The notes below the pieces were generated by a model that was not told the DNA's origin, searched no databases, and saw only the letters and a list, made by a program, of their open reading frames with translations. From positions 868,001 to 932,000 of the forward strand of contig NZ_WXUB01000002.1 of NCBI RefSeq assembly GCF_011799805.1: DNA of 64,000 bases, written 5' to 3'. Source of the stretch: Maribellus sediminis (GTDB taxonomy: Bacteria; Bacteroidota; Bacteroidia; Bacteroidales; Prolixibacteraceae). Below, piece by piece: positions 1 through 64,000 of this stretch (positions are counted from its first letter, which is position 1; every line of letters starts with the position of its first letter). The translations under genes and the position numbers were made by a program.

Positions 1-19
1 TGATTTCCAGTGTTTCCAT
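1..19 (-). CDS. 5' end of an unidentified gene (partial, window edge)
   Basis: On the minus strand an ATG at 19-17 lies one base after the pirin stop codon and opens a frame reading M-E-T-L-E-I before leaving the window. The tight spacing fits the next gene of the same operon. Six codons cannot be identified; no function is proposed. Confidence 0.35.
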
Positions 20-20
20 T

Positions 21-917
21 TTAATTGTTTATTTGCATCGGGACTTCCATCAATAATAGTCTCGAACTGGTATTACTAGTAACTTCAAGTTCATCAACAT
101 TCCAAATCCCCAAACCATCTCTTCGTTCGAGTTGTTGTCCGTTAATCGATACTTCACCTTCAATCACAAAAACGTAAACTCCGTTTTCAGAATCATTTAA
201 TTTGTAAGTACTTTGCTTTCCTTCCTCAAAAGTTGCCAGGTTGAACCAGGCATTTTGATGGATCCAAACACCTTGATCTTCAGGATTTGGAGAAAGTATC
301 TGGTAAAACTCGTTTTCCTTTTTAATATCACGGAGTGAAATTTGATCGTAACGGGGCGTCACATTCTTTTTATTCGGGAATACCCAAATCTGAAGCAGCT
401 TTACAGCCTTATCATCATTCGGATTGAATTCGCTGTGGTAGACCCCTGTACCGGCACTCATTACCTGAACATCGCCTTGTTTAATGATTTCATTGTTCCC
501 CATATTGTCTTTATGCTCCAGGTCACCTTCCAGGGGAATCGTAATAATTTCCATGTTGTCATGAGGGTGCATTCCGAAACCTTTTCCCGCTGCTACATAA
601 TCGTCGTTCAAAACCCGTAAGGTTCCAAAGTGGACACGTTCAGCATTGTAATAATTGGCAAAACTGAACGTATGATACGTTTTCAACCAACCATGATCGG
701 CACTCCCCCGTGAATCAGCTTTGTGCAAAATTGTTTTCATGATTTTCTCCTCTCTTTCTTGTTCTGTTTCTGTTTGTGTGCCCGAAGTTGACTGGGCAAA
801 AAGTTCACCGAAGCCGAATACCAGCGAAAACGCCAGTATTCCAACTCCGGTAACTAAAGCCTTTCGGCCTGGTTCCTCTTCCCCACTATACCGGTTTAAA
901 TTACCGGATCTACTCAT
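21..917 (-). CDS. Pirin family protein (cupin), with possible N-terminal membrane segment
   Basis: Pirin-type bicupin; characterised bacterial relatives (YhhW) are metal-dependent dioxygenases with quercetinase activity. The pirin core begins at residue 60 (MKTILHKADSRG), followed by GTLRVLNDDYV, the metal-site region GFGMHPHDNMEIIT and SAGTGVYHSEFN, as in the family. The frame stays open 59 codons upstream and there encodes a charged head, one hydrophobic stretch (about residues 20-42) and a Thr/Gln/Glu-rich linker. Two starts compete. The ATG at 917 is only 24 nt after the yceI-like stop. The ATG at 740 has a good Shine-Dalgarno (GAGAGGAGA) just before it and gives a normal-length pirin of 239 aa. 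I favour 740 for the cytoplasmic enzyme, but the long form cannot be excluded. Probably co-transcribed with the YceI gene. Confidence 0.85.
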   Translation of the reverse strand: MSRSGNLNRYSGEEEPGRKALVTGVGILAFSLVFGFGELFAQSTSGTQTETEQEREEKIMKTILHKADSRGSADHGWLKTYHTFSFANYYNAERVHFGTLRVLNDDYVAAGKGFGMHPHDNMEIITIPLEGDLEHKDNMGNNEIIKQGDVQVMSAGTGVYHSEFNPNDDKAVKLLQIWVFPNKKNVTPRYDQISLRDIKKENEFYQILSPNPEDQGVWIHQNAWFNLATFEEGKQSTYKLNDSENGVYVFVIEGEVSINGQQLERRDGLGIWNVDELEVTSNTSSRLLLMEVPMQINN

Positions 918-941
918 TGTTTAATGTTTTATGTCTTTTTA

Positions 942-1559
942 TTAAAGCGAAGTAAGTTCTTCAGCTGATTTGGCAACCAGGTCGAATTTAATCTCAAATT
1001 CGTCGTATATCAGGTTGTCGCCCAAATCGGTGAAAAATTTACCCGAACGAAAACGAATGTCCCATTTTGTACGGTCGAGTACTGCAGTTCCGCTTGCAAT
1101 TAAGGTACCGTCAACAACTTTTGTTTCTACCGGGAATTCAACTTCGTGGGTAATTCCTTTAATGGTCAGGTCGCCCGTTACAACACTTTTAGCGCCTGAT
1201 GCTTTTACTGATTTAACTTTTAAAGTTGCCACCGGGTGTTTTTCAACCGAAAAGAAATCGTCGGACTTCAGGTGACCAACCAATTTATCTTTCCATTCAC
1301 CCTGCATATCGGTACTTTCAATTGTTGTCATATCCATATTGATCACACCTCCATCGAGTTTACCGTCTTTCAGAACTACCGAACCATCACCAATTACAAC
1401 ATACCCGGTGTGCTCGCCAGTTACTTTTTTCCCTGTCCAGTAAACCTTGCTGGCTTTGGTGTCAACTTTTAATTCCGATTTATCACCCGGCTTCACCGAT
1501 GCGAGTGCTACACTCGCACTTAATACTATTGCTGCTGCAAATACAAATGCTCTTTTCAT
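942..1559 (-). CDS. YceI family periplasmic lipid-binding protein
   Basis: Secreted lipocalin-like protein of the YceI family, whose members bind polyisoprenoid or other lipids in the periplasm. Residues 1-20 are a signal peptide (KRAFVFAAAIVLSASVALA). The body shows the family pattern: VDTKASKVYWTGKKVTGEHTG near the mature N-terminus, the central HLKSDDFFSVEKHPVATLK, then GDLTIKGITHEVEFPV. About 205 aa, the usual length. I start at the ATG at 1559; an in-frame TTG three codons upstream is less likely. A TATGTTTG -7 element lies 36 nt upstream on this strand. First gene of a short operon with pirin. Confidence 0.92.
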   Translation of the reverse strand: MKRAFVFAAAIVLSASVALASVKPGDKSELKVDTKASKVYWTGKKVTGEHTGYVVIGDGSVVLKDGKLDGGVINMDMTTIESTDMQGEWKDKLVGHLKSDDFFSVEKHPVATLKVKSVKASGAKSVVTGDLTIKGITHEVEFPVETKVVDGTLIASGTAVLDRTKWDIRFRSGKFFTDLGDNLIYDEFEIKFDLVAKSAEELTSL

Positions 1560-1594
1560 TTCTTTCAATTTTTAGATTTACAATTATTTTAGTG

Positions 1595-1602
1595 CAAACA
1601 TA
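1595..1602 (-). promoter_or_regulatory. Bacteroidota -7 element for the YceI-pirin operon
   Basis: Reads TATGTTTG on the minus strand, matching TAnnTTTG, 36 nt upstream of the YceI start. No clear TTTG sits 19-21 nt further up, only an A/T-rich stretch, so this is a one-box prediction. Confidence 0.45.
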
Positions 1603-1652
1603 GTGCAGCTAAAAACCGAAAAAAATAAACTAGTTTAATAAATACAGACTTT

Positions 1653-2225
1653 TTAGTCTTTTTTTGCTCTTTTTGCAAGTATTTTACTTAAAAACACGGG
1701 CGTCACACCCAGGTATGACGAAATTTGGTATTGAGGAAGACGTTGTATTAGACCCGGATGATCAGCCACTAATTCCTCATAATTTTCCTCGGCGGTTTTC
1801 GAAAGAATGGAGACAAATCGTTTTTGAAGAAAAACATACGATTTCCGTATATATTGAGCCAGTTTAATGTAGCGTTTGTAAAGTACATTAAAATCCTCTT
1901 CTGCAATAGAATAAACGATACTGTCCTCAACTGTTTCAATGTAATAAGGTGTTTCAGCCGGAGTTCCAAGGTCACCTATCCACTGCCGTTCAGAAGCAAA
2001 AAGAATGTTGAACTCCTTTCCGCTCTGATCGATAATGTACAAACGCAGCAAACCCTTTTCAATGTAATAGTGCTTGGTATTGGCTTCCCCTGCACGCATC
2101 AAAAGCGTTTTCTTTTTATAGGAACGCTTCCCAAAATAAGAGGTAATCTCTTGCATTTCGGCTGCTTCAAGCGGTGCACCTTTTATATGTTTGAAGTAAG
2201 AAAGTAAAACGTCGTAATTTTCCAT
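1653..2225 (-). CDS. Crp/Fnr family transcriptional regulator
   Basis: Small cyclic-nucleotide-binding-type regulator of 190 aa. The N-terminal jelly-roll domain spans roughly residues 20-120 (GEANTKHYYIEKGLLRLYI, GKEFNILFASERQWIGDL), followed by a dimerisation helix and a C-terminal winged helix with the recognition segment QYQISSYLGVTPVFLSKI. No cysteines for an Fe-S cluster and no canonical cAMP-contact residues are evident, as in most Bacteroidota members. The frame runs 34 codons upstream, but MENYDVLLSYF at 2225 is the conserved start and has a promoter just before it. Transcribed away from the GH92 genes; the target is unknown. Confidence 0.88.
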   Translation of the reverse strand: MENYDVLLSYFKHIKGAPLEAAEMQEITSYFGKRSYKKKTLLMRAGEANTKHYYIEKGLLRLYIIDQSGKEFNILFASERQWIGDLGTPAETPYYIETVEDSIVYSIAEEDFNVLYKRYIKLAQYIRKSYVFLQKRFVSILSKTAEENYEELVADHPGLIQRLPQYQISSYLGVTPVFLSKILAKRAKKD

Positions 2226-2243
2226 GCTTCTGAATTCGAAGCT

Positions 2244-2274
2244 CAAAAATACGAATTTGCACAGGTATTTGAAA
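2244..2274 (-). promoter_or_regulatory. Promoter of the Crp/Fnr gene (-7 and weak -33)
   Basis: On the minus strand TATTTTTG (2251-2244) matches TAnnTTTG. Nineteen bases upstream is TTTC (2274-2271), one mismatch from the -33 TTTG. The -7 box lies about 19 nt from the ATG at 2225, giving a very short leader. Its position also argues against the longer upstream start. Confidence 0.5.
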
Positions 2275-2437
2275 GATAAATCGAATAGAACGGTAATTAT
2301 TGAGCTCCCGTAAACGAATCGTTTCAATCAGGGCACCGTTGACCGTACATCACTACCCTACACTACTGAACCATAAAGCACCAGAAAACCGTCTCGTAAT
2401 AAAATAGTAAGGTTTTCAAATCCTCATAAATATATAA

Positions 2438-2445
2438 TATATTTG
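2438..2445 (+). promoter_or_regulatory. -7 element upstream of the first GH92 gene
   Basis: TATATTTG matches TAnnTTTG and lies 33 nt before the ATG at 2479. TTTT at 2413-2416 is the nearest candidate for the -33 box, with a 21-nt spacer. An in-frame TTG overlaps this box, which argues against translation starting there. Confidence 0.5.
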
Positions 2446-2478
2446 TACTTTATAAAATTTTTTACAAACTACTATTTT

Positions 2479-4719
2479 ATGGGACTGAAGTGGTTTTTAT
2501 CCTCATTCATAATGCTTTGTATACTTACGATTGACGTTTCCGCACAAGGTCAATCGCCGGCCAAATGGGTAAATCCGTTTATCGGAACCACCAATTACGG
2601 AACTACCAATCCCGGAGCAATTGTTCCCCGTGGGATGGTGTCGGTAGTACCCTTCAACGTAGCCGGAAATTCAGAATTAAACAAACACGACAAAGATGCG
2701 GGTTGGTGGTCGACTCCCTATTCATGGGACAATAAGTATTTCACGGGATATTCGCACGTAAACCTTAGTGGTGTTGGATGCCCCGAACTTGGGGTTATTC
2801 TGCTAATGCCTACAAGCGGAGAAATTAACGCTGAATTCAGAGAATACGGTTCAGAGATGAGTAAGCAGGAGGCGCATCCCGGTTACTATTCTACCTATTT
2901 GAACAAGTACGATATTCAAACCGAAGTTTCGGCAACTGAAAGAACCGGAATCAGCCGATTTACTTTTCCTGCGGGTCAGTCGAATATTTTGATCGACCTC
3001 GGAAACGGACTGACCAACGAAAGCGGGGCATCTATAAAAGTGGTGAACGATCGCGAAATTGAAGGCTGGCGTATGACCGGAACATTTTGTTACAACGATG
3101 GTACCGAGCGTCCTGTTTATTTTGTAGCTCGTTTCAGTAGAGCAGCCGATGAATTTGGCGTTTGGAAAAAGATGCCAAAAATGAAAGCAGAAGCTGCATG
3201 GTCATCAACCAGCGATAAATTCAAATATTACAGGAATTTTCAGGCAGAAATGGCCGGCGACAGCATTGGTGCCTGGTTTACTTTCAATACAAAAGCCAAA
3301 GAGCAAATTCTGGTTGAAGTTGGCGTATCGTATGTCAGCATCGACAATGCAAGGCAGAATTTAAATGCCGAGACCAATAAGTTTGATTTTGAAGCTACAA
3401 AAAAACAAGCTGAAGATAAATGGAACGAAGCGCTTTCGACTATCACCGTAAAAGGCGGCACCGACGACCAGAAAACAGTTTTTTACACGGCTTTATATCA
3501 CATGCAGATACATCCAAATATTTTAAGTGATGTAAACGGTCAATACCCGGCCATGGAATCGTTTGAGATTAAAACCCGCGAAGATGGCGAACGTTACACC
3601 ACCTTCTCGCTTTGGGATACTTACCGGAATGTACATCCTTTCCTGAGTTTAGCTTTCCCCGAACAGCAGCTGAACATGGTGACATCGATGATTGAAATGT
3701 ACGACGAAAGCGGTTGGCTGCCACGTTGGGAACTCAACAGCACCGAAACCCACGTAATGGAAGGCGATCCTGCTCTTCCGGTTATTGTAGATACCTGGTT
3801 TCGCGGGATTAAGGATTTCGACATTGAAAAAGCCTACGCAGCCATGTACAAATCGGCAACAACACCGGGAGCCAAAAACAAAATCAGACCCGATATCGAC
3901 TTTTATAGTTCACACGGCTATGTTCCGCTGACTCAACCATACGACAACTCAGTTTCGCATGCATTGGAATATTATATTGCCGACTGGAACCTGGCGCAAC
4001 TGGCCAAAGCATTGGGAAAAGAAGCTGATTACGAGCGCTTCCTGAAACAATCGCAGGGCTGGAAAAATTATTACGATACTGAATTCGGGATTATCCGCCC
4101 AAAACTCGAAAGCGGTGAATTCCTGCCCGATTTTGACCCGAAACAGGGCGAAAATTTCGAACCAAGCCCCGGATTTCATGAAGGAAATGCCTACCAGTAT
4201 ACTTTCGCCACGCATCACGATATGGAGGGAACCATCAAGCTGAACGGCGGGAAAAGACAGTTTATTAATAAGCTGCAGGCAATATTTGACGACGGTCATT
4301 TTGATATGGCCAATGAACCCGATATTCATTATCCCTGGTTGTTTAACTATGTAAAAGGCGAAGAATGGCGTTCGCAGAAAGAAGTGAACCTGTTGATGGC
4401 CGAGTACTTTAAAAATGCGCCGGACGGACTACCCGGAAACGATGACACAGGTACTATGTCGTCGTGGATCGTTTATGCCATGATGGGAATTTACCCCGTT
4501 CTTCCGGGCGATATGAACTACGCCATCTCCTCCCCTGTTTTTGATGAAGTTATCCTTCAGCTCGACCCGAATTTCTATCCGGGAGAAACTTTTATCATCC
4601 GAAAAACCGGTGATTCTGATAAAATCAACACTATAAAGTTCAACGGGAAAAAAGTAAAAAGCTACTTTATCAATCATGCCGAACTGGTGAAGGGCGGAAC
4701 ACTGGAAATAATCCATTAA
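2479..4719 (+). CDS. GH92 family alpha-mannosidase (secreted)
   Basis: Glycoside hydrolase family 92; known members are Ca2+-dependent inverting exo-alpha-mannosidases acting on N-glycans, yeast mannan or related glycans. 746 aa from the ATG at 2479. Residues 1-23 form a signal peptide ending VSA-Q. The N-terminal beta-sandwich opens with KWVNPFIGT. The (alpha/alpha)6 catalytic domain carries the EGN motif (Glu568, expected catalytic acid) and GNDDTG from about 653 (carboxylates expected to serve as base). Closing motif SSWIVYAMMGIYPVLPG is typical. No lipobox, so periplasmic or secreted. A second GH92 gene follows 29 nt later. No SusC/SusD pair is adjacent, so the substrate cannot be read from context. 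Confidence 0.95.
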   Translation: MGLKWFLSSFIMLCILTIDVSAQGQSPAKWVNPFIGTTNYGTTNPGAIVPRGMVSVVPFNVAGNSELNKHDKDAGWWSTPYSWDNKYFTGYSHVNLSGVGCPELGVILLMPTSGEINAEFREYGSEMSKQEAHPGYYSTYLNKYDIQTEVSATERTGISRFTFPAGQSNILIDLGNGLTNESGASIKVVNDREIEGWRMTGTFCYNDGTERPVYFVARFSRAADEFGVWKKMPKMKAEAAWSSTSDKFKYYRNFQAEMAGDSIGAWFTFNTKAKEQILVEVGVSYVSIDNARQNLNAETNKFDFEATKKQAEDKWNEALSTITVKGGTDDQKTVFYTALYHMQIHPNILSDVNGQYPAMESFEIKTREDGERYTTFSLWDTYRNVHPFLSLAFPEQQLNMVTSMIEMYDESGWLPRWELNSTETHVMEGDPALPVIVDTWFRGIKDFDIEKAYAAMYKSATTPGAKNKIRPDIDFYSSHGYVPLTQPYDNSVSHALEYYIADWNLAQLAKALGKEADYERFLKQSQGWKNYYDTEFGIIRPKLESGEFLPDFDPKQGENFEPSPGFHEGNAYQYTFATHHDMEGTIKLNGGKRQFINKLQAIFDDGHFDMANEPDIHYPWLFNYVKGEEWRSQKEVNLLMAEYFKNAPDGLPGNDDTGTMSSWIVYAMMGIYPVLPGDMNYAISSPVFDEVILQLDPNFYPGETFIIRKTGDSDKINTIKFNGKKVKSYFINHAELVKGGTLEIIH

Positions 4720-4748
4720 TTTAGAAACAACAAAAAAATATATAAACC

Positions 4749-6998
4749 ATGAAGCGATTTTCACTCATTTTGCTACTTGCAGCAATCGTTGCATTTAGTT
4801 CGTGTAACCAACCTAAAACACCAGCTACAACGCCTACTGATTACACCGCATTCGTTGATCCGATGATCGGAAGCGATTACCACGGACACGTGTTTGTTGG
4901 AGCCAGCACGCCTTTTGGCGCTGTTCAGTTGGGGCCAAACAATCCTACGCAGGGCTGGGACTGGTGTTCGGGGTATCACTATTCTGATTCGCTGCTGATA
5001 GGTTTTGCCCACATGCACTTAAGCGGAACCGGAATTGGCGATCTGGGAGATCTTCTGTTTATGCCGGTTTCGGGTGATTACACGCCAAACATCACCGAGG
5101 AAAATCCATACGACTGGCAGGCTTTATACACTCATGACGACGAACAAGTTGAACCGGGATTTTATTCCATCAACATCAAACGTTATAACGTAAAAGCTGA
5201 ACTCACTGCCACCGACCGTGTTGGATTTCATAAATACGAATACAAGAATGATGGCAACTCAAAAGTGCTGGTTGATCTGAAATATGGTACAGGCTGGGAC
5301 CGCGTCACAAAAAGTCAGATAAAAAAGGTAAACGGTAACAGCATCGAAGGTTTCCGCTTTTCAAAAGGCTGGGCCGCCGACCAACGGGTGTTCTTCTACA
5401 CTGAATTTTCAAAAGATATTGCCAATATCGAAATTATAAGAAGCGAGGACGAAATCGGAGAAATTACTGCGCTTATTGAGTTTGAAGGAAATGGTGAGTT
5501 AATGGTTAAAACTGCCATTTCGCCGGTTAGTACCGAAGGCGCGCACAACAATATGCTGGCCGAAATTGATGAAGAACTCGGGCTGTGGAATTTCGACGGT
5601 GTTCATGATATAGCCAAAACAAAATGGAATACAGAATTGGGTAAAATTCGTATTGAAACTGCAAACGCAGCCGACAAAACGACTTTCTACACCTCGCTGT
5701 ACCACACCATGATTGCTCCGAATTTATTTAACGACACAAATGGTGACTACCGCGGAACCGACAAGGAAGTTTATACTGAGCCGGGATTTGATAATTACAC
5801 CGTATTTTCGTTGTGGGATACGTATCGCGCTGCACATCCATTATTCACGCTGGTACAACCAAACCGAGTTAACGATTTTGTAAATTCATTACTGGCCGCT
5901 TTCGATCAGCAAGGAAAGCTACCGGTTTGGCACCTCGAAGGCAACGAAACCAACACGATGGTCGGTTATCATTCTGTACCGGTAATAGCCGATGCTTATT
6001 TAAAAGGGTTCAGAGGTTTTGATGCCGAACGTGCACTTGCTGCCATGAAAGCTTCGGCTTTACTCGACGAACGCGGCCTGGATTACGTAAAAGAGCTGGG
6101 TTACATTCCGGCAGATAAAACCGTTGAATCGGTGGCAATGGGGCTTGAATATGCCATTGACGACTGGTGTATCGCAGCCATGGCAAAAGCTATGGGAAAA
6201 ACTGAGGACTACGAACTCTTCTCGAAAAGAGCACAGTATTACAAGCAATATTTCGATCCAGGCACAAAATTTATGCGTGGCAAACTGGCTGACGGAAGCT
6301 GGAGAACTCCGTTTAGTCCGATACATTCGGCACACCGCCAGGATGACTTCTGTGAAGGCAACAGCTGGCAATATACCTGGCTGGTTCCGCAGGATCCCGA
6401 AGGGCTGATTGAATTACACGGAGGCGAAGAAGCTTTCAATACCAAACTCGACAGTCTTTTCAATATTTCTTCCGACCAGGTTGAAACTGCTTCGAATGAT
6501 ATTTCCGGATTGATCGGTCAGTACGCCCACGGAAACGAACCAAGTCACCATACCACTTATATGTACGCTTACGCCGGTACGCAATGGAAAACGGCTGAGA
6601 AAGTTCGTGAGATCTGCACTACCATGTATACCGACCAACCCGACGGACTTTGCGGAAATGAAGACTGTGGTCAGATGTCGGCCTGGTATGTACTTTCATC
6701 GATGGGAATTTACCCGGTAAATCCGGCCAACGGCGCTTATGTTTTTGGCAGCCCGTTGTTCGATGTAGCAGAAATCGGCCTTCCACAGGGAAAAGTATTT
6801 ACCATTGTTGCTGAAAATAACAGCCACGATAATTTGTATATTCAATCTGTAACCTTAAATGGCGAGCCTTACACGAAATCGTTTATCACCCACAAACAAA
6901 TAATGGCCGGTGGTAAATTGGTATTCCAAATGGGAAATACGCCGAATAAAGAATTCGGGCAACGCAGCGAAGATCGGCCAAAGTCGGTAGTTTACTAA
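4749..6998 (+). CDS. GH92 family alpha-mannosidase (lipoprotein)
   Basis: Second GH92 enzyme, 749 aa. The signal peptide ends in AFSSC, so Cys19 is a probable lipidation site and the enzyme is membrane-anchored, unlike its neighbour. It opens with FVDPMIGSDYHGH and carries FCEGN (Glu536, expected acid) and GNEDCG (Glu638-Asp639), where the upstream paralogue has GNDD. SAWYVLSSMGIYPVNP follows. The Asp-to-Glu change next to the base may mark a different linkage preference; this is inference. Likely co-transcribed with the first GH92 gene, with a strong terminator immediately downstream. Confidence 0.95.
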   Translation: MKRFSLILLLAAIVAFSSCNQPKTPATTPTDYTAFVDPMIGSDYHGHVFVGASTPFGAVQLGPNNPTQGWDWCSGYHYSDSLLIGFAHMHLSGTGIGDLGDLLFMPVSGDYTPNITEENPYDWQALYTHDDEQVEPGFYSINIKRYNVKAELTATDRVGFHKYEYKNDGNSKVLVDLKYGTGWDRVTKSQIKKVNGNSIEGFRFSKGWAADQRVFFYTEFSKDIANIEIIRSEDEIGEITALIEFEGNGELMVKTAISPVSTEGAHNNMLAEIDEELGLWNFDGVHDIAKTKWNTELGKIRIETANAADKTTFYTSLYHTMIAPNLFNDTNGDYRGTDKEVYTEPGFDNYTVFSLWDTYRAAHPLFTLVQPNRVNDFVNSLLAAFDQQGKLPVWHLEGNETNTMVGYHSVPVIADAYLKGFRGFDAERALAAMKASALLDERGLDYVKELGYIPADKTVESVAMGLEYAIDDWCIAAMAKAMGKTEDYELFSKRAQYYKQYFDPGTKFMRGKLADGSWRTPFSPIHSAHRQDDFCEGNSWQYTWLVPQDPEGLIELHGGEEAFNTKLDSLFNISSDQVETASNDISGLIGQYAHGNEPSHHTTYMYAYAGTQWKTAEKVREICTTMYTDQPDGLCGNEDCGQMSAWYVLSSMGIYPVNPANGAYVFGSPLFDVAEIGLPQGKVFTIVAENNSHDNLYIQSVTLNGEPYTKSFITHKQIMAGGKLVFQMGNTPNKEFGQRSEDRPKSVVY

Positions 6999-7007
6999 AT
7001 AATTATC

Positions 7008-7043
7008 CAACAATCGCGACGGTGCTAACCGCCGCGATTGTTG
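7008..7043 (+). terminator. Terminator after the GH92 pair
   Basis: Stem arms CAACAATCGCG (7008-7018) and CGCGATTGTTG (7033-7043) pair perfectly. After one mismatch the helix extends by CGGT/ACCG around a GCTA loop, giving 15 pairs. A short T-rich tract follows. It ends two bases before the ilvA -7 box. Confidence 0.8.
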
Positions 7044-7045
7044 TT

Positions 7046-7053
7046 TATCTTTG
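7046..7053 (+). promoter_or_regulatory. -7 element of ilvA
   Basis: TATCTTTG matches TAnnTTTG exactly and lies 14 nt before the ilvA ATG. The -33 region would fall inside the terminator stem of the preceding operon; no TTTG is present there. Confidence 0.5.
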
Positions 7054-7067
7054 CAGAAAAATAAAAG

Positions 7068-8327
7068 ATGCAATCCGATAAATACTTTCCGCAGTTAGAA
7101 GATATCACCAGGGCAAAAATCCGGTTAAAGGATGTGACTTTGCACACTCCCCTGCAGAAAAACCCGAACCTGTCGGAAGAGTTTCAAGCCAATATTTTGT
7201 TGAAGCGCGAAGATCTGCAGGTGGTGCGTTCCTACAAACTGCGGGGAGCTTACAATAAAATTGCTCAACTTTCGGAAACCGATCGCAAAAAAGGCGTGGT
7301 TTGCGCGAGTGCGGGTAACCATGCACAGGGATTCGCCTATTCGTGTCGCGAACTCAACATTATGGGCAAAATATACATGCCCGCCACCACGCCAAAGCAA
7401 AAGATCAGACAGGTTGAAATGTTTGGTAAGGATAAAGTTGAAGTGGTGCTCTCGGGTGACACTTACGACGATTCACACAAACTGGCCACGGAGGACAGCG
7501 AAAAAACCGGGATGATTTTTATTCACCCTTTTGATGACACACAAATTATTGAAGGGCAAGCCACTGTAGGCACCGAAATTCTGGAAGACACAAAGAAACA
7601 AATCGATTACTTGTTTGTGCCAATTGGTGGCGGCGGATTGGCAGCAGGAGTTGGTGCGTACTTTAAGCAGGTCAGTCCATCAACAAAAATCATTGGTGTT
7701 GAGCCCGACGGTGCACCTTCGATGTTAAAATCGATTGAGGCAGGAAAAGTGTTACGACTGGAGAATATCGACAAGTTTGTGGATGGTGCTGCCGTTCAGC
7801 AAGTTGGCGACATAACTTTCGAAGTTTGTAAAGAAGTACTCGACAAAGTTCAGTTAGTTCCCGAAGGAAAGATTTGCACTAAAATTCTCGAATTGTACAA
7901 CCGCAATGCCATTGTAATTGAACCCGCCGGGGCACTTTCGATCGCAGCACTCGATTTTTTCAGGGATGAAATAAAGGGAAAAAATGTGGTTTGTATAGTA
8001 AGCGGAAGTAACAACGACATTACCCGCACCGAAGAGATCAAAGAACGTTCGCTGCTTTACGAAGGTTTAAAACATTACTTTATCGTACGTTTCCCGCAAC
8101 GTGCGGGAGCACTTCGCACTTTTGTTGATGTTGTACTTGGCCCGAAAGACGACATCACCCATTTTGAGTATTCAAAGAAAACCAACCGCGAAAAAGGACC
8201 GGCTGTTATTGGAATCGAAGTTCAGAAAAAAGAAGATTTCAACGGCCTTGTTCAACGCATGGAAGAGAACGGATTTATCTTTGAATACCTGAACGATCGT
8301 CCTGATTTGTTTCAGTTTTTGATTTAA
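7068..8327 (+). CDS. ilvA: Threonine ammonia-lyase (threonine dehydratase)
   Basis: PLP enzyme that deaminates L-threonine to 2-oxobutanoate, the first step of isoleucine synthesis. 419 aa. The PLP lysine is Lys57 in VRSYKLRGAYN; ASAGNHAQG near residue 83 and GGGGLAAG near residue 188 form the cofactor loops. A single C-terminal ACT-like regulatory region (about 335-419: YFIVRFPQRAGALRTFVD) makes this the shorter biosynthetic form rather than the two-ACT E. coli type or the catabolic TdcB. Isolated from other ilv genes in this window. Only 18 nt separate it from the downstream esterase. Confidence 0.95.
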   Translation: MQSDKYFPQLEDITRAKIRLKDVTLHTPLQKNPNLSEEFQANILLKREDLQVVRSYKLRGAYNKIAQLSETDRKKGVVCASAGNHAQGFAYSCRELNIMGKIYMPATTPKQKIRQVEMFGKDKVEVVLSGDTYDDSHKLATEDSEKTGMIFIHPFDDTQIIEGQATVGTEILEDTKKQIDYLFVPIGGGGLAAGVGAYFKQVSPSTKIIGVEPDGAPSMLKSIEAGKVLRLENIDKFVDGAAVQQVGDITFEVCKEVLDKVQLVPEGKICTKILELYNRNAIVIEPAGALSIAALDFFRDEIKGKNVVCIVSGSNNDITRTEEIKERSLLYEGLKHYFIVRFPQRAGALRTFVDVVLGPKDDITHFEYSKKTNREKGPAVIGIEVQKKEDFNGLVQRMEENGFIFEYLNDRPDLFQFLI

Positions 8328-8345
8328 CCACCCCAAAACAATTGC

Positions 8346-9887
8346 TTGAAATTAGCACATAACATATTCATTCTTGTTTTAATCGGAATCACCCTTCACT
8401 CTAAAGGACAAGACTTCCGATACAGTGAAAAAGTCTTCACACAGGTTGACACGCTTAAAAACGTTGAATATGCGCAGGCCGAATGGCTGAATAACCCGAT
8501 CGGTCTGTTAGCCGACTACAATATTCACGATGGCGAACAAAACACTGAACTCAGGCCACTTCTAATGGATATTTTCATGCCGGCAAACGATACGCTTTCC
8601 AAACGACCGGCCATTATCTTTTCGCACAGCGGGGCATTTTTAAAGGGATCGAGGCTCGCCGACGATATGCAGGCATTTTGCGATTCGTTTGCCCGGCGGG
8701 GTTATGTTACTGCAACCGTTGATTACCGCATTGGAATGGGAGCAAGTGTTTCTCGCATTCTTGGAGTAATTGTCGGCTTGAGTGTAGATGAAGAAAATGC
8801 AAAGAGGGCTGCTTACCGTGCCACTCAGGATGGAAGGGCAGCCATTCGTTACCTGAAACAAAATGCCGGTTTGTATGGCATCGATTCTACGAAGGTGTTT
8901 TTAGTTGGAAGCAGTGCCGGGGCCATTCAGGATCTGTCGGTTTTATACCTCGATAAAGCATCGGAAATTCCTGAAGAAACAAAAAACGAACCGGCACTTG
9001 GAGCTTTGGATGAAATCGGGCCGGCCGGGCCTGACGCCTTACCCGATGCCGTTGTCTCGATGTGGGGAGCAAGCTGGAATACTTCAATAATCGAAAACCA
9101 ACAAATTCCGCTGCTGTTGATGCACGGCGAAAACGATAACATCGTTCCATTCAAAAAAGGCATCCCGCTTGAAGGCAGTGTTCCCGATAATTCCTTTGTT
9201 CATTTTAATATGCCTGAAACCTACGGTAGCTACTGCATCGACACGGCACTTACCAGGCGCGGTATTCCTCACGAGACCTATTTTGTAAAGGAAAAAGGCC
9301 ACGAGTTTTATGGCGTTGATACCGGAATGTTTCCACCAGATGGCCCAAATGAATATTGGGACACGGTGCATCAAAAGATTTCGGAATTTTTGTTGGAACA
9401 GTTTAAACCAGTTGCCGGTTTCGACTTCGAATTGAACGAAAATACTCTTACAACAGTTAATTCCTCCTCCGACGATTGTCTTGTTTCATGGGACTTTGGA
9501 GACGGAAGCATGTCCAGCAGCTGGGAACCTGAGCACACTTATTCACAAACAGGAACCTACAAACTGAGCCTTAAAGTTTGTAACGAAAATCTGGCTTGTG
9601 ACACAATTTCCAAAACCATAAAAGTTGATGTAATCTCCGACGCTAATTCGTATCGTTCAGAAGAAATCGAGGTTTACCCAAATCCTGTGTCCGATCGCTT
9701 AACAATTTCAGGATTTACTTTGCCTTTTGATCTTCGCCTTTTTGACCTGACAGGCGGAATTCAACTACAGCTTGAACAAGTTTCCGGTAAACAAATTGAT
9801 CTGAGCGCTTTGCGTCCGGGGATCTATATTCTGGAATTGAAATCAGGGCAGACAAGCCTGGTAAAGAAGATCAGCAAAATCAATTAG
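8346..9887 (+). CDS. Secreted alpha/beta-hydrolase (esterase) with PKD domain and T9SS sorting tail
   Basis: 513 aa. Residues 1-22 are a signal peptide. The alpha/beta-hydrolase domain (about 30-350) has the oxyanion-type HSGAF, nucleophile elbow GSSAG (Ser190), LMHGENDNIVPF supplying the acid and KGHEFYG the histidine, resembling carboxylesterases/BD-FAE enzymes. A PKD-like domain (about 355-430, VSWDFGDGSMSSSWEPEHTYS) follows. The last 75 residues, starting EVYPNPVSDRLTIS, form a type A Por-secretion tail, so the protein should cross the outer membrane by T9SS. The start is a TTG; no in-frame ATG preserves the signal peptide. It follows ilvA by 18 nt, probably by read-through rather than shared function. 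Substrate unknown. Confidence 0.88.
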   Translation: MKLAHNIFILVLIGITLHSKGQDFRYSEKVFTQVDTLKNVEYAQAEWLNNPIGLLADYNIHDGEQNTELRPLLMDIFMPANDTLSKRPAIIFSHSGAFLKGSRLADDMQAFCDSFARRGYVTATVDYRIGMGASVSRILGVIVGLSVDEENAKRAAYRATQDGRAAIRYLKQNAGLYGIDSTKVFLVGSSAGAIQDLSVLYLDKASEIPEETKNEPALGALDEIGPAGPDALPDAVVSMWGASWNTSIIENQQIPLLLMHGENDNIVPFKKGIPLEGSVPDNSFVHFNMPETYGSYCIDTALTRRGIPHETYFVKEKGHEFYGVDTGMFPPDGPNEYWDTVHQKISEFLLEQFKPVAGFDFELNENTLTTVNSSSDDCLVSWDFGDGSMSSSWEPEHTYSQTGTYKLSLKVCNENLACDTISKTIKVDVISDANSYRSEEIEVYPNPVSDRLTISGFTLPFDLRLFDLTGGIQLQLEQVSGKQIDLSALRPGIYILELKSGQTSLVKKISKIN

Positions 9888-9934
9888 CAAAAATTTTTAT
9901 CCCTTCCCTATTGCAAATCTATTATTTTATCATT

Positions 9935-9953
9935 TACTTTGTTTTTCAAAGTA
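9935..9953. promoter_or_regulatory. Inverted-repeat operator upstream of the membrane protein/wHTH genes
   Basis: TACTTTG (9935-9941), five-base spacer, CAAAGTA (9947-9953). The same half-sites with the same 5-base spacing occur upstream of creD at 10965-10983. The left half overlaps a possible -7 box (TTACTTTG), so binding would block initiation. The regulator encoded at 10653 is the obvious candidate ligand; this is inference. Confidence 0.55.
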
Positions 9954-10006
9954 CTTTTAGATAGAATAAGTCTAGTATGGGACGAGTTACATCGAATTCA
10001 ACTAAA

Positions 10007-10648
10007 ATGAACAATAATATTGAGATGAAGAATTCAGAAACATATTTATCAGAGCTCAAAGAGATCCGGAAAATGATGGAAGAATCCAGTCGCTTTCTTT
10101 CGCTGAGCGGATTGTCGGGTGTACTGGTTGGTATAATCGCACTGGTTGGTGCATACATCATCGGTCAATTCGTTTACGCTGATCCTGCTGCTCAGGCCGT
10201 TATAGTTACGCACGGATCTTTTACTACTGCAATCATTATTGCTGTAGTTGTTTTAGTGCTGTCACTTCTTACTGTAATACTTCTAACCTACCGTCGCGCA
10301 AAAAAAGCCGGAAAGAAAATATGGAACCGCGGTTCAAAACTTATGTTGCTGAACCTGGCAATACCTTTGGTAACAGGCGGGCTATTAATAATTATTTTCA
10401 TTAGGAATGACATTGTTGAAATCATTGCGCCCGGATGCCTTATATTTTATGGTTTGGCGCTCATCAACGCCGCAAAATTTACCCGTCAGGAAATTTTCTG
10501 GCTCGGAATATTTGAGGTTTCATTGGGATTGTTGGCCGCTTTATTCTCTTCGCTTGGATTGATATTCTGGGCAATCGGTTTTGGAGTACTGCATATTATT
10601 TACGGAATAGTAATGTATTTCAGGTACGAATACAACACAAAAGAATAG
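10007..10648 (+). CDS. Integral membrane protein of the wHTH-CreD locus
   Basis: About 213 aa. A soluble N-terminal segment of 30 residues (ETYLSELKEIRKMMEESSRFLSLSG) precedes six predicted membrane helices, among them GVLVGIIALVGAYIIGQFVY and FTTAIIIAVVVLVLSLLTVI. Three in-frame ATGs are possible (9977, 10007, 10025); I chose 10007 because homologous segments normally begin close to the ETYLSEL part. The gene ends 4 nt before the winged-helix gene, so they are translated together. No enzymatic motif seen. It may sense or transmit an envelope signal to the regulator, by analogy with membrane-protein/regulator pairs; that is unproven. Confidence 0.8.
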   Translation: MNNNIEMKNSETYLSELKEIRKMMEESSRFLSLSGLSGVLVGIIALVGAYIIGQFVYADPAAQAVIVTHGSFTTAIIIAVVVLVLSLLTVILLTYRRAKKAGKKIWNRGSKLMLLNLAIPLVTGGLLIIIFIRNDIVEIIAPGCLIFYGLALINAAKFTRQEIFWLGIFEVSLGLLAALFSSLGLIFWAIGFGVLHIIYGIVMYFRYEYNTKE

Positions 10649-10652
10649 TACA

Positions 10653-10949
10653 GTGAAAAGCAGTTTTCAAAATCTAAATAAAGCTTTCGAGAACAAAATC
10701 CGCTTGGGGATCATGTCGGTACTGTCGGTGAATTCGCGGGCATCCTTTAACGATTTAAAGGAGATGCTTGAATTGACCGACGGCAATCTCGCGAGCCACC
10801 TCAAATCACTTGAAAGTTCGGGATACATCAAAGTGATTAAAAGCTTCGTAGACCGAAAACCCAATACTAAATATGAAATTACTGATTCGGGTGCGGCTGC
10901 TTTCGAGAGTCATATTAAGGCACTTGAAGAAATATTAAAACAGATTTAA
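10653..10949 (+). CDS. Winged-helix DNA-binding regulator (MarR/ArsR-like)
   Basis: 98 aa, a single winged-helix domain with no effector domain. The core SVNSRASFNDLKEMLELTDGNLASHLKSLESSGYIKVIKSFVDRKPNTKYEITDSGAAAF contains the recognition helix (DGNLASHLKSLE) and the wing (RKPNTKYEIT), as in the transcriptional-regulator family found next to CreD in Bacteroidota. The apparent start is GTG at 10653. Paired inverted repeats ACTTTG-N5-CAAAGT flank this gene on both sides, before its operon and before creD, so autoregulation and control of creD are likely. Confidence 0.88.
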   Translation: MKSSFQNLNKAFENKIRLGIMSVLSVNSRASFNDLKEMLELTDGNLASHLKSLESSGYIKVIKSFVDRKPNTKYEITDSGAAAFESHIKALEEILKQI

Positions 10950-10964
10950 ATTTTTTTAATCATT

Positions 10965-10983
10965 CACTTTGAAATTCAAAGTA
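10965..10983. promoter_or_regulatory. Inverted-repeat operator upstream of creD
   Basis: ACTTTGAA-A-TTCAAAGT (10966-10982) is a perfect palindrome around one central base. It shares half-sites and spacing with 9935-9953. It lies 24 nt before the creD ATG, where it would overlap the promoter or transcription start. Confidence 0.55.
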
Positions 10984-11006
10984 AAAACTCAAAAAACAAA
11001 TAACAT

Positions 11007-12329
11007 ATGGAACCAAAAGAAATGATTCGCGACGCACAAAAGTCGATCAACTGGCAAATCACCTTTAAAGTATTTATTATTGGCCTGATTGCCATCGTCC
11101 TGCTCATCCCCAAATTCATGATTATTGAATTGATTAGCGAGCGACAACAAACCGCCGAGATCACCAACCACGAAGTAATGCAAACCTGGTCACTGGCACA
11201 AACCGTTCGCGGTCCGGTACTCGTAGTTCCCTACATTAAACGAAGTTTCGACAGCGAAGGTAAAATACTGAATGAAGACATCATGTCGACCTACATTTTG
11301 CCAAAAACACTGAATATTAAAGGGGAAATCGCACCCGAAAAACGTAAACGCAGTATCTATGAAACAGTAGTCTACGAGTCAGGTATCAATGTGGCAGGCC
11401 AGTTTGAAAACCCCGATTTTAGCAGCTTAAAAATCGAATCTAAAGATATTTTGTGGGAAAAGGCAAGAGTATTGGTAGCCATCAGCGATTTGCGTGGTAT
11501 TAACGATAAGATCACCCTAAAATGGAACGATTCCACCTACGCATTTATACCTGGCATGGACGATCACCAGGTTGGAAGCAACGGTATTTCTCTGCCACTT
11601 TCTAATTTATCGGCCCAGAGTTTTCCGGCTGATTTTAGTTTTAAGCTGCAATTAAAAGGATCGGAATCGCTCAACTTTGCTCCGCTTGGTGAAACCACTG
11701 AAGTTATGCTGCAATCGTCGTGGAACGACCCGGGATTTACCGGCAGCTTTTTACCGACTGATCACAGCATCAGCAACGATGGTTTTACTGCCAACTGGAA
11801 AGTGCTGAACTTTAACCGCAATTTTCCGCAAATGTGGAAAAACGCAGAGTATCGGATGACCGACGCTGATTTTGGTGTGCGTCTGGTTGAAGTGGCCGAC
11901 CACTATCAAAAGAGTTCGCGTGCTGCAAAATACGGTATCCTCATCATCCTGTTTGTGTTTCTGGCCTTCTTCCTGAACGAGATCATCACCAAAAAACGGG
12001 TACATCCGTTTCAGTACATCCTGGTTGGTTTTTCCGTGCTAATCTTTTACCTTTTGTTACTTTCCATTTCAGAACAAATCGGATTCAACCTGGCCTACCT
12101 GATTTCAGCAGTCGCTGTGCTGCTCATGGTCTTGTTGTATTCGCGTTCGTTCCTGAAAACGTGGGGAAACGCGCTCATTCAAACAATGATTCTGACCTTT
12201 TCCTTCGGATTCATATTTGTGTTGATGCAGCTGGAAACGCTGGCACTTCTGGTAGGAAGTATCGGTTTGTTTGTGGTACTTGCACTGACGATGTTCTTTA
12301 CCCGGAAAATTAACTGGTACGGCGAGTGA
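11007..12329 (+). CDS. creD: CreD family inner-membrane protein
   Basis: 440 aa CreD (inner membrane protein of the E. coli CreBC regulon; linked to envelope integrity and colicin E2 tolerance). One N-terminal helix (about 21-43), a long periplasmic domain (about 44-305, with SLAQTVRGPVLVVPY and the conserved end NFNRNFPQMW), then five C-terminal helices beginning AAKYGILIILFVFLAFFLNEI. ATG at 11007. In this lineage creD sits with a winged-helix regulator and a membrane protein instead of a CreBC two-component system. The operator just upstream suggests it is a regulated single-gene unit. Molecular function unknown. Confidence 0.9.
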   Translation: MEPKEMIRDAQKSINWQITFKVFIIGLIAIVLLIPKFMIIELISERQQTAEITNHEVMQTWSLAQTVRGPVLVVPYIKRSFDSEGKILNEDIMSTYILPKTLNIKGEIAPEKRKRSIYETVVYESGINVAGQFENPDFSSLKIESKDILWEKARVLVAISDLRGINDKITLKWNDSTYAFIPGMDDHQVGSNGISLPLSNLSAQSFPADFSFKLQLKGSESLNFAPLGETTEVMLQSSWNDPGFTGSFLPTDHSISNDGFTANWKVLNFNRNFPQMWKNAEYRMTDADFGVRLVEVADHYQKSSRAAKYGILIILFVFLAFFLNEIITKKRVHPFQYILVGFSVLIFYLLLLSISEQIGFNLAYLISAVAVLLMVLLYSRSFLKTWGNALIQTMILTFSFGFIFVLMQLETLALLVGSIGLFVVLALTMFFTRKINWYGE

Positions 12330-12333
12330 GTTC

Positions 12334-12480
12334 AGAGTTTAGAGTTCAGAGTTCAGAGCCCGCCTGAACGATTTCATTCGGGCAGGTTCAGAGTTTAAAG
12401 TTTTGGATTTAGATAAAAAGGATCCAATCCCTTGGAGGAATCGGATCCTTCTCACTTCTGACTTCCAGCTTCCAACTTTT
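12334..12480. repeat. Degenerate GTTCAGAG-word repeat region with bidirectional terminator
   Basis: Just after creD the sequence repeats variants of GAGTTCAGAGTTTAGAGTTCAGAG. A hairpin follows in which CTGAAC (12363-12368) can pair with GTTCAG downstream, and near 12455 comes a pyrimidine-rich string (CTTCTGACTTCCAGCTTCC). Similar words recur at 38761, 40969, 50405, 56300 and 56476. No coding potential. Confidence 0.6.
12418..12450. terminator. Bidirectional terminator between creD and TonB receptor
   Basis: AAGGATCC (12418-12425) and GGATCCTT (12443-12450) form the base of a hairpin between two convergent genes. A-rich sequence lies on the left and pyrimidine-rich sequence on the right, so it could act on either transcript. 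Confidence 0.6.
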
Positions 12481-12481
12481 T

Positions 12482-14941
12482 CTAAAACTCTTTCTCACCA
12501 AATTCGGTCGACGGAAGTTTGGCTTTTCCGTTCTTCCAGTTGAAATTATAACTGAGGTTCAACATCACAAAATCAGTTTCGTAAATGTAGTTGGTGGTGG
12601 TATAAAAGTCATCGCCCCAGGTAGTAATGCGCTGACGGTGCGATTCTTTCATTCCCAAATCAATATTCTGCCACTGAATGGTTGCGGTAAGGCGTTTATC
12701 CAGGAAAGTCTTTTTAAGCGAAAGATTCGGGATCAGGTAACGCGAATCTTCTCCCTGCGGAGTTGGTCGTTTCGACAGGAAATTCACATTTCCGTTCAAA
12801 CTTAGAGTGGACGAAAAATGAACAGTTGAATTGAAGTTGATGGAATAAACCCATCTCGAATTGTCAACATTCAAAACCGGTTCATCGAGAATCTTTAAAT
12901 CGCCAGTAAACGACTGGTTATTCAGGTTTCCTCCAAAATACAGATCCCACCATTTTGTCGGATGCAAATCGGCACCCAACTCAATGCCATAAGCCTGTCC
13001 ACGTTCAACATTGGTGTAAACACGGTAGAGTATTGAGTCGTTGAAAACACTGTTTACACGCTGCACCGGATCTTTAGCAAGACGAAAATAAGCTGTGAAA
13101 AACAGTGAACCACCATCTTCAAAGGTCTTAACAAGACCCAACTCACCCAGACTGATCAGTTCGGGTTTTAAGTCGGGATCTCCCATTTCGAGTGTTTCCG
13201 AATGTTCCCGCTCGGGAATTGGATTCAGCTGGTTGTTATTCGAACGCTGAATTCTACGGCTAAATCCGGCTTTAAATTTTAAATCGGGACGAAGCGAATA
13301 CTGAGCATTTGCGGTTGGAAACAAATTCGACAGCTCCTGAATGTGCTCTTCAGATTCGTAGGATAATTTTACCGAACGCCGCGAATATTCGTAGCGCAAA
13401 CCAACAATGTATTCCCATTTTTCCTGCGAAACTGAATACTGGCTGTACGCCGAGTTGATAGTATTTTCCGACAAAGCCGATCCGCTAAACCGCTGGTCGT
13501 AATTCGGATCCATCGGTTCAACACTATAATCGAAAATACCATCCTGCGAATCTTTTCGGTACTGATAACCGCTCTCCAGTTTGCCCTTGCCAATATTCAC
13601 CGCGTAATCGATTTTTGCACGATAGCCTTCAACCGGTTTCTGATAAGGATTTTGCACGTACTGAATAATTTCGCCGCCCGGTTCAGTTAAATTCCTGTTA
13701 TGAGTTGTTCCGTATAAATCGTCGTATTCGTATAAGAACGACAGGGCCAGCGACGACTCGTTTTCAAAAACGTGCGTAAAATCGATATCTCCAAGCGTAA
13801 AAGTTCCCTGCTTAATTTGTTTGTTGGCATTGTAATATGGCGAGTCCGAAATTTTTTCGTTGGTATCGAGTGTCCACTTCGAATTGGAATAAAACAGGTT
13901 GGCATCGCGTTCCTGGTATTTCTTTCCGGTATAAATATTTGCAGAAAGCGTATTCGATTTATTCATTTTATACTGAATAGCTGCACGCAAGGCATAATCG
14001 TAACGGTTAAAACTGCGCTCCCCTTCCGACGGCATTTTGCTCAGTGTATTGTTCTCGTAGTTTTTTATCTCGACATTACCTTCTCGGTAACCGGCCAAGT
14101 CATTCCGGTTATAATTTCCGCCAAGCGTTATGTCCCACTTTTCTTTCTGATAAGTGAGCGTCATGTCTCCGCCATAGCGTTTTGCCACGCGGTCGTTGCC
14201 AAAATCGGTAAAACCGGGTAAACCATATTTCGCGTTAACAACCACACCGGTGCCTAATGAACTGGCATTTTTAGTCGTGATATTGATAATTCCGGCCGTA
14301 CCATCGGGATCGTATTTTGCTGAAGGTGTTGTAATCAGTTCCACATTTTTAACTGCATTGGCCGGAATCCGGCTCAAAACAGAAGAGGGATCAGAAAGCA
14401 CAGGTTTTCCGTCGAGCAACAACAAAAAGCCGCCGGTCCCGCGGACCAGTATCTCCCCTTCTGCATTCACGGCAACTGATGGCATGTTTCGAAGTACGTC
14501 GACCGCACTACCGCCTTTCGCCGACTCAAACTGTGCCGCATCAAAGGTCTGTTTATCCACCTTGTTCATAGCATTTATGCGATTACCGGTAACATTCACC
14601 TCATCAACCAGTTGCTGTGCAGGATTCAATTTAACGGTACCAATTTCAAATTTCTGTCCGGCTGCCAACTGAATCCCTTCCTCCGACTTTGTTTCATACC
14701 CCAGAAACTGAACCTGTATGTAATAATTACCGGCTTCGAGGTTTTTCAACTCAAAACTTCCGGAAGTTCCTGTAATTGCACCTGTTACTAAACTTGAATC
14801 GTTAGTCCGATAAACTGAAACACTGGCATACTCAAGTGTTTCATCCGACAAGGCATCGGTTACCCGACCGATGATTCTGCTATTTTGCGCCTGGGAAATA
14901 AATGTGAGGAGAGAAAAAACAAGAAAAGTAAAATACTTCAT
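12482..14941 (-). CDS. TonB-dependent outer-membrane receptor (OMP_b-brl_3 type)
   Basis: 819 aa. Signal peptide 1-18 (LVFSLLTFISQAQ). A carboxypeptidase-regulatory-like domain at about 22-100 (IIGRVTDALSDETLEYASV) is followed by a plug domain (about 125-220, FDAAQFESAKGGSAVDVLRNMPSV and RIPANAVKNVELITTPSAKYD) and a 22-strand-type barrel to the C-terminal Phe. This is the Bacteroidota group with an OMP_b-brl_3 barrel; it is not a SusC and has no SusD partner. Such receptors import peptides, metals or unknown ligands. Convergent with creD and divergent from the sulfatase, with 174 nt between the two starts. Ligand not predictable. Confidence 0.92.
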   Translation of the reverse strand: MKYFTFLVFSLLTFISQAQNSRIIGRVTDALSDETLEYASVSVYRTNDSSLVTGAITGTSGSFELKNLEAGNYYIQVQFLGYETKSEEGIQLAAGQKFEIGTVKLNPAQQLVDEVNVTGNRINAMNKVDKQTFDAAQFESAKGGSAVDVLRNMPSVAVNAEGEILVRGTGGFLLLLDGKPVLSDPSSVLSRIPANAVKNVELITTPSAKYDPDGTAGIINITTKNASSLGTGVVVNAKYGLPGFTDFGNDRVAKRYGGDMTLTYQKEKWDITLGGNYNRNDLAGYREGNVEIKNYENNTLSKMPSEGERSFNRYDYALRAAIQYKMNKSNTLSANIYTGKKYQERDANLFYSNSKWTLDTNEKISDSPYYNANKQIKQGTFTLGDIDFTHVFENESSLALSFLYEYDDLYGTTHNRNLTEPGGEIIQYVQNPYQKPVEGYRAKIDYAVNIGKGKLESGYQYRKDSQDGIFDYSVEPMDPNYDQRFSGSALSENTINSAYSQYSVSQEKWEYIVGLRYEYSRRSVKLSYESEEHIQELSNLFPTANAQYSLRPDLKFKAGFSRRIQRSNNNQLNPIPEREHSETLEMGDPDLKPELISLGELGLVKTFEDGGSLFFTAYFRLAKDPVQRVNSVFNDSILYRVYTNVERGQAYGIELGADLHPTKWWDLYFGGNLNNQSFTGDLKILDEPVLNVDNSRWVYSINFNSTVHFSSTLSLNGNVNFLSKRPTPQGEDSRYLIPNLSLKKTFLDKRLTATIQWQNIDLGMKESHRQRITTWGDDFYTTTNYIYETDFVMLNLSYNFNWKNGKAKLPSTEFGEKEF

Positions 14942-15115
14942 TTCAATTTTTTAATTTCGTTTCAAATAGCCTTCCTGTAACTATATTTCAGGAAGGAATA
15001 CAGTGTAAAAGCAAGATTAACGGCTTGAAAATTTAATGAAAAAGGAACGCGAATATAAAATTAATGTTCATTGCTGCCGCACCATTTCAAGTCTGTTTTT
15101 CGCAAAATCTTAAAT

Positions 15116-16696
15116 ATGAAGCAAGTCTGGATTTACCTTTTTATAATCGTCGTGGTGATGATTGCTGCTGTCACTTTGTACCTTAATATTATCCCGGTAA
15201 CAGAGTCATCTTTTAAACAACCGAATATCGTACTCATACTAGGCGACGATATTGGATACTCCGATATTAGTCCGTTTGGTTCCGAAATAAAAACGCCCAA
15301 TCTTGAAAAACTGGCCGATGGCGGAATCATATTTTCCAATTTTTACAACATGCCGAAATGCGAACCATCGCGTTCAACGCTGTTCACAGGTTTATACGAA
15401 GGTGGAAAAAACGCGGTAAATGTTGCGCAAATACTGAAAAATGAAGGTTATTATGTTATTCATTCGGGGAAAGAACACTGGATGAAATGGGCTCCTGATC
15501 ATGTATTTGCCAAAAACATTTTCGACCAGTCGCTTACTTTCCAGGCTATGAACGAATTCTTCGAACCTCCTTCAGGTAAGTGGTCGAATCCGTTCATTCT
15601 AAATGGCGATACGGTAGGAGTCGATAAAATATACCACGAGAAAGAGCCCTTTTTTAAAACCGATGCGCTCACCGACAATGCACTCAAGTGGTTGGAAAAA
15701 CCGGTGAATGAAGGACAACCTTTTTTCCTGTTTCTTGGTTATGGCGCGGCCCATTACCCTTTACAGGCAAGACCTGAAGATATTGCCAAATATCGTGGAT
15801 CCTATTTGAAAGGCTGGGACCAAATACGGGAAGAAAGAATGAAGCGCCTGCTGGCCAAAGGTTTGCTTCCGGAAAATACACAATTGAGTCCGCCCAGTTC
15901 CAATATCAATAAATTCAGAGGTCATCCGAAGGGAGATGAAGAAATTCGCAGCAAGATTCCGGTCTACACGCCATGGAGCAGTTTAAGTGATACTGAAAAA
16001 GATGAGCTGGACCTGGAAATGTCGGTTTATGCTGCCATGGTCGACCGCATGGATCAAAACATTGGTCGTGTGCTCAATTACCTCGACAAAAAAGGAATAG
16101 CAGACAACACCATCGTGATTTACCTTTCCGACAACGGCTCGTGCCCTTATGACAATAACCGGGATTTTGAACATCCACCGGGAGTAGCTGATGGTTTTCG
16201 AACACTTAGTGCTGCTTGGGCAAATGCCGGAAATACCCCTTTCAGGTATTTTAAACAATACGGACACGAAGGTGGAGCACATACACATTTCATTGTTCGC
16301 TGGCCTGACGAAATCAAAGCCGGTCAGTTAACGCATCAGCAGGGACACATCGTTGATATTGTCCCCACCTTGCTGGAGGCGCTCCGTATAAAATACCCTG
16401 AACAAATTGATGGATTTGAACCACAGGATTTACAGGGACATTCGCTTTTCCCTATATTAAAAGGAAAGACCATACCGGAATCAGATTTTTACCTGTCGGG
16501 TTGGACCGAACGATTCCGAATGTTCAGGGAACACGAATGGAAAATAGTAAAGCTAAACGACGAAGCCTGGGAATTGTATAACCTTAAAAATGATCCTACG
16601 GAAATACAAAATCTGGCTAATGATAAGCCTGAAATCGTAAGCAAACTGAAAAAGCACTACGAAGAAGTAAAAAACAAGTTGCAACCTAATGAATAG
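15116..16696 (+). CDS. Sulfatase (S1 family, formylglycine-dependent)
   Basis: 526 aa from the ATG at 15116; an upstream in-frame TTG is rejected because MKQVWIYLFIIVVVMIAAV is a natural N-terminal membrane/signal segment. Metal-site motif LILGDDIGYSDISPFG comes near residue 38. CEPSRSTLFTG contains the C-x-P-S-R site, with Cys82 to be oxidised to formylglycine. Later motifs are GKEHWMKW, AHYPLQ and SDNGSCPYDNN. It hydrolyses a sulfate ester in the periplasm or outside; the subfamily resembles arylsulfatase A/S1_4-like enzymes. A maturase (anSME or FGE) is needed and is not in the window. Divergent from the TonB receptor. Substrate unknown, possibly marine polysaccharide. Confidence 0.93.
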   Translation: MKQVWIYLFIIVVVMIAAVTLYLNIIPVTESSFKQPNIVLILGDDIGYSDISPFGSEIKTPNLEKLADGGIIFSNFYNMPKCEPSRSTLFTGLYEGGKNAVNVAQILKNEGYYVIHSGKEHWMKWAPDHVFAKNIFDQSLTFQAMNEFFEPPSGKWSNPFILNGDTVGVDKIYHEKEPFFKTDALTDNALKWLEKPVNEGQPFFLFLGYGAAHYPLQARPEDIAKYRGSYLKGWDQIREERMKRLLAKGLLPENTQLSPPSSNINKFRGHPKGDEEIRSKIPVYTPWSSLSDTEKDELDLEMSVYAAMVDRMDQNIGRVLNYLDKKGIADNTIVIYLSDNGSCPYDNNRDFEHPPGVADGFRTLSAAWANAGNTPFRYFKQYGHEGGAHTHFIVRWPDEIKAGQLTHQQGHIVDIVPTLLEALRIKYPEQIDGFEPQDLQGHSLFPILKGKTIPESDFYLSGWTERFRMFREHEWKIVKLNDEAWELYNLKNDPTEIQNLANDKPEIVSKLKKHYEEVKNKLQPNE

Positions 16697-16778
16697 TTAG
16701 AATAAACTACAATTCATACCTATTTCGGATTTTACAGCTGGTTCGAACTTTAACAATCTCCAAAAAAACACCAAAGTG

Positions 16779-16809
16779 TTTGATAAATAACATTTTATTT
16801 CTATTTTTG
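16779..16809 (+). promoter_or_regulatory. Consensus Bacteroidota promoter of the rpsF operon
   Basis: TTTG at 16779-16782, exactly 19 nt spacer, then TATTTTTG at 16802-16809. This fits TTTG-N19-TAnnTTTG at both boxes, the best match in the window, about 45 nt before rpsF. Confidence 0.8.
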
Positions 16810-16854
16810 CGCGTCCAAAAACTGGATAAAAAGATTTAATAATTTAAAAATTAG

Positions 16855-17217
16855 ATGTTTATGTTGAATCAGTATGAAACCGTTTTCATTTGTACTCCCG
16901 TTTTATCTGAGCCACAGGTAAAGGAAGCGGTAAAAAAATTCAGAGACATTATCACCGAACACGGAGGTGAAATGCTCCACGAAGAAGATTGGGGAATGAA
17001 AAAACTGGCTTACCCAATCCAAAAGAAATCTACTGGCTTTTATCACTTATTTGAGTTCAAAGCCGATCCTGCGTTTATTACCAAGTATGAAACTGATTTC
17101 CGTCGCGACGAGCGCGTAATTCGTTTTATGACCGTAAAACTCGACAAATATGCTGTTGCGTATAGCGAGAAGAGAAGAAAACTTCAGAAAGCAAAAACAG
17201 AAAAGAAGGAGGATTAA
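16855..17217 (+). CDS. rpsF: 30S ribosomal protein S6
   Basis: S6 of the small-subunit platform, binding 16S rRNA as a dimer with S18. 120 aa, beginning [23 protein letters not shown] and carrying the family signatures [21 protein letters not shown] and [11 protein letters not shown] lysine-rich tail extends past the core. ATG at 16855; the ATG two codons later (16861) is equally possible. First gene of rpsF-rpsR-rplI. The ribosome-binding site of rpsR lies inside its last codons, so the two are coupled. Confidence 0.97.
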
Positions 17218-17220
17218 ACA

Positions 17221-17490
17221 ATGGCACAGAATTCAAGTGAAATCAGATACCTGACTCCACCGTCAGTAGAGATCAAAAAGAAAAAATATTGCCGTTTCAA
17301 GAAAAACGGAATCAAGTATGTAGATTACAAAGACCCTGAGTTTTTGAAAAAATTCCTGAACGAGCAAGGTAAAATTTTACCTCGTCGTATCACCGGAACT
17401 TCGTTGAAATATCAGCGTAAAGTTGGCCAGGCTATTAAACGTGCCCGCCAAATTGCTTTACTGCCATTTGTAACCGACATGTTGAAATAA
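17221..17490 (+). CDS. rpsR: 30S ribosomal protein S18
   Basis: 89 aa, basic. Core motif [40 protein letters not shown] and the C-terminal RQIALLPFV match S18. It contacts S6 on the platform. AAGGAGG at 17206-17212, within the end of rpsF, is its Shine-Dalgarno; three nt separate the two reading frames. Confidence 0.97.
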
Positions 17491-17504
17491 GAGGAGGACT
17501 TGAA

Positions 17505-17951
17505 ATGGAAATTATATTAAAACAAGACGTAGAACGCGTTGGAAGCAAGGACGACATTGTAAACGTAAAAGACGGTTACGCTCGTAACTTCCTTATTCCA
17601 CAAAAAATGGCGATTGTTGCTACTGAGTCGGCTAAAAAAGTATTGGCAGAAAACATCAGGCAACGTGCTCATAAAGAAGCAAAACTGAAAGAAGAAGCTG
17701 CTAAAATTGCTGAGCAGATTGTGAACAAGAAAATCAGCATTGGCGCTAAAACAAGTACTTCAGGAAAAATCTTTGGTTCGGTTAACACCATTCAGTTAGC
17801 TGAAGCTATCAACAAAAAAGGATTTGAGATCGACCGCAAGCAGATCACAATTCCTGAAGACAGCATCAAAGAAGTGGGTACACACAAAGCGATCATTAAA
17901 CTGCACAAAGAAGTAGTTGTTGAGATCGAATTTGAAGTTGTAGCTGAGTAA
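17505..17951 (+). CDS. rplI: 50S ribosomal protein L9
   Basis: 148 aa. The N-terminal L9 domain (MEIILKQDVERVGSKDDIVNVKDGYARNFLIP) is followed by a long connecting helix (residues about 45-75) and a C-terminal domain with GKIFGSVNTIQLAEAI. L9 projects from the large subunit and supports reading-frame maintenance. A strong Shine-Dalgarno (GAGGAGGA at 17491-17498) precedes the ATG. Last gene of the operon, closed by a hairpin terminator. Confidence 0.97.
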   Translation: MEIILKQDVERVGSKDDIVNVKDGYARNFLIPQKMAIVATESAKKVLAENIRQRAHKEAKLKEEAAKIAEQIVNKKISIGAKTSTSGKIFGSVNTIQLAEAINKKGFEIDRKQITIPEDSIKEVGTHKAIIKLHKEVVVEIEFEVVAE

Positions 17952-17976
17952 GCGACTTTTACAAGATAATATTGAA

Positions 17977-18004
17977 GGGTTTCCGGTTTCGGAAGCCCTT
18001 TTTT
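17977..18004 (+). terminator. Terminator of rpsF-rpsR-rplI
   Basis: GGGTTTCCG (17977-17985), GTTT loop, CGGAAGCCC (17990-17998; one G-U pair), then TTTTTT. Confidence 0.85.
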
Positions 18005-18102
18005 ATGCCTCATTCTGAACCAAATGAATAAAACCCATCATGCGATTATTACGTAAATGCGAAAGCAACACTTTAAAGTTCAACGTAATAAAAACCACAG
18101 CC

Positions 18103-18867
18103 ATGAAAAATCATTTTTACCTTGTAGCCACTCCTGAATCGCTGATCGCATCGCACCTTGAACCTTTTGAATTTGGTAATTACCTGGCCGTAGGCACAAA
18201 AAAGAACCTGCGGTCGCAATCCGTATTTTTTGAACTTGACGCTGAAAAGCTTGATTTGCCTGATGAATATATCAATCACAAACTAGTTACCTACCCCGAC
18301 GGCGAACCTAAACGTTCAGTTTACCTGTCGATTTACCGCGTTTTCGAAACAACACCGCTGGATGCGCTGCTTAACCTTTACCTGGTTACCGATGATGGTA
18401 AAGTCCTCGAAATCAAGTGTCAGGCTTTCACTACTACTTCGGAAAAGGAAATCCATCTTTACCAGCAGTATAATCCATTTACAACGCAAGTGGCAAGTAA
18501 ACTCAGTCCACCCGAGTTTATTCAATTTTTAACCGATCCTGAAAAACCGGTATCGGTGCCCAAAGTATTTTTTGTTGAATTGCGATTGAACGAACTGGCT
18601 CACAATCCGAATGCCCCGCTAAATAACCTGCCTTACAGAAATCCTGCACACTTGCGCGAATGCTTAATGCGGTTGGAGCAATCATCGGAAAGATTGACAA
18701 AAACGGTATTGCGCGAACGAAAATCGGAACTCCCCTATCGCACCATTAAAAGTGGATTTTACATTGGAGCTGGTTCTGATTTTCTGTTTTATCCGTTCCC
18801 GCCTCATGAAGAGCTTGAAAGCACTTATTTCTCCTGGTGGAGGTCGGCACTGGTGCAACATTTTTAG
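18103..18867 (+). CDS. Conserved hypothetical protein
   Basis: 254 aa from the ATG at 18103; an ATG at 18040 would add 21 residues without conserved character. No signal peptide or membrane helix, so cytoplasmic. Visible features: KNHFYLVATPESLIASHLEPFEFGNYLAVGT at the N-terminus, a central basic/aromatic region, and an SWWRSALVQHF end. I do not recognise a domain with an assigned function. It stands alone between the rplI terminator and a convergent TPR gene. Confidence 0.8.
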   Translation: MKNHFYLVATPESLIASHLEPFEFGNYLAVGTKKNLRSQSVFFELDAEKLDLPDEYINHKLVTYPDGEPKRSVYLSIYRVFETTPLDALLNLYLVTDDGKVLEIKCQAFTTTSEKEIHLYQQYNPFTTQVASKLSPPEFIQFLTDPEKPVSVPKVFFVELRLNELAHNPNAPLNNLPYRNPAHLRECLMRLEQSSERLTKTVLRERKSELPYRTIKSGFYIGAGSDFLFYPFPPHEELESTYFSWWRSALVQHF

Positions 18868-18921
18868 GAATTAAGAACTTTTTCATACAACGGTCAATGC
18901 AACATCTGAAATGAAGACGTA

Positions 18922-18951
18922 CAAAAAAGCCCCGGAAGTTATTCCGAGGCT
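18922..18951 (-). terminator. Terminator of the TPR protein gene
   Basis: On the minus strand AGCCTCGGAA and TTCCGGGGCT form the stem (plus 18942-18951 and 18928-18937), followed by TTTTTT. It could also stop the convergent gene. Confidence 0.85.
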
Positions 18952-18982
18952 CTACATATACTTTTTAAATAGTTATATTCTC

Positions 18983-19831
18983 TTACATTGCTGCCTTACA
19001 AGCTTCAATCAATTTTTTGGCGTTGGCATTTGTAGCATCCAAACCAGCTGCTTTTTCAAGAACTTCGAGCGCTGCAGCAAATTCTTTTTTTGCTTTGGCT
19101 ACTTCGGCAGTATAAGCTTCATCAGCTGTCGACATGCCGCCGTCGTTTACCTTTGTATTGGCAGCACTTAAAATTTCGGCACCCTTTTTATACAGCTCAT
19201 TTCCTTCCGATACATAAACATTTGCCAAAGCTTTTGTCAGCTTTTTGTCTGTAGCAAATTTCTGTACTCCCTCTTCTAATGTAGCCTTGTATGCTGCATC
19301 GTTATTCAGTTTATTATAAGCTACTGCTTTGTAATACTGCGAGGTAGAACCTTTATAGTTACCTTTGACCGCTGCGGTAAAAAAGCCAATTGCTTTTTCA
19401 TACATTTCGCCTTTGTAAGCTACAATTCCGGCGTTATACGAAAGTGTGGCTGCTTCAGCAGGAGCTGCTTCAATAGCTTTTTCGTAACTCTCGATCGACT
19501 CAGCATATTTATCCATTTTACCATAAGCACCGGCTTTGTATTCCCAGGCTTTATCAACGTTTGCCTTAGCCGCAATCGCTTTATCAAAATACGTGATGGC
19601 TTTATCGTAATTATCACTGTTATAAGCCGCTAATCCGATGTTGAAATTAATGGCATCAGGAACCTGTACATCACCCAGATTCGACATGGCTGATTCGTAC
19701 AATTCCAATGCTTTTGCATAATCCTTTGCCTGCATGGCATCATTCGCCTGATTAATCTTTTCTGCCGCGTCCTGTGCAAACGAAAATACCGTGAAACAAA
19801 CTGCGACGACTAACAATACTACTTTCTTCAT
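18983..19831 (-). CDS. Exported tetratricopeptide-repeat protein
   Basis: 282 aa. Signal peptide 1-19 (VVLLVVAVCFTVFSFAQ). The rest is a run of about six TPR units, for example AKDYAKALELYESAM, NSDNYDKAITYFDKAI, KMDKYAESIESYEKAI and KGEMYEKAIGFFTAAV. It ends with an Ala/Lys-rich helix. TPRs mediate protein-protein contacts; a periplasmic scaffold is likely, with partner unknown. Single gene with its own terminator and a TATTTTTG -7 box 67 nt upstream. Confidence 0.88.
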   Translation of the reverse strand: MKKVVLLVVAVCFTVFSFAQDAAEKINQANDAMQAKDYAKALELYESAMSNLGDVQVPDAINFNIGLAAYNSDNYDKAITYFDKAIAAKANVDKAWEYKAGAYGKMDKYAESIESYEKAIEAAPAEAATLSYNAGIVAYKGEMYEKAIGFFTAAVKGNYKGSTSQYYKAVAYNKLNNDAAYKATLEEGVQKFATDKKLTKALANVYVSEGNELYKKGAEILSAANTKVNDGGMSTADEAYTAEVAKAKKEFAAALEVLEKAAGLDATNANAKKLIEACKAAM

Positions 19832-19897
19832 TTTTTTGGTTTCTTTAATTTCTATAATATATATTCTTAATTTTTTTCAAAATTTTTCGATGAGTCC

Positions 19898-19905
19898 CAA
19901 AAATA
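19898..19905 (-). promoter_or_regulatory. Possible -7 element of the TPR gene
   Basis: TATTTTTG on the minus strand, 67 nt before the ATG. No TTTG at the -33 position, only A/T-rich DNA. Confidence 0.35.
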
Positions 19906-20035
19906 ACAATTCTCTTTTAAAAACCTAAAAAGCTGTCAGATAGAATACTGCCATATTTAATCTTTCAGACTTGTATTTACCACTATTTTGAAAAAAATAA
20001 TTCACTGCAATCAAAAGAGAAATTTATTCAAAGTA

Positions 20036-20314
20036 CTAAGGATTAAACATCTCCGGGTTCCAGAAGTTCAAAATATTTCGAATTAAATGTAGGCTGTTTT
20101 GAGCTTCTGTGTGATTTGGTTCTAATTCTAAAACTTTGTTAAAAGCATTTATAGCTTCTCCCCAGTTCTGAAACTTTTGCTCAATTTTTGCTTTTAGCAA
20201 AAAATACTGCGTTGTATTTTCAGGCTGAATATTGCAAAACGCTTCACTCGCCTCCTGAGCTTTCTCGTTCTCAAGCAAAAGCAAAATTGCTTCTATCTGT
20301 CTATTCTGATCCAT
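20036..20314 (-). CDS. Small TPR-containing protein
   Basis: 92 aa, cytoplasmic. About two TPR-like helical pairs: NRQIEAILLLLENEKAQEASEAF and QNWGEAINAFNKVLELEPNHTEAQNSL. It begins 7 nt after the glycerate kinase stop, so it is the last gene of the RSH-glycerate kinase operon. Too short for more than an adaptor role; no specific function can be assigned. Confidence 0.75.
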   Translation of the reverse strand: MDQNRQIEAILLLLENEKAQEASEAFCNIQPENTTQYFLLKAKIEQKFQNWGEAINAFNKVLELEPNHTEAQNSLHLIRNILNFWNPEMFNP

Positions 20315-20321
20315 TCCTTTT

Positions 20322-21431
20322 TTATCTAAGTAATGATTTGATGGTTTTAGCCAGTTGGCTTGAAAAATTGAAAAGCAACTGTCGCGAGTTTTGCATCGCC
20401 TCCTGAAGATTCACCGGTCCGTTAACAAGCGAAAAAATTCCATCGAAGGCTTCCGAAGCTTCTACTTCTACTTTACCGCCAATAGCGATCACCGGTTTAT
20501 TAAACCGGCGTGCAACTTTAGCAACGGCAAAAGGTGCCTTGTTGTTTAAAGTCTGACTATCGATTTTTCCCTCGCCCGTAATGACCAGGTCGGCCCACTT
20601 TACCTGTTCCGAAAATTGAAGTTGCTCCAGAACAAAATCAGCTCCCGGGACGATCTCTGCATTTAGAAAAGTCAGCAGAGGCAAGGAAATTCCTCCGGCT
20701 GCGCCCATTCCCGGAATATCTCTCAAGGTCCTTTCGGCATGCATTTCAAGAACCGTAGCCCAGTTTTCCAGGCCTTTTTCAAGTTCTTGTACGTCTTCTG
20801 GCGCAGCTCCTTTTTGCGGGCCAAAAACAGCTGCAGCCCCATTAACTCCCAACAAGGGATTATCAACGTCGCAAACAATATTTATTTTCAGATGTGCAGG
20901 TAATTCCTTTTTTACAATAGAATGGACTTTTCCCAGATTGCGGCCATTACCGCTTAATTCGGTTCCGTTTTTATCAAAAAACTTAAATCCGAGCGCTTCC
21001 ATCAGGCCCATTCCGCCATCAACTGTTGCGCTTCCACCAATCGCCAGAAAAATTTCTTCGCATCCTTTGCTGATCGCATCCAAAATCAACTGCCCTGTAC
21101 CGAATGAGGATGCTATCATGGGATTTAATTCGTACATCGCCACAAGCTTCATTCCCGATGCATCGGCCATTTCAATAATCGCCTTTTTTCCCGAGATGGC
21201 ATATTTGGATGCTACTGTTTGTCCCAAAGGTCCTGTAACATTTAAACTAACAGTTTGGGCATTAAAATTTCGGGCCAAAACTTCTCCCGTAAAATCTCCA
21301 CCATCAGCAACCGGTAGTTTTCTGATCTCGAAATAGGAAGAACAGGCCAGAAATGCCTCTTCAACCGTATCGGCAAAATCAAAAGCATTCAGGCTTCCTT
21401 TCATCGAATTTGGTGCTATCAGTATTTTCAT
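20322..21431 (-). CDS. Glycerate 2-kinase (GlxK/GarK family)
   Basis: 369 aa. ATP-dependent kinase converting glycerate to phosphoglycerate (2-phosphoglycerate in GarK/GlxK). Family motifs: KILIAPNSMKGSLNAFDFA at the N-terminus, LPVADGGDFTGEVL, LAIGGSATVDGGMG, GAAGGISLPLL and LVITGEGKIDSQT near the C-terminus. Length is normal. It starts 8 nt after the RSH stop and is followed by the small TPR gene, so the three are one operon. Glycerate could come from glyoxylate metabolism or from osmolyte breakdown (the glucosylglycerate cluster at 42-48.6 kb releases glycerate); that link is inference. Confidence 0.93.
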   Translation of the reverse strand: MKILIAPNSMKGSLNAFDFADTVEEAFLACSSYFEIRKLPVADGGDFTGEVLARNFNAQTVSLNVTGPLGQTVASKYAISGKKAIIEMADASGMKLVAMYELNPMIASSFGTGQLILDAISKGCEEIFLAIGGSATVDGGMGLMEALGFKFFDKNGTELSGNGRNLGKVHSIVKKELPAHLKINIVCDVDNPLLGVNGAAAVFGPQKGAAPEDVQELEKGLENWATVLEMHAERTLRDIPGMGAAGGISLPLLTFLNAEIVPGADFVLEQLQFSEQVKWADLVITGEGKIDSQTLNNKAPFAVAKVARRFNKPVIAIGGKVEVEASEAFDGIFSLVNGPVNLQEAMQNSRQLLFNFSSQLAKTIKSLLR

Positions 21432-21438
21432 CTATCTA

Positions 21439-23628
21439 TTATTTGTCACCCCGTGTAACAGAAGTGATACCTTTAACGTTTTGCAGTCGCTGAATCAAAA
21501 ACTCGAGGTGTTCGAGGCTGTTCACAAAAATCTGCATTCTCCCTTCAAAATGTCCTTTATCCGATTCAATATTTATCGAACGCATGTGGCTTCCTACATC
21601 TTTGGAAATGATATGCGAAATATCACTAACAATCCCTATTTCATCTGTACCGGAAATATGCAGGGTTGTCAGGAAGGAATTTCTGCTACTTGTTTCTCTC
21701 CATTTCGCTTTAATTACCCGGTACGGATAACGCTCGGTCATATCTTTAGCGTTGGGGCAATTTTCGCGGTGAATTTTAATACCTTGTTTGATGGTCACAA
21801 ACCCAAAAATCTTATCTCCAAAAACAGGATTACAGCACTGAGCGAGTGTGTAATTCACATTTTTCAGGTTGTTATCGATCAGCAAAAAGTCTTCGCCACT
21901 GTCGTACGACAATTCTTTAGTTTGCCGGGTAGGCAGCAATTCTTCGATCGTTTTTTTGGCACTGTCGTCCTCCGCTTTTTCAGCAAAAATTGCTTTTACT
22001 TCCAGCGGATCGATTTTACCTCTGGCCACTTCGTAATAAAAATCGACGGCCAGTTTAAAATTAAAATGTTTTAATATCTGACGAATAGCTTCATCGCCCA
22101 GATCCATTTTCCAGTTTTTAAATTTCCTTACAAGAATCTCACGACCTTGTGCCGCCTGCGAATTTCGTTCTTCATTTAAACTGGCTTTTATACGGTTTCG
22201 GGCTTTAGAAGTAACCGCAAAATCCAGCCAGTCCATTTTCGGTTTCTGGTTGTTCGATGTTTCAATGGAAATATGATCGCCGTTTTTGAGCTTGTATTTC
22301 AGGTTGACTTTTTTTCCGTTAACCAGACCGCCAACACAGGTATCTCCCAAATTAGAGTGGATCTCGTACGCAAAATCGAGCATGGTGGCACCAAGCGGTA
22401 ACTTTTTCAAATCGCCCTTTGGTGTAAAAGCAAAGATCTCGTCGCTGTACACATTCGACCGGAAATGATCGATAAAATCCACCACATTCATATCCGGATT
22501 CTCCAACACATCGCGAATACCGGTCAGCCATTCATCGAAACCCGAAGACTTTCCTCCTTTGTATTTCCAGTGCGCAGCCAGTCCTTTTTCGGCAATCTCA
22601 TCCATACGCTTGGTACGGATCTGAATTTCGACCCATTTCTGGTGTGGTCCCATAACCGTGGTATGCAACGATTCGTAGCCGTTCGATTTCGGGATTGAAA
22701 TCCAGTCGCGCAAACGATTCGGATTGGTTTGGTATTCTTCCGTAACAATCGAATACACCATCCAGCAATCGGTTTTTTCGTTTTCAGGTTTCGAATCGAG
22801 AATGACACGAATGGCAAATAAATCCAGTACTTCATCAAAAGACACATTCTTATTCTTCATCTTATTATGAATGGAAGAAATGGATTTTGTGCGCGCTTTC
22901 ATCGAAAATTCAATACCGCGCTTTTTTAGCTTGGCCTCGATAGGTTTTACAAACTCGGCCACAAAGTTGGCACGTTCTGTTTCGGTTTCCTTTAAACGAT
23001 CGACGATATATTTATATTCTTCCGGTTTCTGAAACTTCAGATTCAGATCGAGCATTTCTGAATTGATGTTGTACAGTCCCAAACGGTGTGCCAGCGGAGC
23101 ATACAAATACAAGGTTTCGTTTAGCAGCTTTGTCCGCCTCGCTTCTTCGTAAAGATGAAGGGTGCGCATCACCTGCAGGCGATCGGCAATTTTTATCAGA
23201 ATTACCCGCACATCGCCGGCAAGCGCCAGCATAAGTTTTCGGTAATTTTCGGCATGCAGATCGATCGTATCGGTACCTAAAGCATTGATTTTCGCCATCC
23301 CTTCGAGAATGGCGAATATATATTCTCCAAATTTATTGCTAATGTCGTTTGGCGATGCTTTTTCCTTCAAATGCTCGTAACGCACATTGTGCAACAGCCC
23401 GGTAATGACAGAATCGGGCTCCAATCCGATTTCCATGGCAATGATAGAAGCCACATCGAGCGAATGACTGAGAATCACCTCCCCATGCGAGAATTTTTGT
23501 TCTCCAAGGATATTATATGCAAATTCAAATGCATTGTCCAGTTTTAAAATGGCCGCATCGTCCCAGGTCAGTTGGCAGAATTCCTTGAGCTGTTCGAATT
23601 GATTGTGAATTTCCTGTTGTATCTGCAT
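21439..23628 (-). CDS. RelA/SpoT homologue, (p)ppGpp synthetase with degenerate hydrolase domain
   Basis: 729 aa long RSH protein: HD domain (about 30-180), synthetase (about 230-345: ARTKSISSIHNKM, LDLFAIRVIL, SIPKSNGYESLHTTVMG, VEIQIRT), TGS (about 385-450), zinc-finger/CC region (LAQCCNPVFGD) and C-terminal ACT. The hydrolase signature is broken. The expected HD-x-x-ED reads His80-Asn81-Val-Arg-Tyr84-Glu85, and the expected ADRxxN reads Ala148-Asp149-Arg-Leu-Gln-Val153; only the first His (His55) and Asp149 remain. Synthetase residues look intact, so I predict a synthesis-only, RelA-like enzyme. Another RSH or hydrolase should exist elsewhere in the genome. First gene of an operon with glycerate kinase. 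Confidence 0.93.
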   Translation of the reverse strand: MQIQQEIHNQFEQLKEFCQLTWDDAAILKLDNAFEFAYNILGEQKFSHGEVILSHSLDVASIIAMEIGLEPDSVITGLLHNVRYEHLKEKASPNDISNKFGEYIFAILEGMAKINALGTDTIDLHAENYRKLMLALAGDVRVILIKIADRLQVMRTLHLYEEARRTKLLNETLYLYAPLAHRLGLYNINSEMLDLNLKFQKPEEYKYIVDRLKETETERANFVAEFVKPIEAKLKKRGIEFSMKARTKSISSIHNKMKNKNVSFDEVLDLFAIRVILDSKPENEKTDCWMVYSIVTEEYQTNPNRLRDWISIPKSNGYESLHTTVMGPHQKWVEIQIRTKRMDEIAEKGLAAHWKYKGGKSSGFDEWLTGIRDVLENPDMNVVDFIDHFRSNVYSDEIFAFTPKGDLKKLPLGATMLDFAYEIHSNLGDTCVGGLVNGKKVNLKYKLKNGDHISIETSNNQKPKMDWLDFAVTSKARNRIKASLNEERNSQAAQGREILVRKFKNWKMDLGDEAIRQILKHFNFKLAVDFYYEVARGKIDPLEVKAIFAEKAEDDSAKKTIEELLPTRQTKELSYDSGEDFLLIDNNLKNVNYTLAQCCNPVFGDKIFGFVTIKQGIKIHRENCPNAKDMTERYPYRVIKAKWRETSSRNSFLTTLHISGTDEIGIVSDISHIISKDVGSHMRSINIESDKGHFEGRMQIFVNSLEHLEFLIQRLQNVKGITSVTRGDK

Positions 23629-23710
23629 AAATTAGGATGTTAGCGTTGCAACATAGAACTTTTTATTGTCTTTTTACTTCGTTTTGCCTGAAGTTGTAAA
23701 TTATGTAAAC

Positions 23711-23742
23711 AAAAAAGAGGCTACTGAAACAGTAACCTCTTT
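23711..23742 (-). terminator. Terminator of the ferritin gene
   Basis: On the minus strand AAAGAGGTTACTG, TTT loop, CAGTAGCCTCTTT (one G-U pair), then a T tract. Confidence 0.85.
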
Positions 23743-23765
23743 ATAAATATAATCTAAAATATACT

Positions 23766-24278
23766 CTATTTCGTTACTGTTTCGTCAACAAAGGTTCGGG
23801 TACGCATTTCACGATCCATCATAAAAATACCGTTACCTTGCCCGTCAATGAGCTTCAGATTATCGAGAATCTCTGTGACATTAGCTTCTTCTTCCACTTG
23901 CTCATCAACAAACCACTGCAGGAAACTCTGCGTAGCATGGTCTTTTACTTCGATGGCAACGTCTACCAAATCATCGATAAGCGAAGTAACATGTTGCTCG
24001 TGTTGCAAAGTTGCTTCGTATATTTCGATTATACCGTCCCATTCCACAGGCATTTGATCAATGGCTTTTAAAACAGGTTTTTCACCACGGTCAACCACAT
24101 AAGTAAACAATTTATTGGCGTGTGTCATCTCTTCCTGGTATTGAATGTACATCCAGTTGGCAAAACCGGGCAGCCCTTTATCGTGAAACCAGGCTGACAT
24201 GGCCAAATATAATAAAGCAGAATATTGTTCGGCATTTATTTGCTCGTTGAGTGCATTCAACATTTTTTCTTTAAGCAT
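23766..24278 (-). CDS. ftnA: Bacterial non-haem ferritin
   Basis: 170 aa. Forms a 24-mer iron-storage shell and oxidises Fe(II). The ferroxidase residues fall at the same numbers as in E. coli FtnA: Glu17, Glu50, His53, Glu94, Gln127 and Glu130 (INAEQYSA, QEEMTHANK, LQHEQHV, DEQVEEE). No haem-binding Met of bacterioferritin is evident. Monocistronic with its own terminator and divergent from the CoA-transferase gene; 283 nt lie between the starts, in which I could not fix a promoter for ferritin. Confidence 0.96.
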   Translation of the reverse strand: MLKEKMLNALNEQINAEQYSALLYLAMSAWFHDKGLPGFANWMYIQYQEEMTHANKLFTYVVDRGEKPVLKAIDQMPVEWDGIIEIYEATLQHEQHVTSLIDDLVDVAIEVKDHATQSFLQWFVDEQVEEEANVTEILDNLKLIDGQGNGIFMMDREMRTRTFVDETVTK

Positions 24279-24511
24279 TTCTTCGTGTTTTTAGTTTCTG
24301 GTTTAAAAATAGGAAAAAGCCCAGATATACGAAAATAGAATATAGCTGTAAGTAGCAATTCTTAACATACTTTATAAGAATTCAAGTAAGCGGACAAAAA
24401 CGGCTATATTATTCAAATTCATACCTTAAAGTCTTCTTTAACACTAAGTTTACAAAAACATTCGAACGAGTCGAAATAATGTTCGAAATCAGGCCAAAAT
24501 AATAGAATTCT

Positions 24512-24519
24512 TACCTTTG
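24512..24519 (+). promoter_or_regulatory. -7 element upstream of the acyl-CoA transferase gene
   Basis: TACCTTTG matches TAnnTTTG and lies 42 nt before the ATG. The -33 box is not convincing. Confidence 0.45.
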
Positions 24520-24561
24520 GCAACCGTAACCATTTTCCGATTTTATAATATCCAATAAAGC

Positions 24562-25872
24562 ATGAAGAACATAAAATTCATTTCAGCTGCAGAAGCAGTA
24601 AAAGTTGTTAAATCCAACGACAGGGTACACCTTCATAGTGTGGCCGTAACTCCACACCCACTTATTAATGCACTTGTTGAAAGAGGTAAAAACAAAGAGT
24701 TCAGAAATGTGCGTATTCAGCACATTCACACCGAAGGACCGGCACCTTATGCTGATCCTGAACTTGAAGGTATCTTCCAACTTGAATCGTTTTTTGTTGG
24801 TCACAACGTAAGAAAACAAACACAGGCCGGTTATGCCGATTACATTCCTGTTTTCCTGCAAGAAACCCAACGTCTCATCCGTGAAGGTTACCTGAAAGTA
24901 AATGTAGCCATGATTCAGGTTTCGCCTCCCGATAATCATGGATATGTTTCGTTAGGAACATCGGTTGACGCAACATTGGCCGCAGTAGAAAAAGCCGACA
25001 CAACAATTGCTATCGTCAACCCGAATGTACCACGTGCATTTGGCGATGCCATGATCCACATAAACGACATCGACCTTTTTATAGAAGATGACAGCGAACT
25101 GGTTGCTGCCGCTCCGGGGCCGATTTCGGAAACCGACCGCAAAATTGGCCGATACGTGGCCGAATTGGTTGAAGACGGTGCAACCCTGCAAATGGGTATT
25201 GGAGCCATTCCAAACGCTGTACTTAGCATGTTGGGTAACCACAAAGACCTTGGTGTTCACTCTGAAATGTTTGCCGACGGTATTCTACCTCTTGTTGACA
25301 AAGGTGTTGTTAACGGTAAAAACAAAAAAATCGACAAAGGCAAAATGGTGGCCACCTTCCTGATGGGATCGAAAAATCTATACGATTTTATCCATGACAA
25401 TCCGGGCGTTGCCATGCAGGATGTAAAATATACCAACCGTGTTTCGGAAATTGCCAAAAACCCAAAAGTAACGGCGATTAACTCTGCGCTGCAAATTGAT
25501 ATTACAGGCCAGGTATGTGCCGACTCAATCGGAACCATTCACTACTCGGGTGTTGGAGGCCAGATCGACTTCCTGCGTGGTGCTTCATTAAGTAAAGGCG
25601 GAAAACCTATTTTGGCTATGCCTTCCATTACTAATAAAGGAATCAGTAAAATTGCCCCAATCCTCACTCCGGGTGCAGGTGTTGTAAGTACACGTGCTAA
25701 TATTCACTGGGTAGTTACCGAATTTGGTGCAGTTAACCTGTACGGAAGAACACTTCAGGACAGGGCTAAATTACTTATCTCGATTGCACATCCCGATCAC
25801 CAGGAAAATCTGGATAAAAATGCATTTGAAAGATTTGGTCCCCATTTCCATTTTGTGTGGGATCAGGACTAA
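24562..25872 (+). CDS. Acetyl-CoA hydrolase/acyl-CoA transferase (class I)
   Basis: 436 aa member of the acetyl-CoA hydrolase/4-hydroxybutyrate (butyryl-CoA:acetate) CoA-transferase family. Motifs: PPDNHGYVSLGTSVDATLAA, LQMGIGAIPNAVLSML, VHSEMFADG with Glu235 as the expected CoA-thioester-forming residue, HYSGVGGQIDFLRGA, and LTPGAGVVSTRANIHWVVTEFG. These enzymes move CoA between acids. Placed directly upstream of methylmalonyl-CoA epimerase and decarboxylase, a propionyl-CoA:succinate or acetate CoA-transferase role is a reasonable inference. A hairpin terminator separates it from those genes, so it is a separate unit. Confidence 0.9.
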   Translation: MKNIKFISAAEAVKVVKSNDRVHLHSVAVTPHPLINALVERGKNKEFRNVRIQHIHTEGPAPYADPELEGIFQLESFFVGHNVRKQTQAGYADYIPVFLQETQRLIREGYLKVNVAMIQVSPPDNHGYVSLGTSVDATLAAVEKADTTIAIVNPNVPRAFGDAMIHINDIDLFIEDDSELVAAAPGPISETDRKIGRYVAELVEDGATLQMGIGAIPNAVLSMLGNHKDLGVHSEMFADGILPLVDKGVVNGKNKKIDKGKMVATFLMGSKNLYDFIHDNPGVAMQDVKYTNRVSEIAKNPKVTAINSALQIDITGQVCADSIGTIHYSGVGGQIDFLRGASLSKGGKPILAMPSITNKGISKIAPILTPGAGVVSTRANIHWVVTEFGAVNLYGRTLQDRAKLLISIAHPDHQENLDKNAFERFGPHFHFVWDQD

Positions 25873-25882
25873 AAAACATATG

Positions 25883-25910
25883 AAAAGCAGACCTGTGTCT
25901 GCTTTTTTTT
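25883..25910 (+). terminator. Terminator of the acyl-CoA transferase gene
   Basis: AAAAGCAGAC (25883-25892), CTGT loop, GTCTGCTTTT (25897-25906), then further Ts. Confidence 0.9.
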
Positions 25911-26081
25911 ATGACCAAAATCATGCTTACCAAAGCGCTTAAAATTCAATATTAAGGATTTCTGAATTCGGCGAACCTTTTGAACGGTTTTATCTGCTCA
26001 AAAGATCCCAAAGAACTTAAAGCCGTACCTTTAATGCTATAAATTTTTGACTATTAACATTTTATAAACATTCTAAATAAG

Positions 26082-26486
26082 ATGAATATATCACATATAG
26101 AGCACATTGGAATTGCCGTTAACAGTTTAGACGAAGCCATTCCCTATTATGAGAACATGCTGGGATTAAAATGCTACGCCGTTGAAGAAGTAGCAGACCA
26201 GAAAGTAAAAACCGCCTTTTTCCAGGTTGGCGACACCAAAATCGAATTACTCGAATCAACCGACCCGGAAGGACCGATTGGCAAGTTCATCGAGAAAAAG
26301 GGACCGGGTGTTCACCACCTTGCCTTTGCAGTTGACGATGTAAACAAATCGCTGACCGAACTCGACGAAAAAGGAATTCGCCTGATCGATCAAAAATCGA
26401 GAAAAGGTGCCGAAGGCCTCAACATCGGTTTCCTTCACCCCAAATCAACCCTGGGTGTTTTAACCGAACTGTGCGGAAAAGAATAG
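26082..26486 (+). CDS. mce: Methylmalonyl-CoA epimerase
   Basis: 134 aa vicinal-oxygen-chelate fold. It interconverts (R)- and (S)-methylmalonyl-CoA. Conserved elements: HIEHIGIAVNSLDEAIPYYENMLG (metal His8), the central AFFQVGDTKIELLE, GPGVHHLAFAVDDV (second metal His) and LTELCGK (metal Glu). The decarboxylase alpha subunit follows after 27 nt, and the whole run up to 30.6 kb is on one strand with short gaps. This supplies the S-epimer to the decarboxylase in succinate-to-propionate fermentation or the reverse in propionate uptake. Confidence 0.96.
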   Translation: MNISHIEHIGIAVNSLDEAIPYYENMLGLKCYAVEEVADQKVKTAFFQVGDTKIELLESTDPEGPIGKFIEKKGPGVHHLAFAVDDVNKSLTELDEKGIRLIDQKSRKGAEGLNIGFLHPKSTLGVLTELCGKE

Positions 26487-26513
26487 ACCAAGAAACAAAT
26501 CAACCGATTTTTT

Positions 26514-28073
26514 ATGAGTAACCAGGATAAAATTAAGAAACTGATTGACCTCCGTGCCGAAGCCAAGCTTGGAGGAGGTATCTCTCGCATTGAATCCCAA
26601 CACAAAAAAGGGAAATTTACTGCCCGCGAGCGCATCGAACTGCTGCTCGACGAAGGCAGTTTCGAAGAATTCGACATGTTCGTAACGCATCGTTGTACGA
26701 ACTTCGGTTTGGAAAAAACCAAGTTTTTAGGCGACGGCGTGGTTACCGGTCACGGAACCATCGACGGACGTGTTGTTTATGTATTCTCACAGGATTTTAC
26801 CGTATTTGGCGGTTCGCTGTCGGAAACCTTTGCACAGAAGATCTGCAAAGTTATGGATATGGCTATGAAAGTGGGCGCTCCGGTTATCGGAATCAACGAC
26901 TCAGGTGGTGCACGTATCCAGGAAGGAGTGAACTCGCTGGCGGGTTATGCCGAAATTTTCGAGCGTAACATTCTGGCATCGGGAGTAATTCCTCAGATCT
27001 CAGCCATTTTCGGTCCTTGTGCAGGTGGTGCGGTGTATTCGCCTGCCCTTACCGATTTTATCATGATGACCGAACAGAACTCTTACATGTTCGTTACCGG
27101 CCCAAAAGTGGTGAAAACAGTAACCGGCGAGGATATTTCTGTTGAAGACCTTGGCGGTGGTAAAGTTCACGCTTCAAAATCAGGTGTGGCACAGTTCCTT
27201 GTTGAGAACGAAAAAGAAGGTCTGATGATCCTTCGTAAGCTGATCTCTTACCTGCCTCAAAATAACCTTGAAGATCCAATTGTAACAGAAAACACCGATC
27301 CGATCGATCGTTTGGACGATTATCTGAATGAAATCATTCCGGAGAATCCAAACCAGCCTTACGATGTAAAAGATGTGATCCACACCATTGCCGACTACGG
27401 CGAGTTTTTGGAGATCCACCGTAACTACGCAAAAAACATTGTAGTTGGTTTTGCCAAATTCGACGGTCAACCTGTTGGTATAGTGGCCAACCAGCCAAAC
27501 TACCTGGCAGGAGTGCTTGATATTAATGCATCGATTAAAGCAGCCCGATTTGTACGTTTTTGCGATGCATTCAATATTCCAATCATTACCTTAGTTGACG
27601 TTCCCGGATTCTTACCCGGAAGTAAACAGGAATATGGTGGAATTATCACACATGGAGCGAAGTTGATGTTCGCTTATGGTGAAGCAACCATACCTAAAAT
27701 TACGATTACCCTTCGCAAATCATACGGTGGTGCGCACGATGTAATGTCGAGCAAACAGTTGCGTGGCGACCTGAACTATGCCTGGCCAACTGCCGAAATT
27801 GCTGTGATGGGTGCTGCCGGTGCTGTTGAAGTACTGCACGGCCGTAAACTTCGCGACATTGAAGACGCCGAAGAACGTGCCAAATTTATTGCAAACCATG
27901 AAGAAGAGTACAACGAAAAATTTGCAAATCCTTACATGGCTGCATCTTTTGGTTATATCGACGATGTGATTGAGCCACGTAATACCAGATTCCGTATTAT
28001 CCGCGGCTTACAAAGTCTGGCTACCAAAAAACTGGTAAATCCGCCGAAGAAACATTCTAACATCCCATTATAA
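26514..28073 (+). CDS. mmdA: Methylmalonyl-CoA decarboxylase alpha subunit (carboxyltransferase)
   Basis: 519 aa acyl-CoA carboxyltransferase. It carries crotonase-type halves with [33 protein letters not shown] at the N-terminus, the first oxyanion site [37 protein letters not shown], and the second-half signatures [23 protein letters not shown] and [14 protein letters not shown]. The sequence alone could also be a propionyl-CoA carboxylase beta subunit. The adjacent OadG-, biotin-carrier and OadB-type subunits make the Na+-translocating decarboxylase by far the better reading. Confidence 0.95.
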
Positions 28074-28082
28074 AAAACGATT

Positions 28083-28454
28083 ATGGAAGCATTATTTATA
28101 TTGCTGGCTAATTCAGTTGAATTTGGGATAACAGTAGCGCTTGTTGGATTCACCATAGTGTTTTTTGCTCTTACCATACTTGTTATTGTTTTTCTGCGAT
28201 TGCCTAAACTCATTAACAGGCTCTTTCATAAAGACAAAATAAAAACAAGGAAAAGCAAAAAACAGGAAGTGGTTACCGAGGACGATTTTGTTGTTGAAGG
28301 AAACGTAACCGCCGCTATTAGTTTGGCACTTCACTTATATTTTAACGAATTACACGACGAAGAAAGTAATGTTGTGACCATTAAAAAGGTTCGCAAAGCA
28401 TATTCGCCATGGAGTTCAAAAATATACAGCGTAAACCAAAACTGGCCTAAGTAA
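28083..28454 (+). CDS. Na+-pumping decarboxylase delta subunit (OadG family)
   Basis: 123 aa. One membrane helix near the N-terminus (about 12-40, VEFGITVALVGFTIVFFALTILVIVFL), then a basic cytoplasmic stretch (HKDKIKTRKSKKQE) and a soluble C-terminal part (VTAAISLALHLYFNELHDEESNVVTIKKV). This is the layout of OadG/MmdD, which holds the carboxyltransferase and beta subunit together. It begins 9 nt after mmdA. Confidence 0.9.
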   Translation: MEALFILLANSVEFGITVALVGFTIVFFALTILVIVFLRLPKLINRLFHKDKIKTRKSKKQEVVTEDDFVVEGNVTAAISLALHLYFNELHDEESNVVTIKKVRKAYSPWSSKIYSVNQNWPK

Positions 28455-28512
28455 GATAGAGTTGGTAGCAAAACAGTTAAAAGTGATAATTCACTATTGA
28501 AAAATATCAAAA

Positions 28513-28938
28513 ATGAAAAAATATAAATTCACAATCAGAGGTAACGATTACGACGTTCATTTAAAAGATATTGAAGACAATATCGCAGAACTGGATATAA
28601 ACGGTACCATATACGAAGTGGAGATAAAAAGCGAGATCAAAGCTTCGAAAACACCAAAACTGATCAGGAAACCGGTTGAGAAAATGCCCGGAGAAGGTCA
28701 GATCAAAAAAACAGAATCTACCGGAACACACAAGGTAACAGCACCGCTACCGGGTACCATTCTGAAAATTAATGTGACAGTTGGCGATGTGGTTACTGAG
28801 GGCCAGAATATAATGGTTATGGAAGCCATGAAAATGGAAAACCAGGTACAAACCACAAAAGCCGGCGAAGTTACTGCCATTAAAGTAAATGTTGGCGATA
28901 GTGTTTTACAGGACGATGTATTAATTGAAATCGGCTAA
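28513..28938 (+). CDS. mmdC: Biotin carrier subunit of methylmalonyl-CoA decarboxylase
   Basis: 141 aa. A flexible N-terminal part is followed by a biotinyl domain (about 72-141) with the biotinylation motif EAMKMEN; Lys107 should carry biotin. It carries CO2 from the alpha to the beta subunit. Its end lies just before the beta-subunit start (ATG at 28952), and the frames are close enough for coupled translation. Confidence 0.95.
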   Translation: MKKYKFTIRGNDYDVHLKDIEDNIAELDINGTIYEVEIKSEIKASKTPKLIRKPVEKMPGEGQIKKTESTGTHKVTAPLPGTILKINVTVGDVVTEGQNIMVMEAMKMENQVQTTKAGEVTAIKVNVGDSVLQDDVLIEIG

Positions 28939-28951
28939 CCTTTACAGCGTT

Positions 28952-30595
28952 ATGAGAAAATTATTTCAACTACTATTGCTGCTGATTTTTACCAGCCAGC
29001 TGGCTTTTGCCGCCGGCGGTACTCAAAAAGTCAGCGAGCAACTTACATACGGTAAGTGGATCGACTATTCCGACGGATATGTTCCGATTCCGACTTATAA
29101 AGCCGATGAAGCCACCGGAGAAACACCAAAAACAGTAAAACGCTTTAAATCGATTACGTTTGAAGATAACGGCACGTTTATCCTCGATTCGGCGAAACAG
29201 CGTTATACCGGTCGTTACCTGGTTGATGGCAACACCATAAACATGGAGTTTAACAGGGTTCAGGTAACCAGTTTACATACCAACATTGACCCTAACCTTC
29301 AGAGCAATTACAAAATTGCGAACGATATGGTGAAGCTGCCGAACCGCACGCTGCAACTTGCCAGCGACGGGCATTTACGGGGCGACGGATCAAGCTATAA
29401 AAACTACAACGGAGCCATCGCAGGTCTGTTTAACTTTTACGAGTTCTCGGGGTTTGCCAACGTTTCGTGGGGAAACATCATTATGATGATCGTAGGATTT
29501 GTTTTCCTTTTCCTTGCCATTAAATACGATTTCGAACCGATGCTGCTGATCCCGATCGGATTTGGCATCCTGATCGGAAATATCCCGATGTTTCAGGTAA
29601 CTGATTTCAACCTGAAACTGGGTGTTTACGAGCCTGGCTCGGTATTGAACATTCTGTACCAGGGTGTGGTTCAGGGCTGGTATCCCCCACTTATCTTTTT
29701 GGGAATTGGCGCTATGACCGACTTCTCGTCGCTGATCTCGAATCCGAAACTGATGCTGCTGGGAGCTGCCGCACAGGTAGGTATTTTCCTTACCTTCCTG
29801 GGAGCGATCTTCCTTGGTTTTGCGCCACCGGAAGCTGGTGCAATTGGAATTATCGGAGGTGCCGACGGCCCGACAGCGATCTTTATTTCATCGAAACTGG
29901 CCAACGGTATCAACTTGCTGCCCGATGGAACCACGGTGAAAAACCTGATCGGACCGATCGCCATTGCAGCGTATTCGTACATGGCTCTGGTTCCGGTTAT
30001 TCAACCACCGGTAATCCGTTTGATGACTACAAAACGTGAACGACTGATTAGGATGAAACCTCCTCGCGCGGTTTCAAAAACCGAAAAGGTATTGTTCCCA
30101 ATTGTTGGCTTGATCTTAACGGCTTACATTGCGCCTTCGGCACTGCCACTTATCGGTATGTTGTTCTTTGGTAACCTGCTGAAAGAATCGGGTGTTACCA
30201 AACGTTTGGCCAACACCGCCGCCAATCCGTTGATCGACGTAATTACCATTCTTCTTGGTATTACCGTTGGAGCATCAACTCAGGCCGATGTATTCCTTAC
30301 TCCGTCATCAATCAAGATCTTCGCACTGGGTGCAGCTTCGTTTGTAATTGCTACAGCCGGAGGTGTTGCAGGTGCTAAAATCATGAACCTTTTCCTGAAA
30401 AAGGAGAACAAGATCAACCCGATGATTGGCGCCAGTGGTGTATCTGCGGTTCCCGATAGTGCAAGGGTGGTTCAAACTATGGGCTTAAAGGAAGACCCGA
30501 CTAACCACCTGCTGATGCATGCCATGGCACCAAACGTTGCCGGTGTTATTGGTTCAGCAGTTGCTGCCGGTATTCTGTTAAGCTTCCTGATGTAA
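28952..30595 (+). CDS. mmdB: Na+-translocating decarboxylase beta subunit (OadB/MmdB)
   Basis: 547 aa from the ATG at 28952; an upstream TTG in frame lies inside mmdC and is unlikely. Polytopic membrane subunit that decarboxylates carboxybiotin and pumps Na+. Key motifs: EPMLLIPIGFGILIGNIP, GAMTDFSSLISNPKLMLLGAAAQ, GAIGIIGGADGPTAIF with Asp305 (equivalent to the essential Asp203 of Klebsiella OadB), GASTQADVFL and GASGVSAVPDSARVVQ. Unusual: a signal peptide (1-23) plus about 130 extra residues precede the usual start of the family. The extra part looks like a lipocalin/META-like soluble domain (SITFEDNGTFILDSAKQRYTG) that would sit outside. Last gene before a strong terminator. Confidence 0.95.
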   Translation: MRKLFQLLLLLIFTSQLAFAAGGTQKVSEQLTYGKWIDYSDGYVPIPTYKADEATGETPKTVKRFKSITFEDNGTFILDSAKQRYTGRYLVDGNTINMEFNRVQVTSLHTNIDPNLQSNYKIANDMVKLPNRTLQLASDGHLRGDGSSYKNYNGAIAGLFNFYEFSGFANVSWGNIIMMIVGFVFLFLAIKYDFEPMLLIPIGFGILIGNIPMFQVTDFNLKLGVYEPGSVLNILYQGVVQGWYPPLIFLGIGAMTDFSSLISNPKLMLLGAAAQVGIFLTFLGAIFLGFAPPEAGAIGIIGGADGPTAIFISSKLANGINLLPDGTTVKNLIGPIAIAAYSYMALVPVIQPPVIRLMTTKRERLIRMKPPRAVSKTEKVLFPIVGLILTAYIAPSALPLIGMLFFGNLLKESGVTKRLANTAANPLIDVITILLGITVGASTQADVFLTPSSIKIFALGAASFVIATAGGVAGAKIMNLFLKKENKINPMIGASGVSAVPDSARVVQTMGLKEDPTNHLLMHAMAPNVAGVIGSAVAAGILLSFLM

Positions 30596-30614
30596 AAACC
30601 AGCTTGCTGCATAT

Positions 30615-30659
30615 TAAAAAAGGATTTCATCAGTCGGTTGACAGATGAAATCCTTTTTT
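30615..30659 (+). terminator. Terminator of the mce-mmd operon
   Basis: AAAAAGGATTTCATC and GATGAAATCCTTTTT (30617-30631, 30644-30658) around a 12-nt loop, ending in a T run. Confidence 0.9.
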
Positions 30660-30743
30660 ATTTACACGCCACCCTACTCGTGGCAGGCTAAAAATTTTGC
30701 TAATTGTAATCCTATGGCCAATAAAACGATTAATAAAATAGAC

Positions 30744-31421
30744 TCATCTTCGTTTCGATGGTATATAGTAACCCAAATTAATTCCAAAGTTTAAACCCCT
30801 GAAATCCCCTGAATAGGCTATGTTGTAATCAATGTAAGGCGAAACAACAAACTTTTTAAAATAAGTATTTGCTTCTATTCCAAGGGCAAAACAAGTTGCT
30901 CCAACATAACCATCCGTAATATCCGCGTTGGCAACATCCGAAAATTCTTTCATCCTAAGCAAACTAACATAGGGTGAAATTTCCAGCTGATCATGAACAG
31001 GGATGTGATAGGCAACATGTTCGGCCGATAAAAGCATAACCGCTCCCACAAGCAAAATCTCGATTAAACCTGTATTAAAATACCCTTCATCATCATATAT
31101 AAATCCTGCGCCAAGCATCCAAATCGGTATTCCAAGCAAGCCCCATCCCCACTCAGCATGATCTTTCCCGATCAGGAATCCTGAATCGAAACTAAACCGC
31201 TCTCCCAAAAACATTCGCATTTTTAGACCTCCTGAAAGAGTGGAATTGTAGGGATGGTTAGCCGATAGATAAGCTGTGGAAAGGAAAATACTAAAATCGC
31301 GTTTATGATGAAATGAAGGCTGAACTGTAGAATAATCAGTAAATAAAGATTCGTCTTGTGCATTTAACGAACAGGAACTAAAAGACATTATTATTAAAAT
31401 GTATAAAATCCTTATCATCAT
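30744..31421 (-). CDS. Hypothetical exported protein, possible outer-membrane barrel
   Basis: 225 aa. The N-terminus is a signal peptide (IRILYILIIMSFSSCSLNAQ); cleavage after NAQ is likely, though FSSC could be read as a weak lipobox. Alternating aromatic/glycine strands (FSIFLSTAYLSAN, GGLKMRMFLGERFSFDSGFLIG, FVVSPYIDYNIAYSGDFRGLNFGINLGYYI) suggest a small beta-barrel. One stretch (IEILLVGAVMLLSAEHVAYHI) is more hydrophobic than usual for a barrel. No family recognised; A/T-richer than its neighbours. Confidence 0.7.
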   Translation of the reverse strand: MMIRILYILIIMSFSSCSLNAQDESLFTDYSTVQPSFHHKRDFSIFLSTAYLSANHPYNSTLSGGLKMRMFLGERFSFDSGFLIGKDHAEWGWGLLGIPIWMLGAGFIYDDEGYFNTGLIEILLVGAVMLLSAEHVAYHIPVHDQLEISPYVSLLRMKEFSDVANADITDGYVGATCFALGIEANTYFKKFVVSPYIDYNIAYSGDFRGLNFGINLGYYIPSKRR

Positions 31422-31516
31422 GACATTCGATTCTTAAATTACTACAATTATGGTCACTGATAATCTAAAATCTAATTCGTATACGTTATTGTTTAACTTG
31501 AGTTATCTATCAGAAT

Positions 31517-31780
31517 TCATAGATTCATTGTTTCTCCCCGAAACCATAAGAACCAGCTATCCGTTGCTAATTCATGCTTTAAAATGAAAATTTTATGATC
31601 AGTAGTGCGGACTTTGAAGTAATTTGATACAGGTAAATCAGGATTATTTTCTCCCTGGTACCAGCGATCGAGGATTTCAATTATTTCAAAACGAAGGGTA
31701 TCCCAATAAAAGTTTATAGGGTATTCATTCGACTTGAATCCCGAATGACACTCCACATTTATTTTGATGAGATCGTTCAT
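31517..31780 (-). CDS. Small conserved hypothetical protein
   Basis: 87 aa from the ATG at 31780 (another ATG six codons upstream). Soluble. The pattern IKINVECHSGFKSNEYPINFYWDTLRFEIIEILDRWY followed by YFKVRTTDHKIFILKHE resembles a widespread small family of unknown function with SGYxxNExP and NYFKV-type motifs. Isolated, downstream of the CocE/NonD gene on the opposite side of a 100-bp gap. No role is proposed. Confidence 0.65.
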   Translation of the reverse strand: MNDLIKINVECHSGFKSNEYPINFYWDTLRFEIIEILDRWYQGENNPDLPVSNYFKVRTTDHKIFILKHELATDSWFLWFRGETMNL

Positions 31781-31838
31781 AGAACTAAACTTCTCCAAAG
31801 ATCGGAACTTTGGAAAAGTTTAGCCCTAATCAAAGGTG

Positions 31839-33740
31839 TTAATTTACAGTTGGTTCGAATTCAATAACCGGCAAATCGCCACCGGCTTTTACAGTTGAAC
31901 TGCCGTAAACCGTGATGGTTGATTTGATAAAATCCTCTTCGTTGGCCTCATAAATATTATCAACGTATTTTTGAGGATTACGATCGATATAAGGAAACCA
32001 GGTACTGTGGATCTGAATCATGATGCGATGCCCCTTTTTAAAGGTGTGTAAAATATCCTGCAAAGGCACGGTTACATTGGTAGGAACTCCCGGCTCAAAA
32101 GCTTCAGGATGCTCGTAACTGTTTCTGAAACGTCCGCGGAACACCTCGTGACGTACCAACTGCTGGTAACCACCCATTTTTATGTCTCGTGGATTGTGTT
32201 CGTATTCTTCGTGGTCCTGTGGATAAACATCAATCAGTTTTACAATGAAGTCGGCATCGGTGCCGGTCATCGAAACAACCAGACTGGCAAGTATTTCACC
32301 GGCAATGGTCACATCCTCATCCAGCACATCGGTTTTAAACGCCAGTACATCGGGACGGCGCGACGCCTGGCGCTGATCGTCGGTAATGAAATTTCGTGGC
32401 GTAAACGTCAAGCCTTCGGTAACTGAGCGGTAAGGTACCGGCTTCATTGGATCACTCACATAATCGAACTCAGCCTTTGGATTAACCGGCTGGTCCATCA
32501 ATAGTTTTCCGTCTTCTCTGAAAGTAAAAGTTATCGGCTTCACATCTTTAGGCGGCCACTCGGCATATTGTTTCCATTCTTTAATTCCGGTATCATAAAC
32601 ATAGGCTTCCGGCAGGTTCATTGTACCCTCATCCTTTAAGTAATAATCAAAAAATACTTTCTCCATATTTTTCTGAAAGAAGGTTGAAATGCTGTCGCCG
32701 AAGTAAATGTGGTTAACGGTTTGTTTGCCGGGTTCGCGCGCCCAGCCACCGTGGGTCCACGGCCCCATAACAATTGTACTTTTGGCCGAAGGATCGTTCT
32801 GTTGAATGGTTTTGTAAATGTTAAGCGGACCATAAAGGTCTTCGGCATCGAACCAGCCACCAACAGTCATTACTGCAGGTCCTATGTCTTTTAAATGAGG
32901 AAGCAGGTTTCGCTTTTGCCAGAATTCATCGTAGTTCGGGTGTTCGGTAACCTGTTTCCAAAAGAAATTATCGTAATGAAATTGTTTTGTCGCATTTTTT
33001 AAAGGCCCCAGTTCCAGGTTAAAATCGTAACCATCTGCTACGTTCAGGCTAAAGAAACGCTTCATCTTTTCGCCAAACCACGATTCTTTGGTCAGCGAAT
33101 CTTTTTGATAACCAAAAACGGCAAAAGCCGGCAGGTAACTCTGCAGAAATGCTCCATGATGATGGAAGTCGTCGAAAAAGAAATCGGCAATTGGGGCTTG
33201 TGGCGACACCGCTTTTAACGCCGGGTGTGCATTCGGCAAGGAAGCCGCACTGTAATAACCCGGGTACGAAATTCCGTAGATCCCCACCCTGCCGTTGTTA
33301 TTTTCAATATTCTTTATCAGCCAGTCAACCGTGTCGTAGGTATCCGAACTTTCGTCGATATCCTTTTTGTTTTTGGGATTGTTGCCCGGAATATTTGGGC
33401 GCATGTTGTCGAACGTTCCCTCCGACATGTAACGCCCGCGAACATCCTGGTAAACCAGAATATAACCTGCCTCGATCAGGTACGGGTTGGGTGTTCGAAG
33501 TTTAAAATCGTTGAAGCCCTGAACATTGTAACACGTACGGTTCATCAGCATCGGATACGTTTTTGAATGATCTTTTGGCGTGTAAACAATGGTGTAAAGT
33601 TTAACTCCGTCGCGCATTTCAATAAAATGTTCGGCCTTGTCGTAATGCGACACAACAAAGAGAGAATCAGCTTTTTGAGCAAAGCTGCTGAATGCCATAA
33701 ACAGCATTATTCCTGCAGCCAGGAATTTGAGTTTTTTCAT
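31839..33740 (-). CDS. CocE/NonD family hydrolase (S15 X-Pro dipeptidyl-peptidase type)
   Basis: 633 aa from the ATG at 33740 (MKKLKFLAAGIMLFMAFSSFAQ is the signal peptide; the frame runs 14 codons further up without need). The alpha/beta-hydrolase domain has RDGVKLYTIVYTP, LVYQDVRGRYMSEG, GRVGIYGISYPGYYS with the nucleophile Ser in GISYPG, and GGWFDAEDLYG with the acid. The PepX_C jelly-roll domain follows (about 370-620), with the catalytic His probably in QIHSTWFPYIDR. Members include cocaine esterase, glutaryl-7-ACA acylase and X-Pro peptidases; the substrate cannot be told. Periplasmic or secreted. Confidence 0.9.
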   Translation of the reverse strand: MKKLKFLAAGIMLFMAFSSFAQKADSLFVVSHYDKAEHFIEMRDGVKLYTIVYTPKDHSKTYPMLMNRTCYNVQGFNDFKLRTPNPYLIEAGYILVYQDVRGRYMSEGTFDNMRPNIPGNNPKNKKDIDESSDTYDTVDWLIKNIENNNGRVGIYGISYPGYYSAASLPNAHPALKAVSPQAPIADFFFDDFHHHGAFLQSYLPAFAVFGYQKDSLTKESWFGEKMKRFFSLNVADGYDFNLELGPLKNATKQFHYDNFFWKQVTEHPNYDEFWQKRNLLPHLKDIGPAVMTVGGWFDAEDLYGPLNIYKTIQQNDPSAKSTIVMGPWTHGGWAREPGKQTVNHIYFGDSISTFFQKNMEKVFFDYYLKDEGTMNLPEAYVYDTGIKEWKQYAEWPPKDVKPITFTFREDGKLLMDQPVNPKAEFDYVSDPMKPVPYRSVTEGLTFTPRNFITDDQRQASRRPDVLAFKTDVLDEDVTIAGEILASLVVSMTGTDADFIVKLIDVYPQDHEEYEHNPRDIKMGGYQQLVRHEVFRGRFRNSYEHPEAFEPGVPTNVTVPLQDILHTFKKGHRIMIQIHSTWFPYIDRNPQKYVDNIYEANEEDFIKSTITVYGSSTVKAGGDLPVIEFEPTVN

Positions 33741-33790
33741 AAAAGATGTAATAATATTAGAATTAAACAGCAATGAATCCAAACAAACAA

Positions 33791-33817
33791 AAAACCGCCC
33801 GGTTCAAACCGGGCGGT
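33791..33817 (-). terminator. Terminator of guaC
   Basis: GC-rich inverted repeat ACCGCCCGGTT/AACCGGGCGGT (33794-33804, 33807-33817), followed on the minus strand by a T run. Confidence 0.85.
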
Positions 33818-33842
33818 ATCAAATATATATGAAACTATCGTA

Positions 33843-34883
33843 TTAATCGTTGTACACCTGATTTTCCTGTTCTTCAACCCGAATAAAAGTAGTCCGTTTG
33901 GTTAGTTCCTTTAAGGTTGAAGCGCCAACATAAGTACAGGTGCTGCGGATTCCTCCCAGGATATCGAGCACAGTTTCTTCCACCGGACCACGATATGGCA
34001 CCTGCACTGTTTTTCCTTCGCTGGCGCGGTAATTGGCCACACCGCCAACGTGTTTATCCATGGCCGTTGCCGAACTCATTCCGTAGAACTGACGGTACCT
34101 TTTACCTTCCACTTCAATTAAATCGCCTCCACTTTCGTTGTGCCCGGCAAACATACCACCCAACATCACAAAATCGGCTCCACCGCCAAATGCTTTGGAT
34201 ACATCGCCCGGCGTAGAGCATCCGCCATCGCTGATGATCTGTCCGCCCAAACCATGAGCAGCATCGGCACATTCAATAACTGCTGAAAGCTGCGGATAGC
34301 CAACGCCGGTTTTTACACGCGTGGTGCACACTGATCCCGGCCCGATTCCAACTTTAATGATATCAGCACCGGCCAAAAGCAATTCTTCCACCATTTCACC
34401 TGTAACCACATTACCGGCCATGATTACAATATCGGGGTGACGCTCGCGTGTTGCCTGAACGTAATGCACAAAATGCTCGGAATAGCCATTCGCCACATCG
34501 ATACACAAAAATTTCAAACGTGGATGTCGCTTGAACAATTCATCCACTTTTTCAGTATCGTTTTCACCTGTGCCGGTACTCAGTGCAATATAGTTTTCGA
34601 TGCCCTCGGGAGCCTGCTCCAAAAAGTCGTTCCACTGCGCCACAGAATAATGTTTGTGAATAGCCGTGAACAACTGGTGCTGTTGCAATGCGAGCGCCAT
34701 TTCAAAAGTCCCTACCGTGTCCATATTCGCCGCCATTATTGGTACTCCTGTCCAACTTTTTCCGGTATGCATAAACTTGAAAGTCCGCTCCAGGCTTACC
34801 ATCGAACGACTTTTTAGTGTCGATCGTTTTGGTCTGAACATCACATCCTTAAATCCCAGTTTTACTTCGTATTCTATTCTCAT
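33843..34883 (-). CDS. guaC: GMP reductase
   Basis: 346 aa, TIM barrel of the IMPDH/GMPR family. It reduces GMP to IMP with NADPH for purine salvage. It lacks the CBS pair of IMP dehydrogenase and keeps the GuaC signatures [35 protein letters not shown] and [19 protein letters not shown]. The catalytic cysteine is Cys186, the same number as in E. coli GuaC, and [12 protein letters not shown] is in the C-terminal part. Single gene with its own terminator. Confidence 0.96.
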
Positions 34884-35041
34884 TTCGAATCGTTTTAGTT
34901 TAAACCAACCTTAAAAGTACAATCTTTCGATCTTTAAACAAGCTAACACTAAGACAATCTTCCAGTTGTAAAAGTTTGAACAAAACCGGCTTTAATTCCT
35001 TTACTTTGCGAGTATAAAACAACGTAAAAACATAGATCGAT

Positions 35042-35644
35042 ATGAAAATACTGGTAGTTGGAGGAAACAGCGGAACAATAGGAAAAACGGTGGCTGCACA
35101 TCTTAGTAAAAAGCACGAAGTAATTACCGCGGGCAGGAATGGCGGCGATGTACTTGTAAATATCGAAAGTGCGGAATCAATAAAGAATATGTTCGAACAG
35201 CTTGATGATCTGGATGCCGTGGTTTCGTGTGTGGGAGCTGCCAAATGGGGAGCTTTTGAAGACCTGAGTGAGGAAGATTACTACGTGGGCATTAAAAGTA
35301 AACTGATGGGCCAGGTGAACCTTGTCCGCATCGGTAAAGAGTATGTAAAAGCCGGAGCTTCCTTTACATTGACAACCGGAATTTTAGCAGACGATCCGGT
35401 AAAGGGAGCCACGAATTCAGCCATGGTGAACAACGCCATCCACGGTTTTGTGCGTGCCGCTTCGCAGGAACTAAAAAATGGGTTGCGTCTGAATGCGGTT
35501 GCACCGGGTTTGGTGGAGGATTCTGCAGAACGACTGGGTGATGCTTTCCCCGGACACACACCGGTACCGATGGACAAAGTAGCTGCCGGATATGTTAGAA
35601 GTGTTGAAGGATTGCGAACCGGAGAAATTATACGTGTGTACTAA
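35042..35644 (+). CDS. Atypical short-chain dehydrogenase/reductase
   Basis: 200 aa Rossmann-fold protein. The nucleotide loop is VVGGNSGTIGKTVA (GxxxGxxG), the second strand EVITAGRNGGD suggests NADP(H), and AVVSCVGAA stands at the NAG position. The classical Tyr-x3-Lys is missing: the aligned stretch SAMVNNAIHGFVRAASQEL has Ser/Ala and Asn instead. Ser of the triad is Thr (LTTGIL). This matches a small atypical SDR subgroup. It may still use another mechanism or only bind nucleotide. Single gene. A TTACTTTGC box, one mismatch from the -7 consensus, lies about 30 nt upstream. Confidence 0.85.
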   Translation: MKILVVGGNSGTIGKTVAAHLSKKHEVITAGRNGGDVLVNIESAESIKNMFEQLDDLDAVVSCVGAAKWGAFEDLSEEDYYVGIKSKLMGQVNLVRIGKEYVKAGASFTLTTGILADDPVKGATNSAMVNNAIHGFVRAASQELKNGLRLNAVAPGLVEDSAERLGDAFPGHTPVPMDKVAAGYVRSVEGLRTGEIIRVY

Positions 35645-35720
35645 CAATGCAAGAATGATTAAATGCGGAAATGCTTTAATCTTCAGCAGAGATTGGACAC
35701 CACAGCTTAATCGAAAACAG

Positions 35721-35766
35721 AGAACCGTTCTGTATATGAAAGTTCATACACAGAACGGTTCTTTTT
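35721..35766. terminator. Hairpin A, copy 1 (terminator-like)
   Basis: Arms 35721-35740 and 35743-35762 (AGAACCGTTCTGTA / ACAGAACGGTTCT core, one A-C mismatch) followed by TTTTT. It can terminate the SDR transcript. The same stem with a compensating base change occurs at 37281-37318. Confidence 0.75.
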
Positions 35767-35796
35767 GAATTCAGCCAGTTGACACTTCAAAATTAC

Positions 35797-35834
35797 GCCG
35801 GGTGACTTTGAGCATCAACTTTAAGTCACCCGGC
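35797..35834. repeat. Hairpin B, copy 1
   Basis: GCCGGGTGACTT (35797-35808) and AAGTCACCCGGC (35823-35834), 12 perfect pairs, no T run. Together with hairpin A it forms a two-hairpin module repeated at 37281-37385. Confidence 0.7.
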
Positions 35835-35883
35835 AAATTATCAACCTACTACGAATCCTCAATCCATGTTCACACTTTGTAAA

Positions 35884-37137
35884 CTATTGGATTATTACCT
35901 TATTCGCTTTCCTGCTTATTCCATTGTCGATGACAAAGAAATAAATGCCCGGATTGAATTGTTTCAATGAAATTACCGTTTTCTGAGCCTGTATCGGTTT
36001 CTGGTAAATATTCCTTCCGGTTATATCAAATATTTGTAAGCGGCAGTTTTCAACATCACCCATTTCAAGCGTAATCTGCGATGAAGCGGGATTTGGATAA
36101 ATACTGATTTGTTGTTCGACAAGATCAGCTGCAAGCCCGATTCCCGTTACACCGCTCGCATAATAATAAAAATCTTTTGTGTCGAGCACCCAATCAGTGG
36201 CGGTACTTTTTAAACTTGAATGCTGGTAGCGATGCAATTGTTTTATCTGGCCTTCGCCATTATACACGTATTCATGTTTCCAGTTGTAATCCCATTCATT
36301 GTTGACACTGTCGTAGGTACAAAATTCGTGTTTGAATAAATACTCATTGGCATATTCATACAAATGGCATGCGCAGGAATCCCATTGATTTTTCACACTA
36401 TCGTAACAAAACTGGTATTGTTTTTCAAGCTTATTGTCAACGTTATACTGGTATTCAAATTTGAATTGTTTGGCCCACTGATTCGCCACGCTGTCCCACT
36501 GGTACTGGCAACAGGAATCCTGACAATTTTGAGTGTTATACGAATACTCGTATTTGTAATAATAATTCCAATCACCGGCTTTTTCGTTCCAGCAATACAA
36601 TAATTTTTGAGCAACTGAATCATTGTTATTGTAAGCATATTCATACTTGAAAGCATTCTTCCAGGCATGTGAAACTGAGTCTCTTTGCTCCATGACATGG
36701 TCGTCCTTTTTGCCATTTTTATAGCCAAACGTATTCCTGATGGTTTGTTGCCACTGAGCAGTTATAGAGTCCATCTTATAAACAGCACTTTTAACAAGTT
36801 CGCCCTGACCATTATAGGTGTACTCGTTTTTTACCTTTTCGCGCCAGCCATTTTGCCACTGATACTGAATCTCTTCTCTAATTGTCTGGCTCCCGTTTAT
36901 GGTATTTCTGTACTGAACTTTGTATTGGTAAGATGAGTCATTTCCGGAATATCGGAACTGAACCATCGAATCAAGTTGATATTGTTCGCCCATTACGAAG
37001 TAATTAGGCTGGAAGTGTGCTTCATAAGCGCTTGCGCTCTGAATTTTTAGATTCTGCCAATCTTCTGTTGCGGCTGTGGAAGGTTGGAAAAAACTAAAAA
37101 ATAATCCTGCAATCAGGAAAGGTAAAATCTTTTTCAT
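35884..37137 (-). CDS. Secreted aromatic-repeat protein with T9SS sorting tail
   Basis: 417 aa. Signal peptide 1-22. Residues about 50-330 are imperfect units of roughly 35-40 residues built on the pattern Y-x-Y-(N)-x-x-x-(x)n-W-D-S-(V)-x-x-x-W, for example FEYQYNVDNKLEKQYQFCYD and WKHEYVYNGEGQIKQL. Each unit is rich in Tyr, Trp, Asn and Gln. The middle units hold several Cys (QDSCCQYQWDS, DSCACHLYEY), unusual for an exported protein unless they form disulfides. The last 75 residues (ISIYPNPASSQITLEMG to ANKVIIQ) are a type A T9SS tail. Surface adhesin or structural role is a guess. Flanked on both sides by the duplicated two-hairpin module. Confidence 0.85.
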   Translation of the reverse strand: MKKILPFLIAGLFFSFFQPSTAATEDWQNLKIQSASAYEAHFQPNYFVMGEQYQLDSMVQFRYSGNDSSYQYKVQYRNTINGSQTIREEIQYQWQNGWREKVKNEYTYNGQGELVKSAVYKMDSITAQWQQTIRNTFGYKNGKKDDHVMEQRDSVSHAWKNAFKYEYAYNNNDSVAQKLLYCWNEKAGDWNYYYKYEYSYNTQNCQDSCCQYQWDSVANQWAKQFKFEYQYNVDNKLEKQYQFCYDSVKNQWDSCACHLYEYANEYLFKHEFCTYDSVNNEWDYNWKHEYVYNGEGQIKQLHRYQHSSLKSTATDWVLDTKDFYYYASGVTGIGLAADLVEQQISIYPNPASSQITLEMGDVENCRLQIFDITGRNIYQKPIQAQKTVISLKQFNPGIYFFVIDNGISRKANKVIIQ

Positions 37138-37280
37138 GGTACGTAATTTTTTAGTTTTTGTATCTATTTACTTATCCGCTTAAAAAAAGTTTTACCCTAC
37201 CACAGTTTTAACTTTTGTTCAAAATAATTAAGAAATTATTATTTGTAGCGACCAGGCCAGGAAGTCTCCAAAAAACAGAA

Positions 37281-37318
37281 AACCGTTCGGTATCTAACAA
37301 TTCAAATACCGAACGGTT
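37281..37318. terminator. Hairpin A, copy 2 (terminator-like)
   Basis: AACCGTTCGGTAT (37281-37293) and ATACCGAACGGTT (37306-37318), 13 perfect pairs. Relative to copy 1 a U-A pair is replaced by G-C, a compensatory change. Followed by CTTT rather than a full T run. Confidence 0.65.
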
Positions 37319-37351
37319 CTTTCGAAGTTCAATTTCAAATAGAATATTCAG

Positions 37352-37385
37352 CGGGTGACTCTACGTTCCAACCCTAAGTCACCCG
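37352..37385. repeat. Hairpin B, copy 2
   Basis: CGGGTGACT (37352-37360) and AGTCACCCG (37377-37385). It sits 13 nt beyond the rimO stop and may end that transcript. Same stem and same order relative to hairpin A as in copy 1, with a diverged loop. Confidence 0.7.
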
Positions 37386-37398
37386 GTGAATTCTAATA

Positions 37399-38694
37399 TT
37401 AAATCAATTCTCCATACAAATCGTAGTCCTCGGCTCCGGTGACTTTAACAGTCACGAAATCGCCTTTCTTTAAAGACTTTTCAGAAGTGATAAGTACTTC
37501 GCCATCCACTTCAGGAGAATCAAATTCGGTACGGCCCACAAAAAAGTCGCCTTCTTCGCGGTCGATAATCACTTTAAATTCCTTCCCAATTTTTTGCTGA
37601 TTCAGTTCGGCTGAAATGTACTGCTGAACTTCCATGATTTCGTCGGCTCGTTCTTGTTTGGTTTCCTGATCCAAACGGTCTTTGTATTTTTCGGCTGCAT
37701 AAGTTCCGTCTTCTTCCGAATAGGGAAAAACACCCAAACGACCGAACTTCTGCTCTTCAATAAATTCTTTCAGTTCCTCAAAGTCTTCCTCGGTTTCACC
37801 CGGAAAACCAACCAGCATTGTTGTACGAATTACAACACCCGGTACTTCCTCACGAATTTTAGCAAGCAGCGCCTCCGTTTCTTCACGGGTAACATGGCGC
37901 AACATATTTTTCAGTACCGGATTGGCAATGTGTTGCAGCGGCATATCGAGGTATTTACACACCTTCGGATTTTCGCGCATCACCGGTAAAATATCCATTG
38001 GGAATTTGGTAGGGTATAAATAATGCAGCCTGATCCATTCAATGCCGTCAACTTCCGAGATCTTTTCGATCAACTCGGCCAATCGGTTTTTACCGTAAAT
38101 ATCTATTCCGTAATACGAAAGGTCCTGTGCGATAAGCAATACTTCCTTCACGCCTTTTTTAGCCAGGTAGCGGGCTTCCATCACCAGGCTTTCGATGGTA
38201 CGCGATTTATGCCGCCCGGTCATTTTCGGGATGGCACAAAACGAACACGAACGGTTGCAGCCTTCCGAAATTTTCAGGTAAGCAAAGTGCGACGGCGTGG
38301 TAATTTTTCGTTCGTAAATGTATTCGGGATGGTAGGTAACTTTAAGTTCTTCCACCATGGCTTTCATATCGAATTTACCAAAGTAGCGGTCCACTTCCGG
38401 CAGTTCATCTTCCAATTCATGCTGGTACCTTTCCGACAAACAGCCCATCACATAAAGCTTGTCGATCTTCCCGCGTTTTTTAGCTTCAGCGTAATCCAGG
38501 ATCATATCAATCGATTCCTGCTTGGCATCGTGGATAAAACCACAGGTATTAATGAATACCGCGTCAAAATCGGTTTCATTCGAATCGTGCATTACCTCAA
38601 ACTTTCCCTTCTCCAGCTGGCTTAGTAAAACCTCGGAATCTACCAGGTTTTTCGAACAGCCCATCGTCACTACATTTACCCTTTTCTTGCTCAT
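37399..38694 (-). CDS. rimO: Ribosomal protein S12 methylthiotransferase RimO
   Basis: 431 aa from the ATG at 38694 (MSKKRVNVVTMGCSKN); the frame runs 74 codons further up but without homology. Radical-SAM enzyme that methylthiolates the conserved Asp of ribosomal protein S12. The N-terminal UPF0004 domain carries three cluster Cys (MGCSKN, NTCGF, MGCLSER). The radical-SAM motif is CNRSCSFCAIP near residue 145, and a TRAM domain lies at the end (FVTVKVTGAEDYDLYGELI). GRHKSRTIESLVMEA separates it from MiaB. A TTTACTTTGC box sits just upstream. Confidence 0.95.
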   Translation of the reverse strand: MSKKRVNVVTMGCSKNLVDSEVLLSQLEKGKFEVMHDSNETDFDAVFINTCGFIHDAKQESIDMILDYAEAKKRGKIDKLYVMGCLSERYQHELEDELPEVDRYFGKFDMKAMVEELKVTYHPEYIYERKITTPSHFAYLKISEGCNRSCSFCAIPKMTGRHKSRTIESLVMEARYLAKKGVKEVLLIAQDLSYYGIDIYGKNRLAELIEKISEVDGIEWIRLHYLYPTKFPMDILPVMRENPKVCKYLDMPLQHIANPVLKNMLRHVTREETEALLAKIREEVPGVVIRTTMLVGFPGETEEDFEELKEFIEEQKFGRLGVFPYSEEDGTYAAEKYKDRLDQETKQERADEIMEVQQYISAELNQQKIGKEFKVIIDREEGDFFVGRTEFDSPEVDGEVLITSEKSLKKGDFVTVKVTGAEDYDLYGELI

Positions 38695-38803
38695 TTCTAA
38701 AAATTTGGTGCAAAGTAAAGATAATTTTGTCTGAATAAAAAGTATCGGGTAGATAGTCGTGAGTTCTGAGTACTGGGTATCAGTAATTAAGTAACAAGTC
38801 TGA

Positions 38804-39172
38804 TCATTTCTTGAAAATGAAGTACACGGCCAGCACCAGAAAAGTAAATCCAATAATATGGTTCCAGCGAAAACTTTCGGTTTTGAACAGCACGATTGTA
38901 AATATGGTAAACACAATAAGTGTTATTGCTTCCTGCAAAACTTTTAATTCGATGAGCGAAAACGGCCCTCCATTTTCTTTGTAGCCCAAACGGTTGGCCG
39001 GAACCTGGAAAAAATATTCGAAAAGGGCAATTCCCCAACTTATCAAAACGATAGAAATCAGCCCGAGTTTATTGAACCATTTCAGTTCAGCAAATTTCAA
39101 ATGCCCGTACTAGGCAAAAGTCATAAAAGTGTTGGAAAGAACCAACAACACAACGGTTGATATACCTTTCAT
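38804..39172 (-). pseudogene. DUF486 (DMT-type small membrane protein) gene with in-frame amber codon
   Basis: From the ATG at 39172 the frame reads MKGISTVVLLVLSNTFMTFA, then TAG (39112-39110), then YGHLKFAELKWFNKLG and on to FTFLVLAVYFIFKK at 38804. Without the stop this is a normal DUF486 protein of about 122 aa with four membrane helices (SIVLISWGIALFEYFF; ENGGPFSLIELKVLQE). DUF486 proteins usually have Trp at the interrupted position, so one G-to-A change (TGG to TAG) explains it. Re-initiation at the Met of MKFAELKW (39100) would give a 98-aa product lacking the first helix. Either a recent pseudogene, a sequencing error, or suppressed. Confidence 0.8.
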
Positions 39173-39367
39173 AATTTGTAAAAAAATCTTCGCAAAACTA
39201 TCGAAAAGAATCATCCGTTATCATCGCCTGATTACAAATTTCATGATTGAAAAAATAGTTAACCTCAAAATTCGATTAAGAATAATTAATTATTGATTTT
39301 CATACTTTATTTATTGTTTTTCGATAATTTTATATTTTATTTGCAATGACTATATAATCATTCAAAT

Positions 39368-39904
39368 ATGGAAATGAAAGTAAGTACACGTACAGAACAA
39401 ATTCTTACGGTTCTAAAAATTCTTGCATGGGTTGCCTTTTTTGGCTTTGCAGTATCAGCTGTTCTTTTTCTGTCTTCATACATTTCTGGTTTCTGGAATT
39501 CAATAAATATATTTGATATTAAAGAGGACCCCAACCTGTTACAATTGAGACAAGAAAATTCCGGTCTTTACACAATTTTAATGGCTTTCTCATTTATCAT
39601 GGCGCTTTTGAAAGCCATTGTATGGTGGATGGTCGCTAAAATCATCGATAAAATAAAAATCGATAATCCTTTTTCTATAGAGGTGGTGCATCAACTTGAA
39701 TACATTAGTTATTCACTTTTTACAATATGGGTATTATCCGTAACCGGCGGTGGTTTTATTGCCTGGCTGGGCGAAAAAGCAGGGACTCTTAATGACTCAT
39801 GGAATAAAGGGCCCTTTCTTTTTATGGCCGGACTTGTATTTGTCATCTCTCAAATTTTTAAACGCGGCGTAGAGATTCAGTCTGAAAACGATTTAACCGT
39901 TTAA
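39368..39904 (+). CDS. DUF2975 membrane protein (copy 1)
   Basis: 178 aa, four predicted helices: ILTVLKILAWVAFFGFAVSAVLFL, TILMAFSFIMALLKAIVWWMV, YSLFTIWVLSVTGGGFIAWL and LFMAGLVFVISQIF, ending EIQSENDLTV. DUF2975 proteins (for example B. subtilis YoaS) are encoded next to a small Xre-like regulator, as here: the HTH gene begins 2 nt later. The pair may form a membrane-linked regulatory switch; no function is established. A second DUF2975 gene at 40138 is a tandem paralogue. Confidence 0.88.
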   Translation: MEMKVSTRTEQILTVLKILAWVAFFGFAVSAVLFLSSYISGFWNSINIFDIKEDPNLLQLRQENSGLYTILMAFSFIMALLKAIVWWMVAKIIDKIKIDNPFSIEVVHQLEYISYSLFTIWVLSVTGGGFIAWLGEKAGTLNDSWNKGPFLFMAGLVFVISQIFKRGVEIQSENDLTV

Positions 39905-39906
39905 CC

Positions 39907-40113
39907 ATGGCAATAATTGTAAATCTTGATGTAATGATGGCCCGGCGCAAAATGTCGTTGAACGAGCTATCAGAAAAAGTGAACATCACACTGGCCAATC
40001 TTTCGATTTTGAAAACGGGAAAAGCCAAAGCCGTTCGGTTTAGTACGTTGGAAGCAATTTGCGAAGCGCTGGATTGCCAGCCCGGAGATATACTGGAATT
40101 TTCGAAAGATTAA
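39907..40113 (+). CDS. Xre/Cro-type HTH regulator (YozG-like)
   Basis: 68 aa single-domain DNA-binding protein: MAIIVNLDVMMARRKMSLNELSEKVNITLANLSILKTGKAKAVRFSTLEAICEALDCQPGDILEF. This is the five-helix Cro fold of the YozG-like group, whose partner is a DUF2975 membrane protein. Translation is likely coupled to the upstream gene (2 nt apart). A degenerate second copy lies at 40699-40903. Confidence 0.92.
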   Translation: MAIIVNLDVMMARRKMSLNELSEKVNITLANLSILKTGKAKAVRFSTLEAICEALDCQPGDILEFSKD

Positions 40114-40137
40114 AAACGCTCAATACAGATTATTCAT

Positions 40138-40695
40138 ATGGAAATTAAAATTACAACAAAGCAAATTCTGAAAGTGCTGCAAATACTTTCATGGATAATT
40201 TTTATCGGTTTATGTATCGAAGCCGGAGGAATTGTTGTCAATACCGTCATTATATTCTTCAGAAAGCCATCAGTCGCCTTCAATTTTTGGGACGAAACCG
40301 CATACCTCACCGATCTTTACCAGTTCGATCATGGACATTTCTTTGCTATTGCACTCATAATGATCATTGTATCGGTTTTGAAGGCAATATTATTTTACTT
40401 AATCGTGAAATTATTTACAGATAAACAGCTGAACATAACACGCCCGTTTAATATTGAGTTGAAAAATTTCATTATCAATTTGTCCAGTCTTTCTTTTGGT
40501 ATCGGTTTGTTCTCCTATTTTGGAATGAAATATTCGGTATGGCTTACTACCCAGGGAGCACAAAAAGCTGACCTGAAGGCCTTGCATCTCTCCGGAGCTG
40601 ATGTATGGATTTTTATGGCAATTATACTTTTTGTTATCGGGCAGGTTATGAAAAGCGGCATTGAAATGCAAAACGAAAACGAATTGACGATTTAA
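40138..40695 (+). CDS. DUF2975 membrane protein (copy 2)
   Basis: 185 aa, four helices. It shares with copy 1 the opening pattern TKQILKVLQILSWIIFIG and the closing pattern FVIGQVMKSGIEMQNENELTI (copy 1: FVISQIFKRGVEIQSENDLTV), so it arose by tandem duplication and then diverged strongly in the middle. Its HTH partner immediately downstream is broken, so this copy is either orphaned or uses the regulator of copy 1. Confidence 0.85.
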   Translation: MEIKITTKQILKVLQILSWIIFIGLCIEAGGIVVNTVIIFFRKPSVAFNFWDETAYLTDLYQFDHGHFFAIALIMIIVSVLKAILFYLIVKLFTDKQLNITRPFNIELKNFIINLSSLSFGIGLFSYFGMKYSVWLTTQGAQKADLKALHLSGADVWIFMAIILFVIGQVMKSGIEMQNENELTI

Positions 40696-40698
40696 ATC

Positions 40699-40903
40699 AC
40701 GGCAATAAAATTCATTTTGAGTTACAAATTGCCGTCACCAGGATTTACTCAGAAAACTTTCCGAAGAAAATGAATATACATTGGGCAAGCTTTCGATATT
40801 GAAAACAGGAAAAGCCAAAGCCATTCGTTTCAGCACACTGGAAGCCATTTGTGAAGCGCTGGATGGCCAGCCGGGAGATATCCCGGAATATTCAGCTGAT
40901 TAA
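40699..40903 (+). pseudogene. Remnant of a second HTH regulator (decayed duplicate)
   Basis: From 40745 to the TAA at 40901-40903 one frame reads LLRKLSEENEYTLGKLSILKTGKAKAIRFSTLEAICEALDGQPGDIPEYSAD, nearly identical to the C-terminal two thirds of the regulator at 39907. The position of the start codon is ACG (40699-40701) followed by GCAATA, as in ATGGCAATA of copy 1, but the frame then shifts and meets TGA (40718-40720). No in-frame ATG remains. The start is lost and the first third scrambled, while the rest is still highly conserved. Confidence 0.8.
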
Positions 40904-40927
40904 ATAAGAGGCAGTAACAAAATGAAA

Positions 40928-40960
40928 AGGGATGACATCTTTTTAAAAGATGTCATCCCT
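40928..40960 (-). terminator. Terminator of the creatininase gene
   Basis: AGGGATGACATCTTTT and AAAAGATGTCATCCCT (40928-40943, 40945-40960), 16 pairs on paper, with TTTTCATTTTG after it on the minus strand. A GAAGCTTGAAGCCTGCAGCTTGC word repeat lies between it and the gene end. Confidence 0.75.
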
Positions 40961-41000
40961 CTCTTTCTGGAAGCTTGAAGCCTGCAGCTTGCAACTCCAA

Positions 41001-41876
41001 CTATTGTTTCGTTTTTAAAGGATTCTTAGTTTGTTCAAAAAACTGTTTCTGCAGTTCAGGAACAACAGTATCAGCTTTTACCAGGCGAATCATCTCAATC
41101 AATTGACTTACCGTTTCGTTGATTAAGAGTTCACCTGCTTCGGCATTGGCCTTCGAACCGTCGCCGCCATAATGGTTAGGATAACTGGCATACCACCAAA
41201 TTCCGGTGTAAACGTATTTTAGTTTATTCATCCGATTCTGATCAACACCCGACTGTTGTCCGGCCCGGTCGATATGCACCAAAGTTGGCTGTGCAGCAGC
41301 CATTTCCGAGGTTTCGCTGTTTCCCGCATGCGAGTCATATTTATCATCCTGTGTCAACGCTTCAGCTTTTTCGTTCACTTCTCGATTATCTTCGGGCCTG
41401 AACCAGTACAAAGCATAATTACGCCGTTCCGACAATTGTGCCATTCCGAAAAAGTTCAGAAAAGCGTTATTGCCACCGTGACCGTTTACGATGATGATCT
41501 TCTCGAAACCGTTTCGACTGAGTTCGTCCAGCGTTTCCTGTAACATAAGCCAGATCAGTTCAGGCGAATAGGAAATCGTTCCGGGCTGATGCCGGGCTTC
41601 GTTAATCTGGCTAAAATAATACCACGGGAAAACAACCGTATACTCCTGTTCGGCAGCACGAAGGGCATACTCGCGAGCCATATACAAATCGGTACCAAGT
41701 GGCAGGTGCGGCCCATGCTTTTCCAATACGCCTATTGGTATAATGCAGGTTTTAGAACTTTTTTCAACAGCCTTAGCAAAATCGGGTGCGGTAAGTTCTT
41801 CCAAACGATAAGGCAGCTCCTGTGCCGACAACGAAAATGAAAGTAGCAAAAGGAAAAGTTGAATTAGTTTTTGCAT
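41001..41876 (-). CDS. Exported creatininase family protein
   Basis: 291 aa. Signal peptide 1-18 (LIQLFLLLLSFSLSAQ). Creatininase-type amidohydrolase fold with metal-site motifs PIGVLEKHGPHLPLGTD (Glu and His), IIVNGHGGNNAFL and the Glu of HAGNSETSEMA. The family includes creatininase and deformylases of the riboflavin/F420 and mycofactocin pathways, but a signal peptide points to a periplasmic amidase of unknown substrate. Single gene, divergent from the glycosyltransferase cluster, with a hairpin terminator downstream. Confidence 0.88.
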   Translation of the reverse strand: MQKLIQLFLLLLSFSLSAQELPYRLEELTAPDFAKAVEKSSKTCIIPIGVLEKHGPHLPLGTDLYMAREYALRAAEQEYTVVFPWYYFSQINEARHQPGTISYSPELIWLMLQETLDELSRNGFEKIIIVNGHGGNNAFLNFFGMAQLSERRNYALYWFRPEDNREVNEKAEALTQDDKYDSHAGNSETSEMAAAQPTLVHIDRAGQQSGVDQNRMNKLKYVYTGIWWYASYPNHYGGDGSKANAEAGELLINETVSQLIEMIRLVKADTVVPELQKQFFEQTKNPLKTKQ

Positions 41877-41966
41877 TGAAATTAGGTTTTAGTTAAACTT
41901 TCTCTAAAAATAGAATGTTCGAATTGTTTTAGCAATGATTTGCTAATTTTAAACCAAACTAAGAAT

Positions 41967-43253
41967 ATGCAGATACTAATTGCCCACAGTCATCTGAATC
42001 CCGGCGGAGTAACGCGGATCATCGAATCGCAGATCGACAGCCTGAAAAACATACCCGTAAAAGTGTTGGTTGGAACCTGCCCCAATCCTGAAACCATTAC
42101 CTCGCGCGGAGCAGAACTGGTAATTATGGGGGAGCTGAATTACCTGGAGCATAAAACATACAGCGATGATGAAGCCAAAGAAATGCTGGACACCGTGCTT
42201 GAAAAATTGCGGCAACAGATTACAAAGGATACTGTAATTCATTTCCATAACCTTAATTTGGGCAAAAATCCGATCGTAACATTTGCGGTTTACCTGCTGG
42301 CTAAAGAAGGTGTTCGGGTGTTTAATCATGCACACGATTTTGCTGAAGACCGCCCGTCGAATCAAACTTTTCTCGAAGAAATTATCAGCGATATTTTTTC
42401 ACACAACCTCAGCGAGGTGCTTTATCCCAATCTGCCAAATTACCAGTTTGGTGTGCTGAATTCGTTCGACCTCGAAAGGCTGCTTTCCTATGGTGTGGAA
42501 GCCGATCGAATTGAGTGGCTGCCCAATCCGGTTACTTTTTCATGTACGATTGAGAATCCTGACAAGGAAGCTTCGAAAAAGACGATCTGCGAAGAACTTA
42601 AAATCAGTGACGAGAAGCTGCTGATCACGTATCCTGTGCGTGTGATCCAGCGAAAAAACATTGGAGAATTCATCCTTTTATCGGTGCTATTCGACCATAT
42701 CACCAACTTTGTGGTAACACAGCCGCCTCAAAATCCGGTTGAACGCGAAATGTACCGGCAGTGGGTAAAATTCTGCGAAGACCATGAAATTGATGTGGTG
42801 TTTGAAGCCGGCAATAAAGTGGATTTCGAACAATTGCTTTGTGCCTCCGACTTTTGCATTACCACAAGTTACCGCGAAGGATTTGGCATGGTTTACCTCG
42901 AACCATGGTTGCTAAATACACCGGTGGTTGGCCGCGACATCGATTATATTACCAAGGATTTCAAAGATGACGGGTTTACTTTTCCAACGCTTTTTTACAA
43001 AATAAATATCCCGGAAATAAAGATCGATTTTAAAGATCTGAACATGAAAATGCAAATGGAGATCATTTGTGACCTGAAATCGGGCCGAATAGAAAAACAG
43101 AAGATGTTTGAACAAAATCCGATCCTCACCACTTTGTTTAATAAGGTTGCTGATCAGGTAATCGAACAAAATAAAGAAATCATAAAAAGCAACTACTCTT
43201 TGCAAGGCTATGGAAGTAAACTTCAGAACCGATATAAAAAGCTGGTTGGATAA
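41967..43253 (+). CDS. GT4-like glycosyltransferase (first gene of the osmolyte cluster)
   Basis: 428 aa from the ATG at 41967. GT-B fold: N-terminal half starting QILIAHSHLNPGGVTRIIESQIDSL, C-terminal half with VIQRKNIGEFILLS and the E-x7-E region YREGFGMVYLEPWLLNTPVVG that binds the nucleotide sugar in GT4. No membrane segment. Its last 44 nt overlap the HAD gene. Grouped with a GpgS-like enzyme and a GH13_18 phosphorylase, so I infer a role in extending glucosylglycerate, as mannosylglucosyl-3-phosphoglycerate synthase does in Petrotoga. Sugar donor unknown. Confidence 0.82.
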   Translation: MQILIAHSHLNPGGVTRIIESQIDSLKNIPVKVLVGTCPNPETITSRGAELVIMGELNYLEHKTYSDDEAKEMLDTVLEKLRQQITKDTVIHFHNLNLGKNPIVTFAVYLLAKEGVRVFNHAHDFAEDRPSNQTFLEEIISDIFSHNLSEVLYPNLPNYQFGVLNSFDLERLLSYGVEADRIEWLPNPVTFSCTIENPDKEASKKTICEELKISDEKLLITYPVRVIQRKNIGEFILLSVLFDHITNFVVTQPPQNPVEREMYRQWVKFCEDHEIDVVFEAGNKVDFEQLLCASDFCITTSYREGFGMVYLEPWLLNTPVVGRDIDYITKDFKDDGFTFPTLFYKINIPEIKIDFKDLNMKMQMEIICDLKSGRIEKQKMFEQNPILTTLFNKVADQVIEQNKEIIKSNYSLQGYGSKLQNRYKKLVG

Positions 43254-44127
43254 GCTGGAAAAACTGGCGCCACAGCCAACCACTTTCTGTCCCAACTTAA
43301 AAACTGATTCTCCCGATCCTATAAAAGCTGTCATTTTCGACATTTACGGCACACTCCTCATTTCCGCTTCAGGCGATATCGACCAGGCTTCGCTGTCTTC
43401 GGAAAATATCCGGACGGCCATGCAGGCAGGTGGTTTCGATCTCGACAAATGTGAACCCGTCACCTGTTCGTTTTTACTCGAGCAACTGCAAGTGAAAATA
43501 AAGGAGCAGCATGAAGCCCTAAAAAAACAGGGACATCCCTACCCCGACGTAGATATTTTTAAAGTGTGGACCGACATGTTTCGTGCAGCAGAAGAAAAGG
43601 GATTGCTGAAGTTGACCGGCGAAGAATCGTGGACAGATACCATTATTGTTTTCGAACTGCTGAGTAACCGCGTTTATCCCATGCCCGGAATGAAGGAAAT
43701 TCTGCTTTGGATAAAAGACAAAGGTTTGCCAATGGGCATTGTTTCCAACGCTCAGTTTTATACCCCGGTTATTATGAATTATTTCCTGAACGGTGAATTT
43801 TCGACAAAACAGGAAATCGATCTGTTTGAAAAGGACCTTTCGGTTTTTTCATTTAATGAACTCAGGGCAAAACCCGACACGGCACTTTTCGAAAAGTTTC
43901 TTCCAACACTAAAAAGTAAATACGGAATCAAGCCCTACGAAGCCATTTTTGTGGGGAACGACATGCTAAAAGACGTTGTCACCGCAAAAAAATCAGGCCT
44001 GCGGACCGTGTTATTTGCGGGCGATGAACGGTCGCTTCGTTTGCGCGAAGACGACGACCGTGTACGACGCATTTTCCCCGATTTTATTATTAATGACCTT
44101 TCACAACTAAAAGATATTTTAAAATGA
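43210..44127 (+). CDS. HAD-superfamily hydrolase (candidate phosphatase of the cluster)
   Basis: 305 aa. HAD core begins AVIFDIYGTLL with nucleophile Asp44. Motif II is GIVSNAQ (Ser), motif III is RAKPDTALFEKFL (Lys), motif IV is IFVGNDMLKDVVTAKKSG (Asp-x4-Asp). At +2 from the nucleophile there is Tyr46 instead of the Asp usual in phosphatases; DxYGT is typical of 2-haloacid dehalogenases but is also seen in other HADs. Overlap with both neighbours (44 nt and 4 nt) shows tight co-expression. The place in the cluster suggests removal of the phosphate from a glycosyl-3-phosphoglycerate; the motif makes this uncertain. Confidence 0.85.
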   Translation: MEVNFRTDIKSWLDKLEKLAPQPTTFCPNLKTDSPDPIKAVIFDIYGTLLISASGDIDQASLSSENIRTAMQAGGFDLDKCEPVTCSFLLEQLQVKIKEQHEALKKQGHPYPDVDIFKVWTDMFRAAEEKGLLKLTGEESWTDTIIVFELLSNRVYPMPGMKEILLWIKDKGLPMGIVSNAQFYTPVIMNYFLNGEFSTKQEIDLFEKDLSVFSFNELRAKPDTALFEKFLPTLKSKYGIKPYEAIFVGNDMLKDVVTAKKSGLRTVLFAGDERSLRLREDDDRVRRIFPDFIINDLSQLKDILK

Positions 44128-45575
44128 AGCTCAACGAACTCCGAATAGGTATAATCCACTCATTAATTGGCAAGAACGACGGTGTTTCCATCGTAATCGA
44201 CCAAACGGTTGAAGCCATGGTAAAGCACCTCGATATTAACCTGGGGAATTTTTTCTTCCTGGCAGCTCACTCGTCGCCTCGTTTCAACGCCCAAACCAAC
44301 GATGTATTCTGGCACAAAAGCGAAGCACACAAACATATACTTCTCAACTTCAACAATCCTGATACCGAAGGCTTGGATGAACTGATTCATGAAAATGCCC
44401 TGTACGCCAAACAGGTGATCCAGGAGTGGGTTGACGAAAATGATATCGACCTGATCATCGCTCACAATACCTCGCATCCCTACAATTTCATCACAGCTGT
44501 TGGATTGGGTTATTACATTGAAGAGTTAAGAAACGAAGATATCATTTGGCCGAAATTGATGGTTTGGTGGCACGATTCGTATTTCGAGCGCGATATTTTT
44601 TCAAATCCAAACCCGGTCATCAAAAAGTATTTAAAATACCTGCCCGGAAGCACCTATGTAAACGGTATTGCCTTTATAAACAAGCAGCAAATTGAACTGG
44701 GTAAAAAGGTATTTCAACAGGACAACAGCGCCATAATGGAGAAGTTTTTTAAGCTTCGTACAACGGTTGTTCCAAACACCACTGAAATTCCATGGGAATG
44801 GGAGCACCTTGATCCTGAATCGGAAACGATTATTTGTCCGCCACAGGATAATTACAACAATGATTTCATGAAAGACATTGGTCTTGTTCAGCAGGTTGAG
44901 AGCCGGGGATTTACAATGGATGATACGGTAATTCTGTTGCAACATACCCGTGTTGTTCCGCGGAAAAAGATTGAACTGGCCATCGATCTGGCTTTTGAAC
45001 TCGAGAAGAAATTCAAAAAGAACAATAAGAATAAGTGTGTGGCAGTAATTGTGAGTGGCCACTCAGGCGACGAGCAGAACCAGTACCTAAACAACCTTTA
45101 TGTTCATTACTCTGAACTTTGCAAGGCAAATCCCGACAGCAATGTGGTACTTATTTTTGGCGAGCACAATATTCTGTCGCATCGCGATATTATCGTGGAC
45201 AAGAAATTCTACAATTTTGCTGAAATCCCTTCCATAATAGCAGCTTACGGCGGAATCGGGACCTACTTCAGCAATGTGGAAGGTTTTGGAAACAACCTTT
45301 TGGAAATGATGTCGTTTGCACTTCCGGCGGTGATCAACAAATACGAAGTGTACAAGGCCGAGATTGAACAGTACGGCTTCGATCTACCAGCTATCGACGG
45401 AGGTGGTGTAACCGATGAGCTGGTTGATTCTGCTTACCGTTTGCTTACCGATATTCCTTACCGAAACAACGTTGTAAAGCACAACCTGAAAGTACTGAAA
45501 GAAAAACTCGATCATAAAATTATTGCCGACAAGCTTGAACCAATTATAAAAAGCATGTACATGCGAGATTTGTAA
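44124..45575 (+). CDS. Glycosyltransferase, GT4-like (second in the cluster)
   Basis: 483 aa, starts inside the HAD stop (ATGA). N-terminal half: LRIGIIHSLIGKNDGVSIVIDQTVEAM, then DLIIAHNTSHPYNF. C-terminal half: TRVVPRKKIELAIDLAFELEKKF, GEHNILSHRDI and the E-x7-E site NVEGFGNNLLEMMSFALPAV. Soluble. It is clearly a paralogue in fold of the 41967 enzyme, but longer and diverged. May be an alternative or sequential transferase in the same pathway (compare the MggS and MggA routes of Petrotoga). Followed by a 136-nt gap before the GpgS-like gene. Confidence 0.82.
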   Translation: MKLNELRIGIIHSLIGKNDGVSIVIDQTVEAMVKHLDINLGNFFFLAAHSSPRFNAQTNDVFWHKSEAHKHILLNFNNPDTEGLDELIHENALYAKQVIQEWVDENDIDLIIAHNTSHPYNFITAVGLGYYIEELRNEDIIWPKLMVWWHDSYFERDIFSNPNPVIKKYLKYLPGSTYVNGIAFINKQQIELGKKVFQQDNSAIMEKFFKLRTTVVPNTTEIPWEWEHLDPESETIICPPQDNYNNDFMKDIGLVQQVESRGFTMDDTVILLQHTRVVPRKKIELAIDLAFELEKKFKKNNKNKCVAVIVSGHSGDEQNQYLNNLYVHYSELCKANPDSNVVLIFGEHNILSHRDIIVDKKFYNFAEIPSIIAAYGGIGTYFSNVEGFGNNLLEMMSFALPAVINKYEVYKAEIEQYGFDLPAIDGGGVTDELVDSAYRLLTDIPYRNNVVKHNLKVLKEKLDHKIIADKLEPIIKSMYMRDL

Positions 45576-45711
45576 GAAAAATCAGCCTTTATTAACATTT
45601 CGAAATAATATCGCCCTTAATTTGGATTTTATCCAGATTACCAAAAGGATTGATTATATTAGGGTACTATCGAATTTCAGACAAAAATTTAAGCAAAAAA
45701 AGTAACTAATT

Positions 45712-46929
45712 ATGGGTGATTTTTATCAGAACGGATTTGTTGCCACCTTACATAACCTGCGCGCCAGGCCTTATGAAGAGTTAGAACAGAAATTGGAAAA
45801 ATTCAGCAAGCGGCGACCAATCGGACTGATCATCCCATCCTTGTATTCCGAACTTTCGCGACCCGCACTTAAAGACATTGTAAATGTTTTAAAGGATATT
45901 CCTTATGTCTCTGAAATTGTTATCGGACTCGACCAGGCCGATGATTATCAGTACAAAAATGCCCTGGAATATTTTTCGGTTTTGCCACAGCACCACCGCA
46001 TACTTTGGAACGATGGTCCGCGAATGACCGAGCTTAAGAAGAAACTGGCTTCAAAAAAAATCGACACATCGGTTCCGGGAAAAGGACGAAATGTGTGGTT
46101 CTGTTTTGGGTACATGATTTCTTCGGGAAAATCGGAAGCCATTGCTTTGCACGACGCCGATATTATTACCTACAACCGGGAATTGCTGGCCCGCCTGGTT
46201 TACCCCGTTGCCGATCCAACATTTAATTTCAAGTATTGCAAGGGGTATTATTTCAGAACCGACGACGATAAAATGCACGGCCGGGCAGTTCGCCTTTTGG
46301 TTACGCCTTTACTGCGAACACTAAAAAAATTACTGGGCCACCACACTTACCTCGAATACCTCGATAGTTTCAGGTATCCGCTGGCCGGTGAGTTTTCGAT
46401 GCGTGCCGATATTATTAAAACCATTCGTATTCCATACGACTGGGGACTCGAGATCGGTATCCTATCAGAGGTTGAACGCAACAATGCCCTTAACCGGGTT
46501 TGCCAGGTTGAAATTGCCGACCGTTACGACCATAAACACCAGTCGCTTTCGGTGGAAGATGCCGAACGTGGCCTGTCGAAAATGAGCCGTGATATTTCGC
46601 GTGCCATCTTTGCCAAACTGGCTTCGGATGGCGTGACTTTGAGCCCCGAGTTTTTCAGAACATTAAAAGCGACCTACTGGCGGATCGCTCTCGAATTTGT
46701 TGAATTGTACAAAGCCGATGCCTCAATGAATGGATTGAGCTACGATTTTCACAAAGAGGAAGAAGTGATCGATCTGTTTGTAAAGAACGTTTACCAGTCG
46801 GGAATTGATTTTCTGGTAAATCCTGACAACGTGCCGCTAATGCCAAGCTGGAAACGTGTTCAGAGTGCTTTCCCTGATATTTTGGAAGAGCTGAACCAGA
46901 TTGTAGAAGACGATAACAACATCATTTAA
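45712..46929 (+). CDS. gpgS: Glucosyl-3-phosphoglycerate synthase-like glycosyltransferase (GT81)
   Basis: 405 aa GT-A enzyme. GT81 members move glucose from a nucleotide sugar to 3-phosphoglycerate. Key features: RRPIGLIIPSLYSELSRPALKDIV, the metal site HDADIITYNRELLARLVYP (Asp-Ala-Asp), GKGRNVWFCFGYMISSGKS, and acceptor-loop residues RYPLAGEFSMRADIIKTIRIPYDWGLEIGILSE, all at the places expected for GpgS. An N-terminal leader NGFVATLHNLRAR is also typical. 14 nt upstream of the phosphorylase gene. Together they would make and break glucosylglycerate, a compatible solute. Confidence 0.85.
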   Translation: MGDFYQNGFVATLHNLRARPYEELEQKLEKFSKRRPIGLIIPSLYSELSRPALKDIVNVLKDIPYVSEIVIGLDQADDYQYKNALEYFSVLPQHHRILWNDGPRMTELKKKLASKKIDTSVPGKGRNVWFCFGYMISSGKSEAIALHDADIITYNRELLARLVYPVADPTFNFKYCKGYYFRTDDDKMHGRAVRLLVTPLLRTLKKLLGHHTYLEYLDSFRYPLAGEFSMRADIIKTIRIPYDWGLEIGILSEVERNNALNRVCQVEIADRYDHKHQSLSVEDAERGLSKMSRDISRAIFAKLASDGVTLSPEFFRTLKATYWRIALEFVELYKADASMNGLSYDFHKEEEVIDLFVKNVYQSGIDFLVNPDNVPLMPSWKRVQSAFPDILEELNQIVEDDNNII

Positions 46930-46943
46930 CACCTGCAAAAAAT

Positions 46944-48641
46944 ATGGCTAATCCCACTTCTTTCAGAACAACAATTGAGAGCCGGCTGCGCTTTATCTAT
47001 AAAGAAAATTACAAGGGAAAAATTACTGATGACCTGCTTTCAGTAATTGAAAAATACGAACAAATAGACGGGAGTTCAACCAAATGGGACGAAAAAGATG
47101 TGGTTTTGATTACCTATGGCGACAGCATTAAAACCACCGCTGAACAACCTTTGAAAACCTTGCACCATTTCCTGAATAAGCAACTAAAAGAACAGCTGAC
47201 AGTAGTGCATATTCTGCCCTTTTTTCCCTTCAGCAGCGATGATGGTTTTTCGGTCATCGATTTCCGTGAAGTTAATCCAGAACTGGGAAGTTGGGATGAT
47301 GTTACTGTTTTAAACAACGACTTCGATTTGATGGCCGACCTGGTGATCAACCATGCATCGAGTAAAAGCCGGTGGTTTCAGAATTTTCTAAAACAGGAAG
47401 GTACCGGAAAGGATTATTTCATTTGTGAAGATCCGGGAAAAGACCTATCACAGGTTACACGCCCGAGAAGCACTCCACTACTAACACCATACAAAACTGC
47501 CGGCGGAATTAAACATGTATGGACCACTTTTAGTGCCGACCAGGTTGATTTAAATTTCGCGAATCCGGCATTGCTGGTTGAAATGATGGACATATTGCTG
47601 GGGTATATTTCGAAAGGTGCACGCATTATTCGGCTCGATGCCATCGCCTTTCTCTGGAAAATAGTTGGCTCAACATGTTTGCATTTGCCCGAAACGCATG
47701 AAGTGGTAAAACTGATGCGCGATGTGGCTGAATACATCAATCCTTCGGTGGTTATTCTTACTGAAACCAATGTTCCGAATAAGGAAAATCTGAACTATTT
47801 CGGCAATGATGACGAAGCTCATATGGTTTACCAATTTAGTCTCCCTCCACTGCTTTTACATGCCTTACACACCGGGAACTCAAGTTATTTAACCACATGG
47901 GCAAAAAGCCTCCCTCAACTTGAAGGCGACAAAACTTTTTTCAATTTTACTGCCTCGCACGACGGGATTGGGGTGCGCCCACTTGAAGGCTTGCTCCCTG
48001 ACGGTGAAAAACTTGCCCTAGTTGAAAACATGCAAAAGTTCGGCGGAAAGGTGAATTACAAATCCAACCCGGATGGCAGCACGAGTCCGTACGAACTGAA
48101 TATTACTTATTTTGACGCATTAAAAGGGACATATAAAGGAGAAGACGAACTCCAGGTCAAACGGTTCCTGGCTTCGCAAATCGTAATGATGAGTTTTGCA
48201 GGTGTTCCGGCTTTTTACATTCACAGTTTGACCGCCACTCCAAATTACCTGGAGGGAGTTGCAGAAACCGGCCACAACCGCACCATCAACCGCAGAAAAT
48301 GGCAATTGCATGAGCTTGAAGAGATTCTGAATTCAGAGACACCACAAAAAACAGTATTCAACGAATTAAAAAGATTAATTGCCATTCGTAAAAAGCAGGC
48401 TGCGTTTCATCCGAACGCAAAGCAGGAAATTCTGGATTTGGGAAGTGATTTCTTTGGATTGATACGTAAATCTAAGGATCAATCGATTTTGTGCATCGCC
48501 AATCTTTCAGCTGAAATTAAAAGCGCTGAATGGCCGGATGAATATTCCTTTGATTTAATAACAGGATCCAAAATTCAAGCTAAAGAACTGGCTCCCTATC
48601 AATGTTTGTGGTTAACGGGACCTGCGGTTTTTAAAGGTTAA
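46944..48641 (+). CDS. GH13_18 sugar phosphorylase, probable glucosylglycerate phosphorylase
   Basis: 565 aa sucrose-phosphorylase-like GH13 enzyme. Nucleophile Asp232 (RLDAIAFLWK), acid/base Glu274 (ILTETNVP), transition-state Asp340 (ASHDGIGVRPLEG). LPFFPFSSDDGFSVIDFREV is the subfamily's first conserved region. Family members split sucrose, sucrose-6-phosphate, glucosylglycerol or glucosylglycerate with phosphate, giving glucose-1-phosphate. The GpgS-like neighbour 14 nt upstream makes glucosylglycerate (as for E. coli YcjM) the best guess. The cell could then recover glucose-1-P and glycerate when osmotic stress ends; a glycerate kinase is encoded at 20322. Confidence 0.88.
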   Translation: MANPTSFRTTIESRLRFIYKENYKGKITDDLLSVIEKYEQIDGSSTKWDEKDVVLITYGDSIKTTAEQPLKTLHHFLNKQLKEQLTVVHILPFFPFSSDDGFSVIDFREVNPELGSWDDVTVLNNDFDLMADLVINHASSKSRWFQNFLKQEGTGKDYFICEDPGKDLSQVTRPRSTPLLTPYKTAGGIKHVWTTFSADQVDLNFANPALLVEMMDILLGYISKGARIIRLDAIAFLWKIVGSTCLHLPETHEVVKLMRDVAEYINPSVVILTETNVPNKENLNYFGNDDEAHMVYQFSLPPLLLHALHTGNSSYLTTWAKSLPQLEGDKTFFNFTASHDGIGVRPLEGLLPDGEKLALVENMQKFGGKVNYKSNPDGSTSPYELNITYFDALKGTYKGEDELQVKRFLASQIVMMSFAGVPAFYIHSLTATPNYLEGVAETGHNRTINRRKWQLHELEEILNSETPQKTVFNELKRLIAIRKKQAAFHPNAKQEILDLGSDFFGLIRKSKDQSILCIANLSAEIKSAEWPDEYSFDLITGSKIQAKELAPYQCLWLTGPAVFKG

Positions 48642-48660
48642 AAACCTCCGAAACTCCAGT

Positions 48661-48690
48661 AAAAAAAAGGGGCGCTGATTGCACCCCTTT
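48661..48690 (-). terminator. Terminator of araB
   Basis: On the minus strand AAAGGGGTGC, loop AATCA, GCGCCCCTTT (G-U wobble), then a long T run. Lies between convergent genes and could serve both. Confidence 0.8.
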
Positions 48691-48694
48691 CCAA

Positions 48695-50365
48695 TTATGC
48701 TGTAAAATCGAATTCTACAAATTTTCCAAACTTCTGGTATTTCTCGTAGAGTACTTTGTACTTCTCTACGTTTTCAGGAATCGGATGGTATTCTGTTTCA
48801 ATACCACCTCCCATATTTTTCTGAGCTTCTGAAGTGCTGGCATAAACACCCGCTGCAACCGCTGCTGCCATGGCCGAACCCAGGGCACAAGCCTGTTCCG
48901 AACGTGCCACTTTAATCGGCATATCCAGCACATCGGCAACAATTTGCATTACCAGTGGCGATTTTTTGGCAACACCGCCTAAGGCGATCACCCCATCAAT
49001 ACGGACGCCTTCAGAAATAAATCGATCGTTAATGGCACGTGAACCAAATGCTGTAGCCTCAACCAAAGCACGGAAAATACGAGGCGCATCAGAACCAAGG
49101 TTCAATCCGGCAATCGCTCCTTTTAAAGCCTGGTTGGCATCCGGTGTACGACGGCCATTCATCCAGTCGAGTGCGACTACCCCACTTTCACCGATTGGTA
49201 TTTTTGCTGCTTCTTCGCTGAGTTTCGCGATTATTTTATCAGAAGTCTCATCCATCAGCTTTTGCTTTGTAGCCTCGTCAATCAGCGTACTTTCAGCCAG
49301 AATATTTTTCATTGGCCATTCGAGTACACGTTTAAACCAGGCATAAATATCGCCAAATGCCGATTGTCCGGCTTCCAGACCAACCATTCCCGGGACAATT
49401 GAACCATCAACCTGACCACAGATTCCGGCCACCACATTTTCGCCGACTTCATCAGCCGGTGCGATTAACATATCGCAGGTTGAAGTTCCCATTACTTTCG
49501 ACAGGTAATAAGGCTCAATTTCGGCGCCAACTGCACCCAGGTGAGCATCGAAAGCCCCAACACCAACAACTACATCGGTTGAAAGACCCAGTTTCTGAGC
49601 CCATTCTTCGGAGAGTGTTCCTGCAGCAACATCGCAGGTGAAGGTTTCTTTAAAAAGACGATCGCGCAAACCGGCCAGCATTGGATCAAGCGCAGTCAGA
49701 AATTCTTCTGATGGCAAACCATCAAATGCTTCGTGCCACATCGCTTTGTGCCCAGCTGCACAACGGCTTCTTTTTAAGGTTTTTGGATTGGTATCTCCCG
49801 TAATTACTGCCGGAATCCAGTCGCAGTGTTCTACCCACGAGTAGGCTGCACGATAAACTGCAGCATCTTCGCGGATCACATGTAACAGCTTAGCCCAAAA
49901 CCATTCCGAAGAATAAATTCCGCCTTCGTATTTTGTAAAATCAATCTCCCATTTTTTAGCAAGCTGGTTGATTTCTTCTGCTTCTTTTACTGCTGTATGA
50001 TCTTTCCAAAGCACAAACATCGCGTTAGGATTCTCTTCAAAACCGGCCGTCAATGAAAGTGGTGTTCCTTTTTCATCAACAGCAACCGGAGTTGAACCTG
50101 TAGTATCCACAGAAATTCCAACCACATTTTCCGCAACGCCTTCGGGCGCCTGCTTTAATGCTTCAACAATTGTATATTCCAATCCTTCCAAATAATCCTT
50201 CGGATGCTGACGGAACTGATTGTTTGGAGCATCACAATACATTTGTTTTTGCCATCGCGGATAATTAAAAACAACACTGGCAACTTCTTCTCCAGTTTCA
50301 ACATTTACAATTAACGACCTGACCGAATCCGATCCATAGTCTAAACCAATCGTGTATTTTGCCAT
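48695..50365 (-). CDS. araB: Ribulokinase
   Basis: 556 aa FGGY-family kinase phosphorylating L-ribulose to L-ribulose-5-phosphate. N-terminal ATPase lobe opening TIGLDYGSDSVRSLIVN; GISVDTTGSTPVAVDEKGTPL; the AraB-specific region PNAMFVLWKDHTA; SRCAAGHKAMWHEAF; GTSTCDMLIAP; GLEAGQSAFGDIYAWFKR; and the C-terminal IALGGVAKKSPLVMQIVADVLD. Second gene of araD-araB with 87 nt between. No araA, arabinose regulator or transporter is in the window. Confidence 0.96.
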   Translation of the reverse strand: MAKYTIGLDYGSDSVRSLIVNVETGEEVASVVFNYPRWQKQMYCDAPNNQFRQHPKDYLEGLEYTIVEALKQAPEGVAENVVGISVDTTGSTPVAVDEKGTPLSLTAGFEENPNAMFVLWKDHTAVKEAEEINQLAKKWEIDFTKYEGGIYSSEWFWAKLLHVIREDAAVYRAAYSWVEHCDWIPAVITGDTNPKTLKRSRCAAGHKAMWHEAFDGLPSEEFLTALDPMLAGLRDRLFKETFTCDVAAGTLSEEWAQKLGLSTDVVVGVGAFDAHLGAVGAEIEPYYLSKVMGTSTCDMLIAPADEVGENVVAGICGQVDGSIVPGMVGLEAGQSAFGDIYAWFKRVLEWPMKNILAESTLIDEATKQKLMDETSDKIIAKLSEEAAKIPIGESGVVALDWMNGRRTPDANQALKGAIAGLNLGSDAPRIFRALVEATAFGSRAINDRFISEGVRIDGVIALGGVAKKSPLVMQIVADVLDMPIKVARSEQACALGSAMAAAVAAGVYASTSEAQKNMGGGIETEYHPIPENVEKYKVLYEKYQKFGKFVEFDFTA

Positions 50366-50403
50366 CTTAAGTTTATTTTGATTTTTTATTGATTTATATT
50401 TTT

Positions 50404-50450
50404 AGCTACTGGGCTTCAAGTCTCAAGCAGTAAGTTCTGAACTCTGAACT
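50404..50450. repeat. Degenerate CTGAACT/CAAGTCTC word repeat between araD and araB
   Basis: The araD-araB gap holds GGGCTTCAAGTCTCAAGCAG followed by AAGTTCTGAACTCTGAACT, the complement of the GAGTTCAGAG words seen after creD and near 56.3 kb. Non-coding; no terminator-like hairpin seen. Confidence 0.5.
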
Positions 50451-50452
50451 AT

Positions 50453-51136
50453 TTATTGTCCATAGTAAGCATTTTTCCCATGTTTACGCAGGAAGTGTTT
50501 ATCCAACAGAACCTGATCCATGGTTGTATCCGGATTCAGTTGAAAAGTTCTGAAGGTCATTTTAGCCACTTCTTCCATTACCACGGCGTTATGAACGGCA
50601 TTGTGGGGATCTTTTCCCCACGAAAACGGACCGTGGTTATTTACCAGCACTCCGGGAATTGTGTCAGGATCAAGTTCTTTAAAACGCTCAACGATCACTT
50701 TTCCGGTTTCCAGTTCGTACTCCTTTTCAATTTCCTCTTTGGTCATTTTACGGGTACATGGAATTTCGCCATAAAAATAGTCGGCATGCGTAGTACCAAC
50801 CGCCGGTATTCCTTTACCGGCCTGTGCCCAACTCGTTGCCCATTCAGAGTGCGTGTGAACAACGCCACCTATATTTTCGAACTGGCGATACAAAACCAGG
50901 TGAGTTGCGCTGTCGCTCGAAGGCTTGAGCTTTCCTTCAACCACCTGTCCGTACAAGTTGAGTACCACCATATCTTTTGGTTTCATATCGTCGTATGACA
51001 CACCACTTGGCTTAATCACCACCAAACCTTTTTCGCGGTCAATACCGCTAACGTTTCCCCAGGTGAAAATTACCAGACCATGTTTCACCAAATCGAGATT
51101 GGCCTGAAATACCTCTTCTTTTAATTTCTCGAGCAT
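50453..51136 (-). CDS. araD: L-ribulose-5-phosphate 4-epimerase
   Basis: 227 aa from the ATG at 51136 ([21 protein letters not shown]); the frame is open 35 codons upstream but that part is A/T-rich and unlike the family. Class II aldolase fold with zinc ligands in [16 protein letters not shown] and [34 protein letters not shown] and [15 protein letters not shown] match AraD. It converts L-ribulose-5-P to D-xylulose-5-P. First gene of the araD-araB operon. Confidence 0.96.
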
Positions 51137-51350
51137 TTTTGTTCTTTTTAAGTTATTCAGATCAGAAACAACTGAAAAATTGAAATATTTATTCAATTTC
51201 CATAAAATCTCTAACTGTCTGAAATACTGTTTATTGTTCAATCATCAACAAACAAACTATTTTAAGCGTAAAATTAACCCTTAAAATGAAAGTACAAAAT
51301 AAAAATACTACATCCTGAACGCAATTTCAAATATTGATGACACAAGACAC

Positions 51351-51379
51351 AAAAAAACCCGTTCGAATTAATGAACGGG
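51351..51379 (-). terminator. Terminator of the Hsp20 gene
   Basis: CCCGTTC (51358-51364) and GAACGGG (51373-51379), with a T run after it on the minus strand. Confidence 0.8.
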
Positions 51380-51412
51380 CTTTATCTTAACTACTTATCT
51401 AACTAAAACCAA

Positions 51413-51859
51413 TTATGAAATCTTAATTTCTACCGGAGCTTTTGCTTGCGCTTCTTCCTTTTTCGGAAGTAAAACTTTCAGAATTCCGTTTTCGAATTTT
51501 GCCGAAATAGCTTCAGCATCAACAGTTTTTGGCAAACGGAATTGCTTTTCGAAGTTATAAGCACCAAATTCGCGGTGTTCGTACTTGTATTCCTCTTTTG
51601 ATTCTTCCTGTTCCTTATCCACTTTAATGGTCAACAGGTTTTCGTTTTGAATTAACTGAACATCTTCCTTCAAAAAACCCGGAAGTAGAAGTTCAATTTT
51701 GAATTCCTTTTCAGTTTCAAAAATGTTTGTTGCAGGTTTCCTCTCGCAGTTTTTTACATAACCTTCGTGGTAATCGTTGTTGAAGAAGTTATTGAATAAT
51801 TCATCAACTAAAACTCTGTTTACATTGTAACGTGGATGTTGAAATCTTACTAAACTCAT
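51413..51859 (-). CDS. Hsp20/alpha-crystallin small heat-shock protein
   Basis: 148 aa holdase chaperone. Short N-terminal arm (VRFQHPRYNVNRVLVDELFNNFF), alpha-crystallin domain about 40-135 (KPATNIFETEKEFKIELLLPGFLKEDVQL, EYKYEHREFGAYNFEKQFRLPKTVD, KFENGILKVLLPKKEE), then a C-terminal tail ending EIKIS whose I-x-I motif (IKI) docks on a neighbouring subunit. A good Shine-Dalgarno (AAGGAG) lies 9 nt before the ATG. Single gene with its own terminator. No CIRCE element recognised in the 254 nt upstream. Confidence 0.95.
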   Translation of the reverse strand: MSLVRFQHPRYNVNRVLVDELFNNFFNNDYHEGYVKNCERKPATNIFETEKEFKIELLLPGFLKEDVQLIQNENLLTIKVDKEQEESKEEYKYEHREFGAYNFEKQFRLPKTVDAEAISAKFENGILKVLLPKKEEAQAKAPVEIKIS

Positions 51860-52087
51860 GACTTAATCTCCTTTTTCTTTAATTGTTATTCTAATTGTTT
51901 TTGTTTCTCAAATACACCCTCTAATAAACAACTCTTGTTCCACTACCGTTTTTCGGACAAAATTTTCCAGTTCGCACCAGAAAACAATGCCATTCTGACC
52001 GAATCAAACTAAAACAGACTGCACATATGGCATTTTATTGAATTTTTTGGATATATCATTCACCAAAAGAAGTGCTGAATTTATTTT

Positions 52088-52095
52088 TACCTTTG
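52088..52095 (+). promoter_or_regulatory. -7 element of trmD
   Basis: TACCTTTG matches TAnnTTTG, 18 nt before the ATG at 52114. Its location inside the longer open frame supports the downstream ATG as the start. No good -33 box. Confidence 0.5.
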
Positions 52096-52113
52096 CGCAA
52101 AATCAGAAGAGCA

Positions 52114-52806
52114 ATGCGTATTGACATCATAACAGTTTTACCCGAAATCCTGGAAAGCCCGTTTCAGCATTCCATTATAAAACGTGCACAGGAAAAAGGA
52201 CTGGCGGAAATACATATTCATAATCTCAGGGATTACTCGGAAGACAAACACCGAAGGGTTGATGATTATTCGTTTGGGAAAGGCGCCGGAATGGTGATGG
52301 CCATTCAACCGATTGAAAAAGCTATTGAGACCTTAAAAGCCCAGCGTGAATATGACGAAATCATTTTTACCACGCCCGATGGCAAACTTCTCGATCAGCG
52401 CGAAGCCAATTACCTGTCGCTTTATAAAAACATTATGATCCTTTGTGGCCATTACAAAGGCATCGACCAGCGCATCCGCGACACCTATATTACCAAAGAA
52501 ATTTCGGTTGGCGATTATGTGCTTACCGGCGGTGAACTGGCGGCAGCCATTATCACCGACAGCGTAGTTCGCCTGCTGCCGGGAGTGCTTTCCGACGAAA
52601 CCTCGGCATTAAGCGATTCGTTCCAGGATTACCTGCTGAGCCCACCGGTTTATACCCGGCCGGCCGAATACAAGGGATTGAAAGTGCCTGAAGTTTTGCT
52701 TAGCGGAAACGATAAACTGGTTGACGACTGGAAACACGATCAGGCAATTGAACGCACCAAAAAATTACGTCCCGATTTGTACAAAAAATATTTAGGAGAA
52801 GAATAA
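52114..52806 (+). CDS. trmD: tRNA (guanine-N1-)-methyltransferase
   Basis: 230 aa SPOUT knot enzyme that methylates G37 of tRNAs and prevents frameshifting. Start [25 protein letters not shown]; knot motifs [16 protein letters not shown] and [30 protein letters not shown]-terminal [12 protein letters not shown] at 52114 chosen over a TTG at 52072. Followed after 4 nt by an M14 peptidase gene instead of the common rplS, so the usual rimM-trmD-rplS order is not kept. Confidence 0.96.
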
Positions 52807-52810
52807 GCCG

Positions 52811-53449
52811 ATGACTCTTACTTCTGTTTTACCATCCATTCAACCCATTGAAAAGCGGGGATCAGCAGTTGATGCCCTGAAAATTTTAATCATTGGTGTT
52901 TTTCACGGCGAAGAACCACAGGGTGAATTTGTTATCAATAAATATTTAGCCGAAAGTAATTTCACCCAACAAAACCACCTTTTCTTCATCCCTTGTTTGA
53001 ATCCCTGGGGAATGGAACGAGGCCTGCGTGTCAATAAAAATGGTGTTGACCTGAACCGGAATTACCCAACCCGAAACTGGATAAAAACCGAGCGGGACGA
53101 AAACTTTTCGGGAGAGGAAGCCGCATCGGAACCGGAAACCCGGCAAATGATGCAATTACTTGAAGAACTGAAACCGGATATCATTCTGACGTTGCATGCA
53201 CCGCTGAAATGCGTTAACTACGACGGGCCTGCAAAACATTTAGCAGAAAAGATCTCAGAATTTTGCGACTACCCGGTTATTGCTGATCTGGGTTACCCAA
53301 CTCCGGGTTCTTTTGGCACGTATTGCGGAATTGAGCGCAATATTCCCACCATCACGCTGGAGTATGATGACGCAGAAAGTAACGAAAGTATTTATCCGAA
53401 AACGGCAAAGATATTCGACTGGCTGGGCAACTTTAAAGATCTGCGCTAA
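52811..53449 (+). CDS. M14 family zinc carboxypeptidase (MpaA-like)
   Basis: 212 aa, cytoplasmic (no signal peptide). Zinc ligands His32 and Glu35 in GVFHGEEPQGE and a later His in ILTLHAP. Substrate-binding Arg in GVDLNRNYPTRNW, catalytic Glu in PTITLEYDD. The short length and motifs match the murein peptide amidase A/MpaA-like subgroup, which cleaves gamma-D-Glu-meso-DAP in recycled muropeptides; this activity is inferred. Co-transcribed with trmD. Its stop codon abuts that of the convergent nuclease gene with no base between. Confidence 0.85.
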   Translation: MTLTSVLPSIQPIEKRGSAVDALKILIIGVFHGEEPQGEFVINKYLAESNFTQQNHLFFIPCLNPWGMERGLRVNKNGVDLNRNYPTRNWIKTERDENFSGEEAASEPETRQMMQLLEELKPDIILTLHAPLKCVNYDGPAKHLAEKISEFCDYPVIADLGYPTPGSFGTYCGIERNIPTITLEYDDAESNESIYPKTAKIFDWLGNFKDLR

Positions 53450-56293
53450 TTAATACCTGCGGCAAATGCCGTTGTACGCACAGTATTTGCATTTATCGGT
53501 ATGTTCGGTTTGTGTAAAAGTGTTTTCAGCTGAATAGATTTCAGAAACGAGCTGACTCAACTCCTGCTCAAAATCGGCATCAACTTTACCGAAAACCATT
53601 TTGGCCCGATTCATTTTAACTTCCCACTCGAACTTCGATTCGAAGAATTTACGAAGTGCATAAATTGCCGGCTGAATCTCCACGCCCGGGTTTTCAGCGG
53701 CGAGTCCCCAGCAATAAATCAAAGCCTGAAGAATTTCTTTTTTGGGAGCTTTTTCGTCACGCTCGAATAATTGAGCAACATCGTTAAACGATAGCGAACT
53801 TACATAACCGGTCTTGTAATCGAGCACCCGGGTAGCACCTTCCTTTTCATCCAGGCGGTCAATCTTACCACCTACCCACAATTCCTTCCCGTCAATACTG
53901 ATTTTACGCTTGTATTTTTGCTCCAGACTGACGACCTTAAAAGGAGCATATTCCATATCAATTTTCAGTAACTGCGAGAGGTAGGTTTTTATATTTTCGA
54001 AAATCAGGAGCGTTTTACCTTCCAACTTTACCGGACCTTTTATCGGCTCTTTTTGTTTTAAGTAATGCCTGGCAATCTGTATCGTAATTTCATTCTCGAT
54101 CCGTATTTTGTTCTTCGCGAGCTGCTCCAAATGGATTTTGTCTACCACTTTCCCAACAAAACCCTTGTAAAGCTCTTCCATTGTATCATGAAAGATATTT
54201 CCAAACACCACTCCGTCGATTTCCTCTTTTACCTCCTCCGGTTCCGGCAATTCAGCGATATAGTGAAAATAAAATTTCAGTGAACAGTTCAGGTAAGTAT
54301 TTATGGCACTTGGCGAAAGCGGGTGGTCTTCAGAATTTTTATCCAGTAATTGCTTCTGAATTATTTCTGAACCCGGAATCGAAATACTTTCCACGGGATC
54401 GTTGGCAAAAACAAAGTCGAGGTTTTGCATTTTTGGTTTGTGCACCGAATCGTAACGCAGCTGATAACCGTAGCGGCTTAATTCCCCTGTTCCAATTCCT
54501 TCTTTAACCACACTGTAAGTTGCTGTTACATTTTTAGCGCGTTGGATTAGACGGTAAAAATAATAGCCGTACATCGCGTCCTGCTCATCAATACCCGGCA
54601 AGCCAAAACCAAGGCGAATGTTATGCGGAATAAACGACGGAGCTGTGAATTTTCGCGGCCACTTGTTTTCGTTCAAGCCGAGAATAATCAGGTTATCAAA
54701 ATCCAGACAACGCGTTTCAAGAATACCCATCACCTGCATTCCACTCAGGGGTTCACCTTCAAAAGCCACGGAAACCTGACCAAGATACTGGGAAAACAAC
54801 CTGAAATAAACGGTTTCGCTGATCTGACGGTTTTGAGTCTGCAAGGTCTTTTTTACCACAGCCCCCAGTTTTTCAATGGCCTGATACACCGAATAGATCA
54901 ATTCCAGCAGAATGGCATCGCCACTCGTTTTTTGCTGATGATACAAAAGACCAAGCACATCCAGGAAATAATCACTATAATCTTCGGTCTTGTCCGGTAT
55001 TGTGAAAATGCGTTGATGAAGCGTCGAGAAATCGATCCCGGCGAGCTCCACATTAATTTTATTGTTTTTCTTCAGATCGCTTACAAAAGCCGTGGTTACT
55101 TCTTTTTCTATGCCGCCCAACAACTGGTGATTCAAAATATCTGTAACATAACGATGAAACGCCATATAGCCGTCTCCGCTTTTTCGTTTGTTTTTCAACA
55201 GGTTGATCAGGAGCATTACAAAACCATAAACAACCGAGTTTCGCACCGGGTAACCCATGGTAATGTTGATGGTTCCTGTTTCCTCAGGAATGGCTCCCAA
55301 TGACGGAAACAGCAGCGATTCATCGGCAAGAACAACCGCCGTATTATCAAATTCCTGGCGGTAATCTTTTTCGGTAGCCTTCAGAAAATTTGGAATTTGC
55401 TGACTCTGTCCATACACCGAAGAAACAGCTACCAGGTTGATGTCTTTCCGGTGATTGAAAACATCGGTATTCAGCTCAAAATCTTCAGGCGGAGAAAATA
55501 CCTTCAGGTTTTTACGTAAAAAATATCCGGCTTCATTCTGCTCATCGTCCACATAGGTTTTATCGAAGTCCCACAAAAACTCAGCTTTCCCTTCATTTTT
55601 CAGGTGATCGAAAATCCGAATCTCACAGGTATTTAAGGCATTCAGCCCAATAATGTAATATTTGCTGAACGGAAATTCCACAGTTCCGGCTTTCACCTGT
55701 TCTGCAACTTCCCGGTCTATCATTCCCGGAAATGCCAGATTTTGCCCGCGAAGCAGCTTTTTAAAATCGGCATAAACAGGATACAGTTTATCCCAGATAG
55801 CAATGTATTTTTCGCGAAAACCGCTTTTATCGGCCACGGCCATGCTACCCCAAAATCGTTCCAACGCTTTTTTCTGGTCCTCGGTAAGGTAATCAAATAT
55901 CGATTCTATTTCTTTTAGGTCCGAAATATTCCGGAACAGATCTTTCGCATCAACCAGATATCGGTCGATATCGTTAAAATCGGCCAGCAGGATCTCGCCC
56001 CAAAAGTAAAATTCATCAAAGGTTTCGGTGGTTTTTGTATGCTTACTAAAAACATCGTAAAGCAGAGAAATCAGTTCCAGCTTTTCAGCTGTATTCCACG
56101 AAGAATAAGAAGCTATCAACTCGTTTACGGTGGTGGTCTTTGGCCCGATCGCCGGCATTCTCAGTTCCTTTTGCAAATAAGCCGTAAAAAAGACACCCGA
56201 GCGCCGGTTCGGAAATACAAGGCAAATGTCTTTTAACTGGTTCGAATGCTTTTTATAAATGTATCTGGCACACTGGGCGAGGAATCTTTCCAT
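53450..56293 (-). CDS. AddB-like PD-(D/E)XK nuclease/helicase-related protein
   Basis: 947 aa. N-terminal inactivated helicase-like region (KDICLVFPNRRSGVFFTAYL), central part with MGYPVRNSVVYGF and LIILGLNENKWPRKF, and a C-terminal RecB-type nuclease domain: LSPSAINTYLNCSLKFYF, GNIFHDTMEELYKG, GGKIDRLDEKEGATRVLDYKTG (Asp and the DYKT Lys form the active site). Cysteines in LNCSL and KCKYCAYNGIC form the C-x(n)-C-x2-C-x5-C set of a 4Fe-4S-stapled AddB nuclease. It should process DNA ends for recombination with an AddA/UvrD-like partner, which is not in the window. Ends back to back with the M14 gene. Confidence 0.88.
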   Translation of the reverse strand: MERFLAQCARYIYKKHSNQLKDICLVFPNRRSGVFFTAYLQKELRMPAIGPKTTTVNELIASYSSWNTAEKLELISLLYDVFSKHTKTTETFDEFYFWGEILLADFNDIDRYLVDAKDLFRNISDLKEIESIFDYLTEDQKKALERFWGSMAVADKSGFREKYIAIWDKLYPVYADFKKLLRGQNLAFPGMIDREVAEQVKAGTVEFPFSKYYIIGLNALNTCEIRIFDHLKNEGKAEFLWDFDKTYVDDEQNEAGYFLRKNLKVFSPPEDFELNTDVFNHRKDINLVAVSSVYGQSQQIPNFLKATEKDYRQEFDNTAVVLADESLLFPSLGAIPEETGTINITMGYPVRNSVVYGFVMLLINLLKNKRKSGDGYMAFHRYVTDILNHQLLGGIEKEVTTAFVSDLKKNNKINVELAGIDFSTLHQRIFTIPDKTEDYSDYFLDVLGLLYHQQKTSGDAILLELIYSVYQAIEKLGAVVKKTLQTQNRQISETVYFRLFSQYLGQVSVAFEGEPLSGMQVMGILETRCLDFDNLIILGLNENKWPRKFTAPSFIPHNIRLGFGLPGIDEQDAMYGYYFYRLIQRAKNVTATYSVVKEGIGTGELSRYGYQLRYDSVHKPKMQNLDFVFANDPVESISIPGSEIIQKQLLDKNSEDHPLSPSAINTYLNCSLKFYFHYIAELPEPEEVKEEIDGVVFGNIFHDTMEELYKGFVGKVVDKIHLEQLAKNKIRIENEITIQIARHYLKQKEPIKGPVKLEGKTLLIFENIKTYLSQLLKIDMEYAPFKVVSLEQKYKRKISIDGKELWVGGKIDRLDEKEGATRVLDYKTGYVSSLSFNDVAQLFERDEKAPKKEILQALIYCWGLAAENPGVEIQPAIYALRKFFESKFEWEVKMNRAKMVFGKVDADFEQELSQLVSEIYSAENTFTQTEHTDKCKYCAYNGICRRY

Positions 56294-56514
56294 TATTGAT
56301 CTTCAAAGTTCAGAGATCAAAGTTCAGAGTTTGGTCGAAAAATACAAGTAAATAATTAAGAAAATAGACACAGAATTTACAAGTCTTTCTAATTGTAATA
56401 ACAGAGCCATAATTTGATATGGAAGAACATTTCGTTAAATCAGAATCATTTTTTACTATATTAGTTTCCATTAAATCTCAGTACTTAATACTCAGTACTC
56501 CATACTCTAGAACT
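56294..56514. repeat. Degenerate AAAGTTCAGAG and AGTACT words upstream of ggt
   Basis: 56300-56330 repeats AAAGTTCAGAG twice; 56476-56512 repeats TCAGTACT/TTAATACTCAGTACTCCATACT. Both are of the same kind as the words at 12.3, 38.76 and 50.4 kb. An open frame runs through this stretch into ggt, but it has no conserved content. Confidence 0.5.
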
Positions 56515-58203
56515 ATGAAAAAATATTTGCTGTCATCTGCCTTCATCTTTTTAATTTTCTCCGTTTTCGCACAAGACCGAATCACCGGACTTAATTTTGC
56601 CACCCGCAGCGAGGTGATCGCCCAGAACGGCATGGCGTGTACCAGCCAGCCTCTTGCCACACAAGCTGCTCTCGACATATTAAAAGCCGGTGGAAATGCA
56701 ATTGATGCAGCCATTGCTGCAAATGCGGTTCTGGGATTGGTAGAACCCACCGGAAACGGAATGGGCGGCGACTTGTTTGCCATTGTTTGGGACGCAAAAA
56801 CGAAGAAATTATATGGTTTGAATGCCAGCGGACGTTCGCCGTACGAACTTACTCTCGACTACTTTAAGGAAAACGGGTACGAAAAAATCCCATCGTACGG
56901 ACCGCTTCCCGTTTCTGTTCCGGGTTGTGTTGATGGCTGGTTCGAACTGCACAATAAATTTGGGAAACTGCCCATGACCGACGTATTAAATCCGGCCATT
57001 TCGTATGCTGAAAACGGATTTCCACTCACTGAACTCATTGCATACTACTGGGGACGAAGCGCCAACTTCCTGAAACAATATCCTGGATTTGAAGAAATAT
57101 TTATGCCGAACGGTAAAGCACCCGAAAAGGGTGAAGTATTCAAGAATCCATACCTGGCCAATACACTTCGCCTGGTTGCAGAACAGGGACGCGATGTTTT
57201 TTACAAAGGCGAGATCGCTGAAAAAATTGTTGCATACGTGCGTGAGCAGGGTGGATTTCTGAGCATGAAAGATTTTGAAGATCATCATTCAGACTGGGTG
57301 GAACCGATTTCGACCAACTACCGTGGTTACGATGTTTGGGAACTTCCGCCAAACGGTCAGGGAACAGCAGTTCTGCAAATCCTGAATATCCTCGAAAACT
57401 ACGACATTGGCGGCATGCGTTTTGGCTCTCCCGAATACATGCACCTGTTTATCGAGGCAAAAAAACTGGCGTATGAAGACCGCGCCAAATATTATTCCGA
57501 TCCTGATTTCAATAAACTGCCGATCGCAGAACTGATTTCAAAAGCATACGGAAAAGAACGGGCAGCTTTGATCAGCGAAAACCGTGCGGCGCGCTCCTAC
57601 CCGGCCGGAGAGTTGGAACAGGGAAATACCATTTACCTTACCACCGCTGATAAAGACGGCAATATGGTTTCACTTATTCAGAGTAATTACCGTGGAATGG
57701 GCTCGGGAATGACACCCGGAAAACTGGGTTTCATTCTTCAGGACCGCGGCGAATTGTTTGCACTCGAAGAAGGCCACATGAACGTTTACGAACCACACAA
57801 ACGCCCGTTTCATACGATTATTCCGGCCTTTATTACCAAAGACGGCGAACCTTATATCAGCTTTGGTTTAATGGGTGGAGCCATGCAGCCGCAGGGACAC
57901 GTGCAGGTTATCTGTAACCTCATCGATTTTGGAATGAACCTGCAGGAAGCCGGCGATGCACCGCGCATCAGTCACGATGGATCGAGCCAACCCACCGGAG
58001 AACATATGAACGACGGCGGCCGTGTTTCGCTGGAGAGCGGTTTCGAGTACCAAACCATTCGTGAACTGATGAATAAAGGACACCGAATTGGCTACGCACT
58101 TGGTCCCTACGGCGGCTACCAGGCTATTATGTGGGACAGCAAAAACAAGGTTTATTACGGAGCATCCGAGTCGCGTAAGGACGGACAGGCTGCGGGGTAT
58201 TAA
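56515..58203 (+). CDS. ggt: Gamma-glutamyltransferase (exported)
   Basis: 562 aa from the ATG at 56515 (MKKYLLSSAFIFLIFSVFAQ is the signal peptide); the longer frame from 56419 is rejected. Ntn hydrolase that self-cleaves into two chains and cleaves gamma-glutamyl bonds such as in glutathione. Large-chain motifs: MACTSQPLATQAALDILKAGGNAIDAAIAAN and GNGMGGDLFAIVWD. The new N-terminus is Thr372 in QGNTIYLTTADKDGN. Small-chain motifs: SNYRGMGSGMTPGKLGFILQDRG and the oxyanion-type Gly-Gly of LMGGAMQPQGH. Located in the periplasm. Bacteroidota that lack glutathione use such enzymes on other gamma-glutamyl compounds. Confidence 0.94.
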   Translation: MKKYLLSSAFIFLIFSVFAQDRITGLNFATRSEVIAQNGMACTSQPLATQAALDILKAGGNAIDAAIAANAVLGLVEPTGNGMGGDLFAIVWDAKTKKLYGLNASGRSPYELTLDYFKENGYEKIPSYGPLPVSVPGCVDGWFELHNKFGKLPMTDVLNPAISYAENGFPLTELIAYYWGRSANFLKQYPGFEEIFMPNGKAPEKGEVFKNPYLANTLRLVAEQGRDVFYKGEIAEKIVAYVREQGGFLSMKDFEDHHSDWVEPISTNYRGYDVWELPPNGQGTAVLQILNILENYDIGGMRFGSPEYMHLFIEAKKLAYEDRAKYYSDPDFNKLPIAELISKAYGKERAALISENRAARSYPAGELEQGNTIYLTTADKDGNMVSLIQSNYRGMGSGMTPGKLGFILQDRGELFALEEGHMNVYEPHKRPFHTIIPAFITKDGEPYISFGLMGGAMQPQGHVQVICNLIDFGMNLQEAGDAPRISHDGSSQPTGEHMNDGGRVSLESGFEYQTIRELMNKGHRIGYALGPYGGYQAIMWDSKNKVYYGASESRKDGQAAGY

Positions 58204-58233
58204 TAGGAGAAGGCTAAGGCAGAGTAAAATTAC

Positions 58234-58767
58234 TTACTCTTCAATCTCCTTTATTAAGCGAAGTGCATTATCGCGAATTGGTTTGTATCTTATATACCAC
58301 AAAACCAATCCGATAACAAAGCCAACCAAAAGTGATGCTCCAAAAAATATCTGGGTGTGTACTACCGAGGTATTCTGATCCAGCCAGTCGATGGTGAGGC
58401 CAACATCCATGAATGCGAGGCCCAGTAACACCCACAAACCCCGCTTCTGAAAAGGCTGATAACGGTAAGCAGCTTTTTTCAGCATTTCAAGCGTCGGCAG
58501 CGAATAATCAACGTATTTGTATTCCTTGTAATACTTTCTGAAGGTAAGTGCTATAACAAGAAAAGCCAGCATCAGGAATAAGCCACTTACAATCGTATTT
58601 AAGCTGTGTGTTTCGCGGTATTCGAGTATGGTTATACCGGCAAAAACAGGTATGAAAATCCAGTAGAAGATCTGTACGGCTCTTATAATCCTTGCATAAT
58701 TCGAGTCTTCTTTCTCCAATTTGCCGGTAAGTTTTTCCAAATTGGTATTAAATTCCTGTGTAGTCAT
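58234..58767 (-). CDS. Membrane protein co-encoded with ECF sigma factor (putative anti-sigma)
   Basis: 177 aa. An N-terminal soluble segment (MTTQEFNTNLEKLTGKLEKEDSNYARIIRA), then four membrane helices (FYWIFIPVFAGITILEY; IVSGLFLMLAFLVIALTF; GLWVLLGLAFMDVGL; FFGASLLVGFVIGLVLWYI), and a charged tail. Its start overlaps the sigma-factor stop by 4 nt. Position and topology fit a membrane anti-sigma factor or a signal partner, but no known anti-sigma domain is recognised. Confidence 0.8.
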   Translation of the reverse strand: MTTQEFNTNLEKLTGKLEKEDSNYARIIRAVQIFYWIFIPVFAGITILEYRETHSLNTIVSGLFLMLAFLVIALTFRKYYKEYKYVDYSLPTLEMLKKAAYRYQPFQKRGLWVLLGLAFMDVGLTIDWLDQNTSVVHTQIFFGASLLVGFVIGLVLWYIRYKPIRDNALRLIKEIEE

Positions 58768-59276
58768 GCTTGTTCTCCTTTCAGCTTTTCTTTTAATTGC
58801 GACTTAATACGGTGTATTTTCACTTTCACATTCGGCTCGGTAATCCCGATCACCTCCGAAATGTCCTTCATCGACAGGCCTTCGAGCATCAGCGAAATCA
58901 ATGCCTTATCGATCACCGACAACTGGTTTAGTTCCACCTGCATGCGTTCCAGCATTTTTTCTTCGGCCATTTTCCGGTGCAGGTTTTCGTCGTCGATTAT
59001 CGAATTCAGGTTCTCGGTATCGCCGTTTACCATCAGCTTCATGTGCCTGAAAGCTTTGCCGGTAAATGTCAGCGAGGTATTCACGGCCACACGGTACACC
59101 CAGGTACTCACTTGCGAATCGCCCCTGAAATTGTCGAGGCTCTTCCAGATATTCACCAGCACTTCCTGGTACATGTCTTTCTGATCTTCAACATTGGAAT
59201 TGTAGTACCTGCATATGTTGCGGATGCGTTCGCTGTTCTCTGATACAATCGAATTGAATGTTTCTTCTTTCGTCAC
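58764..59276 (-). CDS. ECF-type RNA polymerase sigma factor
   Basis: 170 aa. Region 2 (about 12-75): NICRYYNSNVEDQKDMYQEVLVNIWKSLDNFRGDSQVSTWVYRVAVN. Region 4 (about 112-165): LNQLSVIDKALISLMLEGLSMKDISEVIGITEPNVKVKIHRIKSQLKEKLKG. No extended N-terminus. Overlaps the membrane-protein gene by 4 nt (ATGA), so the two are made together. Its target promoters are not evident in this window. Confidence 0.93.
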   Translation of the reverse strand: MTKEETFNSIVSENSERIRNICRYYNSNVEDQKDMYQEVLVNIWKSLDNFRGDSQVSTWVYRVAVNTSLTFTGKAFRHMKLMVNGDTENLNSIIDDENLHRKMAEEKMLERMQVELNQLSVIDKALISLMLEGLSMKDISEVIGITEPNVKVKIHRIKSQLKEKLKGEQA

Positions 59277-59864
59277 TTTTCAGTGTTTTTTCCTATTTAG
59301 TAAAGCTGAAAACGGATAGTTACATTTTTTCCTGAAAATATTAAAAAAGAAATTCAAGCCTGACTTTATATTGACTCTGAAACAGGAAGTTAACAAAATG
59401 AAAAAATTGAGAATAACGCGATAAAGTAGTGAATTGGTAAGTGGGTGATTGAGTTACTGAGGAAATAGTGATTCTACACTAATCTCCTTCAATCTTAACA
59501 TCAATCTTTTTCAATCTTAAACCAATCTGCAAGGAGGGAAAGGCAAAAGGCAAAAGTTGAACGGCAAAAGTTTCCTAACCAAAACCTAAATCGTGATTAA
59601 TCTATAAGACTGGCAAATGTGTGACTGAGTAATTGAGGCAATAATCAATCTCCTTCAATCTTAGATTCAATCTTTTTCAATCCATAAGAATTTAAAATAA
59701 GGACAAGGCAAATGTTTCGTACTTAACACAAGTGTCTGATCAATCTAAAGGATGAGCGAGTAATTGAGTGACTGGGTGATTGAGTGATTGGGTGATTGAG
59801 TGATTGGGTGATTGAGGCTATTTTCAATCTGCATCAATCTCCTTCAATCTTCTTTCAAATAAAC
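59277..59864. repeat. Intergenic region with three copies of a GTGATTGAG / CAATCTCCTTCAATC bipartite repeat
   Basis: 588 nt without a gene. A G-rich part (variants of GGGTGATT-GAGTGATT) followed by a C-rich part (CAATC at about 10-nt steps) occurs three times: 59443-59530, 59621-59683 and 59758-59850. The third copy has seven 8-bp units (59758-59813). The GATTG and CAATC words are complementary, so each copy can fold back on itself imperfectly. A GGCAAAAG word also repeats near 59540. No ORF of note, no promoter identified. Confidence 0.75.
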
Positions 59865-60476
59865 TTATTCCCTACCTCCCTTAACCAACAACCAAACGGT
59901 AAATGCCATTTCTCCAAAAATACTTGGAATAGCAACCAGTGCCAGGAATATTCCGGCCAGGGCATCGTAATTGGGCAACACAAAATGTGCAGTTGTGTCG
60001 GCCATGTACATAATTCCGGCCAGCGCCAGAAACAGCGCAATCCATTTTGGCTTCGGCAGAATATTGGCCAGTAAAATCAGGTGGCCTCCAAAAAAGAATA
60101 AGCCGATCAACCAGATAATATTGAACACATCAACATAGTACGCTATGGTTTCGCCCGAATCCTCGTTAAGCGTAAGTACCAGTGCAAATACGGCAATACC
60201 CATGATGGCGGCATGCATGATTCGCAGCCAGGTGCTTAACTGCGTCAAATAATGATCGCGATACAATTTGAAAAGTCCCCAGGCGACTACCACATCAAAC
60301 AAGGCAGTAATTAAGAAAGCCATGATTCCCAAACGTACCATCATGTTTTGCTGAAGAACAGTTTCCAACGGGTTTTGCTTCAGCGACTCAAGCATCATAA
60401 AATTGGCGAAAATGGCAGCAAAGAAAATAATCAGGTAACTAACACCTGTAATGATCGAGAGTTTCCTTGAATTCAT
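59865..60476 (-). CDS. DUF4386 family membrane protein
   Basis: 203 aa, six predicted helices, beginning MNSRKLSIITGVSYLIIFFAAIFANFMM and including LGIMAFLITALFDVVVAWGLF, IIWLIGLFFFGGHLILLANILPKPKW and the end PSIFGEMAFTVWLLVKG, which match DUF4386. No enzymatic motif. Function unknown. Monocistronic between the repeat region and the PPi-PEPCK candidate. Confidence 0.88.
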   Translation of the reverse strand: MNSRKLSIITGVSYLIIFFAAIFANFMMLESLKQNPLETVLQQNMMVRLGIMAFLITALFDVVVAWGLFKLYRDHYLTQLSTWLRIMHAAIMGIAVFALVLTLNEDSGETIAYYVDVFNIIWLIGLFFFGGHLILLANILPKPKWIALFLALAGIMYMADTTAHFVLPNYDALAGIFLALVAIPSIFGEMAFTVWLLVKGGRE

Positions 60477-60567
60477 ATCTGAAAGGTTTTCGAATTAAGT
60501 TAAATGAGTTATAACTTAAAACTAAACCCGTGATACGTTATTTTGTTTAGGTATCGAAGCAAAAAGA

Positions 60568-60603
60568 AAAGGTTCCACCACTTTTGCAAGCGATGGAACC
60601 TTT
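60568..60603 (-). terminator. Terminator of the PPi-PEPCK candidate
   Basis: AAAGGTTCCA (60568-60577) and TGGAACCTTT (60594-60603) around a 16-nt loop; on the minus strand CTTTTCTTTTT follows. Confidence 0.75.
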
Positions 60604-60626
60604 ATATTTTTTACATGCTGAACGCT

Positions 60627-63600
60627 CTATTTCCGGTACAATGGATCGGCACCAATGGTACCAACCAACTCATCCAGGTATTGTTTCGATTCAACGTGTT
60701 TTAAAGTTGCTTTGGCTTTTGCCAGTCTGCCGGCAATGTCCATTTCTTCAACCAGTACGGCGTTTTCCTGTTCGGCCATAAACTTCTTCAGGTAAGCAAT
60801 CTGGTTTTTGTAGAAAGCAACGTCTTTTTCCTGTTTCAGGGCTAAGCGGGCTTTGTACCAGTCACTCTTGATAACCTCGCTGCGGTCGAACAGCTTACGC
60901 AGTTTTGGATCGTTGATATCCTTGCCTTCGTAATGGCCGTAAGCCATAACATGCAACAACACTTTTAACGGAGGAATAGCAGATTCAACGCTGCCATCTT
61001 CGAAATAAGGTTGCGCGGCACGCTGCATTGCCTCGGTGATGTTGTTGATACCGTCTACATAATCATCCATTCCCTGAAGCTCAGGTTTCAGCATGCGTTC
61101 GTTAAATACGGCCAGCGGCTCGTCAAACAAACGGTTCATACAACGGAAAGCAAAGTTTTCGGTGATACGGTAGCCCAAACGGCTGGCCAGTACTTTTTTG
61201 CCTTTGTATTCGAAGTCTTCCAGTTTCTCCAGACATTTGTTTTCGATCAGCTTCTTCGGATCGCGATCTTCAGGAACCAAACGTGCCCAGATTTCCGGAA
61301 TCAGAATACTGATATCGTGATCGAAGCGGTTTTCGCCTCCAATGTAACCGGCTGCCGAACTAAAACCGTTGTATTCGGTAAGAATGTATGACAGTAGTGC
61401 GTTATTCAAATCGGTTGTTGGTACCAGCATGTTGAAAGGACCTTTTGTAAGTGCACCTTCCAATCCGGCACCTGTTGTTGATGGCGATTTTCCGGTGATA
61501 CTGGCTATAAAATCCATAAATAACTCAGGCAGCTCCTGGTAGTGAATCGGATTGTAAACCGCCAACGGACGAATACCGGCCTTTTTATCGGCAGGATTGT
61601 TTCTGCGTCCCGGAAGAACGGCATTTACAGGCCAGTGAACCGGATCGGCCGGTTTGATCTTACGGAACAAACGCACACCGATATCTCCAAGGTACGAATC
61701 GATGGTTTCGTTCTTAAAAATATTACGTTGCAGGTAACGCGGGTTTTTGGTTGGCTCGCCGTTTACGATACGCGGATGCGAGGGTGTAACAAAATATACA
61801 TCCTCATCGCTCTCGGCAACTGTTTTAATAAACTCCTTAACCGGCTCGGTATATTTCTCGAAACTGATGGCATTTTCAAGCAGATCGATGGCATTTTCCC
61901 GGGTCAGTGGTTCGTAGTTGGTCAGGAAGGTGTTGTTTTCAACAATTTCCATTTCGGCCTCTTTATCGTAACCACGGATCACCGCTTCATCAGGACGCTG
62001 GAACAGGTAGCTTTCGCAGTTGGCCACCAGCTTCACACTTTTGTTGTCGTATTCCGGATTCAGATTATTTAACTGAGCTGCAGGTACCGTAACTGTTGCC
62101 GAGATATCATCTTCAGTCTGAATTTTCATGCTCGGAACAAAGTCAGAACGCAGTTTGTGCAGGTACCATCTTCCTTCTTCGTTAAAGCCGATACGAACAT
62201 AACTTGCGGCAATTGGATTGTGTTTGTAACGCAACACATTGCCCGGTCTTCCGTTTACGATTTCAACATTAAAGAATTCGCGCCATTTTGTTCCCAGTTC
62301 TTCCTGTCCGCGATAGTGGCGTTTTACAAAAAGTGCCAGCGTGCGAACATGCTGCGGAATGGCTTTCAGGAAATTGTTATAGTCGTCGTTATACTGTTCC
62401 GACGGAGTAAGCAATTTTACTGCCGAACCAAGCGTACGTTCCTTACTTAAGAATGAACGTGAAACAGAACCCGGCCGTACTTTTTTCCAACGACCCGAAT
62501 AATCGTAGTTGATGATCTCGTCCACCATGTTTTCGGCTTCTTCCAGGTTTTCAACGTAGAATGAACCGTGTTTAATGGCGTTCTGCATCGATTTTGAGAT
62601 CTCGGATTTTCCACCTCCCGAAACCGTACTTGGCTTGTGGCAGAACATACCTTCGGGTGCAGTATCGATAATGCGCCACATCGATTGCGTTGGGTGTTTC
62701 ACCAGCTGGAATTTATGTCCGGTTGGGTGAACATACACTTTATCGGGCGAAAGTTTCAGGTTGAATTCCTTGCCTTTGTAGGTCCAGGTAATGGCACTTT
62801 TATCTACTTCAATGTCCGCATTTTCAGGTATGTAAATTATATCCGGATAGTTTTTATCGATGGCATAATTACCGTCCTGAAGCTCAATTTTATCGGCCAG
62901 CAGTTTCTTCACCTCATCAAAGGAATAAGGTTTGTCGAATTTCTTGGTAAAAATGCTTCCGAACACGCTGTCGCTCATGTTTCCGCGCGGGAAAGCAATG
63001 GCACCACCGGCATGTTCTTCTTCAACCAAACCATAGAGGTTAGCCGAATAACTGATCTGGGTTTTAATTTCTTTTTTCGAATAGCCGTAATAGTTGTCGC
63101 CTATCAGGGTAACCACCACCCCACGGTCGTCGCGGCAGGTAAGTTTGAAAGCTGAACCGTCGTTGTACAATTCATTTTCATCTTTCCAGCACATGCCGTC
63201 GCGTTTCTGACGGGGTGTGGCATCGTCGTAATGCGGCAGACCAACATCTTTCTTTTTCAGCTTGGTCATTTGAGGCGCCAGGATGATACAACCGGTGTGT
63301 CCGGTCCAGTGTTCAACATCCAGTGCTGCATCGTTAATGGCCAGGTTATGGTCGCCGGCATTGCCAAAAATGGTTTCAACAAAATCGAGGTTACTTACCA
63401 GGCTACCCGGAGCAAAGAAACGAATCTCCATGCTTTTTTCGCTGGTAACACCTTTCACTTCAGGGCAAACCACCGGACGTAACAGCAAGGACACCATTAC
63501 TTTGGCCTCTTTTTCCTGACTTGAAGTAAAGGGCAATCTTTTTAGCTCATCGTCGGGATTGAGCGCTGCATGAAGCAGATGAGCAAACGTAATTTTTGGT

Positions 63601-64000
63601 ACTTCTTTCTTATCGGCCGGAACAGGTAAACCACCACGCACAATGTGGAAAGTACCTTTTGTAGTTCTTCGGTCCTGGGCCGGATTATTTAAAATACCCT
63701 GTTTCAAACGGTAAGAGCTCAGCAACTCGCTTTTAAATTCTTTTCCGTCAGGCGGAAGACTCAACTCGCGAGCCATTCCTTTTTGGTTAAGAACCAGGGT
63801 TGAATCGGGTAAACGGTATTCTTTATCATACGCTACCTCTTTTAGATAATCATCGATAAAATTCTGAATTCGAGTATCCACCGGCGAAAGGTGTCCACTT
63901 AGCAGGCGTGACTTTTCCCGGAAACTGTTGATAAGGCCATCAGTTAGGGCAAGAAACTTGGCATTGGCATATTTCTTTACCGAGTCGGATGAATCGATAT
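60627..64000 (-). CDS. Probable PPi-type phosphoenolpyruvate carboxykinase (5' end outside window)
   Basis: At least 1124 codons, open to the window edge; a GTG at 63881 lies inside the frame and is not a convincing start, since the preceding 39 codons read as ordinary protein (e.g. [19 protein letters not shown]). Large soluble protein unlike ATP- or GTP-PEPCK in length. Features: a P-loop-like [16 protein letters not shown] near the middle, [52 protein letters not shown] and [29 protein letters not shown], ending IGADPLYRK. From memory this matches the 1100-1200-residue PPi-dependent PEPCK described from Entamoeba and Propionibacterium. It would form oxaloacetate and PPi from PEP, CO2 and Pi (reversible). 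Fits the propionate module at 24.5-30.6 kb. Confidence 0.65.
   Translation of the reverse strand, partial: [1123 protein letters not shown]

Follow-up and report, generated by a model that had tools for sequence, protein, structure and literature searches.

A putative glucosylglycerate-type solute cluster with two additional GT4 glycosyltransferases in Bacteroidota

Five consecutive genes on the forward strand of the window (the whole 64,000-nt stretch of Maribellus sediminis DNA that was analysed) are best read as a cluster that probably makes glucosylglycerate (GG) via its phosphate, lengthens it by one sugar and recovers it by phosphorolysis. Judged from sequence, operation of a GG cycle is very likely, a compatible-solute cycle is with moderate confidence the best explanation of the cluster overall, and a product longer than GG is somewhat favoured over GG itself. 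Small sugar-acids of the GG type protect cells against salt stress. Bacteroidota would thereby gain a predicted GG-type osmolyte with the genes for making and unmaking it in one cluster. The original prediction for this region was supported in part: its gene families and layout held, its longer product gained some support, and its polysaccharide alternative found no backing.

The five ORFs encode a GT-B fold family-4 glycosyltransferase (GT4-1, P0001, 41967-43253), a HAD family IA protein that is a candidate phosphatase for glucosyl-3-phosphoglycerate (GPG) or glycosyl-GPG (P0002, 43210-44127), a distant member of the MggS family (GT4-2, P0003, 44124-45575), a glucosyl-3-phosphoglycerate synthase of the 400-residue GpgS_Meth form (GpgS, P0004, 45712-46929) and a GH13_18-type glucosylglycerate phosphorylase (GGaP, P0005, 46944-48641). 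The GT4-1 and HAD genes overlap by 44 nt, the HAD and GT4-2 genes overlap by 4 nt, and GpgS and the phosphorylase are separated, as originally described, by 14 nt; the gap between GT4-2 and GpgS is 136 nt. We fetched 80 loci (24 from Bacteroidota and 56 from other phyla), and the complete order GT4-1, HAD, GT4-2, GpgS, phosphorylase was present in 19 of the 24 Bacteroidota loci. In the order sample of 198 genomes, GT4-2 matches (E <= 1e-15) were found in nine genomes and GpgS matches (E < 1e-100) in the same nine, a co-occurrence of 9/9 versus 0/189. This co-occurrence, together with the recurring gene order, indicates that the five genes are real, are kept together and were not grouped by chance. 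Relatives of GT4-1 and of GT4-2 were likewise found in the same five of 395 genomes of the phylum sample. The pathway is patchy in distribution, since one congeneric genome (G370) lacks GT4-2 and matches GpgS weakly and in part, another genome from the family (G268) lacks both genes, and a MAG (L033) has GpgS with none of the three upstream genes. With starts chosen by script, the GT4-1 and HAD genes overlap in 20 of the 21 loci that carry both, and in the remaining locus, from D. orientale (L019), a single 719-aa ORF spans the two. This ORF is explained by a one-base deletion near the end of GT4-1, and the apparent fusion was therefore discarded as functional evidence. A search of 40500-49500 against Rfam gave nothing at the gathering score, and a promoter and terminator scan found no more signals than in shuffled sequences.

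The proposed GT81 GpgS-like enzyme was confirmed as a family match over its whole length (NF040724, residues 3-403 against 2-400 of 402), with a GpgS_Meth score of 370.6 bits that is below the curated cut-off of 700 bits. This equivalog cut-off was passed in none of the 198 order-sample genomes. The metal-binding DxD is present as D148-A-D150, with D150 found in 91/91 aligned rows and D148 in 90/91 after one of 88 locus sequences was dropped as too short.

The phosphorylase matched the GH13 alpha-amylase family above cut-off, and its best NCBIfam match was sucrose phosphorylase, at 217.7 bits against a cut-off of 334.4. D232 in RLDA is the predicted nucleophile and E274 in TETN the predicted acid/base, and Asn276 and Glu384 are the predicted glycerate determinants. 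The determinants of GGaP given in PMC7178133 are a (T/S)ETN motif at beta-5 and a conserved loop-A Glu, which is Gln in most other clades. The window enzyme has TETN at 273-276 and Glu384 in PYE, the latter corresponding, as we read the numbering, to Glu383 of PMC7178133. Both features occurred in 79/79 aligned phosphorylases, comprising the window enzyme, YcjM, 73 from fetched loci and four from a second layout described below (3/76 locus sequences were too short and were dropped). Characterised E. coli YcjM shares TETN and PYE and is 44% identical lengthwise, in line with the claim that the window enzyme is a GH13_18 phosphorylase of the GG-degrading type; the context of YcjM differs, with an ABC transporter, other sugar enzymes and no GpgS annotated in the 25 kb examined. 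The predicted union of synthesis and recovery genes in one locus is thus matched by GpgS beside a GGaP-type phosphorylase. A glycerate kinase gene lies within 1.5 kb downstream of GGaP in 11 of 23 related Bacteroidota loci, and within 200 nt in six of these 11 (the kinases of L028 and L031 were scored individually). In the window, the glycerate kinase (20322-21431, reverse strand; PF02595 and TIGR00045 above cut-off) lies outside the cluster, about 20 kb away.

GT4-1 and GT4-2 matched GT4 families weakly, under the curated cut-offs. GT4-1 has an intact EX7E (E303-E311, numbered from the codon after ATG) with R224/R228/K229, and GT4-2 has E386-E394, R276/R280/K281, H150-D151 and E155-R156, of which E386/E394, R276, R280 and K281 occurred in 22/22 rows. 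EX7E with the nucleotide-binding Arg/Lys is a general mark of GT4 enzymes. In Petrotoga, mannosylglucosylglycerate is reportedly synthesised by MggA, with GDP-mannose as donor and GPG as acceptor, and by MggS. Against NF041101 (mannosylglucosylglycerate synthase, curated cut-off 640 bits), GT4-2 scored 53.7 bits, GT4-1 30.1 bits and three scored MggS-like relatives 241-258 bits. GT4-2 aligned lengthwise with MggS-like proteins, with HD...ER, RVVPRK, SGDE and EGFGN in common, and on this alignment is a distant relative within the MggS family; it had no match among solved structures at E 0.001. This relationship lends support to the idea of a longer product. The two enzymes are homologous (hhalign 96.6%), and no MggA model appeared among the NCBIfam matches of the cluster proteins. 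Top Foldseek matches of the GT4-1 model included GlgM, MshA and sucrose-phosphate synthase, which use phosphorylated acceptors. We consider GT4-1 a candidate second glycosyltransferase acting on phosphorylated GG, in an MggA-like role.

From the enzyme families we infer the following cycle. GpgS would convert NDP-glucose and 3-phosphoglycerate to GPG, GT4-1 would add a second sugar, and the HAD protein would take off the phosphate before or after this addition, with GG and/or glycosyl-GG (mannosyl- or glucosyl-GG) as the stored solute. On return to low salt, or in starvation, GGaP would use phosphate to split GG into glucose-1-phosphate and D-glycerate, which glycerate kinase could feed back to glycolysis. 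GT4-2 might place the second sugar straight onto GG, in the MggS direction, or might run in reverse with NDP, stripping the outer sugar and so opening GG to GGaP; no clear enzyme for outer-sugar removal was recognised within the cluster. A main role of GT4-2 in recovery is less likely than not.

The HAD protein, which matched the HAD family above cut-off, is the sole phosphatase candidate of the cluster. Nucleophile D44, S179, K221 and D255 are invariant in the alignment. Motif I reads D44-x-Y46-G-T48 in place of DxDx(T/V), with Tyr46 replacing the general acid/base Asp, and in the motif IV region, GNDMLKD, Asn250 (placed by alignment with 2hoq) replaces the usual first metal Asp while D251 and D255 are invariant; Tyr46 and Asn250 were each found in 21/21 rows. 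The roles of the two missing Asp residues in HAD phosphatases are described in PMC8069645. The protein had no match to TIGR01486 (GpgP/MPGP), for which the best score in the window's own genome was 11.8 bits, with nothing above noise. Function could not be discriminated by fold search, because the 50 matches listed (query TM 0.42-0.52) mixed dehalogenases, epoxide hydrolases, engineered enzymes and phosphatases. We think it reasonably likely that this protein is the GPG phosphatase. The competing view, that it is a dehalogenase- or epoxide-hydrolase-type hydrolase or a non-catalytic partner of GT4-1 and that GPG is dephosphorylated by an enzyme encoded elsewhere, draws on the invariant Tyr46 and Asn250, on the high rank of L-2-haloacid dehalogenases and cis-epoxysuccinate hydrolases among the structural matches listed, and on distant Planctomycete relatives that lack even the nucleophile. 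It is doubtful, however, given the invariant Asp nucleophile, Ser, Lys and D255, the position of the HAD gene next to GpgS even where the GT4 genes are missing, and the lack of an MPGP-type match above noise in the genome. Either the protein would be a phosphatase of an unusual kind, or it would point to another, missing phosphatase. The genes around the Planctomycete relatives (L125 and L126) look unrelated by eye.

A second Bacteroidota layout (L106-L109 and L118) encodes the same five functions (GpgS, GT4-1, HAD, an MggS-like GT4 and GGaP) at identities to the window of 30-33% for GT4-1, 31-35% for HAD and 48-52% for GGaP. Unlike the window, it has a PRK13915-type GpgS, an MggS-like enzyme nearer to the MggS model than GT4-2, and its genes in two units. 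L107-L109, from three genomes, each have a GpgS-GT4-1-HAD operon that faces an MggS-like-GGaP pair; in G648 each set is on a contig of its own, and genes for an MscS channel and a BCCT transporter adjoin the GpgS set. The GpgS of all four passed the PRK13915 cut-off, and in L107, L108 and L118 the first unit begins with the gene of an M20-family protein. The split suggests a synthesis arm and a recovery arm, and predicts which enzymes belong to each. A cluster with separate arms, in which GpgS, GT4-1 and a Tyr/Asn HAD phosphatase would carry out phosphorylated synthesis and GT4-2 would act in reverse for recovery, is rather unlikely as a whole. In such a cycle the reversed MggS-family GT4 would yield NDP-sugar, and GGaP with glycerate kinase would yield glucose-1-phosphate and phosphoglycerate, so that much of the activation energy would be regained. 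Petrotoga mobilis is said to have two parallel routes to mannosylglucosylglycerate, and a similar pair here, with GT4-1 and HAD on the phosphorylated acceptor and GT4-2 on free GG, would fit the MggS relationship of GT4-2, its homology to GT4-1, the resemblance of the GT4-1 model to enzymes with phosphorylated acceptors, and the overlap of GT4-1 with HAD, both of which stay with GpgS in split loci. We regard this pair as unlikely, since in split loci GT4-2 adjoins GGaP and not the synthase.

Plain GG as the only product, with the two GT4 enzymes as mere neighbours serving another product such as an envelope or storage glycan, would agree with L031, which retains HAD, GpgS, GGaP and glycerate kinase and lacks the GT4 genes at the locus, and with 55 of the 56 non-Bacteroidota loci, which have GpgS and GGaP and no GT4-1 or GT4-2 match; whole-genome searches of six of these gave no GT4-2-like gene. 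We hold it improbable, because the GT4 genes keep their place in the 19 ordered Bacteroidota loci, other families of the phylum also have relatives of both, there with another type of GpgS, and GT4-2 belongs to the MggS family, of which the L031 genome has a member elsewhere (217 bits). In mycobacteria, GpgS starts a methylglucose lipopolysaccharide-type polymer, and a glycerate-primed polysaccharide or glycogen-like polymer had been offered as an alternative product. Such a polymer is very improbable here: GGaP and glycerate kinase point to small-molecule turnover, and neither the cluster nor the conserved neighbouring clusters examined had a recognisable polysaccharide gene of this type. GG itself is named as an acceptor in the mycobacterial pathway (PMC4555173).

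The GpgS-GGaP core is of a known kind. GPGS, GPGP and GGAP occur jointly in 198 of 250 Marinobacter isolates (PMC10873239), and GpgS paired with GGaP has been published before (PMC7178133, PMC10873239); therefore, the pairing alone is not new. Among the closest known systems is the GpgS-GpgP-GGaP set found in Marinobacter and elsewhere in bacteria (GGaP, EC 2.4.1.352). In 55 of the 56 non-Bacteroidota loci, GpgS and the phosphorylase follow the order of the window and are 59-62% and 45-52% identical to the window proteins. In the two such loci scored (L055 and L063), an MPGP-family HAD-IIB phosphatase above cut-off is encoded upstream of GpgS, whereas the HAD protein of the window is of type IA and lacks the canonical Asp pair, and the window cluster also encodes two GT4 enzymes. 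Rhodopirellula baltica is a mannosylglucosylglycerate producer (PMC3694870), and the Petrotoga/Rhodopirellula system shares GpgS plus GT4 enzymes with the window but differs in that GT4-2 is far under the MggS cut-off and the phosphorylase and HAD genes lie inside the window cluster. The enlarged Bacteroidota form, with two extra GT4 enzymes and an odd phosphatase-like HAD protein, looks undescribed, and no title on such a Bacteroidota cluster was among those listed in literature searches on GG, mannosylglucosylglycerate, glucosylglucosylglycerate, GPG enzymes and Draconibacterium solutes. As both gene sets are in one cluster, the in vivo role of GGaP, stated to be unresolved in PMC7178133, becomes testable in the cultured genus Draconibacterium. 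In L055 and L035, the gene before the phosphatase encodes an approximately 300-aa P-loop protein, glycerate-kinase-like by eye, of which the L055 copy had no Pfam match.

The glucosylglycerate cycle that the five-gene cluster at 41967-48641 would encode is well supported by its sequence, and the product is likely extended by a second sugar. The five ORFs and their spacing in the original prediction were borne out: all lie on the forward strand, and GpgS (P0004) is separated from the phosphorylase (P0005) by 14 nt. Upstream, the first GT4-like glycosyltransferase (P0001, GT4-1) overlaps the HAD protein (P0002) by 44 nt, the HAD protein overlaps the second glycosyltransferase (P0003, GT4-2) by 4 nt, and GT4-2 lies 136 nt from GpgS. 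The cluster is bounded upstream by a creatininase-like gene on the opposite strand (41001-41876) and on the other side by a convergent ribulokinase-like gene (48695-50365), both named from sequence appearance. By eye, TTG, 17 bases and TAATTTTA were seen upstream of GT4-1 (41924-41951); we take this to resemble the Bacteroidota promoter consensus, a type that the sigma-70 scan does not cover. GpgS together with glucosylglycerate phosphorylase (GGaP) is already known, as passages of PMC7178133 and PMC10873239 describe, and a literature search of open-licence papers did not find the five-gene Bacteroidota form.

P0005 matched GH13 above the Pfam cut-off, and its best NCBIfam model was sucrose phosphorylase, below the cut-off. 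A passage of PMC7178133 names two marks of GGaP, the (T/S)ETN motif and a Glu conserved in loop A, and has Asn275 and Glu383 binding glycerate. P0005 carries TETN at 273-276 and Glu384, both present in 79/79 aligned sequences including the characterised E. coli YcjM (44% identity to P0005), after 3 of the 76 locus sequences had been excluded as too short; the nucleophile Asp of RLDA and the acid/base Glu274 were kept in the same 79. Given the near-equal numbering, we read Asn276 and Glu384 as the counterparts of Asn275 and Glu383. By these residues P0005 is a phosphorylase of glucosylglycerate type, as had been proposed, and because the determinants are present, sucrose specificity would be unlikely. 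A glycerate kinase gene lay within 1.5 kb downstream of the phosphorylase in 11 of the 23 loci carrying upstream genes (within 200 nt in 6 of the 11), and the two scored, from L028 and L031, exceeded the TIGR00045 cut-off. The window also holds a glycerate kinase (20322-21431, reverse strand), the sole PF02595 match found in the genome, and together these genes favour a breakdown direction for GGaP.

P0004 was a full-length GpgS_Meth match at 370.6 bits versus a cut-off of 700, so it is called GpgS by family and not by equivalog; none of the matches across the order sample (198 genomes) passed the equivalog cut-off. Asp150 of its DxD was invariant in 91/91 aligned rows, those of the GpgS from L107, L108 and L109 among them.

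The HAD protein, which matched above the Pfam/NCBIfam cut-off, is the only phosphatase candidate within the cluster. At L055 and L063, the two loci scored from other phyla, the phosphatase belongs to the MPGP family, of which no member was found above noise in the window's genome. Set against the motif roles in a passage of PMC8069645, Tyr46 replaces the general acid/base Asp and Asn250, positioned by alignment with the structure 2hoq, replaces the usual first motif-IV Asp. Both were invariant in 21/21 rows across both layouts, as were the nucleophile, Ser, Lys and Asp255. Its confident predicted structure (pLDDT 91.1) had a mixture of dehalogenases, epoxide hydrolases, engineered enzymes and phosphatases as neighbours (query TM 0.42-0.52). 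At L031, the locus of the MAG G765, the HAD protein, GpgS, GGaP and glycerate kinase are kept and both GT4 genes are missing, which ties the HAD protein to GpgS and not to GT4-1 alone. We consider it the probable phosphatase of the cluster. Planctomycete relatives (L125:6056-7012 and L126:6180-7136, both reverse strand) have Ser for the nucleophile Asp (SVYGT) among seemingly unrelated neighbours, and are perhaps non-catalytic.

Both GT4-like enzymes gave weak GT4 matches below the Pfam and NCBIfam cut-offs, retained EX7E and were homologous to each other by profile comparison (hhalign, 96.6%). Against NF041101 (mannosylglucosylglycerate synthase, MggS; cut-off 640), GT4-2 scored 53.7 bits and GT4-1 30.1 bits over a part. 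Four further genomes of the phylum encode MggS-like relatives, of which the three scored reached 241-258 bits with this model; these relatives aligned over the length of GT4-2 at 28-29% identity and shared HD...ER, RVVPRK, SGDE and EGFGN with it. In G765, an MggS-like gene of 217 bits lies outside L031, and GT4-1 was not found by a genome search of this MAG run without a positive control. The confident GT4-1 model (pLDDT 92.3) had GlgM, MshA and sucrose-phosphate synthase among its nearest structures at query TM ~0.6, with WaaG, BshA and others ranking close. GlgM, MshA and sucrose-phosphate synthase use phosphorylated acceptors, and at that similarity these neighbours give only a hint that GT4-1 may do likewise.

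A GpgS relative was encoded at 409 genome loci, and of the 80 best of these, 24 were assigned to Bacteroidota from record titles; the nearest named GpgS relatives came from Draconibacterium (89-91% identity) and Maribellus. All five genes in identical order were found in 19 of these 24, and 23 had one or more of the upstream trio GT4-1, HAD and GT4-2, with none in L033; L025, L029 and L030 end at contig edges, and L031 is also incomplete. GpgS is also encoded at the remaining 56 loci, which come from Marinobacter, Ferrimonas, Planctomycetes and others; 55 of them have the phosphorylase, and none gave a match to GT4-1, HAD or GT4-2. GT4-2 was detected in 9/198 genomes of the order (E <= 1e-15), the identical 9 with GpgS at E < 1e-100, and weak, partial GpgS_Meth matches occurred in 7 additional genomes. 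In the class sample (198 genomes) GT4-2 was detected at E <= 1e-20 in its own genome only, and in the phylum sample (395 genomes) relatives of GT4-1 and GT4-2 fell in one common set of 5 (E <= 1e-10). The distribution is patchy, since GT4-2 and full GpgS are absent from G370 of the same genus and G268 of the same family. In the D. orientale type strain (L019:6246-8405), GT4-1 and HAD are merged into a single 719-aa ORF by a one-base deletion ~25-30 codons ahead of the GT4-1 stop, either a lesion or a sequencing error. In L026, L027, L028 and L033 a gene for a small membrane protein precedes gpgS (between GT4-2 and gpgS in three of the four), and the tested copy (L111) contained a VTT domain.

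Other Bacteroidota have a split layout, in which GpgS of L107, L108, L109 and genome G648 all exceeded the PRK13915 cut-off (4/4). In L107, L108 and L109 a GpgS/GT4-1/HAD run adjoins MggS-like and GGaP genes on the opposite strand, and we read the two units as one for synthesis and one for recovery, or glucosylglycerate handling. An M20-family peptidase/deacetylase-like gene precedes gpgS in L107 (12657-13850, reverse strand), L108 (333-1523) and L118 (8606-9805, reverse strand), standing first in the run of L107 and L108; no full M20-like ORF was found within the stretch of L109 examined. In G648 the two sets are on separate contigs, and GpgS/GT4-1/HAD is flanked by an MscS mechanosensitive channel (L118:3251-4069, reverse strand), with a ferritin-like gene between channel and HAD, and a BCCT transporter (L118:10321-11940, forward strand); genes for such channels and transporters are typical of osmotic stress.
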